Source: Bacteroidota bacterium
GTDB lineage: Bacteria > Bacteroidota > Bacteroidia > Bacteroidales > Prolixibacteraceae
Assembly (NCBI GenBank): GCA_030698405.1
Contig: JAUYMU010000106.1
Span: 1-49,140 of the forward strand
Direction of reading: 5' to 3'
Length of the DNA: 49,140 bases
The notes beneath the pieces are model-generated. The model made no database searches and had not been told where the DNA came from. It was given only the letters and a program-made list of their open reading frames with translations. This document shows, piece by piece, positions 1-49,140 of this stretch (position 1 is its first letter; each line of letters begins with the position of its first letter). The translations under genes and the position numbers were made by a program.

Positions 1-1
1 T

Positions 2-208
2 CTCAACTCCCAGGGCAAATCAGGCAGTGAAAGAATTATGTTCCTTTTTAAACCAGACCGAAACCCGGTTTCCACTCACAAATTTAAGGCTGGTTTACGA
101 AACAGTCGCGCTTTAATCTGCGATAGTATTGGATGTCTGAAGGTAGTCACAGGGTTTAATTACTTAAAAATTATAAGGAGGTATTTGAAGACTGAGAAAT
201 ATAATTAA
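2..208 (+). other. Unrecognised open frame entering from the left edge
   Basis: A plus-strand frame is open from the window edge to a TAA at 206-208, giving about 68 codons with no start inside the window. I recognise no family in the translation, which is rich in Lys and Arg near its end. The stop lies at the base of the minus-strand terminator at 207-240. It may be the 3' end of a gene truncated by the window or simply a chance open frame. Nothing else is visible in the first 260 bases. Confidence 0.2.
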
Positions 209-240
209 AAAAGGCCGACTCGATTTAGCCGACCTTTTTT
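207..240 (-). terminator. Rho-independent terminator of the SusCD operon
   Basis: Read on the minus strand this is a 14-bp stem (AAAAAAGG, then UCGGCU) with a six-base loop and a run of six U. Two pairs are G-U wobbles on the minus-strand RNA only; on the plus strand the same positions are mismatches, so the hairpin is built for minus-strand transcription. It lies 22 bases after the susD-like stop codon. Confidence 0.85.
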
Positions 241-262
241 GATAATAATAAAACTTAATGTT

Positions 263-2155
263 CTAATAACCTGGATTTTGCAATAATTGAGGCGCTTTGT
301 TCATTTCATCGCGCGACAATGGTACCCAGTAGAATTTTTTATCTGTAAATGACCTTGCATCAGCATTGTCAGCTTTGTTGTATTTCCAACTTTTGCTGCC
401 ATCATTGTAATGTTCAATCCGCATACCGTAAACATTTTCGACAACCTGCTCCATAATCATCCAGCGACGGATATCGTAGAAACGGTGGCCTTCACCAAAG
501 AATTCGATATTTCTTTCATCCCGGACAAATTCTCTTGCTTTTGCCTGGTCAGTTGTAATCCTGTCGGGTAAACCGGCGCGATTCCTTACCATGTTCATGG
601 CATCAATGCCTTTCTGAAGGTCGGCGCCACCAATTTCAATACAGGCTTCAGCATAATTCATCAAAATCTCAGCATATCTGAATTCTACCCAGGTATGAGT
701 ACATCTGAAATACTGGCCCGCTGTTGCCGGATCCATTAACTTTTTGAAATAGTATCCGGTTTTAGTAGCGTTCCACGATTCGATCAAACCCTGACGGGTA
801 TCGAGACCGCTTTTAAAAGGATTTGTATCACCGGCATTTGCCAAATAATAGCCTGTCTGAACTTTGTTTTCGGGTTCCAATCCTGCAGCATCCGAAGGTC
901 TTTGTTGCCAGGGCGCGCCATCATACAAAACACAGGCGTAAAAACGCGGTTCACGACCATTGTATGGATTGCGTTGCGGATCGGCAGCCAATTCAGCAGC
1001 AGTTGCAGTTCGTATATCCATATTCCCTGGATTGTATTTATCCCATTTGAATTTAGAACCGTCAGCCATTTCAAACCTCCTTACAGCCGGTTCAGTCGGA
1101 TTGTTGTTCCCCCAGTTATGATATCCGTTTGGACCGTACCAAATATTTGCATTATTGACATTACCTCCGGTAAGCGGGAACTGAATTCCCCAGATGGTTT
1201 CGCTGTTCCATGCAGCTTTTTGGAGGAAATTGCTACCATAGATTTCTGCATATTTCTGTACATCGGCTGCTGTTAGGGTTGCCGGCGGGTCGGTTACTGT
1301 TCCCACCAGAGAGAAATTACCGTATGTGCCATCCATAATAGCCTTTGCAGCGTCCCGAGCTTGTGTTAGAAGAGTTGTCTGGCTACCAGCCGGAAATGAA
1401 ATCAAAGCATTTGAAGCCTGTTCTGTCCAGCCACCGTTTGTCAATTTACTGGCGCAGAAAAGAAGAACCCTGGATTTTAAGGCAGCAGCAGCAGCACGAT
1501 TGGCTCGTCCCTGTTCAACCGATGCCGGTAAATTATCAATCGTACTTTGAATATCTTTAAGAATAAAATCAAGCGTTTCTTTAATTGTTGACCTTTTTGC
1601 AACGGAGAAATCATCATCAAGTTTATATGGAGCATCCTTAAGGATTGCACCACCATACACCATAAGAATGGTTGCATAATCAAAAGCTCTGATAAAACAG
1701 GCTTCCCCTTTCATCTGTTTTTTTAGTGCTTCCTGTGCTGCTGTAATTGGCACAGCATTAATACTGGCAAGAATCCTGTTTACATCCTGGATATTCTGGT
1801 ACAGATTATTCCAGCGTAACCAACCACCTAAACCATTATTTACAAAGTATCCAAGCTGGTCAGGACTCATTGTACCTTTGAGCATGACATAGTTTGCCGG
1901 ACGGTGGATGCAAAGAGTCTGGTCGGTTCCAGAACTTAAAAGGTCTTCACGTGCTCCCAAAATACCGTTATCGGTATTTCCACCCATCCTGTCGTAGCAT
2001 TTTCCCAGATATGCATTTACAACATTGATATCTGAAAATACAAGTTCTTCATTGAATGTATCAACGGCCTTCTTGTCAAGGATATCTTCCTGGCAGGATA
2101 TCACAATTGTCAGAAGAATTGCGATTACTGATATATTAAAAAGTATTTTTTTCAT
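263..2155 (-). CDS. SusD/RagB-family outer-membrane nutrient-binding lipoprotein
   Basis: Surface lipoprotein that caps a SusC-type TonB receptor and captures the substrate, usually a glycan or its oligomers. The 630-residue length is typical of the family. Residues 1-21 form a lipoprotein signal peptide ending in VISC, so Cys21 should be lipidated. The N-terminal part has the usual SusD opening (NAYLGKCYDRMGG) and the C-terminal third has the common family segments (RYAEILMNYAEACIEIGG; ERNIEFFGEGHRFYDIRRW) that build the helical TPR-like scaffold. It starts 31 bases after the SusC-like gene, is the last gene of the operon and is followed by a hairpin terminator. Substrate cannot be named: no glycoside hydrolase or other degradative gene is present in the window. 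Confidence 0.95.
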   Translation of the reverse strand: MKKILFNISVIAILLTIVISCQEDILDKKAVDTFNEELVFSDINVVNAYLGKCYDRMGGNTDNGILGAREDLLSSGTDQTLCIHRPANYVMLKGTMSPDQLGYFVNNGLGGWLRWNNLYQNIQDVNRILASINAVPITAAQEALKKQMKGEACFIRAFDYATILMVYGGAILKDAPYKLDDDFSVAKRSTIKETLDFILKDIQSTIDNLPASVEQGRANRAAAAALKSRVLLFCASKLTNGGWTEQASNALISFPAGSQTTLLTQARDAAKAIMDGTYGNFSLVGTVTDPPATLTAADVQKYAEIYGSNFLQKAAWNSETIWGIQFPLTGGNVNNANIWYGPNGYHNWGNNNPTEPAVRRFEMADGSKFKWDKYNPGNMDIRTATAAELAADPQRNPYNGREPRFYACVLYDGAPWQQRPSDAAGLEPENKVQTGYYLANAGDTNPFKSGLDTRQGLIESWNATKTGYYFKKLMDPATAGQYFRCTHTWVEFRYAEILMNYAEACIEIGGADLQKGIDAMNMVRNRAGLPDRITTDQAKAREFVRDERNIEFFGEGHRFYDIRRWMIMEQVVENVYGMRIEHYNDGSKSWKYNKADNADARSFTDKKFYWVPLSRDEMNKAPQLLQNPGY

Positions 2156-2186
2156 ATTCTAAACTGTTTATAAGTTATAAAATTTA

Positions 2187-5100
2187 TTAGAAAGTAATAT
2201 TAGCGCCAACGGCAAATGTTTTCATGGTAGGATATACACCCGGGTTGTTGGTTTCCGGATCCCACTTCTTGGTGGCGGTATAGAGCAATGCCAGATTGTT
2301 ACCTGTAAAATATACACTTGCTCTCGCGATACCAATTTTTGAGTAGTATTTGGCTGGAATTGCATAGTTCAGAATTACATTTTTCAAGCGGCAATAGGCT
2401 GTATTCTCGAGCCAGTAATCGCTCATACGAACATCGGGAGACCAATACAGGTCATCGCGGTTATAGGCCCTTGCAATGTTGGTTACCGAGTTGGTAGGTG
2501 TCCAGCGGTTCTCAAATTGCCATTTGTAGTAGTTACCAGCTTCACCGCGACGGTTGTCGTATTGGCTGTGTTTCAGGAATTCGCCCTGTCCTTGAATCTG
2601 TACAGATAAAGTGAATGATTTATATCCCACGGTTATATTGCCACCATAAAAAGTTTCGGGAGCATCAACCTTGTCGAACAAAATCTGGTCATCGCCTGTA
2701 ATCTGGCCATCGCCCGATACATCCCTGAAAATTACATCGCCTGGTTTCGTTCCGGCAAGTTTTGCAGGGGTAGCATCAACCTGTGCCTGGTCTTTGAAAA
2801 TTCCAATGGCATCGTACATTAACCATGCACCATAAGAATGTCCGGTAAGCTGTTGCCATGGTTGTGCCTTTTTAGCTTCGTCCATTTTAACAATTTCATT
2901 ATGGTTATAACTGAAATTTGCAGTTACATCAATCCGTAAATCCTTATTTATGGCTTTATGTACACCTCCGTCGAGTTCAAATCCCCGGTTATCAACAATA
3001 CCAAGGTTTTCCTGTGGCAGCGACAAACCTGTAAAGTTCGGAACCGAAGCATCTTTGGTTACAAGGATATCTTCCCTTTTGTTATAGAAAAATTCAGTAT
3101 TCAGATGGAAAAGGTCATTCATGAATTTTGAATCGAACCCAACGTTATAGGTTGTCTGAGTTTCCCATGTAATATTAGGATTGGCTATGGTAGGCGGGCC
3201 AACCACTGTTTGTATGGCGCCACTGGTGCCAAACACCATACCAGTTCCAATTCCGTATTTGTCCATAAACTGGAAAGGATTTCCCGGATCCATACCCATC
3301 ATACCAAAGGATGTCCTAAGTTTAAAGTAGTTGATAAAAGACAAGTTGTCTTTCCAGAAATTTTCTTCAGAAGCACGCCATCCAAGCAATAATCCGGGGA
3401 AATAGCCCCAACGTTTGGTTGTAGGGAATTTCAGTGAACCATCAGCACGGAATACTACTTCGGCAAGATATTTTCCTTTATAGTCGTAGGTAGCACGTCC
3501 AATCCAGGATTTACGGGCATAAACAGATGCAGATCCGGTAATATTTTGGTCTTTGGCGTTACCTGCATCCATGGTTTGGATTACCGATGAAATATAGTAT
3601 TTACGATAACCGTAAAATTCATTCCAGTCGCTCTGGTACTGCTCAAAACCACCAAATAACGAAATGTTGTGGTCTCCAATTGTTTTATAATAATTGGCAT
3701 TAATCATTGCTGTTTGGTTGATGGTACGATTATACCTTTCATTGTTCTCTGCAGATGAAAGCCCTCTCAAAGTAGGAGTTAAAGGCATACTTGTAATATA
3801 TCCGTCAGCACCCCTGGTTGCCTGGCTCCAGTTTGGATAGTATAATGTCCACGGCTGATAGAATGCCTTGTTATAATAATTCGTGAGATCGTAATTGTAA
3901 CTTCCGGTAAATGAAAGCCCTTTGATAAATGGAACTGTAATTGTTGCATTAAAAGTGCTTAACAACCTGTATGTTTTCTGGTCATTTTTCCCTGCACTGA
4001 AAGTGGCTGTTTCAACTGGGTTATCACCATACTCGATGTCAGGTCCTGGCTCGCCGGATGGCCAGAAAGACCAGTTGGTAGGAACCAGACGGGTTGACTG
4101 CCCGACAATTGCGTCAGCGCTTTTGTATGGATAAATCCTGTTGTTTAAGAAACCTGCCAACTCAATTCCGGTTTTTAACCAATCGTTAATTGGCATTTCC
4201 ATTTTAGTCCTGACATTGTATTGCTTGTATTTGGTCGATGATGCTTTATAAAATGCATCGTCAGTTTTATACCCGAAAGAAACATAGTATTTCATCCCTT
4301 TTGCACCACCGTCAAGGGTAACGTTGTGCCTGGTAGTGGTTGTCCATTTCTTAATCAGGTCACCATACCAATCAGTATTGGGGTGTTCCCATGGGTCTTT
4401 CCCGTTGCCGAAAAGTTCGATATCCTTATCCGTATATCTACGGGCTTTACCTTGTGCAACCTGGTATTCTGATAGCATAGTCGCATACTCGGATGCATTG
4501 GTAACTTCAGGAAGCAATGTTGGAGTCATTACGCCTTCATAAAATTGATAATTCAAACGGGGTTTTCCTTCCCTTCCTGATTTTGTCTGAATAAGGATTA
4601 CCCCATTTGCAGCCTGTGCCCCGTAAATTGCAGCCGAAGCATCTTTCAAAACGGAAAGACTTTCAATATCATTGGGATCAATTTCATCCATCGAACGGCC
4701 GGGTACTCCATCAATTACAACAAGTGGCGCGGTTTCAGCCCTGTTGGACATCCGGCTGTTGTCTGAGTTAACCGTGGTCCTTCCACGAACCATAATGCGG
4801 GGGCTCATCTGTCCCGGTTCACCGGTTTGCTGAATAACTGTCATCCCCGGTATAAGGCCAGAAATTGCATTGGAAACGTTCATTGCAGGAATTGCCAGAA
4901 GTTTTTCACCACTTACAGATGCAACCGCACCAACAACATTGGCACGTTTCTGAACACCGTAACCCACCACAACCACTTCGTCTATGTCGGTCATTGATGA
5001 TACAAGACCAACATTTATTACGGTTTTTTCGTTGACAACAATTTCCTGAGATTTGTATCCAATGAATGAAAAAACCAAAGTGGTATTTCGATCCGAAACA

Positions 5101-5627
5101 TCGATAGAGTAATTTCCATTAACGTCTGTAACGGTGCCAGTAGTAGTGCCTTTCACAACTACGTTTACACCAGGAATGCCTTCGTTGTTTGAAGAGTCGG
5201 TGATTTTTCCTGTAACTTTGGCTTGTTGTTGTGCCAAAATACTTTCCATCACAACTTCCGTAGGCTGAATGATGATCTGACGGTCGATTACAGTGTAACC
5301 AACATTGTACCCTGCGAATAAATTGTTTAGGATTTTATCGACTTGCTGATTGGAAACATTGATGTCAACTTTCCTGTCAACATCAACCAGTTTACTGTTG
5401 AAAAGGAAATAAAATTCACTCTTTTCCTCAATAACGCTTAACACTTCCTTAACCTTGGCATCGTTCATTTTAAAGCTCAGCCGCGTGGTTTGCGAGTAGG
5501 AGTTTCCGGCAAAAGCCTGGAAAATAGTTAGTAACACGAGATAAGATGTAAGTCTCATAACCCTTAAAACTTTTGAGTTAAAGGCAAAATAGCCTCGTAC
5601 TCTGTTTAATAACAGATTTTTTTTCAT
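2187..5627 (-). CDS. SusC/RagA-family TonB-dependent receptor with STN signalling domain
   Basis: Outer-membrane beta-barrel importer driven by TonB, partner of the adjacent SusD-like lipoprotein. I use the ATG at 5627 (MKKNLLLNRV), giving 1146 residues; a longer open frame to 5699 adds 24 residues that would precede the signal peptide. Order of parts: long signal peptide to about residue 45, STN domain about 50-122, carboxypeptidase-like regulatory beta-sandwich about 138-212, SusC signature DEVVVVGYGVQ near 216-226, plug with GVPGRSMDEIDPNDIESL and DASAAIYGAQAANGVI, then the barrel, ending in an aromatic-rich strand (FAVGANITF). The STN domain marks it as a receptor that signals to a FecR anti-sigma factor, and such a gene lies directly upstream. 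This predicts substrate-induced autoregulation. Confidence 0.95.
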   Translation of the reverse strand: MKKNLLLNRVRGYFAFNSKVLRVMRLTSYLVLLTIFQAFAGNSYSQTTRLSFKMNDAKVKEVLSVIEEKSEFYFLFNSKLVDVDRKVDINVSNQQVDKILNNLFAGYNVGYTVIDRQIIIQPTEVVMESILAQQQAKVTGKITDSSNNEGIPGVNVVVKGTTTGTVTDVNGNYSIDVSDRNTTLVFSFIGYKSQEIVVNEKTVINVGLVSSMTDIDEVVVVGYGVQKRANVVGAVASVSGEKLLAIPAMNVSNAISGLIPGMTVIQQTGEPGQMSPRIMVRGRTTVNSDNSRMSNRAETAPLVVIDGVPGRSMDEIDPNDIESLSVLKDASAAIYGAQAANGVILIQTKSGREGKPRLNYQFYEGVMTPTLLPEVTNASEYATMLSEYQVAQGKARRYTDKDIELFGNGKDPWEHPNTDWYGDLIKKWTTTTRHNVTLDGGAKGMKYYVSFGYKTDDAFYKASSTKYKQYNVRTKMEMPINDWLKTGIELAGFLNNRIYPYKSADAIVGQSTRLVPTNWSFWPSGEPGPDIEYGDNPVETATFSAGKNDQKTYRLLSTFNATITVPFIKGLSFTGSYNYDLTNYYNKAFYQPWTLYYPNWSQATRGADGYITSMPLTPTLRGLSSAENNERYNRTINQTAMINANYYKTIGDHNISLFGGFEQYQSDWNEFYGYRKYYISSVIQTMDAGNAKDQNITGSASVYARKSWIGRATYDYKGKYLAEVVFRADGSLKFPTTKRWGYFPGLLLGWRASEENFWKDNLSFINYFKLRTSFGMMGMDPGNPFQFMDKYGIGTGMVFGTSGAIQTVVGPPTIANPNITWETQTTYNVGFDSKFMNDLFHLNTEFFYNKREDILVTKDASVPNFTGLSLPQENLGIVDNRGFELDGGVHKAINKDLRIDVTANFSYNHNEIVKMDEAKKAQPWQQLTGHSYGAWLMYDAIGIFKDQAQVDATPAKLAGTKPGDVIFRDVSGDGQITGDDQILFDKVDAPETFYGGNITVGYKSFTLSVQIQGQGEFLKHSQYDNRRGEAGNYYKWQFENRWTPTNSVTNIARAYNRDDLYWSPDVRMSDYWLENTAYCRLKNVILNYAIPAKYYSKIGIARASVYFTGNNLALLYTATKKWDPETNNPGVYPTMKTFAVGANITF

Positions 5628-5743
5628 ACTTTTGATTTGATTACAGTTAATAAATTGGCAATATTTATTAATCAATTGGAGAAGAGATGGTTGCAACATT
5701 TCTTCTCTTTTTTTATTTCATATTTGTTCAGTTTTTATAATGA

Positions 5744-6781
5744 TTAAATTTTCGATTTCTTATATAGCTTAACTGTTTGTTTTTCAAAGGTCTGATCACC
5801 CAGCTTGCTCCTAACGGATACAGAATAACGGATTGGCGCTGAAAGCGATAACATTTTCAGTACCTGATCCAGACTTTCATCGATAAAAGTTGCTGTATAT
5901 ACATAATCAGCAATTTCCTTGTCCTTTATTTCAAATTCAACATTGTACCAACGTTCAAGTTTTTCAACAACCAAGTTCATTTTATCTTCCCTGAACATGA
6001 GCTTGCCATTTTTCCATGCAATGTATTTTTCAGTATTTATTTTTATTTTGTTCACTTGCTGGCTACTTTTACTAAAAATCGCAAGCTCGCTGGGAAATAA
6101 CTCTTTAGTTATTGTCGCACTCTCGTTCCCCACTGTAACCTGACCTTCTACCAATACTGTTTCAATCAGGTCATTTTCAGGATAGGCGTTGCAATTAAAA
6201 GTAGTACCACTAACAAGCACATGCATGTTTCCGGCCTGAACCAGAAAAGGCCATTTCTTGTCTTTTACCACTTCGAAATAAGCTTCACCTTCCAGTTTTA
6301 CTGCGCGAAATTTATCGGAAAAAAGGATGGGGTAACTTAGTTTACTGCCGGCATTGAGCCATACTTTGGTACCATCAGGCAAAATCAGGCTGGAGCGCAT
6401 TCCAAGCGGGGTTTCGGCAGTATTGTAAACCATCGCATGTTGTTTCCGGCTGGTTTTTTCTGAAAAGATATAATATGCTGAGACAATGATCACGGGAAGC
6501 AATAAAATAGCTGCAATCCTCTGAATATAAGTGAATAAATTATTTTTTTTGTGCCTGAATAATTGAGCCGATATTTTCTGGTAGGCTTTACGTTCATCTA
6601 TTTTCTGCATCTTCTGATGCATTTCAAAAAGATTCCATAACTTTTTTTGTTCTGAATAGTATCGTTGATTTTCAATCTTCTCTGCAATCCAATCATCAAG
6701 CAACTGGTCATCGTCCCGGGTAATTGTTCCCAGTAAACGACTTCCAATCAGTTGATCAATATCGAATATTTCCTTCTGCAT
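5744..6781 (-). CDS. FecR-family anti-sigma factor
   Basis: Inner-membrane regulator that holds the ECF sigma factor until the TonB receptor signals through its STN domain. It has 345 residues. The N-terminal cytoplasmic region (1-85) would bind sigma; one transmembrane helix spans about 86-106 (AAILLLPVIIVSAYYIF); the periplasmic FecR domain follows, with TPLGMRSSLILPDGTKVWLN and KLEGEAYFEV, the hallmark segments of Bacteroidetes FecR proteins; a C-terminal DUF4974-like region (about 262-330, LDQVLKMLSLSAPIRY) has the same fold type as STN domains. It sits 53 bases after the sigma gene and 116 bases before the receptor start, all on one strand. Confidence 0.95.
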   Translation of the reverse strand: MQKEIFDIDQLIGSRLLGTITRDDDQLLDDWIAEKIENQRYYSEQKKLWNLFEMHQKMQKIDERKAYQKISAQLFRHKKNNLFTYIQRIAAILLLPVIIVSAYYIFSEKTSRKQHAMVYNTAETPLGMRSSLILPDGTKVWLNAGSKLSYPILFSDKFRAVKLEGEAYFEVVKDKKWPFLVQAGNMHVLVSGTTFNCNAYPENDLIETVLVEGQVTVGNESATITKELFPSELAIFSKSSQQVNKIKINTEKYIAWKNGKLMFREDKMNLVVEKLERWYNVEFEIKDKEIADYVYTATFIDESLDQVLKMLSLSAPIRYSVSVRSKLGDQTFEKQTVKLYKKSKI

Positions 6782-6834
6782 TTTTTGAATTTGTATTTAT
6801 TAGACGAACAAGAAACACAATACACGTATCATGG

Positions 6835-7413
6835 TTACGAAAAAAAGATGAGTGCCAAAAGAGAAAGATAATCAATGAGTTTAACGCGAAGTATTTTAAG
6901 CGCTTTACTGATCTGTGTTTCAACGGTTCGTTTCGAAATCTTTAACTGATCAGCAATTTCTGCAATTTTAAGATTTTCGTAGCGGCTCATCCTGAAAATT
7001 TCGCGACAACGTGGAGGAAGGCTTTCAACCGACTGCTCAATCAGTTCGGAAAGTTCTGTTTTTGTCCAAAGATCCTCGTCCATCACAAGAAAATCTGATT
7101 CAGGAGCGCGGTTATCAAACTTATTTTTAACTTGCTGACTGCGAAGATGATCAATACAGCGATTTTTCACACATTGAATGAAGTAAGAACGGAAGGATCG
7201 AATATCGATGGTTTCACGGTTTTCCCACAATTTCATAAAAACAGACTGCACAATATCTTCCGAAATGGTGGTATTCTTAATAATCTGGTCGGCATACACA
7301 ACCAAACCCGAATAGTAAAAATTAAATACCAATTCGAAAACTCCCTCATTAGAGTTTTTGATACTCTCAACAAGGCTCTGATCAGTAATAGGTTTGATCT
7401 CGTTAACCCTCAT
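6835..7413 (-). CDS. ECF RNA polymerase sigma factor (Bacteroidetes RpoE-like)
   Basis: Sigma-70 family factor of 192 residues with region 2 (about 22-95, including ISEDIVQSVFMKLWENRETI and SYFIQCVKNRCIDHLRS) and region 4 (about 125-180, ESLPPRCREIFRMSRYENLK and the helix-turn-helix AEIADQLKISKRTVETQI). It is the first gene of a sigma/FecR/SusC/SusD unit, the usual arrangement for inducible glycan or mucin-type uptake loci in Bacteroidota. It probably directs transcription of the susCD-like genes. The 121-base gap upstream should hold its own promoter, but I see no clear -33/-7 pair there. Confidence 0.95.
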   Translation of the reverse strand: MRVNEIKPITDQSLVESIKNSNEGVFELVFNFYYSGLVVYADQIIKNTTISEDIVQSVFMKLWENRETIDIRSFRSYFIQCVKNRCIDHLRSQQVKNKFDNRAPESDFLVMDEDLWTKTELSELIEQSVESLPPRCREIFRMSRYENLKIAEIADQLKISKRTVETQISKALKILRVKLIDYLSLLALIFFS

Positions 7414-7534
7414 TTGGGGAAAGGATTAGTATTGTGTGTTAGTTAGAAAACAATACATTTTTTTCAACGTCGAATATAACATTTTTATGGCTCGACATTA
7501 TAAAATGTATTCGTAACACTTAAAATTTCAGTAT

Positions 7535-7741
7535 CTAATTTTTCTTCATGGGTTTTATCGAAACCACCACAATTTCGTATCGGCACTCCTGGCAAATGTA
7601 GGCCTCGCAGCCTGTGCAGGCAAAACAATTGCTGCACGAGCGTTCAAGCTGCTTTTTATCCCATGATTTTCCGCAGTGGGTGCAGGTAATTTGGGTTATT
7701 TCTTCATCCATAGTTGGCAGGTTTATTCGACTAAAAATCAA
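7535..7741 (-). CDS. Small Cys-rich zinc-ribbon protein coupled to the zinc transporter
   Basis: A 68-residue protein, or 58 residues if it starts at the second Met (ATG at 7711). It contains eight cysteines: CTHC, then CSNCFACTGC, then CQEC, a pattern fit for two metal sites. I know of no named function. The first ATG overlaps the znuB stop as ATGA, the same overlap seen between znuA and znuC, so translation is probably coupled and the longer start is preferred. Position as last gene of a zinc-import operon suggests a role in zinc storage, delivery or sensing, which is inference only. Confidence 0.7.
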   Translation of the reverse strand: MIFSRINLPTMDEEITQITCTHCGKSWDKKQLERSCSNCFACTGCEAYICQECRYEIVVVSIKPMKKN

Positions 7742-8544
7742 AATGCTTTGATCAGTTTAACCAAGCCAAAAATTACCACCTGGGTAAAAATAATGGTGGC
7801 TCCTGAAGGAATGTCGGCAAAATACGAAACAAGCAATCCGATAAAGGAGGACAGAAAAGCAAAACCTACGGAATAAAACATCATGCGGCCAAAATCGCGG
7901 GTGAAAAGGTTGGCCGTGGCTTGTGGAATGGTTAACAGCGACAAAATCAGAATAATACCAACTACCCGGATATTCAGAACAATGGTGAGTGAGATCAGGA
8001 TCATCAGCAGGTAATTAAACAGGCCAACCGGCAAATCAGAAGTTTTGGCAAAATCTTCGTCGAATGCGATGTACAGTATGGTACGGTAAAAAAGGGTAAA
8101 GAATAAAATGATGACAATTGCCAGCGCCAGCATCAGCCAGATTTCGCCAGTTGAAACAGTGAGGATGCTTCCGAAAAGATAACTCATCAGGTTGGGTGCG
8201 TAACCCGGTGTGAGATACACAAATATAATCCCGATGGCCATTCCGAGCGACCACCAGATAGCGATAGATGAGTCTTCACGCACTTTTCCTTTGCTGCTGA
8301 AAAGTTGAATGCCCATTCCGGATAAAATGGAAAAAATACCGGCTCCTACCAGCGGATTAATGCCAAGGTAATAGCCCATTCCGATACCGCCAAACGAAGC
8401 ATGAGTTATTCCGCCGCTGATAAATACAATGCGGCGCGAAACAATATAAGTACCCACAATTCCACACGAAATGGCCGCCAGCAGCGAAGCCAGAAATGCA
8501 TTTACAAAAAAATCGTATGAAAACAATTCAATGATGATGTCCAT
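7738..8544 (-). CDS. znuB: Zinc-type metal ABC transporter permease
   Basis: Integral membrane permease of the ZnuB/TroC family, 268 residues with about eight hydrophobic segments. The family segment GGITHASFGGIGMGYYLGIN lies near residues 44-63, and the cytoplasmic coupling region IVGIILILSLLTIPQATANL type sequence near 195-215 contacts the ATPase. It takes zinc (or a similar divalent ion) from the periplasmic binding protein into the cytoplasm. Its start overlaps the end of the ATPase gene by 17 bases and its stop overlaps the next ORF by four, so the four genes form one operon. Manganese or iron as substrate cannot be excluded from the permease alone. Confidence 0.9.
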   Translation of the reverse strand: MDIIIELFSYDFFVNAFLASLLAAISCGIVGTYIVSRRIVFISGGITHASFGGIGMGYYLGINPLVGAGIFSILSGMGIQLFSSKGKVREDSSIAIWWSLGMAIGIIFVYLTPGYAPNLMSYLFGSILTVSTGEIWLMLALAIVIILFFTLFYRTILYIAFDEDFAKTSDLPVGLFNYLLMILISLTIVLNIRVVGIILILSLLTIPQATANLFTRDFGRMMFYSVGFAFLSSFIGLLVSYFADIPSGATIIFTQVVIFGLVKLIKAF

Positions 8545-9295
8545 GATGTTCGTGTTCGTCGTGTAATTTCAGTACAGTGTGCGGAATATCTCCGTGGGTG
8601 ATAATTTGCAGCGGGCAGTTGTACGATGCCAGCTGTTCTTCGCTGATAATGTTGCTCGGGTGATGGTGAAGGTTGCGATTTACACAGGCGATGGTTTTCA
8701 CAAAAAATGAAATAGTGCCCACATCGTGCGAAATCAGCAAAATGGCCATCCGGTCGCTCAACTCTTTTAATTTCAGGTACAATTCGCCTTCAAAATTATT
8801 GTCAACATAGGTGCTTGGTTCGTCCAATACCAGCAATTCCGGCTCGTTCATCAGTGCACGGCATAAAAATACGCGTTGCATTTGTCCTCCTGAAAGTTCA
8901 CCAATCGACTTATTCCGGAGATTAGAAATACCCATTTCCTGAAGCAACGTTTCTGCCTTTTCCTTTTCCTGCCTGTTTTTGTGAAATGATGAAAACAAGG
9001 CCGTATCAGCTTTCCCCGATCTCACAACATCAAATACAGTAATCGGGAAGCGCTTGTCAATCTGGTTTACCTGTGGCAAATACCCAATATTTTTTTTGTT
9101 GATGAGCAGGTTTAACTCTCCTGAAATTGGTTTAATCAAACCAAGAATAGTTTTTATGAGGGTAGTTTTTCCGCCACCGTTTGGCCCAATCACCCCTATA
9201 AAATCGTTAGAAAAAATATCAAGCGAGACATTTTCAAGCACCACCTGATTTTCGTAACCAGCCGAAAGATTTTTTATTTCGAGCAGTTTCTTCAT
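8528..9295 (-). CDS. znuC: Zinc-type metal ABC transporter ATPase
   Basis: ATP-binding subunit of 255 residues. Visible motifs: Walker A GPNGGGKTT (about 37-45), Q-loop in YLPQVNQ, ABC signature LSGGQMQR, Walker B LLVLDEP and the H-loop ISHDVG. The tail is rich in histidine (LHDEHEHHGHHH), which could bind the transported metal and supports zinc. The first codon overlaps the stop of the binding-protein gene as ATGA. Known role: hydrolyses ATP to drive the ZnuB permease. Confidence 0.93.
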   Translation of the reverse strand: MKKLLEIKNLSAGYENQVVLENVSLDIFSNDFIGVIGPNGGGKTTLIKTILGLIKPISGELNLLINKKNIGYLPQVNQIDKRFPITVFDVVRSGKADTALFSSFHKNRQEKEKAETLLQEMGISNLRNKSIGELSGGQMQRVFLCRALMNEPELLVLDEPSTYVDNNFEGELYLKLKELSDRMAILLISHDVGTISFFVKTIACVNRNLHHHPSNIISEEQLASYNCPLQIITHGDIPHTVLKLHDEHEHHGHHH

Positions 9296-10161
9296 TTTTG
9301 AGCGGCTATTTTATCGGTAATATCCTGAAGTTGCTTTTCCCAGTCATAATCAAGCGGATCAATGATAACTACTTCTCCATTCAATTCTCTTGCAAGTTGC
9401 TGCGCATTCTCCACATCAAATTCCTTCTGGATAAAGATTACACGAATATTTCGTTCGCGCGCCAAATCAACGATGCCTTTCATGTGTTTTGGCGAAGGTT
9501 CTTTTCCATCGAGTTCGAGCGCGGTTTGTTGCAGCCCAAACTGACGGGCATAATATCCAAGCGTTGGATGAAAAATAAGTATATTCCGGTTGGTAAGCGA
9601 AGCAAGTTTTTGCTCTATCAGCGTAGAAACAGAATCAATTTTTGCAATAAATTGCCCATAATTGGCTTCAAAAACAGCAACATGTTGAGGAAAGCCTGCT
9701 TTTAAGGCATTAAAAGTATTCAGTGCAATGATTTTTGATTCTGCAGGAGCCAGCCAAATATGCGGGTCGTAAGCTTCGTGATGGGCGTGTTCGTGATCGT
9801 TACCTTCTTCTTCACATTCACTTCCGGCAATCGGATCAATTCCTGCAGAGCAATTCACAATGCTCAGTGCTTTATTGATATCCGCCAATTTATCCTTCAA
9901 GGCATCTTCAAAGGTGAGCAGCCCAATCTGCAACCAAACTTTCGATTTGGCCATGTCTTTCATTTGCGAAGGCAGTATAGAATAATTGTGCGGACTCGAA
10001 CCGGGCGGAACCAACACGTTCACCTGCAAAAGATCGCCTGCAATCTGATTGACAAAATATTTTTGCGGAAGAATACTTACCGTAACAAGTTCTTGATCAG
10101 CTCTTTGCTTCGGCTGACAAGCGATTAATACGACGAATAAAAAATAAAAGTAGTTTTTCAT
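9292..10161 (-). CDS. znuA: Zinc-type metal ABC transporter substrate-binding lipoprotein
   Basis: Cluster A-I metal-binding protein of 289 residues. The N-terminus is a short lipoprotein signal peptide (VVLIACQ, lipidated Cys15). Metal-ligand candidates typical of the family are His59 in PPGSSPHNY, the His in AYDPHIWLAP, the His in ILIFHPTLGYYA, and an acidic residue near the end (VIIDPLDYD). A flexible loop rich in Glu and His (EEEGNDHEHAHHEAYD) precedes the second ligand, as in ZnuA proteins specific for zinc. It is first in the operon and probably controlled by a Zur-type repressor that is not in this window. Confidence 0.93.
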   Translation of the reverse strand: MKNYFYFLFVVLIACQPKQRADQELVTVSILPQKYFVNQIAGDLLQVNVLVPPGSSPHNYSILPSQMKDMAKSKVWLQIGLLTFEDALKDKLADINKALSIVNCSAGIDPIAGSECEEEGNDHEHAHHEAYDPHIWLAPAESKIIALNTFNALKAGFPQHVAVFEANYGQFIAKIDSVSTLIEQKLASLTNRNILIFHPTLGYYARQFGLQQTALELDGKEPSPKHMKGIVDLARERNIRVIFIQKEFDVENAQQLARELNGEVVIIDPLDYDWEKQLQDITDKIAAQK

Positions 10162-10205
10162 TGACTAAATAAAGTAATAATATGAAACGCTTAAACATTC
10201 AAAAC

Positions 10206-10213
10206 CAAAGATA
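10206..10213 (-). promoter_or_regulatory. Candidate -7 element (TATCTTTG) for the zinc operon
   Basis: On the minus strand the sequence TATCTTTG matches the Bacteroidetes -7 consensus TAnnTTTG and lies 44 bases before the znuA start. A good -33 TTTG is not seen at the expected distance, so this is a weak call. Confidence 0.3.
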
Positions 10214-10277
10214 GTTTGATTTCCGGGAAAGAAGTACAATTGATGTGTCATAATTATAGATTGACTATTTTCCTTCC

Positions 10278-10499
10278 TTACCTTTTTTGTATACCACCAG
10301 CAGTTTCTACCCAAAGGGTGGGTACAATTTGTCCCCACCCTTTGGAGAGTTCTTTATCACGTTGTCGCATACGTTTGACGTATTGCTTTGGGTCGTTGCT
10401 ATCGGTTAAAACTGAAACAACATCTTCTACAACAGCTGCGACTGACCACTTTTTCACTTTCATTCGGGAAACTGGCAACTGCGACTGAACACTGACCAC
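10278..10499 (-). pseudogene. Truncated BRO-N (phage antirepressor-like) gene remnant
   Basis: The 73-residue translation contains a piece of the BRO N-terminal domain common in Bacteroidota genomes (SVLTDSNDPKQYVKRMRQRD, then ELSKGWGQIVPTLWVETAGG). Intact family members continue with a segment such as NCANTEGIFRIIQSIPSP, which is missing: the frame stops at TAA two codons after GGIQK. The N-terminus is abnormal, made of repeat-like sequence (see the ACTGACCACT copies at 10441 and 10491). It lies between yidD and znuA in the same direction. A second, longer BRO-N relic is at 35717-36296. Confidence 0.7.
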
Positions 10500-10500
10500 T
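10434..10500. repeat. Two copies of a GCGACTGACCACT-type short repeat
   Basis: The string CTGCGACTGACCACT occurs at 10437-10450 and, as CTGCGACTGAACACTGACCA with a following CT, at 10479-10500. The same unit recurs at 20739-20760 after holB and, inverted, at 45099-45121 before the dus gene. At this site one copy forms part of the N-terminus of the BRO-N remnant. Confidence 0.6.
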
Positions 10501-10502
10501 GC

Positions 10503-10754
10503 TCACTTCTTCGGCGGAACCGGATCGTAGCCGTGCGTTCCCCATGGGTGGCATTTCGAAATTCGTCGGGCACCCAACCAGATACCTTTAAATGGGCCGT
10601 GTATTTTGATAGCATCAATGGCGTATTGTGAGCAGGTTGGTTCGTGCCTGCACGACGCCGGAGTAAATGGCGAAATAGCAAACTTGTAAAAATATACAGG
10701 AAGCATCAGCAACCAGCCAAGCATTTTTAGTATGAATTTCCCAATTTGCTGCAT
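10503..10754 (-). CDS. yidD: Membrane protein insertion efficiency factor YidD
   Basis: Small membrane-associated protein of 83 residues that assists YidC-dependent insertion. The family core is plain: [20 protein letters not shown], then [16 protein letters not shown], then a [15 protein letters not shown] tail. The conserved cysteines (SCR, PTCSQYA, KCHPW) are all present. In many Bacteroidota it follows rnpA; here rnpA is at 48059-48439 without it and yidD instead stands between an Rrf2 regulator and a BRO-N relic. Confidence 0.95.
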
Positions 10755-10784
10755 AATAACTTATGTACCTTAACAGTTCCGAAA

Positions 10785-10817
10785 AGTCCGGGTGCGACTT
10801 TAAGTCGCGCTCGGACT
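10785..10817. repeat. Palindromic element overlapping the Rrf2 gene end
   Basis: A 16-base stem starting AGTCCGGGTGCGACTT and ending in CGGACT pairs fully when two G-U wobbles are allowed on the plus-strand RNA. It lies between yidD and the Rrf2 gene and covers the last codons and stop of the latter. It looks like a mobile palindromic intergenic repeat and could also limit transcription from Rrf2 into yidD. Confidence 0.7.
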
Positions 10818-11258
10818 AACAATATTGTTCTGATTTAAAGATGCGGTTCCATTTATAATCTTTTCAGCCATCGACTGAATGGTCACTTTTTGAACCATTT
10901 CAGTATAATTATCGCGGATAATCATAAATTCATCGTGCATCGGACAAGGATTTGCGCAGTTGCAGTTTTCGAAACCAAAGGCGCAACTGCTAAAAAACTT
11001 ATTGCCGTCGATCACCTTTATGATTTCAAATACAGGTAGTTCTTCCTCCGGATTTTCAAAATAGAAACCTCCGCCACGTCCTTTACCCGCGCGTATCAGC
11101 TTGAATCGCGTCATGGTTTGCAGTACTTTTGCAGTAAAATGCTCCGGAGAGCCTACTTCAATAGCAATGGTACGGTAACCCGGACGCGTTCCCTTCTGAT
11201 TCATCATCCATATATAAACCATGGATCGTATTGCATATTCAGCTGCTTTAGAGAGCAT
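10800..11258 (-). CDS. Rrf2-family Fe-S transcriptional regulator (NsrR-like)
   Basis: A 152-residue regulator with an N-terminal winged helix-turn-helix (MLSKAAEYAIRSMVYIW; VGSPEHFTAKVLQTMTRFKL; GKGRGGGFYF wing) and a cysteine cluster SCAFGFENCNCANPCPMHDE around residues 90-110 that fits an iron-sulfur site, with five Cys instead of the minimal three. Divergent placement, 195 bases from a nitric oxide reductase, makes NO sensing the likely role. The last residues (SPSAT and the stop) are encoded inside a palindromic repeat, so the native C-terminus has probably been replaced. Confidence 0.88.
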   Translation of the reverse strand: MLSKAAEYAIRSMVYIWMMNQKGTRPGYRTIAIEVGSPEHFTAKVLQTMTRFKLIRAGKGRGGGFYFENPEEELPVFEIIKVIDGNKFFSSCAFGFENCNCANPCPMHDEFMIIRDNYTEMVQKVTIQSMAEKIINGTASLNQNNIVSPSAT

Positions 11259-11355
11259 AGAAGATTTTCAGGTTTTTGCCAAAATTACACATTAATGAGT
11301 TCGCTTTTAAGTTTGATAGCTTTAATAATCAACATTTAAAAATTATTTTATATTT

Positions 11356-11377
11356 TAGTGGATATTTTAGTCCACTA
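11356..11377. promoter_or_regulatory. Candidate Rrf2 operator: TAGTGGA-N8-TCCACTA
   Basis: A perfect 7-base inverted repeat with an 8-base spacer lies in the 195-base gap between the divergent regulator and reductase genes. A third half-site TCCACTA lies at 11435-11441, just before the reductase start codon. The arrangement suits a dimeric regulator that represses both genes. The link to the Rrf2 protein is inference from position. Confidence 0.6.
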
Positions 11378-11389
11378 ATATATGCTTTT

Positions 11390-11397
11390 TATATTTG
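11390..11397 (+). promoter_or_regulatory. Candidate -7 element (TATATTTG) for the nitric oxide reductase
   Basis: TATATTTG matches TAnnTTTG and is followed by a second match, TACATTTG, at 11404-11411. If the first is used, the -33 position falls inside the right part of the inverted repeat at 11356-11377, so a bound regulator would block polymerase. Neither has a perfect -33 TTTG. Confidence 0.45.
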
Positions 11398-11453
11398 AAT
11401 TTTTACATTTGCAAAAGAATTAAAGACTTTTTTATCCACTAAACACAAATTCT

Positions 11454-13697
11454 ATGAGTACAAAAAAATTATGGATTGGATTTACGGTCGTGATGGTCGT
11501 TTCATTTGCCGTGCTGGGATATTTCGGACGTGAGATTTATCGAAAGGCTCCCCCCATTCCTGAAAGAGTGGTGACCACTTCAGGAAAGGTACTATTCACC
11601 AGGGAGGACATCCAGGATGGTCAGAATGTTTGGCAATCAATTGGTGGCCAGCAATTGGGAACCATTTGGGGACATGGCGCCTATCAGGCCCCCGATTGGT
11701 CGGCCGATTGGCTACACAAAGAAGCGGTGGCCATGTTAAACCACTTTGCCAATCTGGACTTCGGCACCGACTATGAGAAGCTGGATTTGGAGAAACAGGC
11801 CTCTTTAAAGGCCCGCTTGCAAGGCGAAATCCGCAAAAACACTTACAATGTTGCTAATGGTGATTTGGTTGTGTCTGACCACAGAGCCGAGGCAATTGCG
11901 CTGGTTCAGCAGTTTTACACCGATCTTTTTCGTGATGCCCCTGATAAACATGATCTTAGGGAGGCTTATGGGATGCCTGCCAATACGGTAAAGGATGCAG
12001 AAAGAATGACCAAAATGACCACATTTTTCTTTTGGGCATCCTGGGCAACCGTAACAAATCGTGTTGATTCAGACATTACTTATACCAATAACTGGCCAGC
12101 TGAAGAGTTGGTGGGAAACCGGCCAACAAGCGCGCTGATCCTTTGGACAGGTTTCAGCGTAATTATTTTACTGGCTGGAATTGGTCTGCTGACATGGTAT
12201 TACGTAACGAACCATCATGAGGAATTATCCGATAGCATCCCGGCTACGAATCCTGTGATCGGGTTAAAAATACTTCCTTCGATGCATGCAACGCTCAAAT
12301 ATTTTTATGTGGTAATGCTCTTGTTCATCGTTCAAGTCGGATTGGGAGTCATTACCGTGCATTACGGCGTTGAGGGAACAGCCTTTTATGGCTTTAATCT
12401 GGCTGATTACCTGCCCTATTCGCTGTCCCGGACATGGCACGTTCAAATGGGGATTTTCTGGATTGCAACCTCGTGGCTGGCCACTGGATTATTTTTTGCT
12501 CCTGCTATCGGCGGAAAAGATCCTAAATTCCAGGTTTGGGGTGTCAACTTCCTGTTTGTTTCCCTTCTCATTATTGTGGGTGGATCGATGGCCGGTCAGT
12601 TTTTTGCCATCATGCAAAAACTGGGTTATACTACCAACTTCTGGTTTGGACATCAGGGCTACGAATATGTTGACCTGGGCCGCTTCTGGCAAATTTTCCT
12701 CCTGATTGGTTTATTTTTGTGGTTGTTCCTGATGACCCGTGCCATCCTTCCAGCTTTGAGAGGCCGCTCTGACAGCAAGGATTTGCTGGTATTGTTCCTG
12801 ATCTCCTGTATTGCCATCGCCGGTTTTTACGGCGCCGGAATGATGTGGGGTCAGCATACCAACCTGGCCATTGCCGAATACTGGCGCTGGTGGGTGGTGC
12901 ATCTTTGGGTGGAAGGCTTCTTTGAAGTTTTTGCCACTGTGATCATCGCCTATCTGTTTGTACGTATGGAACTTATAAAAGTGAAATTCGCCACCACCAC
13001 CGTGCTGTTTACCACCATCGTATTCCTGTTTGGCGGCATCCTTGGAACGTTCCATCACTTGTATTTCTCCGGAACGCCAACCTCGATTCTGGCACTTGGG
13101 TCCAGCTTTAGTGCCTTGGAAGTAGTTCCGCTGATCCTGATCGGGTTCGAAGCATACAGCAATTTACAGATTAGCCGTGCCGCCCACTGGGTCAGGGCTT
13201 ATAAATGGCCGATTAATTTCTTTTTAGCGGTCGCTTTCTGGAATTTCCTGGGAGCCGGAATCTTCGGTTTCGTGATTAACCCACCTATTGCTCTTTATTA
13301 CATGCAGGGACTCAATACCACCCCGGTACACGCTCATACTGCACTGTTTGGCGTTTACGGAATGTTGGGAATCGGATTAACCTTGTTTGTGCTGCGCGAA
13401 ATGAACCACAAAAATGAGTGGAATGATAGAGTCATTAAAATATCGTTCTGGTCAATAAATATTGGACTTTTGCTTATGGTGCTCATAAGTGTTTTACCCA
13501 TTGGTCTGGCTCAAACATGGGCAAGTGTGAAACATGGTTTGTGGTACGCCCGTTCGGCTGATTTTCTGCAACTGCCGTGGATGGCCACACTTCGCTGGAT
13601 GCGCATAGTGGGCGATACTATATTTGCTGCCGGCGTAGTGGCACTCATCTATTTTGTGATTGGTTTAAAAACCGGCTGGTCGCATAAAAAGGATTAA
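11454..13697 (+). CDS. norZ: Quinol-dependent nitric oxide reductase (qNOR)
   Basis: Inner-membrane enzyme reducing 2 NO to N2O with quinol electrons, used for NO detoxification or denitrification. The 747-residue length and an N-terminal extension (one helix, then a periplasmic domain to about residue 215, including DGQNVWQSIGGQQLGTIWGH) identify the single-subunit quinol type instead of cytochrome-c-dependent NorB. Catalytic-core motifs: TWHVQMGIFW (heme b ligand), VVHLWVEGFFEVFATV (FeB His and conserved Glu), FHHLYFSGTP (two FeB His), VHAHTALFGVYGMLGIG (heme ligands). No assembly genes lie nearby. Divergent Rrf2 regulator and operator-like palindrome upstream suggest NO-responsive control. 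A palindromic element starts seven bases after the stop. Confidence 0.96.
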   Translation: MSTKKLWIGFTVVMVVSFAVLGYFGREIYRKAPPIPERVVTTSGKVLFTREDIQDGQNVWQSIGGQQLGTIWGHGAYQAPDWSADWLHKEAVAMLNHFANLDFGTDYEKLDLEKQASLKARLQGEIRKNTYNVANGDLVVSDHRAEAIALVQQFYTDLFRDAPDKHDLREAYGMPANTVKDAERMTKMTTFFFWASWATVTNRVDSDITYTNNWPAEELVGNRPTSALILWTGFSVIILLAGIGLLTWYYVTNHHEELSDSIPATNPVIGLKILPSMHATLKYFYVVMLLFIVQVGLGVITVHYGVEGTAFYGFNLADYLPYSLSRTWHVQMGIFWIATSWLATGLFFAPAIGGKDPKFQVWGVNFLFVSLLIIVGGSMAGQFFAIMQKLGYTTNFWFGHQGYEYVDLGRFWQIFLLIGLFLWLFLMTRAILPALRGRSDSKDLLVLFLISCIAIAGFYGAGMMWGQHTNLAIAEYWRWWVVHLWVEGFFEVFATVIIAYLFVRMELIKVKFATTTVLFTTIVFLFGGILGTFHHLYFSGTPTSILALGSSFSALEVVPLILIGFEAYSNLQISRAAHWVRAYKWPINFFLAVAFWNFLGAGIFGFVINPPIALYYMQGLNTTPVHAHTALFGVYGMLGIGLTLFVLREMNHKNEWNDRVIKISFWSINIGLLLMVLISVLPIGLAQTWASVKHGLWYARSADFLQLPWMATLRWMRIVGDTIFAAGVVALIYFVIGLKTGWSHKKD

Positions 13698-13704
13698 CCC
13701 GGAT

Positions 13705-13808
13705 TGTATTTACTCCGTCGGCTAAAGCCAGACGGCAAAGGATATTTGCGAAATCAATGATAAATGCTTTATCCTTTGCCGTCTCATTTATGAGACGGTG
13801 TAAATACA
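13705..13808. repeat. 104-bp nested palindromic (MITE-like) element
   Basis: The ends form terminal inverted repeats of about 39 bases (left 13705-13744, right 13770-13808), beginning TGTATTTAC and containing GACGGCAAAGGATA. Each arm carries its own small hairpin (CCGTC-GGCTAAAGCC-AGACGG on the left; CCGTCTCATTTATGAGACGG on the right) whose loops differ. The centre is about 25 bases and there is no ORF. It fills the gap between the convergent reductase and esterase genes (7 and 5 bases from their stops) and, with the T-run after it, could act as a terminator. Confidence 0.8.
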
Positions 13809-13813
13809 TTTTT

Positions 13814-14626
13814 TTATTGAATAGCTGCAATTACAACTTTTTGCTTTTGTGGAGGATTAACGCTCACTTTTTTAGCTACAATGGTTTGAAGGAATGGCAA
13901 AGGTTCTTCCCAAAATTGTTTTCTTTCAAGCGAGAATTGTTTGAACCAGGCATATATCTCGTCATTATTGAATTGTTTGCTGATATCGTGCCCCTGATTG
14001 ACAAGCCGTGAATATTTAAGGTTGGCATTTTTCTTTTCAAGCGCTTTCACCATTTCTTCTGACTTGCTGATAGGAATTTGGTTGTCGGCGGTTCCATGAA
14101 AAACCCAGGTTGGTATTTTGCTGAGATTGTCGGCCCATTTAACATCTCCAGCCCCGCACATGGGAGCAATTGCTGCAAAGCGATCAGACATCCGGTTTGC
14201 AAGCGACCAGGTACCATAACCACCCATGCTCATTCCCATCAGGTAAATACGCGCATCGTCAACACGTAATTTGGTAGCCACTTCGTCGTAAACCGGATTA
14301 AACCAATCTTCCGACGACCAATTCTTTCCCCACGGACATTGTGGAGAAACAACAATGAAGTCCATCTTTTTGCCTATCATGAGGTAATACGGCAGTCCGT
14401 AGCGTTCCAGACTTTTAAGATTTGTACCGCTTGCATGGCGCCCGTGGAGATAAAAAATGACCGGCCATTTCTTGCCAGGTTCTTTGTCGTAATCTTCAGG
14501 AACGGATATGAGATAGTTGTATTTTACTTTTTTCAGTGCAGCAGAAGCATTTGCTTTTTGAGCAAAAATACTCACTGAAATGAGTAGAATAATGCAGAAA
14601 TAGATGTATGTTTTTATGTTCTTCAA
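13814..14626 (-). CDS. Secreted alpha/beta-hydrolase esterase
   Basis: Protein of 270 residues with a signal peptide (1-22, cut after SIFAQ) and an alpha/beta-hydrolase fold of the PHB-depolymerase/dienelactone-hydrolase-like group. Catalytic triad as seen: Ser in GMSMGGYGTW, Asp in VFHGTADNQIP and His in NQGHDISK. The oxyanion region is FYLHGRHASG. Such exported esterases often act on carbohydrate or phenolic esters; the substrate is unknown. It is alone on its transcript, ending next to the palindromic element and preceded by about 170 bases with a terminator for the upstream kinase. Confidence 0.85.
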   Translation of the reverse strand: MKNIKTYIYFCIILLISVSIFAQKANASAALKKVKYNYLISVPEDYDKEPGKKWPVIFYLHGRHASGTNLKSLERYGLPYYLMIGKKMDFIVVSPQCPWGKNWSSEDWFNPVYDEVATKLRVDDARIYLMGMSMGGYGTWSLANRMSDRFAAIAPMCGAGDVKWADNLSKIPTWVFHGTADNQIPISKSEEMVKALEKKNANLKYSRLVNQGHDISKQFNNDEIYAWFKQFSLERKQFWEEPLPFLQTIVAKKVSVNPPQKQKVVIAAIQ

Positions 14627-14700
14627 GCTTCGTTTTTTATTGTTTTGCTGGTGAAGCTATAAAATTTGAACCATACAACCTGAACTATTAACAATTATTA

Positions 14701-14750
14701 ATAAAAACAAGGAAAGGGAAGACGACAAAAAATGGTCATTCTTCCCTTTC
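14701..14750 (-). terminator. Terminator downstream of the ROK kinase
   Basis: GAAAGGGAAGA near 14712-14722 pairs with TCTTCCCTTTC at 14740-14750, with a short extra GAC/GTC pairing inside. On the minus strand the stem is followed by CTTGTTTTTATT. It lies between the kinase stop (14797) and the esterase start (14626). Confidence 0.7.
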
Positions 14751-14796
14751 AAATTTATTTCAAAACTGATTGTTATCCGCTGACAATCAATTCATT

Positions 14797-15774
14797 CTAC
14801 TTTTTAAGTTCCTGATAAACCAAGGCGCTCGCGCCCACAATTGCTGCGTCGCCAGGTTTTAGCTGTGAAGGCAGGATTTGGATCTTATTTTTAAAAGAAG
14901 TCAGCAAATGTTGCTCCATGCTTTCTTTGGCTGGTTTGAAAATATAGTCGCCGGCTGCAGTTGGCCCCCCGAATAAAAAGATGGCCTCTGGGCTAAGATG
15001 ATGAGCGGTGTCAGCAAAACCCTGACCGAGCCATTTACCAGTCTGCTCGAATACTTCATTGGCCACTTTATCGCCTCTTTCAGCGGCATCGAAAATCATT
15101 TTTGAATCGAGTTCATTAAAGGATTTGTCAGCCAGTAAACTATCGGTGGCATTGTATTTTACCATCAGTTCAAAAGCAGTGCGTTTCATACCGGGAGCCG
15201 AACAATAGGCTTCAAAATGACCCAGCGCGCCGCAACCGCATAATCTTCCACCCGGAATCAGTGTGGTGTGGCCACATTCACCGGCAAATCCATCGCTACC
15301 GTAAACCAGGTCACCATTTACAACAATACCGCTTCCAACGCCGGTTCCAAGGGTGTACATCACAAAGTTTTTCATTCCTTTGGCACCACCATAAATCATT
15401 TCGCCGATAGCGGCAGCGTTGGCATCGTTGGTCAATGCTATTGCCTGAAGTTCGGGAAATTTTATTTTCAGCAATTTTACAAGCGGAACAATTCCTTTGA
15501 AAGCCAGATTGGCCGCATATTCAATCGTTCCGGCGTAATAGTTCCCGTTTGGAGCGCCAATCCCGATTCCAAGAATTTCAATTTCAGGATTAACAAGCTT
15601 AACCGATTTTATTAATTCATTAATTGCCAGCGATAAATCTTCAATATAAAGATCAACATTGCCGTGCGAAGGGGTTGCAATGTTATCTTTCACCATTACA
15701 TTTCCCAGATCGTCAACCATTCCAATGGCGGTATTTGTTCCGCCAATATCGACACCAATTGCTACTCGTTTCAT
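14797..15774 (-). CDS. ROK-family sugar kinase (glucokinase-like)
   Basis: Cytoplasmic ATP-dependent sugar kinase of 325 residues. Phosphate motif GVDIGGTNTAIGMV at residues 8-21; catalytic Asp in ALTNDANAAAIGE; zinc-binding ROK signature GECGHTTLIPGGRLCGCGAL, then GHFEAYCSAPG. Here the fourth zinc position of the usual CGCGxxGCxE pattern is His (GHFE), common in this subgroup. Probably phosphorylates glucose or a related hexose, though N-acetyl sugars are possible. It stands alone: a terminator follows and 186 bases separate it from the Mrp gene upstream. Confidence 0.9.
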   Translation of the reverse strand: MKRVAIGVDIGGTNTAIGMVDDLGNVMVKDNIATPSHGNVDLYIEDLSLAINELIKSVKLVNPEIEILGIGIGAPNGNYYAGTIEYAANLAFKGIVPLVKLLKIKFPELQAIALTNDANAAAIGEMIYGGAKGMKNFVMYTLGTGVGSGIVVNGDLVYGSDGFAGECGHTTLIPGGRLCGCGALGHFEAYCSAPGMKRTAFELMVKYNATDSLLADKSFNELDSKMIFDAAERGDKVANEVFEQTGKWLGQGFADTAHHLSPEAIFLFGGPTAAGDYIFKPAKESMEQHLLTSFKNKIQILPSQLKPGDAAIVGASALVYQELKK

Positions 15775-15890
15775 TCTGATTATTTATTAGGTTTTTTTGG
15801 TTATAGACTACAATTCCATCTTATTTTTTGGAAACCGAACAAAATTAAAAATTTAATCCAACTATTTCGGAGTGGCACTAAATTTCAATA

Positions 15891-15936
15891 TAAAAAAGAA
15901 CGGAACGACTTGCATTGGTTTTGCACGACGTTCCGC
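15891..15936 (-). terminator. Terminator downstream of the Mrp ATPase
   Basis: CGGAACG at 15901-15907 pairs with CGTTCCG at 15929-15935, extended by TGCA pairs near the loop. On the minus strand the hairpin is followed by TTCTTTTTTAT, a good U-tract, 25 bases after the Mrp stop. Confidence 0.8.
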
Positions 15937-15960
15937 TGTATTTTTTATGCTGAAAGTTGT

Positions 15961-17076
15961 TTATTTCCGCGTCACTTTAACTTTTATGGTAGGATCCATA
16001 TTTGCATTCCGGGTATCCACTTCATGAATCACATTGGCTGCAATTTCTTTAAAAACCTGTCCGATAATGGTGTTTTCATCGTAAGCCACAGGATTTCCTG
16101 AATCGCCACCTTCGCGGATTCCCTGAACAATAGGAACCTGACCAAGCAAAGGCAATTCAAGTTTTTCAGCCAGTTTTACGCCGCCATCCTTTCCAAAAAT
16201 GTAGTATTTGTTATCCGGAAGTTCTTCAGGAGTGAACCACGACATGTTTTCAACGAGACCGAGCACCGGAACGTCAACTCCTTTTCCTTTGAACATGTTG
16301 ACTCCCCTGATGACATCGGCCAGAGCCACATCCTGAGGCGTAGTTACAATAATGGCTCCGGTTACCGGAACTGTTTGAACCAATGTCAGATGAATATCGC
16401 TTGTTCCGGGAGGAAGATCGAAAAGCAAATAATCCAAAGAGCCCCAGTTTCCATCGGTAATCAGCTGTTTCAGCGCGTTCGATGCCATCGGACCGCGCCA
16501 TACAACAGCATCTTCAGTAGCCACAAAAAAGCCAATGGAAAGAAAACTCACCCCAAATTTGGAAATTGGCTGAATTCGTTCTTTCCCGTCAACACTAATC
16601 CCTGCAGGACGTTGTGATTCGGCACCAAACATTTTAGGAAGCGATGGCCCGAAAATATCAGCATCAATTAGCCCGACTTTGGCACCGGTTTTAGCCAGCG
16701 CGATTGCCAGATTTACTGCCACCGTCGATTTACCCACTCCCCCTTTTCCTGAAGCAACGGCTATCAGGTTTTTTACACCCGGCAGTATCGGGCGCTCCAT
16801 TTGATGGATTGCTTTGGCTGTAATGTTGCCTTTTATTTCCACTTCAGGACCAATGTAGGTTAAAATTGCTTCTTCGCATGCAGCAATCACTGCGGCCATG
16901 TTTGGGTCGTCCGATCGTTGGAAAACGAGCGACAAAGTAACTTTTTTGCCCGCAACCCTAATTTCCTGCGCCATATCAAGCGTAACAACATCCTTGCTAC
17001 TTCCGGGAAAAATCACATTGCGCAGCGCATCGGTAATATTCTTGGGAACGATTAATTTACGTGGTATTTCTGTCAT
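15961..17076 (-). CDS. Mrp/ApbC-family Fe-S cluster carrier ATPase
   Basis: P-loop ATPase that carries and delivers iron-sulfur clusters. It has an N-terminal MIP18/DUF59 domain (about 1-85), then the Mrp/NBP35 domain with the deviant Walker A ASGKGGVGKST (about 108-118), DADIFGPSLPKMFG and FDLPPGTSDIHLTLVQ. I prefer the ATG at 17076 (MTEIPRK, 371 residues); an ATG at 17094 adds six residues. The CxxC cluster ligands found after ENMS in many Mrp proteins are absent: the region reads ENMSWFTPEELPDNKYYIFG, which I recall as the usual Bacteroidota form. It ends at a terminator. Confidence 0.92.
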   Translation of the reverse strand: MTEIPRKLIVPKNITDALRNVIFPGSSKDVVTLDMAQEIRVAGKKVTLSLVFQRSDDPNMAAVIAACEEAILTYIGPEVEIKGNITAKAIHQMERPILPGVKNLIAVASGKGGVGKSTVAVNLAIALAKTGAKVGLIDADIFGPSLPKMFGAESQRPAGISVDGKERIQPISKFGVSFLSIGFFVATEDAVVWRGPMASNALKQLITDGNWGSLDYLLFDLPPGTSDIHLTLVQTVPVTGAIIVTTPQDVALADVIRGVNMFKGKGVDVPVLGLVENMSWFTPEELPDNKYYIFGKDGGVKLAEKLELPLLGQVPIVQGIREGGDSGNPVAYDENTIIGQVFKEIAANVIHEVDTRNANMDPTIKVKVTRK

Positions 17077-17111
17077 TATTTTCTGTTTAAACAATTGTTT
17101 TCAATAACAAA

Positions 17112-17504
17112 TTAGTCCATTGCAAGTTCAGTCAGCGGATTCCAGAAGTGCTTTTCAAAGTCGGTGATCTGATCGTCAACTACGCGAATTCCTTCGGCTT
17201 CCAGATATTCCTGCATGGCTGTTGTGGTTCCGAAATGATGTTTGCCGGTGAGCAATCCGTTTCGGTTCACAACGCGGTGTGCAGGTACATATTTCTCCTG
17301 AACGTGCGCATTGTTCATGGCCCAGCCTACCATCCTCGACGATTGTGCCGTTCCCAGAAAAGCAGCAATGGCGCCATAACTGGTCACTTTCCCGGGAGGA
17401 ATCAGCCTAACGACCTCATATACTTTGTCGTAAAAAGAGGCCTCCCCCAACCCCTCCGAAGGAGGGGAGAAAAAACTGGGTTGCTGAAATTTATTCATTT
17501 GCAT
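17112..17504 (-). CDS. Alkyltransferase-like protein (MGMT family, no reactive Cys)
   Basis: Protein of 130 residues related to O6-alkylguanine-DNA alkyltransferase. The DNA-binding part VTSYGAIAAFLG is present, but the active-site PCHR is PAHR (VPAHRVVNRNG), so the acceptor Cys is Ala. This is the ATL type, known to bind O6-alkylguanine and recruit nucleotide excision repair rather than remove the alkyl group. Near the N-terminus (about residues 11-22) the segment SPPSEGLGEA is encoded by a palindromic repeat element inserted in frame; without it the protein would be close to usual ATL length. It is followed by the Mrp gene after 35 bases. Confidence 0.88.
   Translation of the reverse strand: MQMNKFQQPSFFSPPSEGLGEASFYDKVYEVVRLIPPGKVTSYGAIAAFLGTAQSSRMVGWAMNNAHVQEKYVPAHRVVNRNGLLTGKHHFGTTTAMQEYLEAEGIRVVDDQITDFEKHFWNPLTELAMD
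17440..17469. repeat. G/C-rich palindromic element inside the ATL gene
   Basis: The 30-base unit has CCTCCCCCAA followed by the hairpin CCCCTCC-GAA-GGAGGGG. An identical 30-base copy lies at 23255-23284 just after pgk. Here the element is within the reading frame and codes for SPPSEGLGEA on the minus strand. Related forms are at 17556-17588, 33570-33604 and 33893-33926. Confidence 0.85.
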
Positions 17505-17555
17505 TGACGAAATCGCATTTAAATGTCAGGATATTCAGAAATTTAGATCGCTTCA

Positions 17556-17588
17556 AAGTCTCCCCTTCGGGGAGATTTAGAGGGGCTT
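17556..17588. repeat. Related palindromic element after trmB
   Basis: Contains the hairpin TCTCCCC-TTC-GGGGAGA followed by TTTAGAGGGGCTT. It begins six bases past the trmB stop on the minus strand and has the same layout as the copy at the end of dtd (33570-33604). It may also act as a terminator. Confidence 0.75.
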
Positions 17589-17593
17589 CTCTT

Positions 17594-18334
17594 TTATTCT
17601 TTCGCGTTTCGCCCGAAACTCCGGTACGGATCTTTTTCAATTTCAACATCCGGCTCGCGAAGTGGTTCATGATGATTGAGCCTGAATGAAAGGTATTTGA
17701 TGCTCAGTCCGCGGTCGAGCCACTGTTTTTCGTAGAAAGTCTGAATCGATAAAACTTCATCCAGAATTTCAGAATTGTACAGGTCGTCGGTTTGACAGAC
17801 TACTTCGAACTTATTTTCGGCAACCATTGCTTCTGTATATCGGTACATAAAATTACTGTCCGATTTCAGGTGGATAATTCCGCTCGGAACCATGACCTGT
17901 CGGTAACTTTCAACGAAATTGGTCGCTGTAAGCCGTTTGCGCGTTTTTTTCATTTGCGGATCGGGAAAAGTAAGCCAGATTTCGGCCACTTCTGCTTCTT
18001 CAAAAAAAAGTTGAATGTTTTCGATGTTCGTTCGCAGAAAACCCACATTTTTCAACCCCAATTCTTTGGCCTGAGTAGCGCCCTTCCACATTCTGGCGCC
18101 TTTAATGTCGATACCAATGAAATTAAATTCAGGATAATGGCTGGCCAGTTTTACGGTGTATTCACCTTTTCCACAGCCGAGTTCAAGAATAACCGGATTT
18201 TTATTCCAAAAAAAAGACTCACTCCATTTTCCTTTATACTGAAACCCTTCCGTTTGTAATTCTTTGAAAGATACCTGAACCACATTTTCATAAGTTGCCA
18301 GATCGGCAAACTTTTTCAATTTGTTCTTTCCCAC
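17594..18334 (-). CDS. trmB: tRNA (guanine-N7-)-methyltransferase
   Basis: SAM-dependent enzyme of 246 residues making m7G46 in tRNA variable loops. SAM-binding motif VILELGCGKGEYT (about 48-60) and FIGIDIKGARMWKGA; catalytic and tRNA-binding segment IWLTFPDPQMKKTRKRLT; C-terminal signature LDRGLSIKYLSFRL. The length is normal. It stands between a short unexplained gap (18335-18552, no feature seen) and the ATL gene. Confidence 0.96.
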   Translation of the reverse strand: MGKNKLKKFADLATYENVVQVSFKELQTEGFQYKGKWSESFFWNKNPVILELGCGKGEYTVKLASHYPEFNFIGIDIKGARMWKGATQAKELGLKNVGFLRTNIENIQLFFEEAEVAEIWLTFPDPQMKKTRKRLTATNFVESYRQVMVPSGIIHLKSDSNFMYRYTEAMVAENKFEVVCQTDDLYNSEILDEVLSIQTFYEKQWLDRGLSIKYLSFRLNHHEPLREPDVEIEKDPYRSFGRNAKE

Positions 18335-18552
18335 TTTTTGATATTTAATTAATTGACGCCTGCCTACTCTTGGGGTGATTAACGTGATCCAGTGAGTCTC
18401 AAAGCGGTTGATAAATGTTTTTCAATTAGAATATTAAATACTCCTAACTTGATACAAGGATGGATTTAATCGATATACTTCCAGCAATGAACTCTATTTC
18501 GCAAAATTTTAGTTTATTAAAGAAAGCAAAGCTTGCCAATGGCTTCACTTTA

Positions 18553-18984
18553 TCATTCAGGCAGCGGTTCTGTTTTCGGCAACTCCGAATAAATAGATAT
18601 TTTATCTATATCGTTTACAGGAATTATTCTTAATCCGCCCAGAATTCTGGAACGAAGTCCATATAGAGTGTCATTTTGAAATAAAACTGTATCAAAATAA
18701 GCTTTTACTTTCTTCCCTGTTGATTTCTTTATAAAAATGAATTCGGTATTCTTGTCTGGGTACAGCCAAATATTATTTCCTTTTTTGTCTTGACAATCTA
18801 TTTTAACCAGGTTGTTTGATGGATATTCAAATCCGGAAAATTTTTGAAAGTTTTCATTTATCTCAATAATCTGGAATGTCTTAAGTTGATCAACAAGACT
18901 TTTAGGTTGAATACTATAAGTTGCACAGCCTGCTGTCAAGAAAGTCATTAATATCAATGTAAGAATGAAATGTTGTTTTTTCAT
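18553..18984 (-). CDS. Hypothetical lipoprotein
   Basis: A 143-residue protein with a clear lipoprotein signal peptide (LTAGCAT, Cys20). The rest is a short mixed beta-type sequence with no motif I recognise; VNDIDKISIYSE near the end hints at a beta-rich fold in which a protein or signal is described by an SH3-like strand pattern, but this is weak. It is 50 bases downstream of gldH on the same strand and may be co-transcribed. A function cannot be assigned. Confidence 0.6.
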   Translation of the reverse strand: MKKQHFILTLILMTFLTAGCATYSIQPKSLVDQLKTFQIIEINENFQKFSGFEYPSNNLVKIDCQDKKGNNIWLYPDKNTEFIFIKKSTGKKVKAYFDTVLFQNDTLYGLRSRILGGLRIIPVNDIDKISIYSELPKTEPLPE

Positions 18985-19034
18985 CAGCGTGACAATTGGT
19001 TGATGTTTAATATAATAATTGTCTGTTTCTATTA

Positions 19035-19505
19035 CTAATACGTTTTTTCAATACGGATGCCAATGTCGCGGATTCCTTCCAGCACATTGTCGCGCATTCC
19101 CTGTTTTATCCGGAAGGTATATTCTCCCTTGTGCGGAAAGTAAACGCTGCTTTTGTAAAGAATCTGATTGTCATGCAGATCGCCCAATCCACTTCCCTTC
19201 CAGCGGCCGGAAGCTTCAGCCAGCGAAAATTCGACAGTGTCGGTTCGTGTAATTCCATCGGGCGAGCCGACTGAAAGAAAAAGCCAGAGATTGCTGTACT
19301 GATAGGTTCCCTTGTTCCGGATATTTACATACCAATTGTGATTCCGAATCGTATCAGTGAGTTCAACTTTGAAAACGACCACCGAATCTTTGTTCCATCC
19401 GTTTTCGCCCAAAGTCTGGTAGGATTCAAATACCCGTTTCCGGTCGCATGAAATAATTCCTGAAATCAGTAAAATACTAAATATTGTAATAAATGTTTGT
19501 TTCAT
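19035..19505 (-). CDS. gldH: Gliding-motility lipoprotein GldH
   Basis: Outer-envelope lipoprotein of 156 residues belonging to the GldH family, needed for gliding in Flavobacterium and found also in non-gliding Bacteroidota. Signal peptide with ISCD at residues 18-21 (Cys20). Family features: NGWNKDSVVVF and a long IRNKGTYQYSNLWLF strand region, then LYKSSVYFPHKGEYTFRIKQ and DIGIRIEK at the end. Its ATG overlaps the stop of the RicT/PSP1 gene by four bases, a conserved neighbourhood in this phylum (holB, ricT, gldH). Confidence 0.9.
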   Translation of the reverse strand: MKQTFITIFSILLISGIISCDRKRVFESYQTLGENGWNKDSVVVFKVELTDTIRNHNWYVNIRNKGTYQYSNLWLFLSVGSPDGITRTDTVEFSLAEASGRWKGSGLGDLHDNQILYKSSVYFPHKGEYTFRIKQGMRDNVLEGIRDIGIRIEKTY

Positions 19506-20629
19506 GCTTTTGGTTTGAAATTTCTACGATGCCCACCACCATTGTGTTTTTTTACCTTTGCCCGCTTCGGATCGTCAAAGCGGGTGATTGTATCTTTCGA
19601 AGAACCCGCTTCAAAGCCAATTTTCTCAATGATTGGTTTTGATTCAAAATCGTCGGCCAGCCGTGGAACTTTGGTGCCTTGCTTATTTATGCGAATAATT
19701 TCTTTGACGCGGTCAACCGGAACAGGAAAAAACATTCCACCCTGTTCGCCCACTTTTGTGTACCAGAAAACGCGTTTTAAAATATCTGATTTCTGAAACC
19801 GGAATGTTCCGTTTTCAGTTTCAAGCTGAATATTGGTTGATGGAAAGTCCTTCTGTGCATCAAGGTAAGTATCCACCTCGTAATTGAGGCAACATTTGAG
19901 TTTTCCGCACAAACCGGCCAGTTTTTGAGGGTTCAGCGAAATATCCTGATAGCGTGCTGAATTGGTGGTTACCGATACAAAATTACTGATCCATGAGGCG
20001 CAGCAGGTTTCTCGCCCGCAGGGGCCAATTCCCCCAATACGCCCGGCTTCCTGACGTGCCCCGATCTGTTTCATCTCGACCCGTATTTTAAACGTGTCGG
20101 CCAGTACTTTGATGAGTTGACGAAAATCGACCCGATCGTCGGCCAGGTAATAAAAAATTGCTTTCGTCCGGTCGCCCTGGTATTCCACATCGCCAATCTT
20201 CATGTCGAGCCTCAGTTCGTTTGCAATCTGGCGCGACCGCAACATTGTTTGATGTTCAAGAGCAATGGCTTCCTTCCATTTATCGATGTCGGCCGGTTTG
20301 GCTTTCCGGTAAATTTTGCGCAAATCACCGTTGATGGTAGTGACCTTGTGCTTTTTCATTTGCTCCAGAACCAAATCACCGGTAAGGGTTACAATGCCAA
20401 TATCGTGTCCCGGACTGGCTTCAACGGCAATAATATCGCCCTGCGCCAGTTGCAGGTTATTTACATTCCTGAAATAATCTTTTCGTGTATTCTTGAACCT
20501 GACTTCGACCAAATCAGTCATGTTGGAATTATTGATGACATCGTTAAGCCAATCATAGACATTGAGCTTTGAGCAAGTGCCTCCATGGCCATTGCAACAA
20601 CCGCGATCAACTAAATAAAGATCATCCAT
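19502..20629 (-). CDS. ricT: PSP1/RicT-family protein
   Basis: A 375-residue cytoplasmic protein with the PSP1 C-terminal domain. RicT (YaaT) in Bacillus is part of the Fe-S-containing RicAFT complex that influences RNA processing; its role in Bacteroidota is less clear. Seen here: N-terminal RGCCNGHGGTCSKLNVYDWL, the core LVEVRFKNTRKDYF, and the cysteine cluster CGRETCCASWI together with LCGKLKCCLNYE. The basic, Gly/His-rich tail (KKHNGGGHRRNFKPKA) is an extension that could bind nucleic acid. Gap to holB is 129 bases and includes a short repeat. Confidence 0.9.
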   Translation of the reverse strand: MDDLYLVDRGCCNGHGGTCSKLNVYDWLNDVINNSNMTDLVEVRFKNTRKDYFRNVNNLQLAQGDIIAVEASPGHDIGIVTLTGDLVLEQMKKHKVTTINGDLRKIYRKAKPADIDKWKEAIALEHQTMLRSRQIANELRLDMKIGDVEYQGDRTKAIFYYLADDRVDFRQLIKVLADTFKIRVEMKQIGARQEAGRIGGIGPCGRETCCASWISNFVSVTTNSARYQDISLNPQKLAGLCGKLKCCLNYEVDTYLDAQKDFPSTNIQLETENGTFRFQKSDILKRVFWYTKVGEQGGMFFPVPVDRVKEIIRINKQGTKVPRLADDFESKPIIEKIGFEAGSSKDTITRFDDPKRAKVKKHNGGGHRRNFKPKA

Positions 20630-20738
20630 AATCGTAAATATTGCTATTCAAAATATTAATTCCTGATGCAAAAATAGTTATAAAAGCCGACAAAAACGGC
20701 CGCTATTTTTCTACTGAATGTGCTTCGCAATCTGAATT

Positions 20739-20760
20739 CTGCGACTGACCACTGACCACT
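20739..20760. repeat. Short repeat CTGCGACTGACCACTGACCA(CT) at the holB stop
   Basis: The unit contains a tandem ACTGACC and overlaps the holB stop codon by two bases. Copies are at 10437-10500 and inverted at 45099-45121. Its origin is unknown. Confidence 0.6.
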
Positions 20761-21883
20761 ATTTCCTGATCAGTTTGGTAATTTTAAATGCCACATCGGT
20801 GAAAATAATCCTGGGACTTCCGTTCATCCCAATATGGTTAAAAGCCGTTTCGAAAACTTCCGTCAGTTCAATAATATTTCGCTCGTTGATGAAAGGTGAA
20901 AACCGCTTCGAGAATTCTTCTTCCTGCTCATTCATGAAAGTAAGGTCTTTGTTCTTCAGGTTGTAAATAAAATTCTCGCGCAGAATCATCAGGAAATAGT
21001 TCAGGAGGTTTTTTTGTTTTTCGCGGCCAATACCTGCCACCTGTTCAACCCATTTAAACAGGTCTGTGAATTTCCTTCCGTAAGAAGTCCTCATCAGTTC
21101 CTTAAACCGTTCGAGGTTAAAAAGCGTTTGCTCATCGGGCTGAAGCAATTCCAAAGCTTTGCCGTAATTGCCCCGGGCAAGATGGACAATGGTCTTTACA
21201 TCAAAACCTTCGGCTTCCGGCAATGCCGAAACCGCCTTTGCAAGTGAAACCGGATCAATTGGAGGAATGGTAATCAACTGGCATCTCGACCGGATCGTGC
21301 TGATGATGTCTTCCTCGTTTTCCGTAATCAGGATGAATAAAGTTTTTACCGGCGGTTCCTCTATCATTTTCAGCAACTTATTGGCACAGGCTACATGCAT
21401 TCTTTCGGGTAGCCAAATAATCATCACTTTGTATTCCGATTCGTACGATTTCAGGTTAAGTTTCCTGATAATTTCTTCGCTTTGGTGCGCATAAATCAAA
21501 CCCTGCGCATTTTCAACCCCAATCTGGTCGAACCATTGGTCAATATTGAAATACGGATTCTTACCGATCATCATTTTCCAGTCTTCCAGAAAATTGTCTG
21601 AAACAGGCTTGTCGAATTTTTTGGTTTTTATCACCGGAAACACAAAATGAATATCGGGATGAATCAATTTCCGGTATTTTTTGCACGAAGGACATTCGCC
21701 GCAGGAGTCGTTTGCCTGACGGTTGGTACATGCAACATATTGTGCGTACGCAATGGCAAGTGCCAGTTTACCAGTCCCTTCAGGTCCGGCAAAAAGCTGG
21801 GCATGGCTTACTCTTTCTCCCTGAACCGACTGAATCAGCCGTTCTTTTGTGGCGGTTTGTCCGATAACTTCTTTAAAAAACAT
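20759..21883 (-). CDS. holB: DNA polymerase III delta' subunit
   Basis: Clamp-loader subunit of 374 residues with ATG at 21883 (MFFKEVIGQ); an in-frame ATG at 21916 adds 11 residues. AAA+ features: Walker A-like GPEGTGKLALA, zinc-finger SCGECPSCKKY, Walker B-region VMIIWLPERM, the KLLKMIEEPP segment typical of HolB/DnaX and IISTIRSRCQLI (sensor 1 and SRC motif). The Walker A ends GKLAL, not GKT/S, as commonly seen in delta' subunits, which do not hydrolyse ATP. The first gene of the holB-ricT-gldH run. Confidence 0.92.
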   Translation of the reverse strand: MFFKEVIGQTATKERLIQSVQGERVSHAQLFAGPEGTGKLALAIAYAQYVACTNRQANDSCGECPSCKKYRKLIHPDIHFVFPVIKTKKFDKPVSDNFLEDWKMMIGKNPYFNIDQWFDQIGVENAQGLIYAHQSEEIIRKLNLKSYESEYKVMIIWLPERMHVACANKLLKMIEEPPVKTLFILITENEEDIISTIRSRCQLITIPPIDPVSLAKAVSALPEAEGFDVKTIVHLARGNYGKALELLQPDEQTLFNLERFKELMRTSYGRKFTDLFKWVEQVAGIGREKQKNLLNYFLMILRENFIYNLKNKDLTFMNEQEEEFSKRFSPFINERNIIELTEVFETAFNHIGMNGSPRIIFTDVAFKITKLIRK

Positions 21884-22013
21884 ACTGAATAAATTGTGGA
21901 GTTCCAAAAATAGCAATTCCTGCCGCGAAAACCAGTTTAGAATGACATTTTACCCAAACATTAAATTCAGGAAACCAAAAGGAAGCTAAACCCAAACTCA
22001 CTGATATATTCTT

Positions 22014-22021
22014 TATATTTG
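22014..22021 (+). promoter_or_regulatory. Candidate -7 element (TATATTTG) of pgk
   Basis: TATATTTG, an exact TAnnTTTG match, lies 33 bases before the pgk start in the divergent gap with holB. No clear -33 TTTG is seen at 18-20 bases upstream. Confidence 0.55.
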
Positions 22022-22054
22022 AACTGAATTTTTGTAACGCTAAAAAAAACAAAT

Positions 22055-23248
22055 ATGCAAACTATTGAAACCTATGATTTCGCTGGCAAAAAAGCACTTA
22101 TCCGTGTTGATTTCAACGTGCCACTCGACGAAAATTTTGTAATTACTGACGATACCCGTATCCGGGCGGCTCTGCTCACCATCAACAAAGTAATTGCAGA
22201 AGGTGGTTCTCCTATTATTATGTCGCACTTTGGCCGTCCAAAAGCCGGACCTGAAGCCAAATATTCAATGTGTCATTTGGTTGGACATTTAAGTGAACTA
22301 CTTGGAAAAGAAGTAAAAATGGCTCCTGACTGTATTGGTGAAGAAGTTTTGGCAATGTCAAAAGCTTTAAAACCGGGTGAAATTTTGTTGCTCGAAAACC
22401 TCCGTTTCCACAAGGAAGAAGAAAAAGGCGACGAAGCTTTTGCAGAACAACTTGCTGCCAACGGCGACTGCTGGATCAACGATGCTTTCGGAACGGCTCA
22501 CCGTGCACATGCTTCTACTGCTGTAATTGCCAAATTCTTCCCGAACGACAAAATGTTCGGTTACCTGATTGAAAGCGAAATTGCCAGTTTGGACAAAGTT
22601 TTGAAAAACCCGCAACGTCCGTTGACCGCGATTATGGGTGGAGCAAAAGTTTCATCGAAAATCACCATCATCGAAAACCTGCTCGACAAAGTTGACAACC
22701 TGATTTTGGGAGGAGGAATGACTTTTACTTTTGTGAAAGCCCGCGGCGGTGAAGTTGGCAACTCAATTTGCGAACTGGAATACCTTGATACAGCATTGGC
22801 CATCGAGAAAAAAGCCGCTGAAAAAGGTGTGAAAATATTTATGGCTACCGATGTTGTTGCTGCTGACGATTTCAGCCCGACGGCCAATACTCAGGTTGTT
22901 GATGCCAGTGCAATTCCGGCTGGATGGCAGGGATTGGATGCCGGCCCAAACAGCATTGCCATGTTTAAGGAAGTAATCGAAAACTCAGGAACCATCCTTT
23001 GGAATGGTCCGGTGGGTGTTTTCGAATTTGAGAAGTTTGCTGTTGGCTCAAAAGCAGTGGGTGAAGCCATTGTTACTGCAACTTCAAAAGGAGCTTTCTC
23101 GCTGGTTGGTGGCGGTGACTCTGTTGCCTGTGTAAACCAGTTTGGTTTTGCCGATGGTGTTTCGTACATCTCAACTGCCGGCGGCGCATTGCTCGAATAC
23201 CTCGAAGGACAAGTTCTTCCGGGTGTTGCGGCAGTAAGAGGCGAATAA
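22055..23248 (+). CDS. pgk: Phosphoglycerate kinase
   Basis: Glycolytic enzyme of 397 residues converting 1,3-bisphosphoglycerate and ADP to 3-phosphoglycerate and ATP. Visible: N-terminal [10 protein letters not shown], substrate-binding [27 protein letters not shown]-type segment [11 protein letters not shown], and nucleotide-binding WNGPVGVFE and GGGDSVACV. The length is standard. It is monocistronic: a palindromic element starts seven bases after the stop and a strong terminator follows at 23321-23351. Confidence 0.98.
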
Positions 23249-23254
23249 AAGAAA

Positions 23255-23284
23255 GCCTCCCCCAACCCCTCCGAAGGAGGGGAG
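23255..23284. repeat. G/C-rich palindromic element after pgk
   Basis: Identical over 30 bases to the copy inside the ATL gene at 17440-17469, in the same orientation on the plus strand. It lies between the pgk stop and the pgk terminator. Confidence 0.85.
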
Positions 23285-23320
23285 TAAGAATCGCTTTTAT
23301 CAATATTGAATGAAGTACAG

Positions 23321-23351
23321 AAAACCCGGGGCAAATGCTTCGGGTTTTTTT
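23321..23351 (+). terminator. pgk terminator
   Basis: AAAACCCGGGGC, loop AAAT, GCTTCGGGTTTT forms a 12-bp stem with two G-U pairs, followed by a T-run. About 70 bases after the pgk stop. Confidence 0.9.
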
Positions 23352-23417
23352 ATTGAATTTTCTGAACTTCTGTTCATTTTTTACGTTTCAAACTTCATAA
23401 CCTTAAATCTAAAAACT

Positions 23418-23606
23418 ATGAAATGCAATGTAGGATCAACTGACCGGGTAATTCGAATTGTTGCTGGAATTGGAATAGCCATCGGAGGTGTCATTTTTGA
23501 AAGTTACTGGGGACTTATAGGTGTTGTTGTATTGGCAACCGGCGTTTTCAGGGTTTGTTTGCTTTATTCGCTTTTCGGCATAAATACCACGGAAAAGGAA
23601 TTGTAA
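23418..23606 (+). CDS. Small DUF2892 (YgaP-like) inner-membrane protein
   Basis: A 62-residue protein starting at the ATG at 23418; upstream in-frame codons back to 23310 run through the pgk terminator and are unlikely to be used. It opens with MKCNVGSTDRVIRIVAGIGI, the standard DUF2892 start, then two transmembrane helices (about 11-28 and 33-50) and LLYSLFGINT. The family's role is not well known; the domain also forms the membrane part of YgaP-type rhodanese proteins. Confidence 0.85.
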   Translation: MKCNVGSTDRVIRIVAGIGIAIGGVIFESYWGLIGVVVLATGVFRVCLLYSLFGINTTEKEL

Positions 23607-23702
23607 GATCGCGATTCCTTTCATCAAAATCAAGTGCAAAATTCCTATAGCTGACCAAACATCCGAAAAATAAATTATTTATAAATTTGTGCAAAAACAA
23701 CG

Positions 23703-23927
23703 ATGGCGAATATTCAAGCCGAGAAATTGGAAATTATGAAGCTGCTTTTGGAAACGGATAATCCGGGGATTCTCAAGTCAATTAGATAAATCTTTGAAAA
23801 AGAATTGAAAGTTGATTTTTGGGAAAACATTTCCACTGATCAAAAATATGATATTCTTAAAGGTATTGAAGAAATTGAAAATGGGGAGGTCGTTGATTGT
23901 GAGGATTTCATCAACAAGTATAAATAA
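23703..23927 (+). pseudogene. Antitoxin gene with an internal stop
   Basis: The 74-codon frame reads MANIQAEKLEIMKLLLETDN, then PGILKSIR, a TAA, then IFEKELKVDFWENIS and EEIENGEVVDCEDFINKY to its proper end. This is the form of small type II antitoxins in Bacteroidota. The TAA lies at residue 29. Its stop overlaps the ATG of the next frame (TAATG), as expected for an antitoxin-toxin pair, so a module was once intact here. Confidence 0.7.
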
Positions 23928-24052
23928 TGAGCCGAAAGATTAAACTTTCCCGAAGATCGTTAAAGAATAATATCTCGATTTTTTTTATTTTGAAGGAGCT
24001 TGATTCAATTTCAAACTCCTTTTTTTTTACTCACGGGGTGACTTCAGAATAG
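23927..24052 (+). pseudogene. Degraded toxin partner (RelE/ParE-like start)
   Basis: Starting at the overlapping ATG, the frame gives MSRKIKLSRRSLKNN and then loses resemblance to a toxin, ending after 41 codons, less than half the usual RelE/ParE length. A hairpin terminator lies within it. Homology is judged from the beginning residues and the position after an antitoxin, so confidence is limited. Confidence 0.45.
23995..24028 (+). terminator. Hairpin with T-run in the toxin relic
   Basis: GGAGCTTGA and TCAAACTCC pair with one mismatch around a 7-base loop, followed by nine T. Likely the terminator of the dead toxin-antitoxin module, brought close by deletion of the toxin body. Confidence 0.65.
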
Positions 24053-24115
24053 TTTTCATTTAGTCATAGAAGCACACATCAACGATTGTAAAACCGAAGA
24101 ATAGTCTCCTGTATT

Positions 24116-24145
24116 TTTGAATTGAAAATACTTAGTGTATTTTTG
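24116..24145 (+). promoter_or_regulatory. Promoter of trpS
   Basis: TTTG at 24116-24119 and TATTTTTG at 24138-24145 match the Bacteroidetes -33 and -7 elements with an 18-base gap. Predicted start of transcription is near 24152, leaving a leader of about 20 bases before the trpS ATG. Confidence 0.7.
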
Positions 24146-24171
24146 CAGCCCATTTGTATAGATAGAAAATC

Positions 24172-25173
24172 ATGAGTAAACAGATCGTTGTCAGTGGCAT
24201 CAGGCCAACCGGAAATTTGCACCTCGGTAATTATTTCGGTGCGGTACGTAGTTTTTTGAAGATGCAGGAAGATTACAACTGCTACTTTTTTATTGCCGAC
24301 ATTCATTCGCTCACCACACACCCGACGCCCGAAAATTTACAGAACGGTGTAAAACAAGTGCTGGCCGAATACCTGGCTTGCGGTATCGATCCTGAAAAAT
24401 CGACCATTTTTATACAGAGCGATGTAACCGAAGTGGTTGAACTCTATACTTTTCTGAACATGAATGCCTATCTGGGCGAACTCGAACGCACCACTTCTTT
24501 TAAGGATAAAGCCCGTTCAAATCCTGAAAATGTGAATGCCGGATTGCTTACCTATCCGGTTTTGATGGCTGCCGACATCATTATTCACAAAGCCGAATAT
24601 GTGCCGGTAGGAAAAGATCAGGAGCAAAATCTTGAAATGGCCCGTAAGTTTGCCGGTCGTTTTAACCGGATGTACAACTGCGAATTGTTCCCAATCCCGC
24701 AGCCATTCACCTTCGACGGTGGCGATATGATTAAAATTCCGGGACTCGATGGAAGCGGCAAAATGGGCAAATCAGAAGGAAACGGTATTTTTCTGTACGA
24801 AGATCCTAAGGAAATACGCAAAAAAGTGATGCGCGCGGTAACCGATGCCGGCCCAACCGAGCCAAACAGTAAAAAAGCAGAACCGGTTGAGAACCTTTTC
24901 ACACTGCTTAAAATCATGTCGAAACCCGATGTGGTGGCTCATTTCGATACGGCTTACAACGATTGCAGCATCCGTTACGGCGACCTGAAAAAACAACTGG
25001 CTGAAGACATCGTTACCTTCACTTCTCCAATCCGCGAAAAGATACTTGAAATCCTGAAAGACGATGTTTATCTGGGCAAAGTGGCCAGAATGGGCGCCGA
25101 AAAAGCCCGCGAATCAGCCCAGGCAACCCTGAAAGAAGTGAAAGAGAAAATAGGGTTCAAGAGATTGTTCTAA
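24172..25173 (+). CDS. trpS: Tryptophanyl-tRNA synthetase
   Basis: Class I aminoacyl-tRNA synthetase of 333 residues. ATP-binding HIGH-type motif PTGNLHLGNYFG at about 12-23, GKDQEQNLEMARKFAGRFN in the tryptophan pocket region, and the KMSKS-type loop GSGKMGKSEGN. The length is standard. A promoter is visible upstream and a hairpin element lies 22 bases after the stop. Confidence 0.97.
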   Translation: MSKQIVVSGIRPTGNLHLGNYFGAVRSFLKMQEDYNCYFFIADIHSLTTHPTPENLQNGVKQVLAEYLACGIDPEKSTIFIQSDVTEVVELYTFLNMNAYLGELERTTSFKDKARSNPENVNAGLLTYPVLMAADIIIHKAEYVPVGKDQEQNLEMARKFAGRFNRMYNCELFPIPQPFTFDGGDMIKIPGLDGSGKMGKSEGNGIFLYEDPKEIRKKVMRAVTDAGPTEPNSKKAEPVENLFTLLKIMSKPDVVAHFDTAYNDCSIRYGDLKKQLAEDIVTFTSPIREKILEILKDDVYLGKVARMGAEKARESAQATLKEVKEKIGFKRLF

Positions 25174-25194
25174 AAATACCAAAACATACATTCT

Positions 25195-25239
25195 TTAGTC
25201 AGGGTTTCACTCCAAAGTGAAGCCCCGACTTGCTTTTAA
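25195..25239. repeat. Palindromic element, copy 1 of a flanking pair
   Basis: Forms GTCAGGGTTTCAC, loop TCCAAA, GTGAAGCCCCGAC. It is 45 bases long including TTAGTC and TTGCTTTTAA ends, and differs at three positions from the copy at 26206-26250. The two copies, in the same orientation, flank the lipoprotein gene at 25353-26156. It may serve as a trpS terminator. Confidence 0.8.
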
Positions 25240-25352
25240 GAGGTTTCAATAAAATTTGTGACTTTAGTGTTTGCAAACATCTTTAACTCAACGCAACCTT
25301 TTTAGTGAATTTTGTATCTTTCGAAAGTAAAACCCATTGAAAACTAACCGAT

Positions 25353-26156
25353 ATGAAAAAAGTCTGGATTGTAATTCTGATTGGCATTCTTTTCTCCTCC
25401 TGTGAAAAAGATGATAACTCAATCGCTGAAAGAAACACAAATGGATTACTGTCGAGGGTGCTGATATCGGGCAAGCCCTATCAGGAATATACTTACACCA
25501 ATTCCGGATTGATTTATGAGGAGAAAAGTTGGGGAACTTACACCAAATATACCTACAACCCGGAGAATCAGCTTGAAAGACAAGATTACTACATTGATCC
25601 GGCTCTTTATAGCAGTTCTACACAGGTGATTGCTGAAGCCCAAAAAAGAAAAGAATGGGCCAATCCGAAAAATGTCCCGAAGAGTGTAACCAACACTTAT
25701 TCATACCCTAAAACCGGTCAGTTTATTGAAAGGTATGTTGAAAGGGCGAACGAAACCCAGGATTACGGGAAATATGAACTCAACGAAAAAGGACTGGTTT
25801 CGAAACATATTTTTTACAATGAGGGCAAACCCGCAGGATTTGTCGACTATTTGTATGATGAGCCGGGCAACCTGATTCGGGAAAAACATTATTTCATTTC
25901 AGCAGATGGAAAAACTAAATTAAGTAATGAAACCGAATACGAGTTAGATGACAAAAAGAACCCGTATTTCCCGTTTAACAAGCTCATCTTTCCCGGACGG
26001 AACACCAACAGGAACAACATTACCAAAGAAACATACACCCTTTATGGTGAAACTACTTCGGAAATTGAATGGTTAAACATCACAACACACACTTACGAAT
26101 ACAATGAATTAGGCTACCCAATTAAAGTTGACGACATTTGGGTTTATGAATACTAA
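25353..26156 (+). CDS. Lipoprotein with YD/RHS-like repeats
   Basis: A 267-residue lipoprotein with signal peptide LFSSCEK (Cys17). The body is made of short beta units with the pattern of YD/RHS-like repeats: LLSRVLISGKPYQEYTYTNS, EEKSWGTYTKYTYNPENQLE, EYELDDKKNPYFPFNK and HTYEYNELGYPIKVDD, as in many Bacteroidota surface lipoproteins of unknown job. No catalytic motif is visible. It stands alone between two near-identical hairpin elements. Confidence 0.75.
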   Translation: MKKVWIVILIGILFSSCEKDDNSIAERNTNGLLSRVLISGKPYQEYTYTNSGLIYEEKSWGTYTKYTYNPENQLERQDYYIDPALYSSSTQVIAEAQKRKEWANPKNVPKSVTNTYSYPKTGQFIERYVERANETQDYGKYELNEKGLVSKHIFYNEGKPAGFVDYLYDEPGNLIREKHYFISADGKTKLSNETEYELDDKKNPYFPFNKLIFPGRNTNRNNITKETYTLYGETTSEIEWLNITTHTYEYNELGYPIKVDDIWVYEY

Positions 26157-26205
26157 TAAACCCGAATGCTTTTATCTGTTGACGATTTTTTTCAATTATA
26201 GTTTT

Positions 26206-26250
26206 TTAGTCAGGGTTTCACGCCAAAGTGAAACCCTGACTTGCTTTTAA
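26206..26250. repeat. Palindromic element, copy 2 of a flanking pair
   Basis: Perfect 13-bp stem GTCAGGGTTTCAC with loop GCCAAA. Same orientation as copy 1. The rest of the gap up to the TonB receptor gene at 26456 holds no feature that I can support. Confidence 0.85.
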
Positions 26251-26455
26251 AACCGCCATTCACCGGTCGTTTCTGGTCATTCACAGTTTCCGTTTTTGTT
26301 AATCCTTGTAAAGATGTTTGCTTTGTCTCGCCATTAAAAAACAATTAAATAAAGCGAACGTTGGTAATTACTGATCCGTTGACTGCAACTTATCGAAAAA
26401 GTCCCGGTCATTGTATTTTAAGTGATTAAACAGGATGTTCAGAAAACAGAAAACA

Positions 26456-28801
26456 ATGAAACAACTATTTGCCATTTTATTATTTATCTCATTGTCGTTT
26501 CCCGGCCTTGCGGGAATGGTAACCCTGAGCGGTTACCTAAAAGACAAAGCCAATGGGGAAGCCCTGATTGGCGCGACGATTTACATTCCGCAGATAAAAA
26601 CCGGGGTTATTACCAATCCTTATGGATTTTACTCTATTTCGGTACCACAGGGTTCCTATTCTGTTACATTCTCGTACATAGGCTACCAACCTCAATCGCC
26701 TCTTATTGTCCTGAATGAAAGCAAACAGTTGAATGTGTTGCTCGAAGAAGACTCGGAACAGATTGATGAAGTGGTGGTTTCGGCTGAAAAGAAAAACCGG
26801 AACGTGGAAAGTCTCCAAATGAGCATGGAGAAAGTTCAGGTGAAAATGATTAAAAAGCTGCCTTCGTTTATGGGCGAGGTTGATATCATTAAAAGTATCA
26901 CCTTGTTACCGGGAATTCAGAATGGTGGCGAAGGAAGTTCGGGTTTGTACGTGCGTGGTGGCGGTCCCGATGAAAACCTGATGATTCTGGATGAAGCGCC
27001 GGTTTACAATGCATCGCATTTGCTCGGTTTCTTTTCGGTATTTAATTCAGATGCCATCAAAGATGTACAGGTTTACAAGGGCGGAATTCCTGCTGAATAT
27101 GGTGGAAAAGCCTCATCGGTAATCGACATCAGGATGAAAGACGGAAACTCTCAGCAGCTGGGAATGAGCGGCGGAATCGGCAATATTTCGAGCCGACTGA
27201 CAGTTGAAGGCCCAATCATCAAAGACAAATGGAGTTTCATCGTTGCGGGTAGGCGTACTTATGCCGATGTTCTCGGGAAAGCCATTGGAATTGAAGAACT
27301 TCAGGATAACCAACTGTATTTTTACGACCTGAACCTGAAAACCAACGTCCAGATAAATGATAAAAACCGCATTTACCTTTCGGCCTACACCGGCGACGAT
27401 TATTTTAAGTCTGGCGAATCGATATACATGCGATGGGGAAACCTGACTTCTACTGTACGTTGGAACCATCTTTTCAGTAATAAATTATTCTCGAATACTT
27501 CGCTTATTTTTTCACGTTACAACTATAATCTCGGAATACCAAGTTCGGGAGCCGATCAGTTCGACTGGACTTCTCAGATTTCGGATTACAATTTCAAGGA
27601 AGATTTTTCGTGGTATCCGAATTCGAAGAACAAACTTACGCTCGGGTTTAACCTTATTTATCATCATTTTGAACCGGGAGCGGTAGATGCCAACGAGGGT
27701 TCTTATTTCACAGATCTGAAACTGACCAATTACAACGCACTGGACAATTCGCTGTACGTTTCGAACGAACAAACCATCGGCAGCCGACTGACTTTGAGGT
27801 ACGGATTACGTTATTCCTATTTTCAGCAAATAGGGAAAGCAACTGTAAGGGAATACCTGAATCCTGACCGACCAAATGACGAAGAAGTGATCGGTACAAT
27901 CGAATATGGTCCGGGGAAACTGGTTCCTCCTTCCTATCACAATCTGGAACCACGGCTGGCGATAAAATTCCTGCTAAATCCTGAAAGCTCAATCAAAGCA
28001 TCCTACAATCGAATGGCTCAAAACCTGCACCTGATTTCAAACACCAACTCTCCCACTCCGCTCGATATCTGGCTTCCCAGCAATCACTATATCAAACCTT
28101 TGATTGCCAATCAGGTTGGTCTGGGATATTTCAGGAATTTTAAAGACAACATGTTTGAAACTTCAGCAGAAGTTTATTACAAAAAGATGAAAAACGTAAT
28201 CGACTATATCGATGGCGCCGAATTGTTCCTGAAAGAAGACCTCGAAACCGAGTTATTGCGTGGAAATGGCTATGCCTACGGATTGGAGCTTTACGCCAAA
28301 AAGCAGGAAGGCCGTCTGACAGGCTGGCTGAGCTATACTTTGTCGCGTTCGATGCGCGAAGTTCCGGGAATTAACGAGGGAAATGCATATCCATCGAGTT
28401 ACGACCGCACTCATGTTGCTTCGGTGGTTGCCAATTACGATCTGAGCAAGCGCTGGAATATATCTTCAACATGGGTTTATTCAACCGGAAACCCAACTTC
28501 TTACCCGGTTGCCAAATACGATGTTCAGGGAACAACGTATTATTACTATTCGGCACGAAACAGCAACCGGATTCCGGATTACCACCGACTGGATATTTCG
28601 GCAACGTATGACTTTAAGAAAAACGACCGGAAAAAGGTAAAACAATCGCTTAATTTTTCGATTTATAATGTTTATGCACGCCGGAATGCTTATTCGATCA
28701 CATACAGGCAAAATGAAGAAAAGCCCAATGTTTCTGAGGCAACCCGCTTGTCAATCATCGGAAGCCTGATTCCATCGGTAACTTATAATTTCAATTTTTA
28801 A
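26456..28801 (+). CDS. TonB-dependent receptor with carboxypeptidase-like N-terminal domain
   Basis: Outer-membrane active importer of 781 residues from ATG 26456 (MKQLFAILLF); an earlier ATG at 26435 adds seven residues. Signal peptide to about residue 20, then a carboxypeptidase-regulatory-like domain (VTLSGYLKDKANGEALIGA to about residue 100), then DEVVVSAEKKNRNVESLQM, then a plug domain with GSSGLYVRGGGPDENLMILD and a 22-strand-type barrel. No STN domain, so no sigma/anti-sigma signalling. The next gene encodes a DUF4249 lipoprotein, the usual partner of this receptor type, 12 bases downstream. Substrate unknown. Confidence 0.93.
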   Translation: MKQLFAILLFISLSFPGLAGMVTLSGYLKDKANGEALIGATIYIPQIKTGVITNPYGFYSISVPQGSYSVTFSYIGYQPQSPLIVLNESKQLNVLLEEDSEQIDEVVVSAEKKNRNVESLQMSMEKVQVKMIKKLPSFMGEVDIIKSITLLPGIQNGGEGSSGLYVRGGGPDENLMILDEAPVYNASHLLGFFSVFNSDAIKDVQVYKGGIPAEYGGKASSVIDIRMKDGNSQQLGMSGGIGNISSRLTVEGPIIKDKWSFIVAGRRTYADVLGKAIGIEELQDNQLYFYDLNLKTNVQINDKNRIYLSAYTGDDYFKSGESIYMRWGNLTSTVRWNHLFSNKLFSNTSLIFSRYNYNLGIPSSGADQFDWTSQISDYNFKEDFSWYPNSKNKLTLGFNLIYHHFEPGAVDANEGSYFTDLKLTNYNALDNSLYVSNEQTIGSRLTLRYGLRYSYFQQIGKATVREYLNPDRPNDEEVIGTIEYGPGKLVPPSYHNLEPRLAIKFLLNPESSIKASYNRMAQNLHLISNTNSPTPLDIWLPSNHYIKPLIANQVGLGYFRNFKDNMFETSAEVYYKKMKNVIDYIDGAELFLKEDLETELLRGNGYAYGLELYAKKQEGRLTGWLSYTLSRSMREVPGINEGNAYPSSYDRTHVASVVANYDLSKRWNISSTWVYSTGNPTSYPVAKYDVQGTTYYYYSARNSNRIPDYHRLDISATYDFKKNDRKKVKQSLNFSIYNVYARRNAYSITYRQNEEKPNVSEATRLSIIGSLIPSVTYNFNF

Positions 28802-28813
28802 TTTTTGAACATC

Positions 28814-29884
28814 ATGAAAAAGGATATAGAAAAAGCTACTGGCTTCTGGCTTCTGGCTACTGGCAAAAAAGCTGTGAATTTCGGACTTCGGACTTCAGAA
28901 AAAACTCCCTTCGACCCTTCGGCAAGCTCAGGGCAACGCTGCTTCGGACTCCCGACTTCGATCTTCCTACTTCGGACTCCGGTCTTCGGACTCCGATCTT
29001 CGGTCTTCCTACTTCTGACTCTTGCCGTACTCTTCACTTCCTGCGAAGACATAGTGGAAGTAAAACTGAACGACGAAAACCTGAACCTGGTTGGCGTTGA
29101 AGCCGGCATAACAACTCAGGATGAGCCAATTGTATTTCTGTACAAAACCTTGCAGGTTGATCAGGATATAGCATATCCGGGAATTAGTGGAGCAGTGGTT
29201 TCTATTTCAGACGATTCCAGTCCTGCAAATTCAATCACTTTGGTGGAGAATCAGCAGAAAAAAGGTTTATACACTGTACCACAAAATTCCAGCTTTTTGG
29301 GTGTTGCCGGACGTGAATATACCCTGAACATTCAATCGGATGGCACAACAATAATTGCCAAAGATAAACTTGCCAGGGTGGAGCCGATTGACTCTATCCA
29401 GGTTTTCCCGTCGATGCGTGGAAATAAAATCTTTCTGGCAGTTTTTACCTACGGAAAAGAAACTCCGGGAATAGGCAATTACTATAAATGGGATGTTTTT
29501 GTGAACGATTCGCTGGTTACAAATGGAACCAGACTGGCTGTTGCCAGCGACGAATTTGTGGACGGCAATTACGTTTCAGGGTTGGAAGTTTACACCGATT
29601 TTCATGATACAAAAAAAGCGGCGAAAGAACGCAAGTTGAACCTCGGCGACACCATTTACGTGAAACAAACTTCGATTTCCAAGTTTGCCTATTTCTATTA
29701 TTTCCAGATGATCAATCAGAGCAGCACCGGATCGCTTTTCAGCGTACCTCCGGCAAATATAAAAAGCAACTTTACCTCCAGCGATGGCAAACCGGTTCTT
29801 GGGTTATTTACTGCCCGCGATGTGTCGGTTTCGAATAAGATTATCATCGATCAAAAGTTGGAAGATCAGCTGAGAAAACCGTAA
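28814..29884 (+). CDS. DUF4249-family lipoprotein with repeat-derived N-terminus
   Basis: Partner lipoprotein of the preceding TonB receptor. From ATG 28814 it has 356 residues. The mature part (from CEDIVEVKLNDENLNLV, Cys near residue 77) is a typical DUF4249 protein with beta-rich segments (VSISDDSSPANSI; YYKWDVFVNDSLV). The first 76 residues are not: a normal signal peptide has about 20. They are encoded by tandem CTTCGGACTTC-type repeats and a CCCTTCGGCAAGCTCAGGG element, giving PFDPSASSGQ and FGLPTSIFLLRTPVFGLRSS. The repeat translation is hydrophobic enough to lead into LLTLAVLFTSC, so export may survive. Confidence 0.85.
   Translation: MKKDIEKATGFWLLATGKKAVNFGLRTSEKTPFDPSASSGQRCFGLPTSIFLLRTPVFGLRSSVFLLLTLAVLFTSCEDIVEVKLNDENLNLVGVEAGITTQDEPIVFLYKTLQVDQDIAYPGISGAVVSISDDSSPANSITLVENQQKKGLYTVPQNSSFLGVAGREYTLNIQSDGTTIIAKDKLARVEPIDSIQVFPSMRGNKIFLAVFTYGKETPGIGNYYKWDVFVNDSLVTNGTRLAVASDEFVDGNYVSGLEVYTDFHDTKKAAKERKLNLGDTIYVKQTSISKFAYFYYFQMINQSSTGSLFSVPPANIKSNFTSSDGKPVLGLFTARDVSVSNKIIIDQKLEDQLRKP
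28841..29021. repeat. Composite tandem repeat block inside a signal peptide region
   Basis: Three kinds of unit in sequence: GGCTTCTGGCTTCTGGCTAC at 28841-28860; a CCCTTCGGCAAGCTCAGGG element at 28915-28933, a form widespread in bacterial genomes; and seven or so CTTCGGACT/CTTCGATCT-like units at 28880-28896 and 28942-29021. All are in frame with the DUF4249 lipoprotein gene. Confidence 0.85.
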
Positions 29885-29885
29885 T

Positions 29886-32273
29886 CTAAAATTCCACCTG
29901 AATCCCAATTGTTGGCAGCACTGTTCCTGAAGTATTATTTACACTCCGAAGCACATATCGGGAGCCGTTATCGGATGTCAGGAAGTTCCCGTTGGCATCT
30001 TCTTCACGCACCAGAAAATCCTGCGACTCAGCCTGAAAATTATACAGGTTCTGTATGTCAAGATAAAGTTTCAGTGTCATTTTTTTCATGTACCAGGCTT
30101 TGTCAACACGAACATCGAGCTGATGAAAAGCCGGATAACGCTCTGAATTTAATTGTGTTTCATCAAAATAGGGTCCTCCCCGCAGATTCCATGCTTCAAT
30201 CAACGTTGAACGGTTCATGTCGTATGGCGTGTAAGGCAATCCGCCAACAAACCGAAACCGCGAACCCACCTGCCAACCCTTTTTCAAGGCTGCACTTCCG
30301 GTCATGCTCAAAATGTGTTTGCTGTCCCAGGCCGAAACAATGTACTGGTTGTTTCCATCCTGAAACTCACTGCGCACAAGGGTGTATGATAAATTCATGG
30401 TATATCCTTTCGACGAACTGACTCTGGCCTGAAATTCAGCACCAAAGGCTCTTCCTTTCGAAGTGGAAGTCAATGCCTCATCTCCAACCACTCCAAAATC
30501 AGCTCCTTTATTGGCAATCGAAATTTTGTCTTTTACCGAGAAAGGATAATGCCGGTAGTTCTTGAAAAATCCTTCAGCCGAAAACTGAATACTGTTTGCA
30601 GGTTTAAATTCAATTCCGCTAATGTAATGATCAACCGAAATATATTTAAGATTATTATTCTTGTTTACAAACACGTTGTTTTCCTTGTATCCGAGGGCAG
30701 TGTAGGCCGGAAGTTGAAAATAACGACCAGTATTCATGTTCAGACTCCATTTTTCTGTCAGCCGGTATGAAGCAGAAATCCTGGGTGATAGTTGTTTCAG
30801 AGGATTATTCATTGACGATGAATAATTATTGGCATCGGCTCTGAAGCCTGCAGAAACAATGAGACGTTCGTCATGAAAAGTATGACTGGCCTGACCAAAA
30901 ATGCCATATTTCATAATATTCAGGTCGGTACTGTAATTTACCGGCAGAATTTCGCCATTGTAAAACCGGCGTTGAATAGTGCTGTTCGTGTAGGTCGAAA
31001 AATCGATATTCGCACCATAATTCAGCTTGAAATAATTAACCCTGACATTGTTTTCGAACCGTATTTTATTTTCGATTTCCTCCGAGCTATAATCCAGAAT
31101 TTTATTGCTTTTCGAACTTTCATCGTTCTCAAAATACTTAACTATCGAGTTATTCAGATGGCTGCGGCTTAGCACAATCGTTTGGTAACTGCGCTCCCTG
31201 AAGTGTTTGTAAACAACTCCGGCTGTATAACTCCATTGTTCGTTTTTTGGGATCTGGCTCAGAATGTATTTTTGCTGATCATCCGGATTTTTAATGTCTC
31301 TGTTCAGGTCGAACAAATCGATGGCTCCGAGGCCAATGAACGTAAGTTCATTTTTTGCATCAATCCGGCTGCGGACTTTAAACTGCATGTCATTAAAAGT
31401 AGGCAGAAAAGGTAGTTCGAGCGCGCTGAAAAGCAGTTTCAGGTAAGATCTTCTGGCCGAAACAATAAATGTTGTTTTATCGCCTGCAGGACCGTCGAAT
31501 GTGGCCGAAACTTCAGAAGCACCCAAAGTTCCCCTGAATTTCAGCTTGTCGGCATTTCCATCCACCTGCGCGAATTCAAAAACTCCACTCAGTGCATTTC
31601 CACGGTTTGAAGGAAATGCACCTGAATAATAGTTCACTTCGCGCAGAAAGTCAGCGTTCAAAATACCTACTGGTCCGCCTGAAGCTCCCTGCGTGGCAAA
31701 ATGGTTGATATTCGGAACCTCAACTCCATCCAGATAAAACCGGCTTTCGGAAGGACCGCCGCCACGAATAATGATGTCGTTCCGGAAAGATGGCGACGAC
31801 AAAACTCCTGCAAACGATTGAATAACCTTTGAAATATCGCGGTTTGCGCCCGGGCTTTTTTCAATCTCGGCAATGCCGATGGTTTTCAGCGAAACCGGGC
31901 TTTCCTCGGTTTTACGGTAGGGCGAAGCACTCACAGTCACTTCTTCAATTTTGGTATCCGTTTGCTCCATCCTTATTTCGAGAAAGGCAACTTTAGCATT
32001 GCTTACCTCAATCTGGGCCGAAAGCGCATTCTGATAACCTACAAACGAAGCCTGTATGCGAACAAAGCCGGGGGAGAGTCCAACCAATTGAAAATTACCG
32101 TTGATATCAGAAATGGCACCAATGGTGGTTCCCGAAACAATTACATTTACAAAAGGAAGTGGTTCGTTGTTCACCGCATCAAAAACACGGCCTTTTAATG
32201 CCGCTTGTTGGGCCCAAAGACCCGATATTATGGATATTACAAGAGTAAATGTGATAAAAATTCGCTGTATCAT
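29886..32273 (-). CDS. TonB-dependent receptor with carboxypeptidase-like N-terminal domain
   Basis: A second outer-membrane importer, 795 residues, convergent with the DUF4249 gene with a one-base gap. Signal peptide 1-21 (cut after GLWAQ), carboxypeptidase-regulatory-like domain (AALKGRVFDAVNNEPLPFVN to about residue 105), TonB-box region KIEEVTVSASPYRKTEESPV, plug with RNDIIIRGGGPSESRFYLDG and GVEVPNINHF, then barrel, ending LPTIGIQVEF. It follows a lipoprotein gene by four bases on the same strand, so the two should be one transcript. Substrate unknown; the receptor has no STN domain. Confidence 0.93.
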   Translation of the reverse strand: MIQRIFITFTLVISIISGLWAQQAALKGRVFDAVNNEPLPFVNVIVSGTTIGAISDINGNFQLVGLSPGFVRIQASFVGYQNALSAQIEVSNAKVAFLEIRMEQTDTKIEEVTVSASPYRKTEESPVSLKTIGIAEIEKSPGANRDISKVIQSFAGVLSSPSFRNDIIIRGGGPSESRFYLDGVEVPNINHFATQGASGGPVGILNADFLREVNYYSGAFPSNRGNALSGVFEFAQVDGNADKLKFRGTLGASEVSATFDGPAGDKTTFIVSARRSYLKLLFSALELPFLPTFNDMQFKVRSRIDAKNELTFIGLGAIDLFDLNRDIKNPDDQQKYILSQIPKNEQWSYTAGVVYKHFRERSYQTIVLSRSHLNNSIVKYFENDESSKSNKILDYSSEEIENKIRFENNVRVNYFKLNYGANIDFSTYTNSTIQRRFYNGEILPVNYSTDLNIMKYGIFGQASHTFHDERLIVSAGFRADANNYSSSMNNPLKQLSPRISASYRLTEKWSLNMNTGRYFQLPAYTALGYKENNVFVNKNNNLKYISVDHYISGIEFKPANSIQFSAEGFFKNYRHYPFSVKDKISIANKGADFGVVGDEALTSTSKGRAFGAEFQARVSSSKGYTMNLSYTLVRSEFQDGNNQYIVSAWDSKHILSMTGSAALKKGWQVGSRFRFVGGLPYTPYDMNRSTLIEAWNLRGGPYFDETQLNSERYPAFHQLDVRVDKAWYMKKMTLKLYLDIQNLYNFQAESQDFLVREEDANGNFLTSDNGSRYVLRSVNNTSGTVLPTIGIQVEF

Positions 32274-32277
32274 GATT

Positions 32278-33009
32278 CTAATTTTTTGCTGTACGAATGG
32301 TTAAAAATATTTCTTTGGCTGTAGTAAGTGTGCTCAAATCGGTGAATAAATTACCATTTTTTCCTGAGGGTTCACCGTGCCCGATTGGATTCAGGAAAAC
32401 CGGCTCAATCATATTTTCAGGATCGATGGTAGCTGCATAAACAAGCGATGGCTGAAGCGATGCAAAATAATTTCTATCATCCTGTAATTTGTTGTTTGTC
32501 CAAAAATGGTTGGAGTCCCATGCCTGATTTACTTCCAGAAGTATCCTGATTTTTCCTGACGGCTTCTTAGAAAGTGACGTTCTCAGAATAAAACCAGTTT
32601 TGGGTGTTGCTCCTGAAATGGCGTCTGGCACAGCTGTTTCGGGTGAAGGGATGTACAAACCATCGGCTGCCTTAATGTTTCGTTTGTGCGACCAGTAGGG
32701 CAATGCTGCCGGACGACGAACTGCCCCGGGTATTGAGTTCCATTTTCCCGGAGCTATTTCGCCATGTTTAAAAATTCCTTTTGCAATAAAATTGGTGACA
32801 AAAAGTGTTTCCATATAGTTTCCTTCCAAATCTTCGACCCAAAAAGCGAATGTGGGATAGTTAAATGCTGCTCCTTTTGAAACTTCGATGGTAATCGGAA
32901 AAGCTAATGCATCCTGGTTGGAACGCATTTCCTGTTTAGCTTTGTCAGTTGGCTTCTGCGAAATGCAAGATGTTAACAGAACGATGCCAATTAAAAATAA
33001 ATTCTTCAT
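32278..33009 (-). CDS. Uncharacterised lipoprotein paired with a TonB receptor
   Basis: A 243-residue lipoprotein with signal peptide LLTSCIS (Cys15). The mature part has FPITIEVSKGAAFNYPTFAF, WVEDLEGNYMETLFVTN, PYWSHKRNI, PDAISGATPKTGFILRTS and SGKIRILLEVNQAWDSNHFW. The order of W-x-ED, a W, a SGATP turn and a late beta strand resembles DUF2271-type periplasmic proteins, some of which are linked to flavin or iron reductases; this is a weak visual match only. It is the first gene of a two-gene unit with the receptor, so a role in that uptake system is likely. Confidence 0.65.
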   Translation of the reverse strand: MKNLFLIGIVLLTSCISQKPTDKAKQEMRSNQDALAFPITIEVSKGAAFNYPTFAFWVEDLEGNYMETLFVTNFIAKGIFKHGEIAPGKWNSIPGAVRRPAALPYWSHKRNIKAADGLYIPSPETAVPDAISGATPKTGFILRTSLSKKPSGKIRILLEVNQAWDSNHFWTNNKLQDDRNYFASLQPSLVYAATIDPENMIEPVFLNPIGHGEPSGKNGNLFTDLSTLTTAKEIFLTIRTAKN

Positions 33010-33128
33010 TGTCTGTATGTTTAAAAGCGATTTTGTTTAAAGTTATTTTTTCAGAGTTAAACAAGATAGATCGGGCAAAGTTTAACCGTACCATTTGTTT
33101 TTTATAATATTGCCTGAAAATTGATTCT

Positions 33129-33581
33129 ATGAGATTGGTGATTCAACGGGTAAGTTCGGCCTCGGTCAGAGTTGACGGTTCAATTGTTTCTGAAATTGAA
33201 CACGGATTGCTCATTCTGGCCGGAATAGAGGATGCTGATTCCGCAGATGACATCGACTGGCTGGTGAAAAAGGTTTGCCAGTTGCGAATTTTCAGCGATT
33301 CGGAAGGCGTGATGAACCTTTCTGTTCAGGATGTTTCTGGCGAAATGATCGTGGTCAGCCAGTTTACTTTGCACGCCTCAACCAAAAAAGGAAACCGCCC
33401 TTCGTACATTCGCGCTGCCCGTCCAGAAACCGCGATTCCGCTTTACGAGCAACTGGTTTCCGAATTCAGCGAAATGCTCGGAAAACCAATCGGTACAGGT
33501 ATTTTCGGCGCTCACATGGAAGTTTCGCTCGTGAATGACGGACCGGTGACGATTATTCTGGATTCGAAAGCCCCCTTCTAA
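33129..33581 (+). CDS. dtd: D-aminoacyl-tRNA deacylase
   Basis: Homodimeric enzyme of 150 residues that removes D-amino acids (and glycine mischarged on tRNA-Ala) from tRNA. Signature motifs SQFTLHA (about 78-84) and the cross-subunit NDGPVTI (about 137-143) are intact. The last three residues and the stop (APF, TAA) come from a palindromic repeat element that starts at 33570, so the natural tail seems to have been replaced, though outside the active site. Confidence 0.95.
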   Translation: MRLVIQRVSSASVRVDGSIVSEIEHGLLILAGIEDADSADDIDWLVKKVCQLRIFSDSEGVMNLSVQDVSGEMIVVSQFTLHASTKKGNRPSYIRAARPETAIPLYEQLVSEFSEMLGKPIGTGIFGAHMEVSLVNDGPVTIILDSKAPF

Positions 33582-33604
33582 TTCCCCCAAATGGGGGAAA
33601 GTTT
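33570..33604. repeat. Palindromic element at the dtd stop
   Basis: GCCCCCTTCTAA followed by the hairpin TTCCCCC-AAAT-GGGGGAA. Same layout as the element after trmB (17556-17588). It supplies the dtd stop codon. Confidence 0.75.
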
Positions 33605-33712
33605 TGGGCATCGCGATTTTGTAGAGCATTTGCCCTGAAAGGGCAGAACCAATGAATGACAATAATTGACCACGGATGAATGTTTAAACTTATACAATCA
33701 AATTAACAACGA

Positions 33713-34078
33713 ATGAGCTCAAATGAAGTCACCCTCCCCGAAGCCCAGCAAATGGTTGACCAGTGGATCAAAACCATTGGCGTGCGCTATTTCAGCGAAT
33801 TGACTAACTTAGCAATCCTGACCGAAGAAGTGGGCGAGCTGGCTCGACATTTTGCGCGACAATTTGGCGATCAATCATACCGTGCTTCGGAAGCTCCTCC
33901 CCTTGAGGGGGAGGCTGGGAGGGGGCTTCTAGGCGATGAAATGGCCGACGTGCTTTGGGTTCTGATTTGCCTGGCCAACCAAACCGGTGTCGATCTGAAC
34001 GAAGCATTTCTCAAAAACATCGAGAAAAAAACCAGCCGCGACAAAGACCGGCATCAGAACAATGAAAAATTGAAATAA
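33713..34078 (+). CDS. MazG-like nucleotide pyrophosphohydrolase with in-frame insert
   Basis: A 121-residue protein of the MazG-like (all-alpha NTP-PPase) group that hydrolyses nucleoside triphosphates, probably non-canonical ones. Seen: NLAILTEEVGELARHFARQF (metal-binding EExxE helix) and GDEMADVLWVLICLANQTGV (second metal helix, ExxD). Between them, residues about 58-74 (SEAPPLEGEAGRGLL) are encoded by a G/C-rich palindromic element and break the short linker found in relatives, which go almost directly from the FGDQS-like segment to DEMADVLW. The frame is kept and both metal helices are complete, so the enzyme may still work. Confidence 0.88.
   Translation: MSSNEVTLPEAQQMVDQWIKTIGVRYFSELTNLAILTEEVGELARHFARQFGDQSYRASEAPPLEGEAGRGLLGDEMADVLWVLICLANQTGVDLNEAFLKNIEKKTSRDKDRHQNNEKLK
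33893..33926. repeat. G/C-rich palindromic element inside the MazG-like gene
   Basis: CTCCTCCCC-TTGA-GGGGGAGG hairpin followed by CTGGGAGGGGG, the same arm-loop-arm-spacer-G-run layout as the ATL and pgk copies but with different arm sequence. Its length keeps the reading frame. Confidence 0.8.
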
Positions 34079-34088
34079 TCAAACATAG

Positions 34089-34116
34089 GTAGAGACACGA
34101 TTAATCGCGTCTCTAC
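34089..34116. repeat. Palindrome GTAGAGAC-ACGATTAATCGC-GTCTCTAC
   Basis: A 28-base near-perfect palindrome in the gap between the MazG-like gene and deoC. This sequence type is common as an intergenic repeat in Bacteroidota and cyanobacteria. It may also act as a hairpin terminator, although no T-run follows. Confidence 0.75.
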
Positions 34117-34129
34117 GCCGAACCCGCAA

Positions 34130-34168
34130 CAATTTAAACATTGATAATTAACAATTAAACATTAAACA
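34130..34168. repeat. AT-rich tandem repeat before deoC
   Basis: The unit TTAAACATT or AATTAAACATTAAACAT is repeated with small changes (TTTAAACATTGATAATTAAC, AATTAAACATTAAACAT) directly before the deoC start codon, overlapping the region where a ribosome-binding site would lie. Confidence 0.5.
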
Positions 34169-34169
34169 T

Positions 34170-35024
34170 ATGTCCATCGAAACCTGTCCTTTATCCCTTT
34201 CAGACATCCAATCTGAACTGGAAGCAATCCGCGAAAATGCCTCGAAAAATTTAACCAAAGAAATGTTCGAAAAGGCGCTTTCATGCATCGACCTTACTAC
34301 CCTGAATTCGACTGATACAGTTACTTCAGTAGCTGCATTCACAGAAAAAGTGAACAGTTTCCCGGCAGCATTTCCCGGAATCAGTAATGTTGCCGCCATT
34401 TGTGTGTATCCGAATATGGCTCACACGGTAAAAAGCACGCTGAAAGTTCCGAACGTGAAAATCGCTGCGGTGGCCGGAGGATTTCCGTCGTCGATGACAT
34501 TTACCAAAATTAAAATTGAAGAAGCTCATTTGGCGGTTGTTGCCGGTGCAAACGAAATTGATATTGTATTGCCATTGTGGGCTTTTGAGGAAGGACATTT
34601 CGAAACCTGCATCCATGAAATTTCAGAAATTAAAAAAGCCATTGGGAATGCCCATTTAAAAGTAATTCTCGAGACCGGGGTGTTGAATGTCGATCAAATC
34701 TGGCAGGCATCCATGCTGGCCATCTCTGCCGGAGCCGATTTCATCAAAACTTCGACGGGGAAATTACCACAAGCCGCAAGTCCTGAAGCCGCATTTGTGA
34801 TGTGTCTGGCCATCAAGCAGCATTTTGAGGAAACCGATCAGAAAATCGGGTTCAAACCAGCCGGGGGAATTATTACACCTGAGGATGCGATGCTTTATCT
34901 TACCATTGTTCAGGAAATTCTGGGAAACGAATGGCTAACACCTGAATTGTTCCGCATTGGAGCCAGCCGCCTGGCCAACAATCTGCTCGAAAAAATTACA
35001 GGCAGCACGGCAAAACATTTTTAG
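34170..35024 (+). CDS. deoC: Deoxyribose-phosphate aldolase
   Basis: Class I aldolase of 284 residues splitting 2-deoxyribose 5-phosphate into glyceraldehyde 3-phosphate and acetaldehyde. Schiff-base Lys in DFIKTSTGKLPQAA; catalytic Asp region ANEIDIVLPL; phosphate-binding GFKPAGGI with a second Lys. The N-terminal 60 residues are longer than in the E. coli enzyme, as usual for the longer class. No other deo genes nearby. Confidence 0.95.
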   Translation: MSIETCPLSLSDIQSELEAIRENASKNLTKEMFEKALSCIDLTTLNSTDTVTSVAAFTEKVNSFPAAFPGISNVAAICVYPNMAHTVKSTLKVPNVKIAAVAGGFPSSMTFTKIKIEEAHLAVVAGANEIDIVLPLWAFEEGHFETCIHEISEIKKAIGNAHLKVILETGVLNVDQIWQASMLAISAGADFIKTSTGKLPQAASPEAAFVMCLAIKQHFEETDQKIGFKPAGGIITPEDAMLYLTIVQEILGNEWLTPELFRIGASRLANNLLEKITGSTAKHF

Positions 35025-35074
35025 TTTAAAGCTGTTTTAGGAATCAAAATCAATTTTCATTAAAACAATTAATT

Positions 35075-35575
35075 ATGGCAAATATTACGCTCAAAGGAAA
35101 TGCAATTCAAACAATAGGTGAACTTCCTGCAAAAGGAACAAAAGCTCCTGATTTCGAATTGGTTAAAAACGATTTATCGAAAGTTTCATTGAAAGATTTC
35201 ACCGGACAAAGACTTGTTCTGAATATTTTCCCAAGTCTGGATACCGGAACCTGCGCGGCTTCTGTTCGTCAGTTCAACAAACTGGCTGCCGATCTGGAAA
35301 ATACCAAAGTGCTTTGTATTTCGCGCGATTTACCTTTTGCGCAGGCTCGTTTCTGCGGAACTGAAGGCATCACCAATGCAATCACAGTTTCCGATTTTGC
35401 TACCGGAAAATTTGGTAAAGACTATCAGTTGGAAATTTCAACCGGCCCGTTGGCAAATCTGCACTCGCGCTCGGTAGTTGTTTTGGACGAAAATCATCAG
35501 GTAATTTACAATCAGCAAGTTCCTGAAATTGTGGACGAACCCAACTACGAAGCAGCTTTGGCTTCGCTGAAGTAG
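35075..35575 (+). CDS. tpx: Thiol peroxidase
   Basis: Atypical 2-Cys peroxiredoxin of 166 residues reducing hydroperoxides with thioredoxin. Peroxidatic Cys in PSLDTGTCAASVRQFN (residue about 60), resolving Cys in ISRDLPFAQARFCGTEG (about 94). Length and motif are standard. Monocistronic, with a terminator at 35598-35630. Confidence 0.97.
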   Translation: MANITLKGNAIQTIGELPAKGTKAPDFELVKNDLSKVSLKDFTGQRLVLNIFPSLDTGTCAASVRQFNKLAADLENTKVLCISRDLPFAQARFCGTEGITNAITVSDFATGKFGKDYQLEISTGPLANLHSRSVVVLDENHQVIYNQQVPEIVDEPNYEAALASLK

Positions 35576-35597
35576 GATTCAGATTTTATAAACATAG

Positions 35598-35630
35598 AAA
35601 AAGCTGTTTGCAGGTGCAGGCAGCTTTTTT
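35598..35630 (+). terminator. tpx terminator
   Basis: AAAAAGCTG pairs with CAGCTTTTTT, 14-base loop region, ending in a T-run. It starts 23 bases after the tpx stop. Confidence 0.85.
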
Positions 35631-35657
35631 AATGTCTTAAAATTCCTGAAAAATTGT

Positions 35658-35665
35658 TATATTTG
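35658..35665 (+). promoter_or_regulatory. Candidate -7 element (TATATTTG) of the BRO-N gene
   Basis: Exact TAnnTTTG match, 51 bases before the BRO-N pseudogene start. No clear -33 partner. Confidence 0.4.
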
Positions 35666-35716
35666 AGATATTCAGTCTGATTAAATTCTAATCTTTTCAT
35701 CTAATCTGCTATCAAA

Positions 35717-36296
35717 ATGACACGGAAAGAAGCATTAAAGCTATTTGAAGATAAAAAAGTTCGCACCGTTTGGGATGGAGAACAGGAAAAATGGTTTTTG
35801 TCCATCATTGATGTCATTGAAATACTAACGGATAGCCCTAACGCCCGCAAATATTGGAGTGTATTAAAAACACGACTCAAAAAAGAAGGAAGTCAGTTGG
35901 CTACAAATTGTAGTCAACTGAAAATGCAATCGGCAGATGGAAAATTTTATAAAACTGATGTTGCTGATATTGAGCAACTTTTCAGGCTAATCCAATCCAT
36001 TCCATCGCCAAAAGCTGAACCATTTAAAATGTGGCTGGCTGAAGTTGCACGTGAACGGTTGGACGAAATGGATGATCCGGAACTTGGGATCGACCGGATG
36101 CTTGAATATTACAAATAAGATTTCGAAACAACATCAGCCCAAAACCCCGGAAGAAAACAGAAAAGTAGCAGCCCGTGGCGGTTCGATTGTTGGCAATACC
36201 CGCAAGGAGATTGAAGCCAATATTGGAAAAAGCATTGTTTCACCGCTAAATGCAAGGAAAATAAAACAACTGCCCGAAAACGGAATTGAAGATTGA
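35717..36296 (+). pseudogene. BRO-N domain (phage antirepressor-like) gene with internal deletion
   Basis: The 133-codon first frame has the complete BRO N-terminal domain (KWFLSIIDVIEILTDSPNAR; DVADIEQLFRLIQSIPSPKA; ELGIDRMLEYYK) and stops at TAA 36116. The next frame continues at once with ISKQHQPKTPEENRKVAARG and NTRKEIEANIGKSIVSPLNA, the known C-terminus of such proteins. Full-length relatives have roughly 100 more residues between these parts, so there was a deletion with a frameshift. BRO-N proteins bind DNA and are found in phages and as damage-inducible genes. The N-terminal domain alone might still be expressed. Confidence 0.75.
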
Positions 36297-36373
36297 AGTC
36301 GATTTGATTTATATTTATCTGGCTTCCCTCAACAATAACTTCTTCAGGAATGTTTTAGAACGAAAAAGCAACT

Positions 36374-39124
36374 ATGCACCCTGTTCTAAAGGAAAACATT
36401 CAGGAAATTGGCAAACCCTATTCTGATCTACATTTCTTGCTCAACTGCCTGGCCGAAGTTCTCGAAGCAAACAATGAAAAAGAACTTATAAACAGCATTC
36501 CCTGGTTAAATACTCGGGTTTTGCTACCAGCACCCGAACTTGAACAGAAAACCATTCAGCTTTATTCCATCTGTTTTCAGTTACTGAATTTGTGCGAAGT
36601 AAACTGGGCCGTACAAAGCAGGCGAAGTAAGCAGCAGTCGCAAGGTTCACAAAGTGTAAACGGAAGCTGGGCACATACCTTTTCGGAATTAAAAGAGGCC
36701 GGAATTGTTCAGGAGGAAATAGTTGCAGCGCTTTCGCAATTGGAGATTGAGCCGGTAATGACCGCGCACCCCACGGAGGCAAAAAGAACAGTTGTTTTGA
36801 AATATTACCGCGAATTGTATCTGCAACTGGTTATGCTTGAAAATCCGGTTTACACGACTTTTGAACGCGTTCAGATCCGGTCGGGCATCAAAGAATTGCT
36901 AACCAGGCTTTGGTTCATTGATGACATTTACCTCGAGAAACCGCAGGTTGAAACCGAACTCGAGAACGTTTTACACTATCTCACCAAAGTTTTTCCTGAT
37001 GTATTTGAACTTCATGATAAAACATTGATTCAGGCATGGAATGAAGCCGGTTTTAAACCGGAATTGTTGCAAAATTACCGGTCGATGCCCAAAATTAGTC
37101 TGGGTTCGTGGGTGGGTGGCGACCGCGACGGGCATCCATTGGTGACTCCTGAAATCACGAAATACACCCTGGAACGGTTGCGGACAGAGGCACTAAATCT
37201 GGTTGGCCAACGACTGCACACTCTTGCTGATAGTTTGAGTATTTACACGTCAGAAAACACTTTATCTGCTGAATTTCAGGAATTAATTACACTGCTGAAA
37301 AACCAGATTCCGGGAATTTCGGAGCATCTGCAATTCACTGCTGCATCAAGAGAACCATTTAAACAATTTGTTATTCTCCTGATCGAAAAACTTCCGGTAA
37401 AGCAAAATCATTCAGGAACAAATGCATGGACTTATACAAATTCCTGCCAATTGCTATACGACCTGGAAATGCTGCTTGAGGCACTTTCCAACTGGGGCGC
37501 ACCTATGCTGGCTATCAACGAAGTAAACAAGGCGCTGCGTTTCGTGCAGAATTTTGGTTTTCACCTTGCTCACCTGGATATCCGCCAAAACAGTGAATTT
37601 TACCAGAAAGCATTTCTTGGCCTACTGGAAGATGTCGATACATCCGGTTTTTCGATGAATACCGATGGCTCGCCCGATAAAAAACTTCTGATTCAGGAGT
37701 TAAACCTCTACCGGCCTTTTACCCATAACTACTCCGGAAATGTTCCGGAAACAGACAATGCACTTGGTTATCTTGGTGTTTTGGACGAACATATCCGGAA
37801 GTTCGGCATCAATGCGTTGGGTTCAATGATTGTAAGTATGACCAAAAAGGTGGACGATTTATTCACTTTTTACCTGCTTGCACGCGAAGCCGGATTGTAT
37901 GTAAAAACCAAATCGGGACCGGCTTGTCAATTGCCTGTTGTGCCGCTTTTTGAGACCATCGACGATTTGCACCGCGCACCCGAAATTCTGGATGAATTTT
38001 TAGCGCATCCGGTCACCCAAAATACACTTCAATTGCAAGCACAGCGCAAAGGCTATTCAAAGCCTTTTGCCGAAGTAATGATTGGTTACAGCGACAGCAA
38101 TAAAGATGGCGGTATTTTATCGAGCCTTTGGCACCTGTACGAAGCACAGCACGAGCTGTCCAAAATTGGACAAAAACACGGCATTGACATCCGTTTTTTC
38201 CACGGAAAGGGTGGAAGCATCAGTCGGGGCGCCGGACCGATTCACTGGTTTCTGAAAAGCCTTCCGCCGGAATCTTTGTGCGGCAAACTGCGGCTCACCG
38301 AGCAGGGCGAAACCATCGAACGAAAATATGCCAACAAGGTCAACGCAGCATTCAACCTGGAATTACTAACTTCAGGAACCTTGCGCAATACTTTGCTAAA
38401 TACCCATCTGTTTGACAAAGAATTGTTTGAACTGGTCGGATTTATGGCGCACGAAAGTTTTACGACCTATACTGCGCTCACCCGTCATCCGAGCTTTATC
38501 CGCTTTTTCGAACAGGCCACCCCGATCGATGTGATTGAAACCAGTAAAATTGGTTCCCGTCCATCACGTCGGACGAATCAACGCACGCTAGCGGATTTGC
38601 GCGCTATTCCGTGGGTTTTCAGCTGGACACAAAGCCGGGTAAATATTACCAGCTGGTATGGAGTTGGCAGTACATTGCAACTCTTGAAAGAGCATTATCC
38701 TGAAAAATATGATTTGCTAAAAAAGTTGCTAATTTCGCATCCTTTGCTTCGGTACATTTTAACCAATGTGGATTCGGGTTTGGCAGCAACTGATCCGGAT
38801 ATTATTGAGCGATATGCCTCATTGATTGAAGAGGACCAAATCAGGAATGAAATTTTGCCTATGATTTTATCCGAGTTTCAACTCACTAAAAGCCTGTTAG
38901 CCGAATTACTCGAAAAGCCGTTTGAGGATAGAAGAAAGAACCATTATTATTCGACGCGATTGAGGGCAGTAGCGTTGGATTTAATGCATCAGGTGCAGGT
39001 AAATACGCTCCGCCACTGGCGAAACGAAAAAGATACGGAAGATCCCGAAATTTCCAATAAACAGAATATTATTTTGCTAAAAACCATCAATGCAGTTGCC
39101 AATGCGTTGGGGTCAACAGGTTAG
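36374..39124 (+). CDS. ppc: Phosphoenolpyruvate carboxylase
   Basis: Cytoplasmic enzyme of 916 residues making oxaloacetate from PEP and bicarbonate, refilling the TCA cycle. Catalytic motifs: VMTAHPTEAKR (His near residue 134), VGGDRDGHP, GYSDSNKDGG, FFHGKGGSISRGAGP, SRPSRR and VFSWTQSRVNITSWYGVGS. The C-terminus ends in LGSTG, in keeping with the family's conserved terminal TG. It begins 77 bases after the BRO-N relic and is followed after 38 bases by an LCIB-type carbonic anhydrase homologue on the same strand, with no terminator between them. Confidence 0.97.
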   Translation: MHPVLKENIQEIGKPYSDLHFLLNCLAEVLEANNEKELINSIPWLNTRVLLPAPELEQKTIQLYSICFQLLNLCEVNWAVQSRRSKQQSQGSQSVNGSWAHTFSELKEAGIVQEEIVAALSQLEIEPVMTAHPTEAKRTVVLKYYRELYLQLVMLENPVYTTFERVQIRSGIKELLTRLWFIDDIYLEKPQVETELENVLHYLTKVFPDVFELHDKTLIQAWNEAGFKPELLQNYRSMPKISLGSWVGGDRDGHPLVTPEITKYTLERLRTEALNLVGQRLHTLADSLSIYTSENTLSAEFQELITLLKNQIPGISEHLQFTAASREPFKQFVILLIEKLPVKQNHSGTNAWTYTNSCQLLYDLEMLLEALSNWGAPMLAINEVNKALRFVQNFGFHLAHLDIRQNSEFYQKAFLGLLEDVDTSGFSMNTDGSPDKKLLIQELNLYRPFTHNYSGNVPETDNALGYLGVLDEHIRKFGINALGSMIVSMTKKVDDLFTFYLLAREAGLYVKTKSGPACQLPVVPLFETIDDLHRAPEILDEFLAHPVTQNTLQLQAQRKGYSKPFAEVMIGYSDSNKDGGILSSLWHLYEAQHELSKIGQKHGIDIRFFHGKGGSISRGAGPIHWFLKSLPPESLCGKLRLTEQGETIERKYANKVNAAFNLELLTSGTLRNTLLNTHLFDKELFELVGFMAHESFTTYTALTRHPSFIRFFEQATPIDVIETSKIGSRPSRRTNQRTLADLRAIPWVFSWTQSRVNITSWYGVGSTLQLLKEHYPEKYDLLKKLLISHPLLRYILTNVDSGLAATDPDIIERYASLIEEDQIRNEILPMILSEFQLTKSLLAELLEKPFEDRRKNHYYSTRLRAVALDLMHQVQVNTLRHWRNEKDTEDPEISNKQNIILLKTINAVANALGSTG

Positions 39125-39162
39125 AGTTTTTTACTTATGTCAACATCAAATTCAGTATATAA

Positions 39163-39858
39163 ATGGAAAAAATAATAAGTCAGTACTTCGATGAATTTAC
39201 AACCATGTCGGAGGCATCACACAATGCTGTGATTAAAATTGCAGAACGTGAAGGAATTGAAATGAACCGGATAATTCTGGCGACTTCATTTTGTTTCGAT
39301 GAGTTGAATCACCATCAGGAAAAAATGAAACTTCCCATAACACAGGGAACTTTTATCATGGGCGGTTTGGCCGGATATCCATTTGTAGGAGAAATCGGCC
39401 TTACAGCTTTTGCCGACCATATTCCTGATAATGGGGCGGCGTTGTTTATTTTTGGTTCACACATCGGAATTTCCAGTAACGGAGAAGTGGGCAAGGTAAA
39501 ACGGGTCGGACAACACCGGCATACCAATACCTGCGGGGCATTGATGAAGGTGCAGTCACACGTTTTGTCTTCGTCAATCCACAAAATTGATCCAGTTGAT
39601 TATTCCGGATTTCAGGCCGAATTTTTGGCGCTTAGGCTACTTCCGATGGCCAAAGAAATCAGGAATGCTGAAGTTCCAATCCTGAAAACCACCCATCTGG
39701 TTTATGATGAAATTGAAAATGAAATACTAAAGCTAATTATCAACAATGAAGTATTACAAGCCGATTTTCCCGTTTATATTCTGGGCGGAATTGTGATCAA
39801 TACTGATGAAACATTGCCCAATTATTTTTCACAGAAAGTTTTCAGGAAAGTTCGGTAA
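39163..39858 (+). CDS. LCIB-type (theta/beta-like) carbonic anhydrase homologue
   Basis: A 231-residue protein with the signature of the LCIB family from algal CO2-concentrating mechanisms: ATSFCFDELN (Cys44, Asp46), IMGGLAGYPFVGEIGLTAF, ADHIPDNGAALFIFGSHIGI (His100), EVGKVKRVG and NTCGALMKV (Cys124). The Cys44/His100/Cys124 set fits the Cys-His-Cys zinc site, and Asp46 the catalytic helper. Carbonic anhydrase activity is known for some, not all, LCIB members. Its place 38 bases after ppc, in the same direction, suggests it supplies bicarbonate to that enzyme. It lacks a signal peptide, so is cytoplasmic like PEPC. Confidence 0.82.
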   Translation: MEKIISQYFDEFTTMSEASHNAVIKIAEREGIEMNRIILATSFCFDELNHHQEKMKLPITQGTFIMGGLAGYPFVGEIGLTAFADHIPDNGAALFIFGSHIGISSNGEVGKVKRVGQHRHTNTCGALMKVQSHVLSSSIHKIDPVDYSGFQAEFLALRLLPMAKEIRNAEVPILKTTHLVYDEIENEILKLIINNEVLQADFPVYILGGIVINTDETLPNYFSQKVFRKVR

Positions 39859-39863
39859 ACCAG

Positions 39864-40838
39864 TTATTTTTTTCTTGTGGTAGAATAATTTACCAATTCA
39901 ATGAGTGCGGTTCTTGCCTCGCTTTCAGGAAATTCCATGATTCCGGAAATGGCCTTTTCGCGGAAGTCGTTCATCTGATCGGCTGCATATTCAAGTCCGC
40001 CGCGACTTACCACCAAATCGACCAGTTCTTTTACCTTGGCCTGATTTTTATTTTTACGCTTGATCAAGTGAAGGATTCGGCTTCTTTCTCCCGACTTGCA
40101 GTTGTTCAGGACAAATAAAAGCGGCAGTGTTATTTTTTTCTCTTTGATGTCGTTACCGGTAGGTTTGCCCAAAATCCCTTTGTGCTGATAGTCAAAAATG
40201 TCGTCTTTGATCTGAAAAGCAATTCCAACATCCAATCCAATCTGAAACATCCGTTCCACAATTTCATCGTCTTTTGTAACCGATGCAGCCCCAATGGCCA
40301 TGCTGGTTGCAATCAGCGAAGCCGTTTTCTTCCTGATAATTTCGAAATACGTTTCATTGTCGATGTCCAGCTTCCGGCTTTTGCGCATTTGCAGAATTTC
40401 GCCCTCGCTCATGTCTTTCACCGCACGCGAAATCAGGTGCAGAAATCGGTATTCCTTCTGGTCGAGCGCATTGAGCATGCCTTTTGCAAGGATGAAATCG
40501 CCTACCAAAACGGCAATTTTATTTTTCCAGAGCGCATTGATAGAGAAACTGCCGCGGCGTTCGTACGATTCATCCACCACATCGTCGTGCAACAAAGTAG
40601 CAGTATGCAAAAGTTCGATGGAGGAAGCCGCGAGATTTGTTGACCCGTTAAATTCGCCGCACATTTTGGCCGACAGGAAAACGAACATTGGCCGCATTTG
40701 CTTTCCCTTCTTCTTCAGTATATAACGAATTATGATTTGAAGAAATGGAACATCACTTTTAATGGCTTCTTTGAAATACTTTTCAAAGCTTTTTAGTTCT
40801 TCCTGTATGGGCGATTTGATGATTTCCAAAGAGGTCAT
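39864..40838 (-). CDS. Polyprenyl diphosphate synthase
   Basis: trans-Isoprenyl diphosphate synthase of 324 residues, extending isopentenyl units to the side chain of menaquinone (octaprenyl/heptaprenyl type). First Asp-rich motif LLHDDVVDE and second QIKDDIFDYQ are intact, with GKQMRPMFVFLSA for substrate binding. It ends five bases from the LCIB gene stop on the other strand. A lone gene; the 203-base gap upstream carries the divergent ArsR promoter. Confidence 0.94.
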   Translation of the reverse strand: MTSLEIIKSPIQEELKSFEKYFKEAIKSDVPFLQIIIRYILKKKGKQMRPMFVFLSAKMCGEFNGSTNLAASSIELLHTATLLHDDVVDESYERRGSFSINALWKNKIAVLVGDFILAKGMLNALDQKEYRFLHLISRAVKDMSEGEILQMRKSRKLDIDNETYFEIIRKKTASLIATSMAIGAASVTKDDEIVERMFQIGLDVGIAFQIKDDIFDYQHKGILGKPTGNDIKEKKITLPLLFVLNNCKSGERSRILHLIKRKNKNQAKVKELVDLVVSRGGLEYAADQMNDFREKAISGIMEFPESEARTALIELVNYSTTRKK

Positions 40839-41014
40839 TCAGACTCATTTTTTTAAGTGCTTCAAAAATAGAAAATTTAATTGCTTTTTTGCCAAACAAA
40901 AACAATTGGCCGATTTTCATCAGCAGCAAAGCAATAAACTAATTTACATTTATTTGTAATCCGTCTAAACTGTGTTGTTGTCTCTTTTTTCTTTTCCTGA
41001 ATGTCAAATATTTA

Positions 41015-41022
41015 TATATTTG
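41015..41022 (+). promoter_or_regulatory. Candidate -7 element (TATATTTG) of the ArsR gene
   Basis: Exact TAnnTTTG match 20 bases before the ATG, with T-rich sequence (TTTT at 40992-40995) at the -33 distance. Confidence 0.6.
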
Positions 41023-41041
41023 CATCTGTTAAAATTAAGCT

Positions 41042-41347
41042 ATGATCAATATTCAGGAATTAGATACCAATCGTTTGGAAATGGCGGCCAATATGCTAAA
41101 AGCAATAGCCCACCCGATGCGCATTGCCATTTTAAAACATTTGGAAGGTGGTAAAAAACTTACGGTAACAGAAATACACGAGTTATTGGGAATTGAGCAA
41201 TCGACTACTTCGCACCATTTGGGTATTTTAAAAGACAAAGGGGTGCTTTGTTCGCGCCGTGAAGGAAAAAATACTTACTATTATTTGAAACACGATATCC
41301 TGAGTCAGATTGTGGACTGCCTGCAACGCTGCACCTGCGGAGAATAA
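41042..41347 (+). CDS. ArsR-family transcriptional regulator
   Basis: Winged helix-turn-helix regulator of 101 residues. HTH seen as TVTEIHELLGIEQSTTSHHL, wing LCSRREGKNTYYYL. A Cys pair near the C-terminus (CLQRCTCGE: three Cys) may bind a metal or thiol reagent; no metal-exporter gene is adjacent, so the target is unknown. Short leader and close -7 box suggest tight autoregulation. A strong bidirectional terminator follows. Confidence 0.92.
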   Translation: MINIQELDTNRLEMAANMLKAIAHPMRIAILKHLEGGKKLTVTEIHELLGIEQSTTSHHLGILKDKGVLCSRREGKNTYYYLKHDILSQIVDCLQRCTCGE

Positions 41348-41348
41348 G

Positions 41349-41389
41349 CAAAAGGCTTCGATCTAAATAATAAAGATCGGAGCCTTTTG
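41349..41389. terminator. Terminator after the ArsR gene
   Basis: CAAAAGGCT-T-CGATCT pairs with AGATCG-G-AGCCTTTTG around a 9-base loop; A- and T-runs on either side make it usable in both directions. Confidence 0.9.
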
Positions 41390-41439
41390 TTTATTTAGTG
41401 AAACTTCTTTCCTATTTTCGACCTCCAGAAAAACAAAAC

Positions 41440-41886
41440 ATGACAAAAATACGCGTGACCAAACAATTTGGCTTCGAAATGTCGCATGCATTACTCAACT
41501 ACGACGGGCTTTGCCGCAGCATTCACGGCCATTCGTACAAACTGCAAATTACTGTTGCCGGCGAACCCCTGCAGGCTCCCGGAAGCCCGAAAGACGGAAT
41601 GGTGATCGATTTCAGTATTCTGAAAAAACTTATTCAGGAACAGATTGTCCGGCATTTGGATCATTCACTGATGATCAATGAAAATGCGGACATCGAAAAA
41701 CTTAGCGCATTGGGACAGATGTATGAAAGGCACCAGGTTGTCCCGTTTCAGCCGACATCAGAGAATATGGTGGTATATATTGCTGAAAAAGTGAAAGCAC
41801 TTCTGCCTGAACATCTTGAACTTTTTAGCGTTCGGCTTTATGAAACAGCCAATTCGTTTGCCGAATGGTATGCGGAAGACAATTGA
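41440..41886 (+). CDS. queD: QueD/6-pyruvoyltetrahydropterin synthase family protein
   Basis: Tunnelling-fold enzyme of 148 residues from the ATG at 41440 (MTKIRVTKQF); upstream codons from 41398 lie in the preceding terminator. Zinc ligands are the His in MSHALLNYDG and both in SIHGHSYKLQ; catalytic Cys is in GLCRSIHGH. Either 6-carboxy-tetrahydropterin synthase for queuosine or a related pterin enzyme; no queCEF genes are adjacent. Confidence 0.85.
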   Translation: MTKIRVTKQFGFEMSHALLNYDGLCRSIHGHSYKLQITVAGEPLQAPGSPKDGMVIDFSILKKLIQEQIVRHLDHSLMINENADIEKLSALGQMYERHQVVPFQPTSENMVVYIAEKVKALLPEHLELFSVRLYETANSFAEWYAEDN

Positions 41887-41968
41887 TTGCAGATTAACGA
41901 TTAAAGATTAACGATTGCAGAAGGATTTAAAATCGTTAATCACAAATCGTTGTTCGTTAATCGTTAAT
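41885..41968. repeat. AT-rich inverted/tandem repeat between queD and polA
   Basis: Two copies of TTAACGATT (41894 and 41908) on the left and several AATCGTTAATC/GTTAATCGTTAA units on the right (41931-41968) allow a long hairpin. It fills most of the 105-base gap and could be a terminator or a mobile repeat. Confidence 0.65.
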
Positions 41969-41991
41969 TTTAAAGAAAAATACAATCTCAC

Positions 41992-44793
41992 ATGACTACT
42001 CACAACAACTCCGATAAACGACTTTTCCTGCTCGATGCTTATGCGCTGATTTACAGATCGTACTTCGCGTTCATCAAAAATCCGCGTTTCAATTCAAAGG
42101 GGCTGAATACCTCGGCCATGCTGGGTTTCGTAAATATTCTGGAGCAACTGCTTCGGGAACAAAAACCCACGCACATCGCGGTGGTTTTCGACCTGAATAT
42201 TCCCACTTTCAGGCACGAAATGTTTGAAGCGTACAAAGCAAACCGCGATGAAATGCCCGAAGATTTGCGCAAATCAATTCCATATATCAGGAATATCATC
42301 GAAGCATACAACATTCCGATTTTGGAAAAAGCTGGTTTCGAGGCCGATGATGTGATCGGTACGCTGGCAAAGAAAGCCGAAACGATGGGCTACACCACTT
42401 ACATGATGACCCCCGACAAGGATTACGCACAGTTGGTTTCCGAAAATATTTTCATGTACAAACCTTCGCGCGGCGGCGAAGCTCCTGAAATATGGGGAAT
42501 TCCCGAAGTTCAGGAAAATTTTATGGTGGACGAACCCTGGCAGGTAATTGATGTGCTTGGCCTGATGGGCGACACATCCGACAATATTCCGGGCTGTCCG
42601 GGAGTAGGTCCGAAAACAGCCATGAAACTCGTTTCAGAATTTAAATCGGTTGAAGGACTTTACCAGAATATCGACTCACAAAAGGGAAAACTGAAAGAAA
42701 ATCTGATTGAATTTGAAAAGCAGGTGCGCATGTCGCGTGAACTTGCCAAAATTATTCTGGATGTTCCGATTGATTTTGACGAAACCAAAATCGTGATGGA
42801 AGATCCCGACATCAGGAAACTGAATGAGATTTATTCTGATCTGGAGTTCAGGCAATTGATTAAAAAACAGGAAACAAAACCACAAGCTCAGCAGGTTTCT
42901 GATTCATTGTTGCAGCAGGGAACTTTGTTTGGCGGGCCGGTTTCTGCTCCTGAAGTTAAAACCGCCGAAGTAACCAATCTGAATACTTTTTCGACCGTTC
43001 CCCATCAATATTATCTTATCGAAACAGCAGAACAACGCGCCAGTTTGCGCGCTGAATTGTCGGTTCAGAAAGAATTTTGTTTCGATACCGAAACTACCGG
43101 CCTCGATACAATGACTTCCGAACTGGTTTGCATGTCATTTGCTTTCCGCAGTCACGAGGCATATTGTGTAACTTTGCCTGCCGACCGGCAGAAAGCGACC
43201 GAAATTGTGCAGGAATTCAGGCTTGTTTTTGGCGATGAAAATATTACCAAAATAGGTCAGAACATCAAATACGATCTTTCGATGTTGCTGAATTACGGAG
43301 TTGAACTGAAAGGACCGCTGTTTGATACCATGATCGCGCATTACCTGATTCAGCCTGACCTGCGCCACAACCTCGATTACCTTTGCGAACAATACCTGAA
43401 TTACCAGAAAATTACTACCGACACGCTGATTGGGGGAAAAGGTTTATTTCAGAAAACTATGCGCGATGCAAAACCTGAACAATTGCGCGATTATGCCTGC
43501 GAGGATGCCGACCTGACTTTGCAACTGAAAATTGCCATCGAAAAAGACCTTAACGACAGCGGAACACGCAAACTTTTCGATGAAATTGAAATGCCGCTGA
43601 TTTATGTTTTGGCTGATATGGAGCGCGCTGGTGTGAACCTGAACACCGGCGAATTAAAAATTTATGCCGAAGTTTTGCGCACGCAACTCATTGATCTTGA
43701 AAAGGAAATAATTGATTTGGCTGGCGAGGAGTTCAATGTTTCGTCGCCCAAACAGCTTGGCGTTATTCTGTTCGAAAAGCTGAAAATTGATCCGAACGCC
43801 AAAATGACCAAAACAAAGCAGTATTCAACTGCCGAAGAAACGCTTGAAAAACTATCTGACAAACACCCGATTATTGCCAAAATACTCGAATTCAGGGGAC
43901 TGAAAAAACTGCTCTCAACGTATGTTGAAGCGCTGCCGTTGTTGATCAATCCGAATACAGGCAAGTTACATACTTCCTACAATCAGGCAATTGCAGCTAC
44001 AGGACGGTTAAGTTCGACCAACCCTAATTTGCAGAATATTCCGATTCGCGACGAAAATGGACGCGAACTGCGCAAGGCGTTTATTCCTTCTGATTCACTT
44101 CATACTTTCCTTTCAGCCGACTACTCGCAAATTGAACTGCGCATCATGGCCGCTTTGAGCCAGGACAAGCAAATGATCGAAGCGTTCAGCAACAACCAGG
44201 ATATTCACTCCATTACAGCTTCAAAAATTTACAAAATTCCGCTTGAAGAAGTTACTTCAGACATGCGCCGGAAAGCAAAAACAGCCAACTTCGGAATCAT
44301 CTACGGAATTTCGGCCTTCGGATTATCGGCACGCCTGAATATTTCGCGTACAGAAGCCAAGGAATTGATTGACGGATATTTCGAAAACTTTCCGGATGTT
44401 AAAAATTACATGGATAAGAGTATTGAAAATGCCCGCAATGTTGGTTATGTAGAAACCATCAAAGGCCGGAAACGTTACCTGACAGACATTAATTCCGCCA
44501 ATTCGATGGTTCGTGGAATGGCCGAACGAAATGCCATCAACGCGCCAATTCAGGGTTCAGCTGCCGATGTGATAAAAATTGCCATGATCAACATTTGGAA
44601 AGAGATTACCAAACAGGGACTTCAATCGAAAATGATCCTTCAGGTGCACGATGAGTTGAATTTTGATGCTTTGATCACGGAACTAGACCAGATGAAAGCC
44701 ATTGTAAAACATGAAATGGAAAACGCTGTAAACATTGGCGTGCCGCTGACTGTTGAAATAAATGCAGGAGATAACTGGCTGGATGCACATTGA
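41992..44793 (+). CDS. polA: DNA polymerase I
   Basis: Enzyme of 933 residues for Okazaki-fragment maturation and repair. N-terminal 5' nuclease (FEADDVIGTLAKKA; TPDKDYAQLV; GDTSDNIPGCPGVGPKTA), a complete 3'-5' proofreading domain (FCFDTETTGLDT; NIKYDLSML; YACEDADLTLQL), then the polymerase with motif A LSADYSQIELRI, motif B RRKAKTANFGIIYGI and motif C LQVHDELNFD. All three activities should be present. Monocistronic. Confidence 0.98.
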   Translation: MTTHNNSDKRLFLLDAYALIYRSYFAFIKNPRFNSKGLNTSAMLGFVNILEQLLREQKPTHIAVVFDLNIPTFRHEMFEAYKANRDEMPEDLRKSIPYIRNIIEAYNIPILEKAGFEADDVIGTLAKKAETMGYTTYMMTPDKDYAQLVSENIFMYKPSRGGEAPEIWGIPEVQENFMVDEPWQVIDVLGLMGDTSDNIPGCPGVGPKTAMKLVSEFKSVEGLYQNIDSQKGKLKENLIEFEKQVRMSRELAKIILDVPIDFDETKIVMEDPDIRKLNEIYSDLEFRQLIKKQETKPQAQQVSDSLLQQGTLFGGPVSAPEVKTAEVTNLNTFSTVPHQYYLIETAEQRASLRAELSVQKEFCFDTETTGLDTMTSELVCMSFAFRSHEAYCVTLPADRQKATEIVQEFRLVFGDENITKIGQNIKYDLSMLLNYGVELKGPLFDTMIAHYLIQPDLRHNLDYLCEQYLNYQKITTDTLIGGKGLFQKTMRDAKPEQLRDYACEDADLTLQLKIAIEKDLNDSGTRKLFDEIEMPLIYVLADMERAGVNLNTGELKIYAEVLRTQLIDLEKEIIDLAGEEFNVSSPKQLGVILFEKLKIDPNAKMTKTKQYSTAEETLEKLSDKHPIIAKILEFRGLKKLLSTYVEALPLLINPNTGKLHTSYNQAIAATGRLSSTNPNLQNIPIRDENGRELRKAFIPSDSLHTFLSADYSQIELRIMAALSQDKQMIEAFSNNQDIHSITASKIYKIPLEEVTSDMRRKAKTANFGIIYGISAFGLSARLNISRTEAKELIDGYFENFPDVKNYMDKSIENARNVGYVETIKGRKRYLTDINSANSMVRGMAERNAINAPIQGSAADVIKIAMINIWKEITKQGLQSKMILQVHDELNFDALITELDQMKAIVKHEMENAVNIGVPLTVEINAGDNWLDAH

Positions 44794-44796
44794 TAG

Positions 44797-44826
44797 TTCA
44801 AAGTTTCAGGTTCAAAGTTCCAGGTT
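44797..44826. repeat. Tandem TTCAAAGTTTCAGG repeat after polA
   Basis: Units TTCAAAGTTTCAGG and TTCAAAGTTCCAGG lie in tandem just after the polA stop, followed by tandem TATTGAATATTGAATATT near 44850-44868. Nothing else is seen before the small ORF at 44939. Confidence 0.5.
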
Positions 44827-44938
44827 TGCCCGAAATTTGGATATTCGATATTGAATATTGAATATTTTTAAAGTGAATACATCTATTCAGTCATCTTATA
44901 ATCTGCAATTTACTATTCAGGAATAAAAGAAGAGCGGG

Positions 44939-45091
44939 ATGATGAGAACACTTTACACAGAGGATGATTACAGGGAGGCGCTGAAAAGGTTTTTGGAAAT
45001 CTGCGATGCTCCTGAAGATACAGAGGAAGAAGAGGAACTTGAAAAACTCATGTATTTACTGGAAGAATATGAGAAGGAAAATTGCTCCTGA
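44939..45091 (+). CDS. Small acidic protein resembling the N-terminus of HigA-type antitoxins
   Basis: A 50-residue ORF starting ATG-ATG: MMRTLYTEDDYREALKRFLE, then CDAPEDTEEEEELEKLM and YLLEEYEKEN. The two-helix pattern (T-E-x-x-Y-x-x-A-L-x-R, then E-x-x-E-L-E-x-L-x-x-L-x-E-x-Y-E) is that of the N-terminal region of HigA-like antitoxin regulators, but the DNA-binding domain is absent and no toxin follows. An AGAAGAGCGGG stretch upstream could aid initiation. It may be a relic or a stand-alone small protein. Confidence 0.5.
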   Translation: MMRTLYTEDDYREALKRFLEICDAPEDTEEEEELEKLMYLLEEYEKENCS

Positions 45092-45098
45092 AAAGGGT

Positions 45099-45121
45099 GT
45101 TCAGTGGTCAGTCGCAGTGTT
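45099..45121. repeat. Inverted copy of the GTGGTCAGTCGCAG repeat
   Basis: TTCAGTGGTCAGTCGCAGTG is the reverse complement of the unit found at 20739-20760 and 10437-10500. It lies between two convergent genes. Confidence 0.6.
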
Positions 45122-45156
45122 CCGTTTTAAACCAATCCTTCAGTTTATTCATTCCA

Positions 45157-46110
45157 TTACAAATCCCTGAATATCTCGACCACAGCCGCATTGTATTTCA
45201 ATACGTTACTTGATTTTTTAACCAATTTCATGGCTTTGTGCGGATTTTCAAACGATTCGCAGAAATAACTCCAGAACTGGTTCATTTTCATGAGGAAATG
45301 TCCGCTTCCCTGCAAACGTTCCGAATATTCCTGAAACAACCGGTCATGAAATTCTTTCAATTTCTGCTTCCTAAGTTTCGGGTCCATCTCCATTCCATTC
45401 AGCCGCAAAGCCAGCGAAGGATCCATTAATAAACCGCGTCCGGTCATCCAACTTTTTTGATCAGGTAAAATGGTTTTTAATTCCTGAAAACCAGCTTCCG
45501 AAAAAATATCGCCATTGTAAACCAATGGGTGTTTTGTCAGCGAAAGTGCTTCAGCAAAAAGTGACGGATCGGCTTTTCCATCGTACATTTGATTGGCGGT
45601 TCGTGGATGAAAGATGATTTCTGATAACGGAAACTTGTTTAATATTCCGAGTACCGGTTTAAATTCCTGATTGTTCTTCATTCCGACCCTCATCTTTACC
45701 GAGAATTTTGTTGGAAATTCTTTCGCAAAAAGCTGCTGAAGCGTTTCGTTCAAATCGTCAGGTTTGTCGAGCCAAGCCGCGCCACGACCGCGATTGGTTG
45801 CCATCGGGTAAGGACAGCCCAAATTCAGGTTAATTTCTTTATAATCATTGTCAACCAATATTGAAACAAGTTCAAACAATTCGGTCGTATTCGAGAACAA
45901 TACCTGTGGAACTGCCGGCAGGGCTTTGTTGTTTTCAGGTAGAATTTCCTTTAAAAGCGACTTTTTAATTTCTTTCCCTCTTATATACGAAAGGTATGGG
46001 ATAAAATATTTCGATACGCCACCATAAACTTCCTGAAATACATTTCGGTAGGTAAAATCGGTGAATCCCTGCAAAGGCGCCTGATATATAATTTCCGGGT
46101 TTTGAGACAT
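45157..46110 (-). CDS. tRNA-dihydrouridine synthase family enzyme
   Basis: FMN-dependent TIM-barrel enzyme of 317 residues reducing uridines in tRNA. Motifs: APLQGFTDFTYRNVF at the N-terminus, EINLNLGCPYPMATNRGRGA with the conserved Cys, FSVKMRVGM, FHPRTANQMYDGKADPSLF and YNGDIF, MTGRGLLMDPSL. The proton-donor Cys is in GCPYP. The subtype (DusB/DusC-like) is not certain. Divergent from the DUF4271 gene. Confidence 0.93.
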   Translation of the reverse strand: MSQNPEIIYQAPLQGFTDFTYRNVFQEVYGGVSKYFIPYLSYIRGKEIKKSLLKEILPENNKALPAVPQVLFSNTTELFELVSILVDNDYKEINLNLGCPYPMATNRGRGAAWLDKPDDLNETLQQLFAKEFPTKFSVKMRVGMKNNQEFKPVLGILNKFPLSEIIFHPRTANQMYDGKADPSLFAEALSLTKHPLVYNGDIFSEAGFQELKTILPDQKSWMTGRGLLMDPSLALRLNGMEMDPKLRKQKLKEFHDRLFQEYSERLQGSGHFLMKMNQFWSYFCESFENPHKAMKLVKKSSNVLKYNAAVVEIFRDL

Positions 46111-46170
46111 GCTTTATAAAATTTAATGAATTGACTTGAGCAAGTGACCAGATAAAAACTATTTAATCAC

Positions 46171-46178
46171 TACTTTTG
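46171..46178 (+). promoter_or_regulatory. Candidate -7 element (TACTTTTG) of the DUF4271-hemD operon
   Basis: Exact TAnnTTTG match in the divergent gap, 31 bases before the ATG at 46210. No good -33 is seen. Confidence 0.5.
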
Positions 46179-46209
46179 CGCCCACAAACTTATACAATTG
46201 CCCGTCGGT

Positions 46210-47178
46210 ATGCAATCGAATCAATTCAAAACAGACTCTGTAAACTCAAACCCGAATTTGAAGCAGACTTATTTTGAAACCAATAAATTTAAAGCCCAAC
46301 TGAATTCGCAAACGGTAAACCTACTTGATTCGGCTTTACTCGACTCATTGAATGCTAATTACATTGCCCCCGACAGCGTCATTATCTTCGGATACAAACC
46401 TGAATGGTCGCAATTCAGAAAAGGGTACGACAATATTTTCGACTATCAGAAAAATTTACTTGAGCCCCTTCCCTATGACTCGTTGCACACAGTTTTAAGA
46501 AAAGTTGAAGTTGTATTTCCGGGCAAAAAAGTATCACGAAACAATCCCGATTGGCTCGTTGGAGTATTGGTGCTGGCTTTTTTCCTGTTTGCCACAGTGC
46601 GGTTAATTTTTCATAAATATATGAGTCGGCTGGCACAGGCAACCATCAATTATTCTGTATTTACCCGGCTATTCCGCGAGCGCTATTTTAACCTGCTCCA
46701 CGCATCGTTCAGGCTCGATTTGATATTTGCGCTGACTATGTCATTATTCGGGTACCAATTTTTAAGCGCCTTCAAAATAAATTTTGGAATAACCAATTCA
46801 TTCCACGTTTACCTCGTTTGCATGGCGACGGTAATTGGATATTTTTTCCTCAAAAAAGTGGTCTATTTTCTCGTCGGGGCGCTTACCGAAAATAAACAGG
46901 AGGTGCAGGAATACCTTTTTAGCATCACAGTTTACAATCGTGTTCTTGGTTTATTTTTGCTTCCGGTGACAGCAATTATCGCCTTTGTTCCTCTCTATCA
47001 AACAGAAACAGTGTTGTTCGCCGGAATCGGAATCGTCATAATTTTCTATTTGCTTTCTTTAATAAGAGGAGCTCATATTTTCCTGAAAAAACATTTTTCT
47101 ATTTTCTATTTGATTTTATACCTTTGTACCCTTGAATTTTTACCATTACTTCTGATCTACAATTTTTTGTTGACGTAA
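46210..47178 (+). CDS. DUF4271 multi-pass membrane protein
   Basis: A 322-residue protein from the ATG at 46210; a TTG at 46198 would add four residues. The N-terminal 115 residues are soluble and hydrophilic; then come about seven transmembrane segments, such as VGVLVLAFFLFATVRLIF and LFLLPVTAIIAFVPLY, with the family segment RERYFNLLHASFRLDLI between them. DUF4271 proteins are specific to Bacteroidota, of unknown function, and are usually next to hemD as here (25 bases). Confidence 0.85.
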   Translation: MQSNQFKTDSVNSNPNLKQTYFETNKFKAQLNSQTVNLLDSALLDSLNANYIAPDSVIIFGYKPEWSQFRKGYDNIFDYQKNLLEPLPYDSLHTVLRKVEVVFPGKKVSRNNPDWLVGVLVLAFFLFATVRLIFHKYMSRLAQATINYSVFTRLFRERYFNLLHASFRLDLIFALTMSLFGYQFLSAFKINFGITNSFHVYLVCMATVIGYFFLKKVVYFLVGALTENKQEVQEYLFSITVYNRVLGLFLLPVTAIIAFVPLYQTETVLFAGIGIVIIFYLLSLIRGAHIFLKKHFSIFYLILYLCTLEFLPLLLIYNFLLT

Positions 47179-47203
47179 TTGGAAAAAATTAAATTTAAAA
47201 GCG

Positions 47204-47953
47204 ATGACCTTGAAGATCAAGAAAATTTTAGTTACTCAGCCAAAACCTGAAACCGCCAAATCACCTTATTTTGAATTGGCAGAAAAAAGTAACGTACAAG
47301 TCGATTTCCGCCCCTTCATTCAGGTTGAAGGAGTTTCAGCCAAAGAATTCAGGCAAACCAGGGTGCAAATTCTGGATCATTCAGGAGTTATTTTTACCAG
47401 CAGAACCGCCATTGATCACTTTTTCAGGATGAGTTCTGAAATGCGTTTAATTATCCCTGACTCCATGAAGTACTTTTGCATGTCGGAAGCCACGGCTTTT
47501 TATTTGCAGAAATACATTGTTTACAGGAAAAGAAAAATTTTCTATGGCGCCGGTAGATTTTCGGATTTGATTGATGTGATGAAAAAGCACAAAGAGGAGA
47601 AATTCCTTTTGCCTGTATCGCAGGTAAATCAACCCGAAATAACCCAATCGCTCGATAAAGCCGGATATTTTTACACAAAAGCTCTTATTTACAAAACTGT
47701 AAGCAGCGATCTATCTGACCTTAAAGATGTTAATTATGACATTCTGGTATTTTTCAGTCCTTCAGGAATTCAATCGCTGATACAGAACTTTCCGGCATTT
47801 GACCAAAATGGTACCAGAATAGCCTGCTTTGGGCCTGCAACTGCCAAGGCCGTTCTTGATGCCGGACTTAGGCTTGATATTGAAGCCCCAACCGCTGAAG
47901 CCCCTTCGATGACCATGGCACTGGAACAATACATCAGGAAGCACAATAAGTAA
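47204..47953 (+). CDS. hemD: Uroporphyrinogen-III synthase family protein
   Basis: A 249-residue protein of the HemD fold, closing and inverting the tetrapyrrole ring to uroporphyrinogen III. Seen: ILVTQPKP at the start, VIFTSRTAIDHFFRM and DILVFFSPSGIQSLIQNF (domain-2 strand), then RIACFGPATAKAVLDAGL, the conserved last segment. Sequence is diverged as in other Bacteroidota, so activity is inferred from family and context. Ends at a terminator before rnpA. Confidence 0.88.
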   Translation: MTLKIKKILVTQPKPETAKSPYFELAEKSNVQVDFRPFIQVEGVSAKEFRQTRVQILDHSGVIFTSRTAIDHFFRMSSEMRLIIPDSMKYFCMSEATAFYLQKYIVYRKRKIFYGAGRFSDLIDVMKKHKEEKFLLPVSQVNQPEITQSLDKAGYFYTKALIYKTVSSDLSDLKDVNYDILVFFSPSGIQSLIQNFPAFDQNGTRIACFGPATAKAVLDAGLRLDIEAPTAEAPSMTMALEQYIRKHNK

Positions 47954-48012
47954 AAAATAAGGCAAAGGCACAGGCGCAGGCACAGAAAAAAGAATAAGAA
48001 AGACCATATAGC

Positions 48013-48042
48013 AAAAAGGGGAAAATTGATTTCCCCTTTTTT
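48013..48042 (+). terminator. Hairpin terminator between hemD and rnpA
   Basis: AAAAAGGGGAAA and TTTCCCCTTTTTT form an 11-12 bp stem with loop ATTGA and a T-run. It ends only 17 bases before the rnpA ATG, so either rnpA has its own promoter overlapping the hairpin or expression depends on read-through. Confidence 0.85.
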
Positions 48043-48058
48043 AATGTATTTTCGTTTG

Positions 48059-48439
48059 ATGAAAGGATTCACATTACATAAAGAAGAAAGGCTTTGCAGC
48101 CAAAAACTGATCGAAGAATTATTCAATTCCGGCGATTCCTTTTTATCGTATCCACTCAAAGTTGTATTCCTGAAAACCGAATTACCACAACCCCAACCGG
48201 TACAAGCCGCGTTTACCGTTTCAAAACGGAATTTTAAGCGTGCAGTCAAACGAAACCTCCTGAAAAGACGCATACGCGAAGCATACCGCCTGAACAAACC
48301 AGCATTCTATCAGGAAATAGCCGCAAAAGAACTCCAACTAGCCATCATGTTCGTTTACATCGGCAAAGACACACTTGAATTTCCGGTGATCGAAAAAGCC
48401 ATGATTTCGGCATTTAAAAAGCTGGTGGGGAAAGTTTAG
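48059..48439 (+). CDS. rnpA: Ribonuclease P protein component
   Basis: Basic protein cofactor of RNase P, 126 residues from the ATG at 48059 (MKGFTLHKEERLCSQ). The RNR signature is seen as FTVSKRNFKRAVKRNLLKRR followed by IREAYRLNK. An upstream frame (MISPFLMYF, from 48026) overlaps the terminator hairpin and is unlikely. Usual partners rpmH and yidD are not adjacent here; yidD is at 10503-10754. Confidence 0.95.
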   Translation: MKGFTLHKEERLCSQKLIEELFNSGDSFLSYPLKVVFLKTELPQPQPVQAAFTVSKRNFKRAVKRNLLKRRIREAYRLNKPAFYQEIAAKELQLAIMFVYIGKDTLEFPVIEKAMISAFKKLVGKV

Positions 48440-48462
48440 AAAAAAGTATCTTAATGAGAAAA

Positions 48463-48558
48463 CTATTTGTTCTTTTTCGGATTTTGCCTGGTATCAAATA
48501 TCCTGTTAATATAAACCTTGGTTTTATCAAAACCGGCTCTGTAAGTTACTTTTAAATG
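48463..48558 (-). pseudogene. C-terminal remnant of a RelE-type toxin
   Basis: In a frame different from that of the antitoxin, the minus strand reads LKVTYRAGFDKTKVYINRIF, then DTRQNPKKNK and a stop. This matches the end of RelE/YoeB-type toxins (I-N-R-x-F-D-x-R-Q-N-P). The rest of the toxin gene is missing, and the remnant is fused to the antitoxin's end, indicating a deletion spanning the gene border. Confidence 0.6.
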
Positions 48559-48781
48559 ACTGCTTTACTTCCTGATGTGACAAAACATTTTCCTGTATGA
48601 TATCAGATTCCGATTCCTCAATCATGCTATCCAATTCAATCTGAGATAAAGGCTTTAAACCCAGTTTTATAACTTTCTCCTTTTCTGAACGAAGCAGTTT
48701 CTCTAATTTTAGGACAATCTTTTCGTCAGAGAGCCGGATATACTCCTCGATAAACTCTAATTTTCTGCCTTGCAAATCCAT
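48527..48781 (-). CDS. Antitoxin-like protein, C-terminus altered by deletion
   Basis: An 84-residue protein with the form of Bacteroidota addiction-module antitoxins: KLEFIEEYIRLSDEKIVLKL, a KLLRSEKE helix, PLSQIELDSMIEESESD, then VLSHQEVKQ, after which relatives stop within a few residues. The final SFKSNLQSRF is out-of-frame toxin sequence. Without its toxin it may persist as an orphan, possibly still a DNA-binding autorepressor-like protein. No promoter could be identified. Confidence 0.6.
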   Translation of the reverse strand: MDLQGRKLEFIEEYIRLSDEKIVLKLEKLLRSEKEKVIKLGLKPLSQIELDSMIEESESDIIQENVLSHQEVKQSFKSNLQSRF

Positions 48782-48851
48782 CGCTTTTAAATTTTATTCA
48801 AAAATAACGAATATAATGAGAAAATCTGCCACCTTTTTATACTTGTTATAG

Positions 48852-48871
48852 GTGTCTATTTAGTGTCTATA
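48852..48871. repeat. Tandem GTGTCTAT at a possible IS left end
   Basis: GTGTCTATTTAGTGTCTAT is a direct repeat about 160 bases before the transposase ATG. It may mark the left end of the element, but the right end is outside the window, so terminal repeats cannot be confirmed. The 48782-49030 stretch otherwise holds no gene. Confidence 0.3.
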
Positions 48872-49030
48872 AGAAAACCTGCAATGATTTATAAATCAAC
48901 AATATAGTGTTGATAACTTTTTTGAATCTTTTGGGTTTATTGTTTTGATAAGTTGATTATAATGCAGATATTCAGGGTATTATTACATGAGGATAGTAGA
49001 TTTTGACCATCTGACAAAAAAGATTCAATC

Positions 49031-49140
49031 ATGAGAAAAAGATTCGAACAACAATTGGGGTTAGGGCAATTGCCAATCGAAGCGACGTATATTGATCCCA
49101 AAAGCAAGAATGCTTTAGATCAACTTTTAGCAGCGTTGAA
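49031..49140 (+). mobile_element. Start of an ISNCY-like transposase, cut by the window edge
   Basis: The first 36 codons read MRKRFEQQLGLGQLPIEATY, then IDPKSKNALDQLLAALK. This opening (R-x-R-F-E-Q-Q-L at the N-terminus, then L-P-I, then K-S-x-x-x-L) is what I recall for transposases of the ISNCY group found in Bacteroidota and other phyla. The gene runs off the right edge, so intactness is unknown. Confidence 0.6.

Follow-up and report, generated by a model that had tools for sequence, protein, structure and literature searches.

A phosphoenolpyruvate carboxylase gene followed by a gene for a probable LCIB-family carbonic anhydrase in Prolixibacteraceae

The window, which here means the whole 49,140-nucleotide stretch of Bacteroidota DNA that was analysed (contig JAUYMU010000106.1), carries on its plus strand ppc, a gene for a PEP carboxylase (PEPC) of 916 aa (36374..39124), and then, after a stop-to-start gap of 38 nt (39125..39162), a gene of the LCIB family (LCIB_C_CA; 39163..39858) for a probable zinc carbonic anhydrase (CA) of 231 aa. 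The open reading frame coordinates bear out an earlier sequence-only reading of this DNA, which had placed the two genes on one strand 38 bases apart. The ppc product belongs to PF00311 (665.1 bits) and carries TAHPTE, GYSDSNKD, FHGKGGS, RGAGP and GSRPSRR, which we take to be the catalytic motifs of PEPC; against NCBIfam model PRK00009 it scores 641.7 bits, under that model's cut-off of 815. The LCIB protein scores 160.9 bits against PF18599 in a Pfam profile search, where the curated cut-off is 25. Profile searches of the whole window genome (5.49 Mb in 138 contigs, 99.84% complete) gave one LCIB match and one PEPcase match. Just upstream of ppc, in the region 35717-36373, lies a gene for a Bro-N domain protein (133 aa, PF02498), with no ORF of at least 90 aa listed between the two; a Bro-N-like gene is near the pair in 6 of 14 close relatives. 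Plasmid records gave no match.

That the gap holds no terminator had also been claimed, and a consensus scan found none there, but the scan itself says little because it returned 4 sites in 4 kb where shuffled sequence gave 4.8. A consensus scan for sigma-70-like promoters found no plus-strand site starting within the 38 nt. The Bacteroidota −7 motif is TAnnTTTG; it occurs neither in the gap nor in the 255 nt before ppc, and its lack in the gap therefore proves nothing. The features expected of a two-gene expression unit are nevertheless present, namely a shared strand, a short gap and a pair that is kept while its flanks change, and the two genes are probably co-transcribed.

The translation confirms Cys44, Asp46, His100 and Cys124 where the earlier reading had put them, along with GGLAGYPF and FGSHIGI. 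Cys44, His100 and Cys124 are the zinc ligands by homology. In an alignment of 59 LCIB proteins including the window's, 58 of which cover Cys44 and Asp46, the codons in question (all plus strand) specify invariant residues: Cys44 and Asp46 (39292..39300) in 58 of 58, and His100 (39460..39462) and Cys124 (39532..39534) in 59 of 59. The alignment excluded three fragments (L033, L034 and L046) and matches from the 395-genome Bacteroidota sample that had no locus. Two residues absent from the earlier list are likewise invariant in 59 of 59: His86 (39418..39420), which by spacing equals His88 of PtLCIB4, and Arg114 (39502..39504), a candidate partner of Asp46 that may pair with it and that is also an Arg in 5b5y, 6kfs and 9w05. 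In the PDB, the window protein has matches to eight different chain sequences, each named as an LCIB-family or LCIB/LCIC protein or a mutant of one, including PtLCIB4 (E 1.5e-22) and 6kfs (E 3.1e-29). Aligned to these solved homologues it has the Cys-His-Cys ligands and the Asp two residues after the first Cys, and all six residues (Cys44, Asp46, His86, His100, Arg114 and Cys124) are common to PtLCIB4, 6kfs and 9w05. His50 stands where PtLCIB4 has an Arg, six residues after the first zinc Cys, at a position that varies among bacteria. AlphaFold2, given the window protein and 14 close relatives (15 close sequences), returned an unusable model with a mean pLDDT of 46.5. A scan of viral contigs found no more diverse LCIB members.

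Among relatives taken from named genome contigs, ppc is directly upstream of the LCIB gene in 14 of 14, with gaps of 30–89 nt. Alone this is weak evidence because other genes stay nearby too: polyprenyl synthetase in all 14 of these close relatives, arsR in 12, and deoC and tpx in 11 each. In a sample of 120 genomes of the family, LCIB was found in 30 genomes (31 match rows), and in 29 of the 31 the gene immediately upstream, on the same strand, is a ppc match; a ppc match is present in 29 of the 30 LCIB genomes versus 78 of 120 overall. One unpaired row is a contig-edge fragment in G021. The other, in G112, is a real exception, with an LCIB gene of the same lineage in a genome that is 68% complete and has no ppc match. 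Nine of the 29 paired rows form a second LCIB lineage (genera g15 and g21), whose LCIB proteins are 29–36% identical to the window's and whose PEPCs, over the part covered, are 53–57% identical. Three loci of this lineage keep the pair and have none of eight genes that neighbour it in the window. At a shallower level, 4 of 23 genomes in the genus sample lack LCIB, and the two of these that were also in the ppc sample (G016 and G017) lack ppc as well. At a deeper one, LCIB was found in four of 247 genomes of the order besides the window's, and in two of the four, from two other families, ppc is directly upstream. The pair is kept by two divergent lineages of LCIB and also by two families of the order other than the window's.

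Two further loci deserve mention. At L194 (genome G708) a piece of the LCIB protein, compared over 124 aa, has 71% identity to the window's and the PEPC only ~53%, as would be expected if the two genes had diverged at unlike rates or had unlike histories. L003, a metagenome-assembled contig titled Chitinophaga pinensis, has the window's gene order and an LCIB protein 92% identical to the window's; its title may be a misnaming.

The position behind ppc can also hold a different enzyme. In 16 of the 120 family genomes a classical beta-carbonic anhydrase (PF00484) is directly downstream of ppc; no genome has both CA types in this slot, and those 16 have no LCIB match anywhere. Eight PF00484 rows under the curated cut-off, none of them on a ppc contig, were left out of the count. 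The six of these 16 loci that were read have gaps of 22–39 nt and encode a protein with CSDSR and HYYC or HYHC. Across the 78 genomes with a ppc match, the slot therefore holds LCIB in 29, a beta-CA in 16 and neither in 33, some of these 33 being contig-end fragments. In the 'neither' group, ten proteins encoded behind ppc or facing it share no common family, and none of them is a CA. A PF00484 match is found elsewhere in 8 of the 29 genomes with LCIB in the slot. None of the eight window neighbours occurs in 11 distant loci, made up of the three second-lineage loci above, six beta-CA loci and two from other families. That two CA families take one and the same place is hard to account for unless the place is meant for a carbonic anhydrase, and the exchange is the best evidence to suggest that the LCIB protein would serve as the carbonic anhydrase of PEPC. 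We dropped the idea that ppc with a beta-CA is a general Bacteroidota feature, since a comparison by eye of the ppc and PF00484 matches listed, 150 rows for each, showed no ppc adjoining a PF00484 match in the ~39 genomes common to both lists.

PEPC trees were built from 47 rows, and then from 45 after four distant second ppc copies were dropped and two rows added; they took in 8 first-lineage genes, 3 of the 9 second-lineage genes and 6 of the 16 beta-CA-linked ones. With this partial sampling the three slot types occupy separate clades; 'neither' genes are interspersed in the second-lineage clade and in the beta-CA clade, with one beside the first lineage. L033, L034, L046 and the truncated L032 were left out of the trees, as were most rows of genus g1 from one LCIB tree. 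The LCIB trees fit one or more origins of the pair because their branches are very long, and a single ancestral ppc-LCIB pair was dropped as a firm claim.

LCIB genes are found in 35 of 395 Bacteroidota genomes, the window's included, and none of the other 34 has ppc within ~5 kb where the contig allowed. One family has sbtA-sbtB (Sbt_1 and P-II) within ~5 kb of LCIB in 8 of 27 genomes, adjacent in four (L163, L164, L201 and L206) and farther off in L158, L166, L168 and L195; in four sbtA-sbtB loci a LysR regulator and isocitrate dehydrogenase lie in between. In two of seven other genomes, from two further families, a bestrophin gene directly precedes LCIB. These two loci (L150:5256-7676 and L152:3350-5823) have, on a single strand, an ion-channel gene followed by the bestrophin gene and then LCIB, which is reminiscent of the bestrophins in the algal system. 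Such neighbours indicate that LCIB sometimes travels with inorganic-carbon genes. The 150 proteins encoded no more than two genes away from 38 LCIB genes belong most often to the DEAD-box helicase (15) and glyoxalase (13) families; Sbt_1 and P-II appear four times each and PEPcase twice, both from the order sample, and of the 25 Pfam families met most often, out of 81, PEPcase is the sole carboxylase. The enrichment of LCIB beside carboxylases for which the earlier reading had asked is thus seen inside the order and not elsewhere in Bacteroidota, and in the Bacteroidota genomes sampled the LCIB-ppc link does not extend beyond this order.

Profile searches of the window genome gave no match to PF00484 or PF00194. 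The genome does encode a gamma-CA-like protein of 171 aa, whose best NCBIfam model scores 151.8 bits, under the cut-off of 250, and whose best-matching solved chains include carbonic anhydrases; because of it, we dropped the idea that LCIB is the cell's only carbonic anhydrase.

We consider it likely that ppc and the LCIB gene are an expression pair in which the LCIB protein is a zinc CA that hydrates cytoplasmic CO2 for PEPC. The two genes would be expressed together, the LCIB-family enzyme would convert CO2 in the cytoplasm to bicarbonate, and PEPC would use the bicarbonate to make oxaloacetate. This reading builds on the observed gene order and spacing, a pair kept with changed flanks, zinc-site residues that are all in place and a beta-CA that takes the same slot in relatives; the activity of the LCIB protein, the direction from CO2 to bicarbonate and the dedication to PEPC are predicted from these. 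Some LCIB homologues are reportedly active according to Jin 2016, a structural paper on the family. The Phaeodactylum relative is called active in an excerpt of PMC10096703, and excerpts of PMC10880623 agree with the earlier statement that PEPC uses bicarbonate. In line with the earlier caution that LCIB proteins without activity exist, purified Chlamydomonas LCIB/LCIC showed no activity despite its fold and zinc motif, and the same review states that the homologues characterised by structure, LCIB/LCIC included, were inactive (PMC5876011, in excerpt). Besides these inactive algal proteins, we counted against the proposed function the 33 of 78 ppc genomes with neither CA, the exception G112, the 0 of 34 elsewhere in Bacteroidota and the other CAs present in these genomes. 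The bicarbonate-supply and fixation unit that had been proposed from this sequence is partly supported, by a pair kept in two lineages and two other families and by the beta-CA in the slot, but not as something general in Bacteroidota.

A quite possible alternative, to which we give somewhat less than even chances, is that LCIB is a working but general CA, whose bicarbonate goes to PEPC no more than to the synthesis of fatty acids, pyrimidines and arginine, with ppc only lending its promoter. Since the window genome matches neither PF00484 nor PF00194, the LCIB protein may be one of the cell's main CAs, and G112 carries an LCIB gene of this lineage apart from ppc. On the other hand, the general enzyme could be the gamma-CA-like protein, and a link of some kind to PEPC is suggested by the occupation of the slot by two CA families and by the additional beta-CA that 8 of the 29 genomes with the pair have elsewhere. 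It is unlikely that LCIB is catalytically silent and partners PEPC in a structural or regulatory role; the inactive Chlamydomonas proteins give a precedent, but none of the six candidate site residues varies among the bacterial proteins and the slot in relatives encodes a classical beta-CA with its motifs in the loci read. That the two genes are neighbours only through inherited gene order, with no meaning for function, as the deoC, tpx, arsR and polyprenyl synthetase genes kept near by in close relatives might imply, is very improbable, since the 11 distant loci without the window's neighbours keep a CA gene behind ppc and the type of CA changes.

The favoured reading, of an LCIB enzyme supplying PEPC, can be widened tentatively, and we would sooner doubt the wider form than accept it: the position behind ppc would be an exchangeable CA slot, ppc having been paired more than once within this order (with the LCIB type in one or more events and with a beta-CA in another), and both enzymes would be interchangeable, dedicated to PEPC and perhaps touching it. 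Bacterial LCIB proteins, whose family is known mainly from algal carbon concentration, gain a testable non-photosynthetic job from the pair, and the exchange of LCIB for beta-CA in one slot is a natural experiment on whether LCIB proteins work as CAs in cells.

Both protein families are known. A literature search of titles and the starts of abstracts found no paper describing ppc beside an LCIB gene, nor the LCIB / beta-CA exchange behind ppc, and both are new to the literature searched. The closest known proteins are the algal LCIB-family (theta- or beta-type) CAs, PtLCIB4 of Phaeodactylum and LCIB/LCIC of Chlamydomonas, which belong to the same Pfam family as the window protein; PtLCIB4 has the same six candidate active-site residues. 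The window protein differs in being bacterial, 231 aa long and encoded beside ppc, and in its His50, whereas the algal LCIB proteins serve Rubisco in chloroplasts (PMC10096703, in excerpt). The bacterial beta-CA (Can, PF00484) shares the slot and the proposed reaction, but it is of another Pfam family, has CSDSR with HYYC or HYHC and has no match in the window genome. The LCIB genes that other Bacteroidota carry near sbtA-sbtB or bestrophin are of the same family and also accompany inorganic-carbon genes, although their partners are transport genes and not a carboxylase. A supply of bicarbonate matched to a carboxylase has likewise been engineered in E. coli by combining sbtA or bicA with ppc or pck; co-expression of carboxylase and bicarbonate transporter raised succinate, and the transporter alone lowered it (PMC4667291, in excerpt). 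The engineered system uses transporters, whereas the pair described here would be a natural one, with a soluble hydrating enzyme behind ppc.
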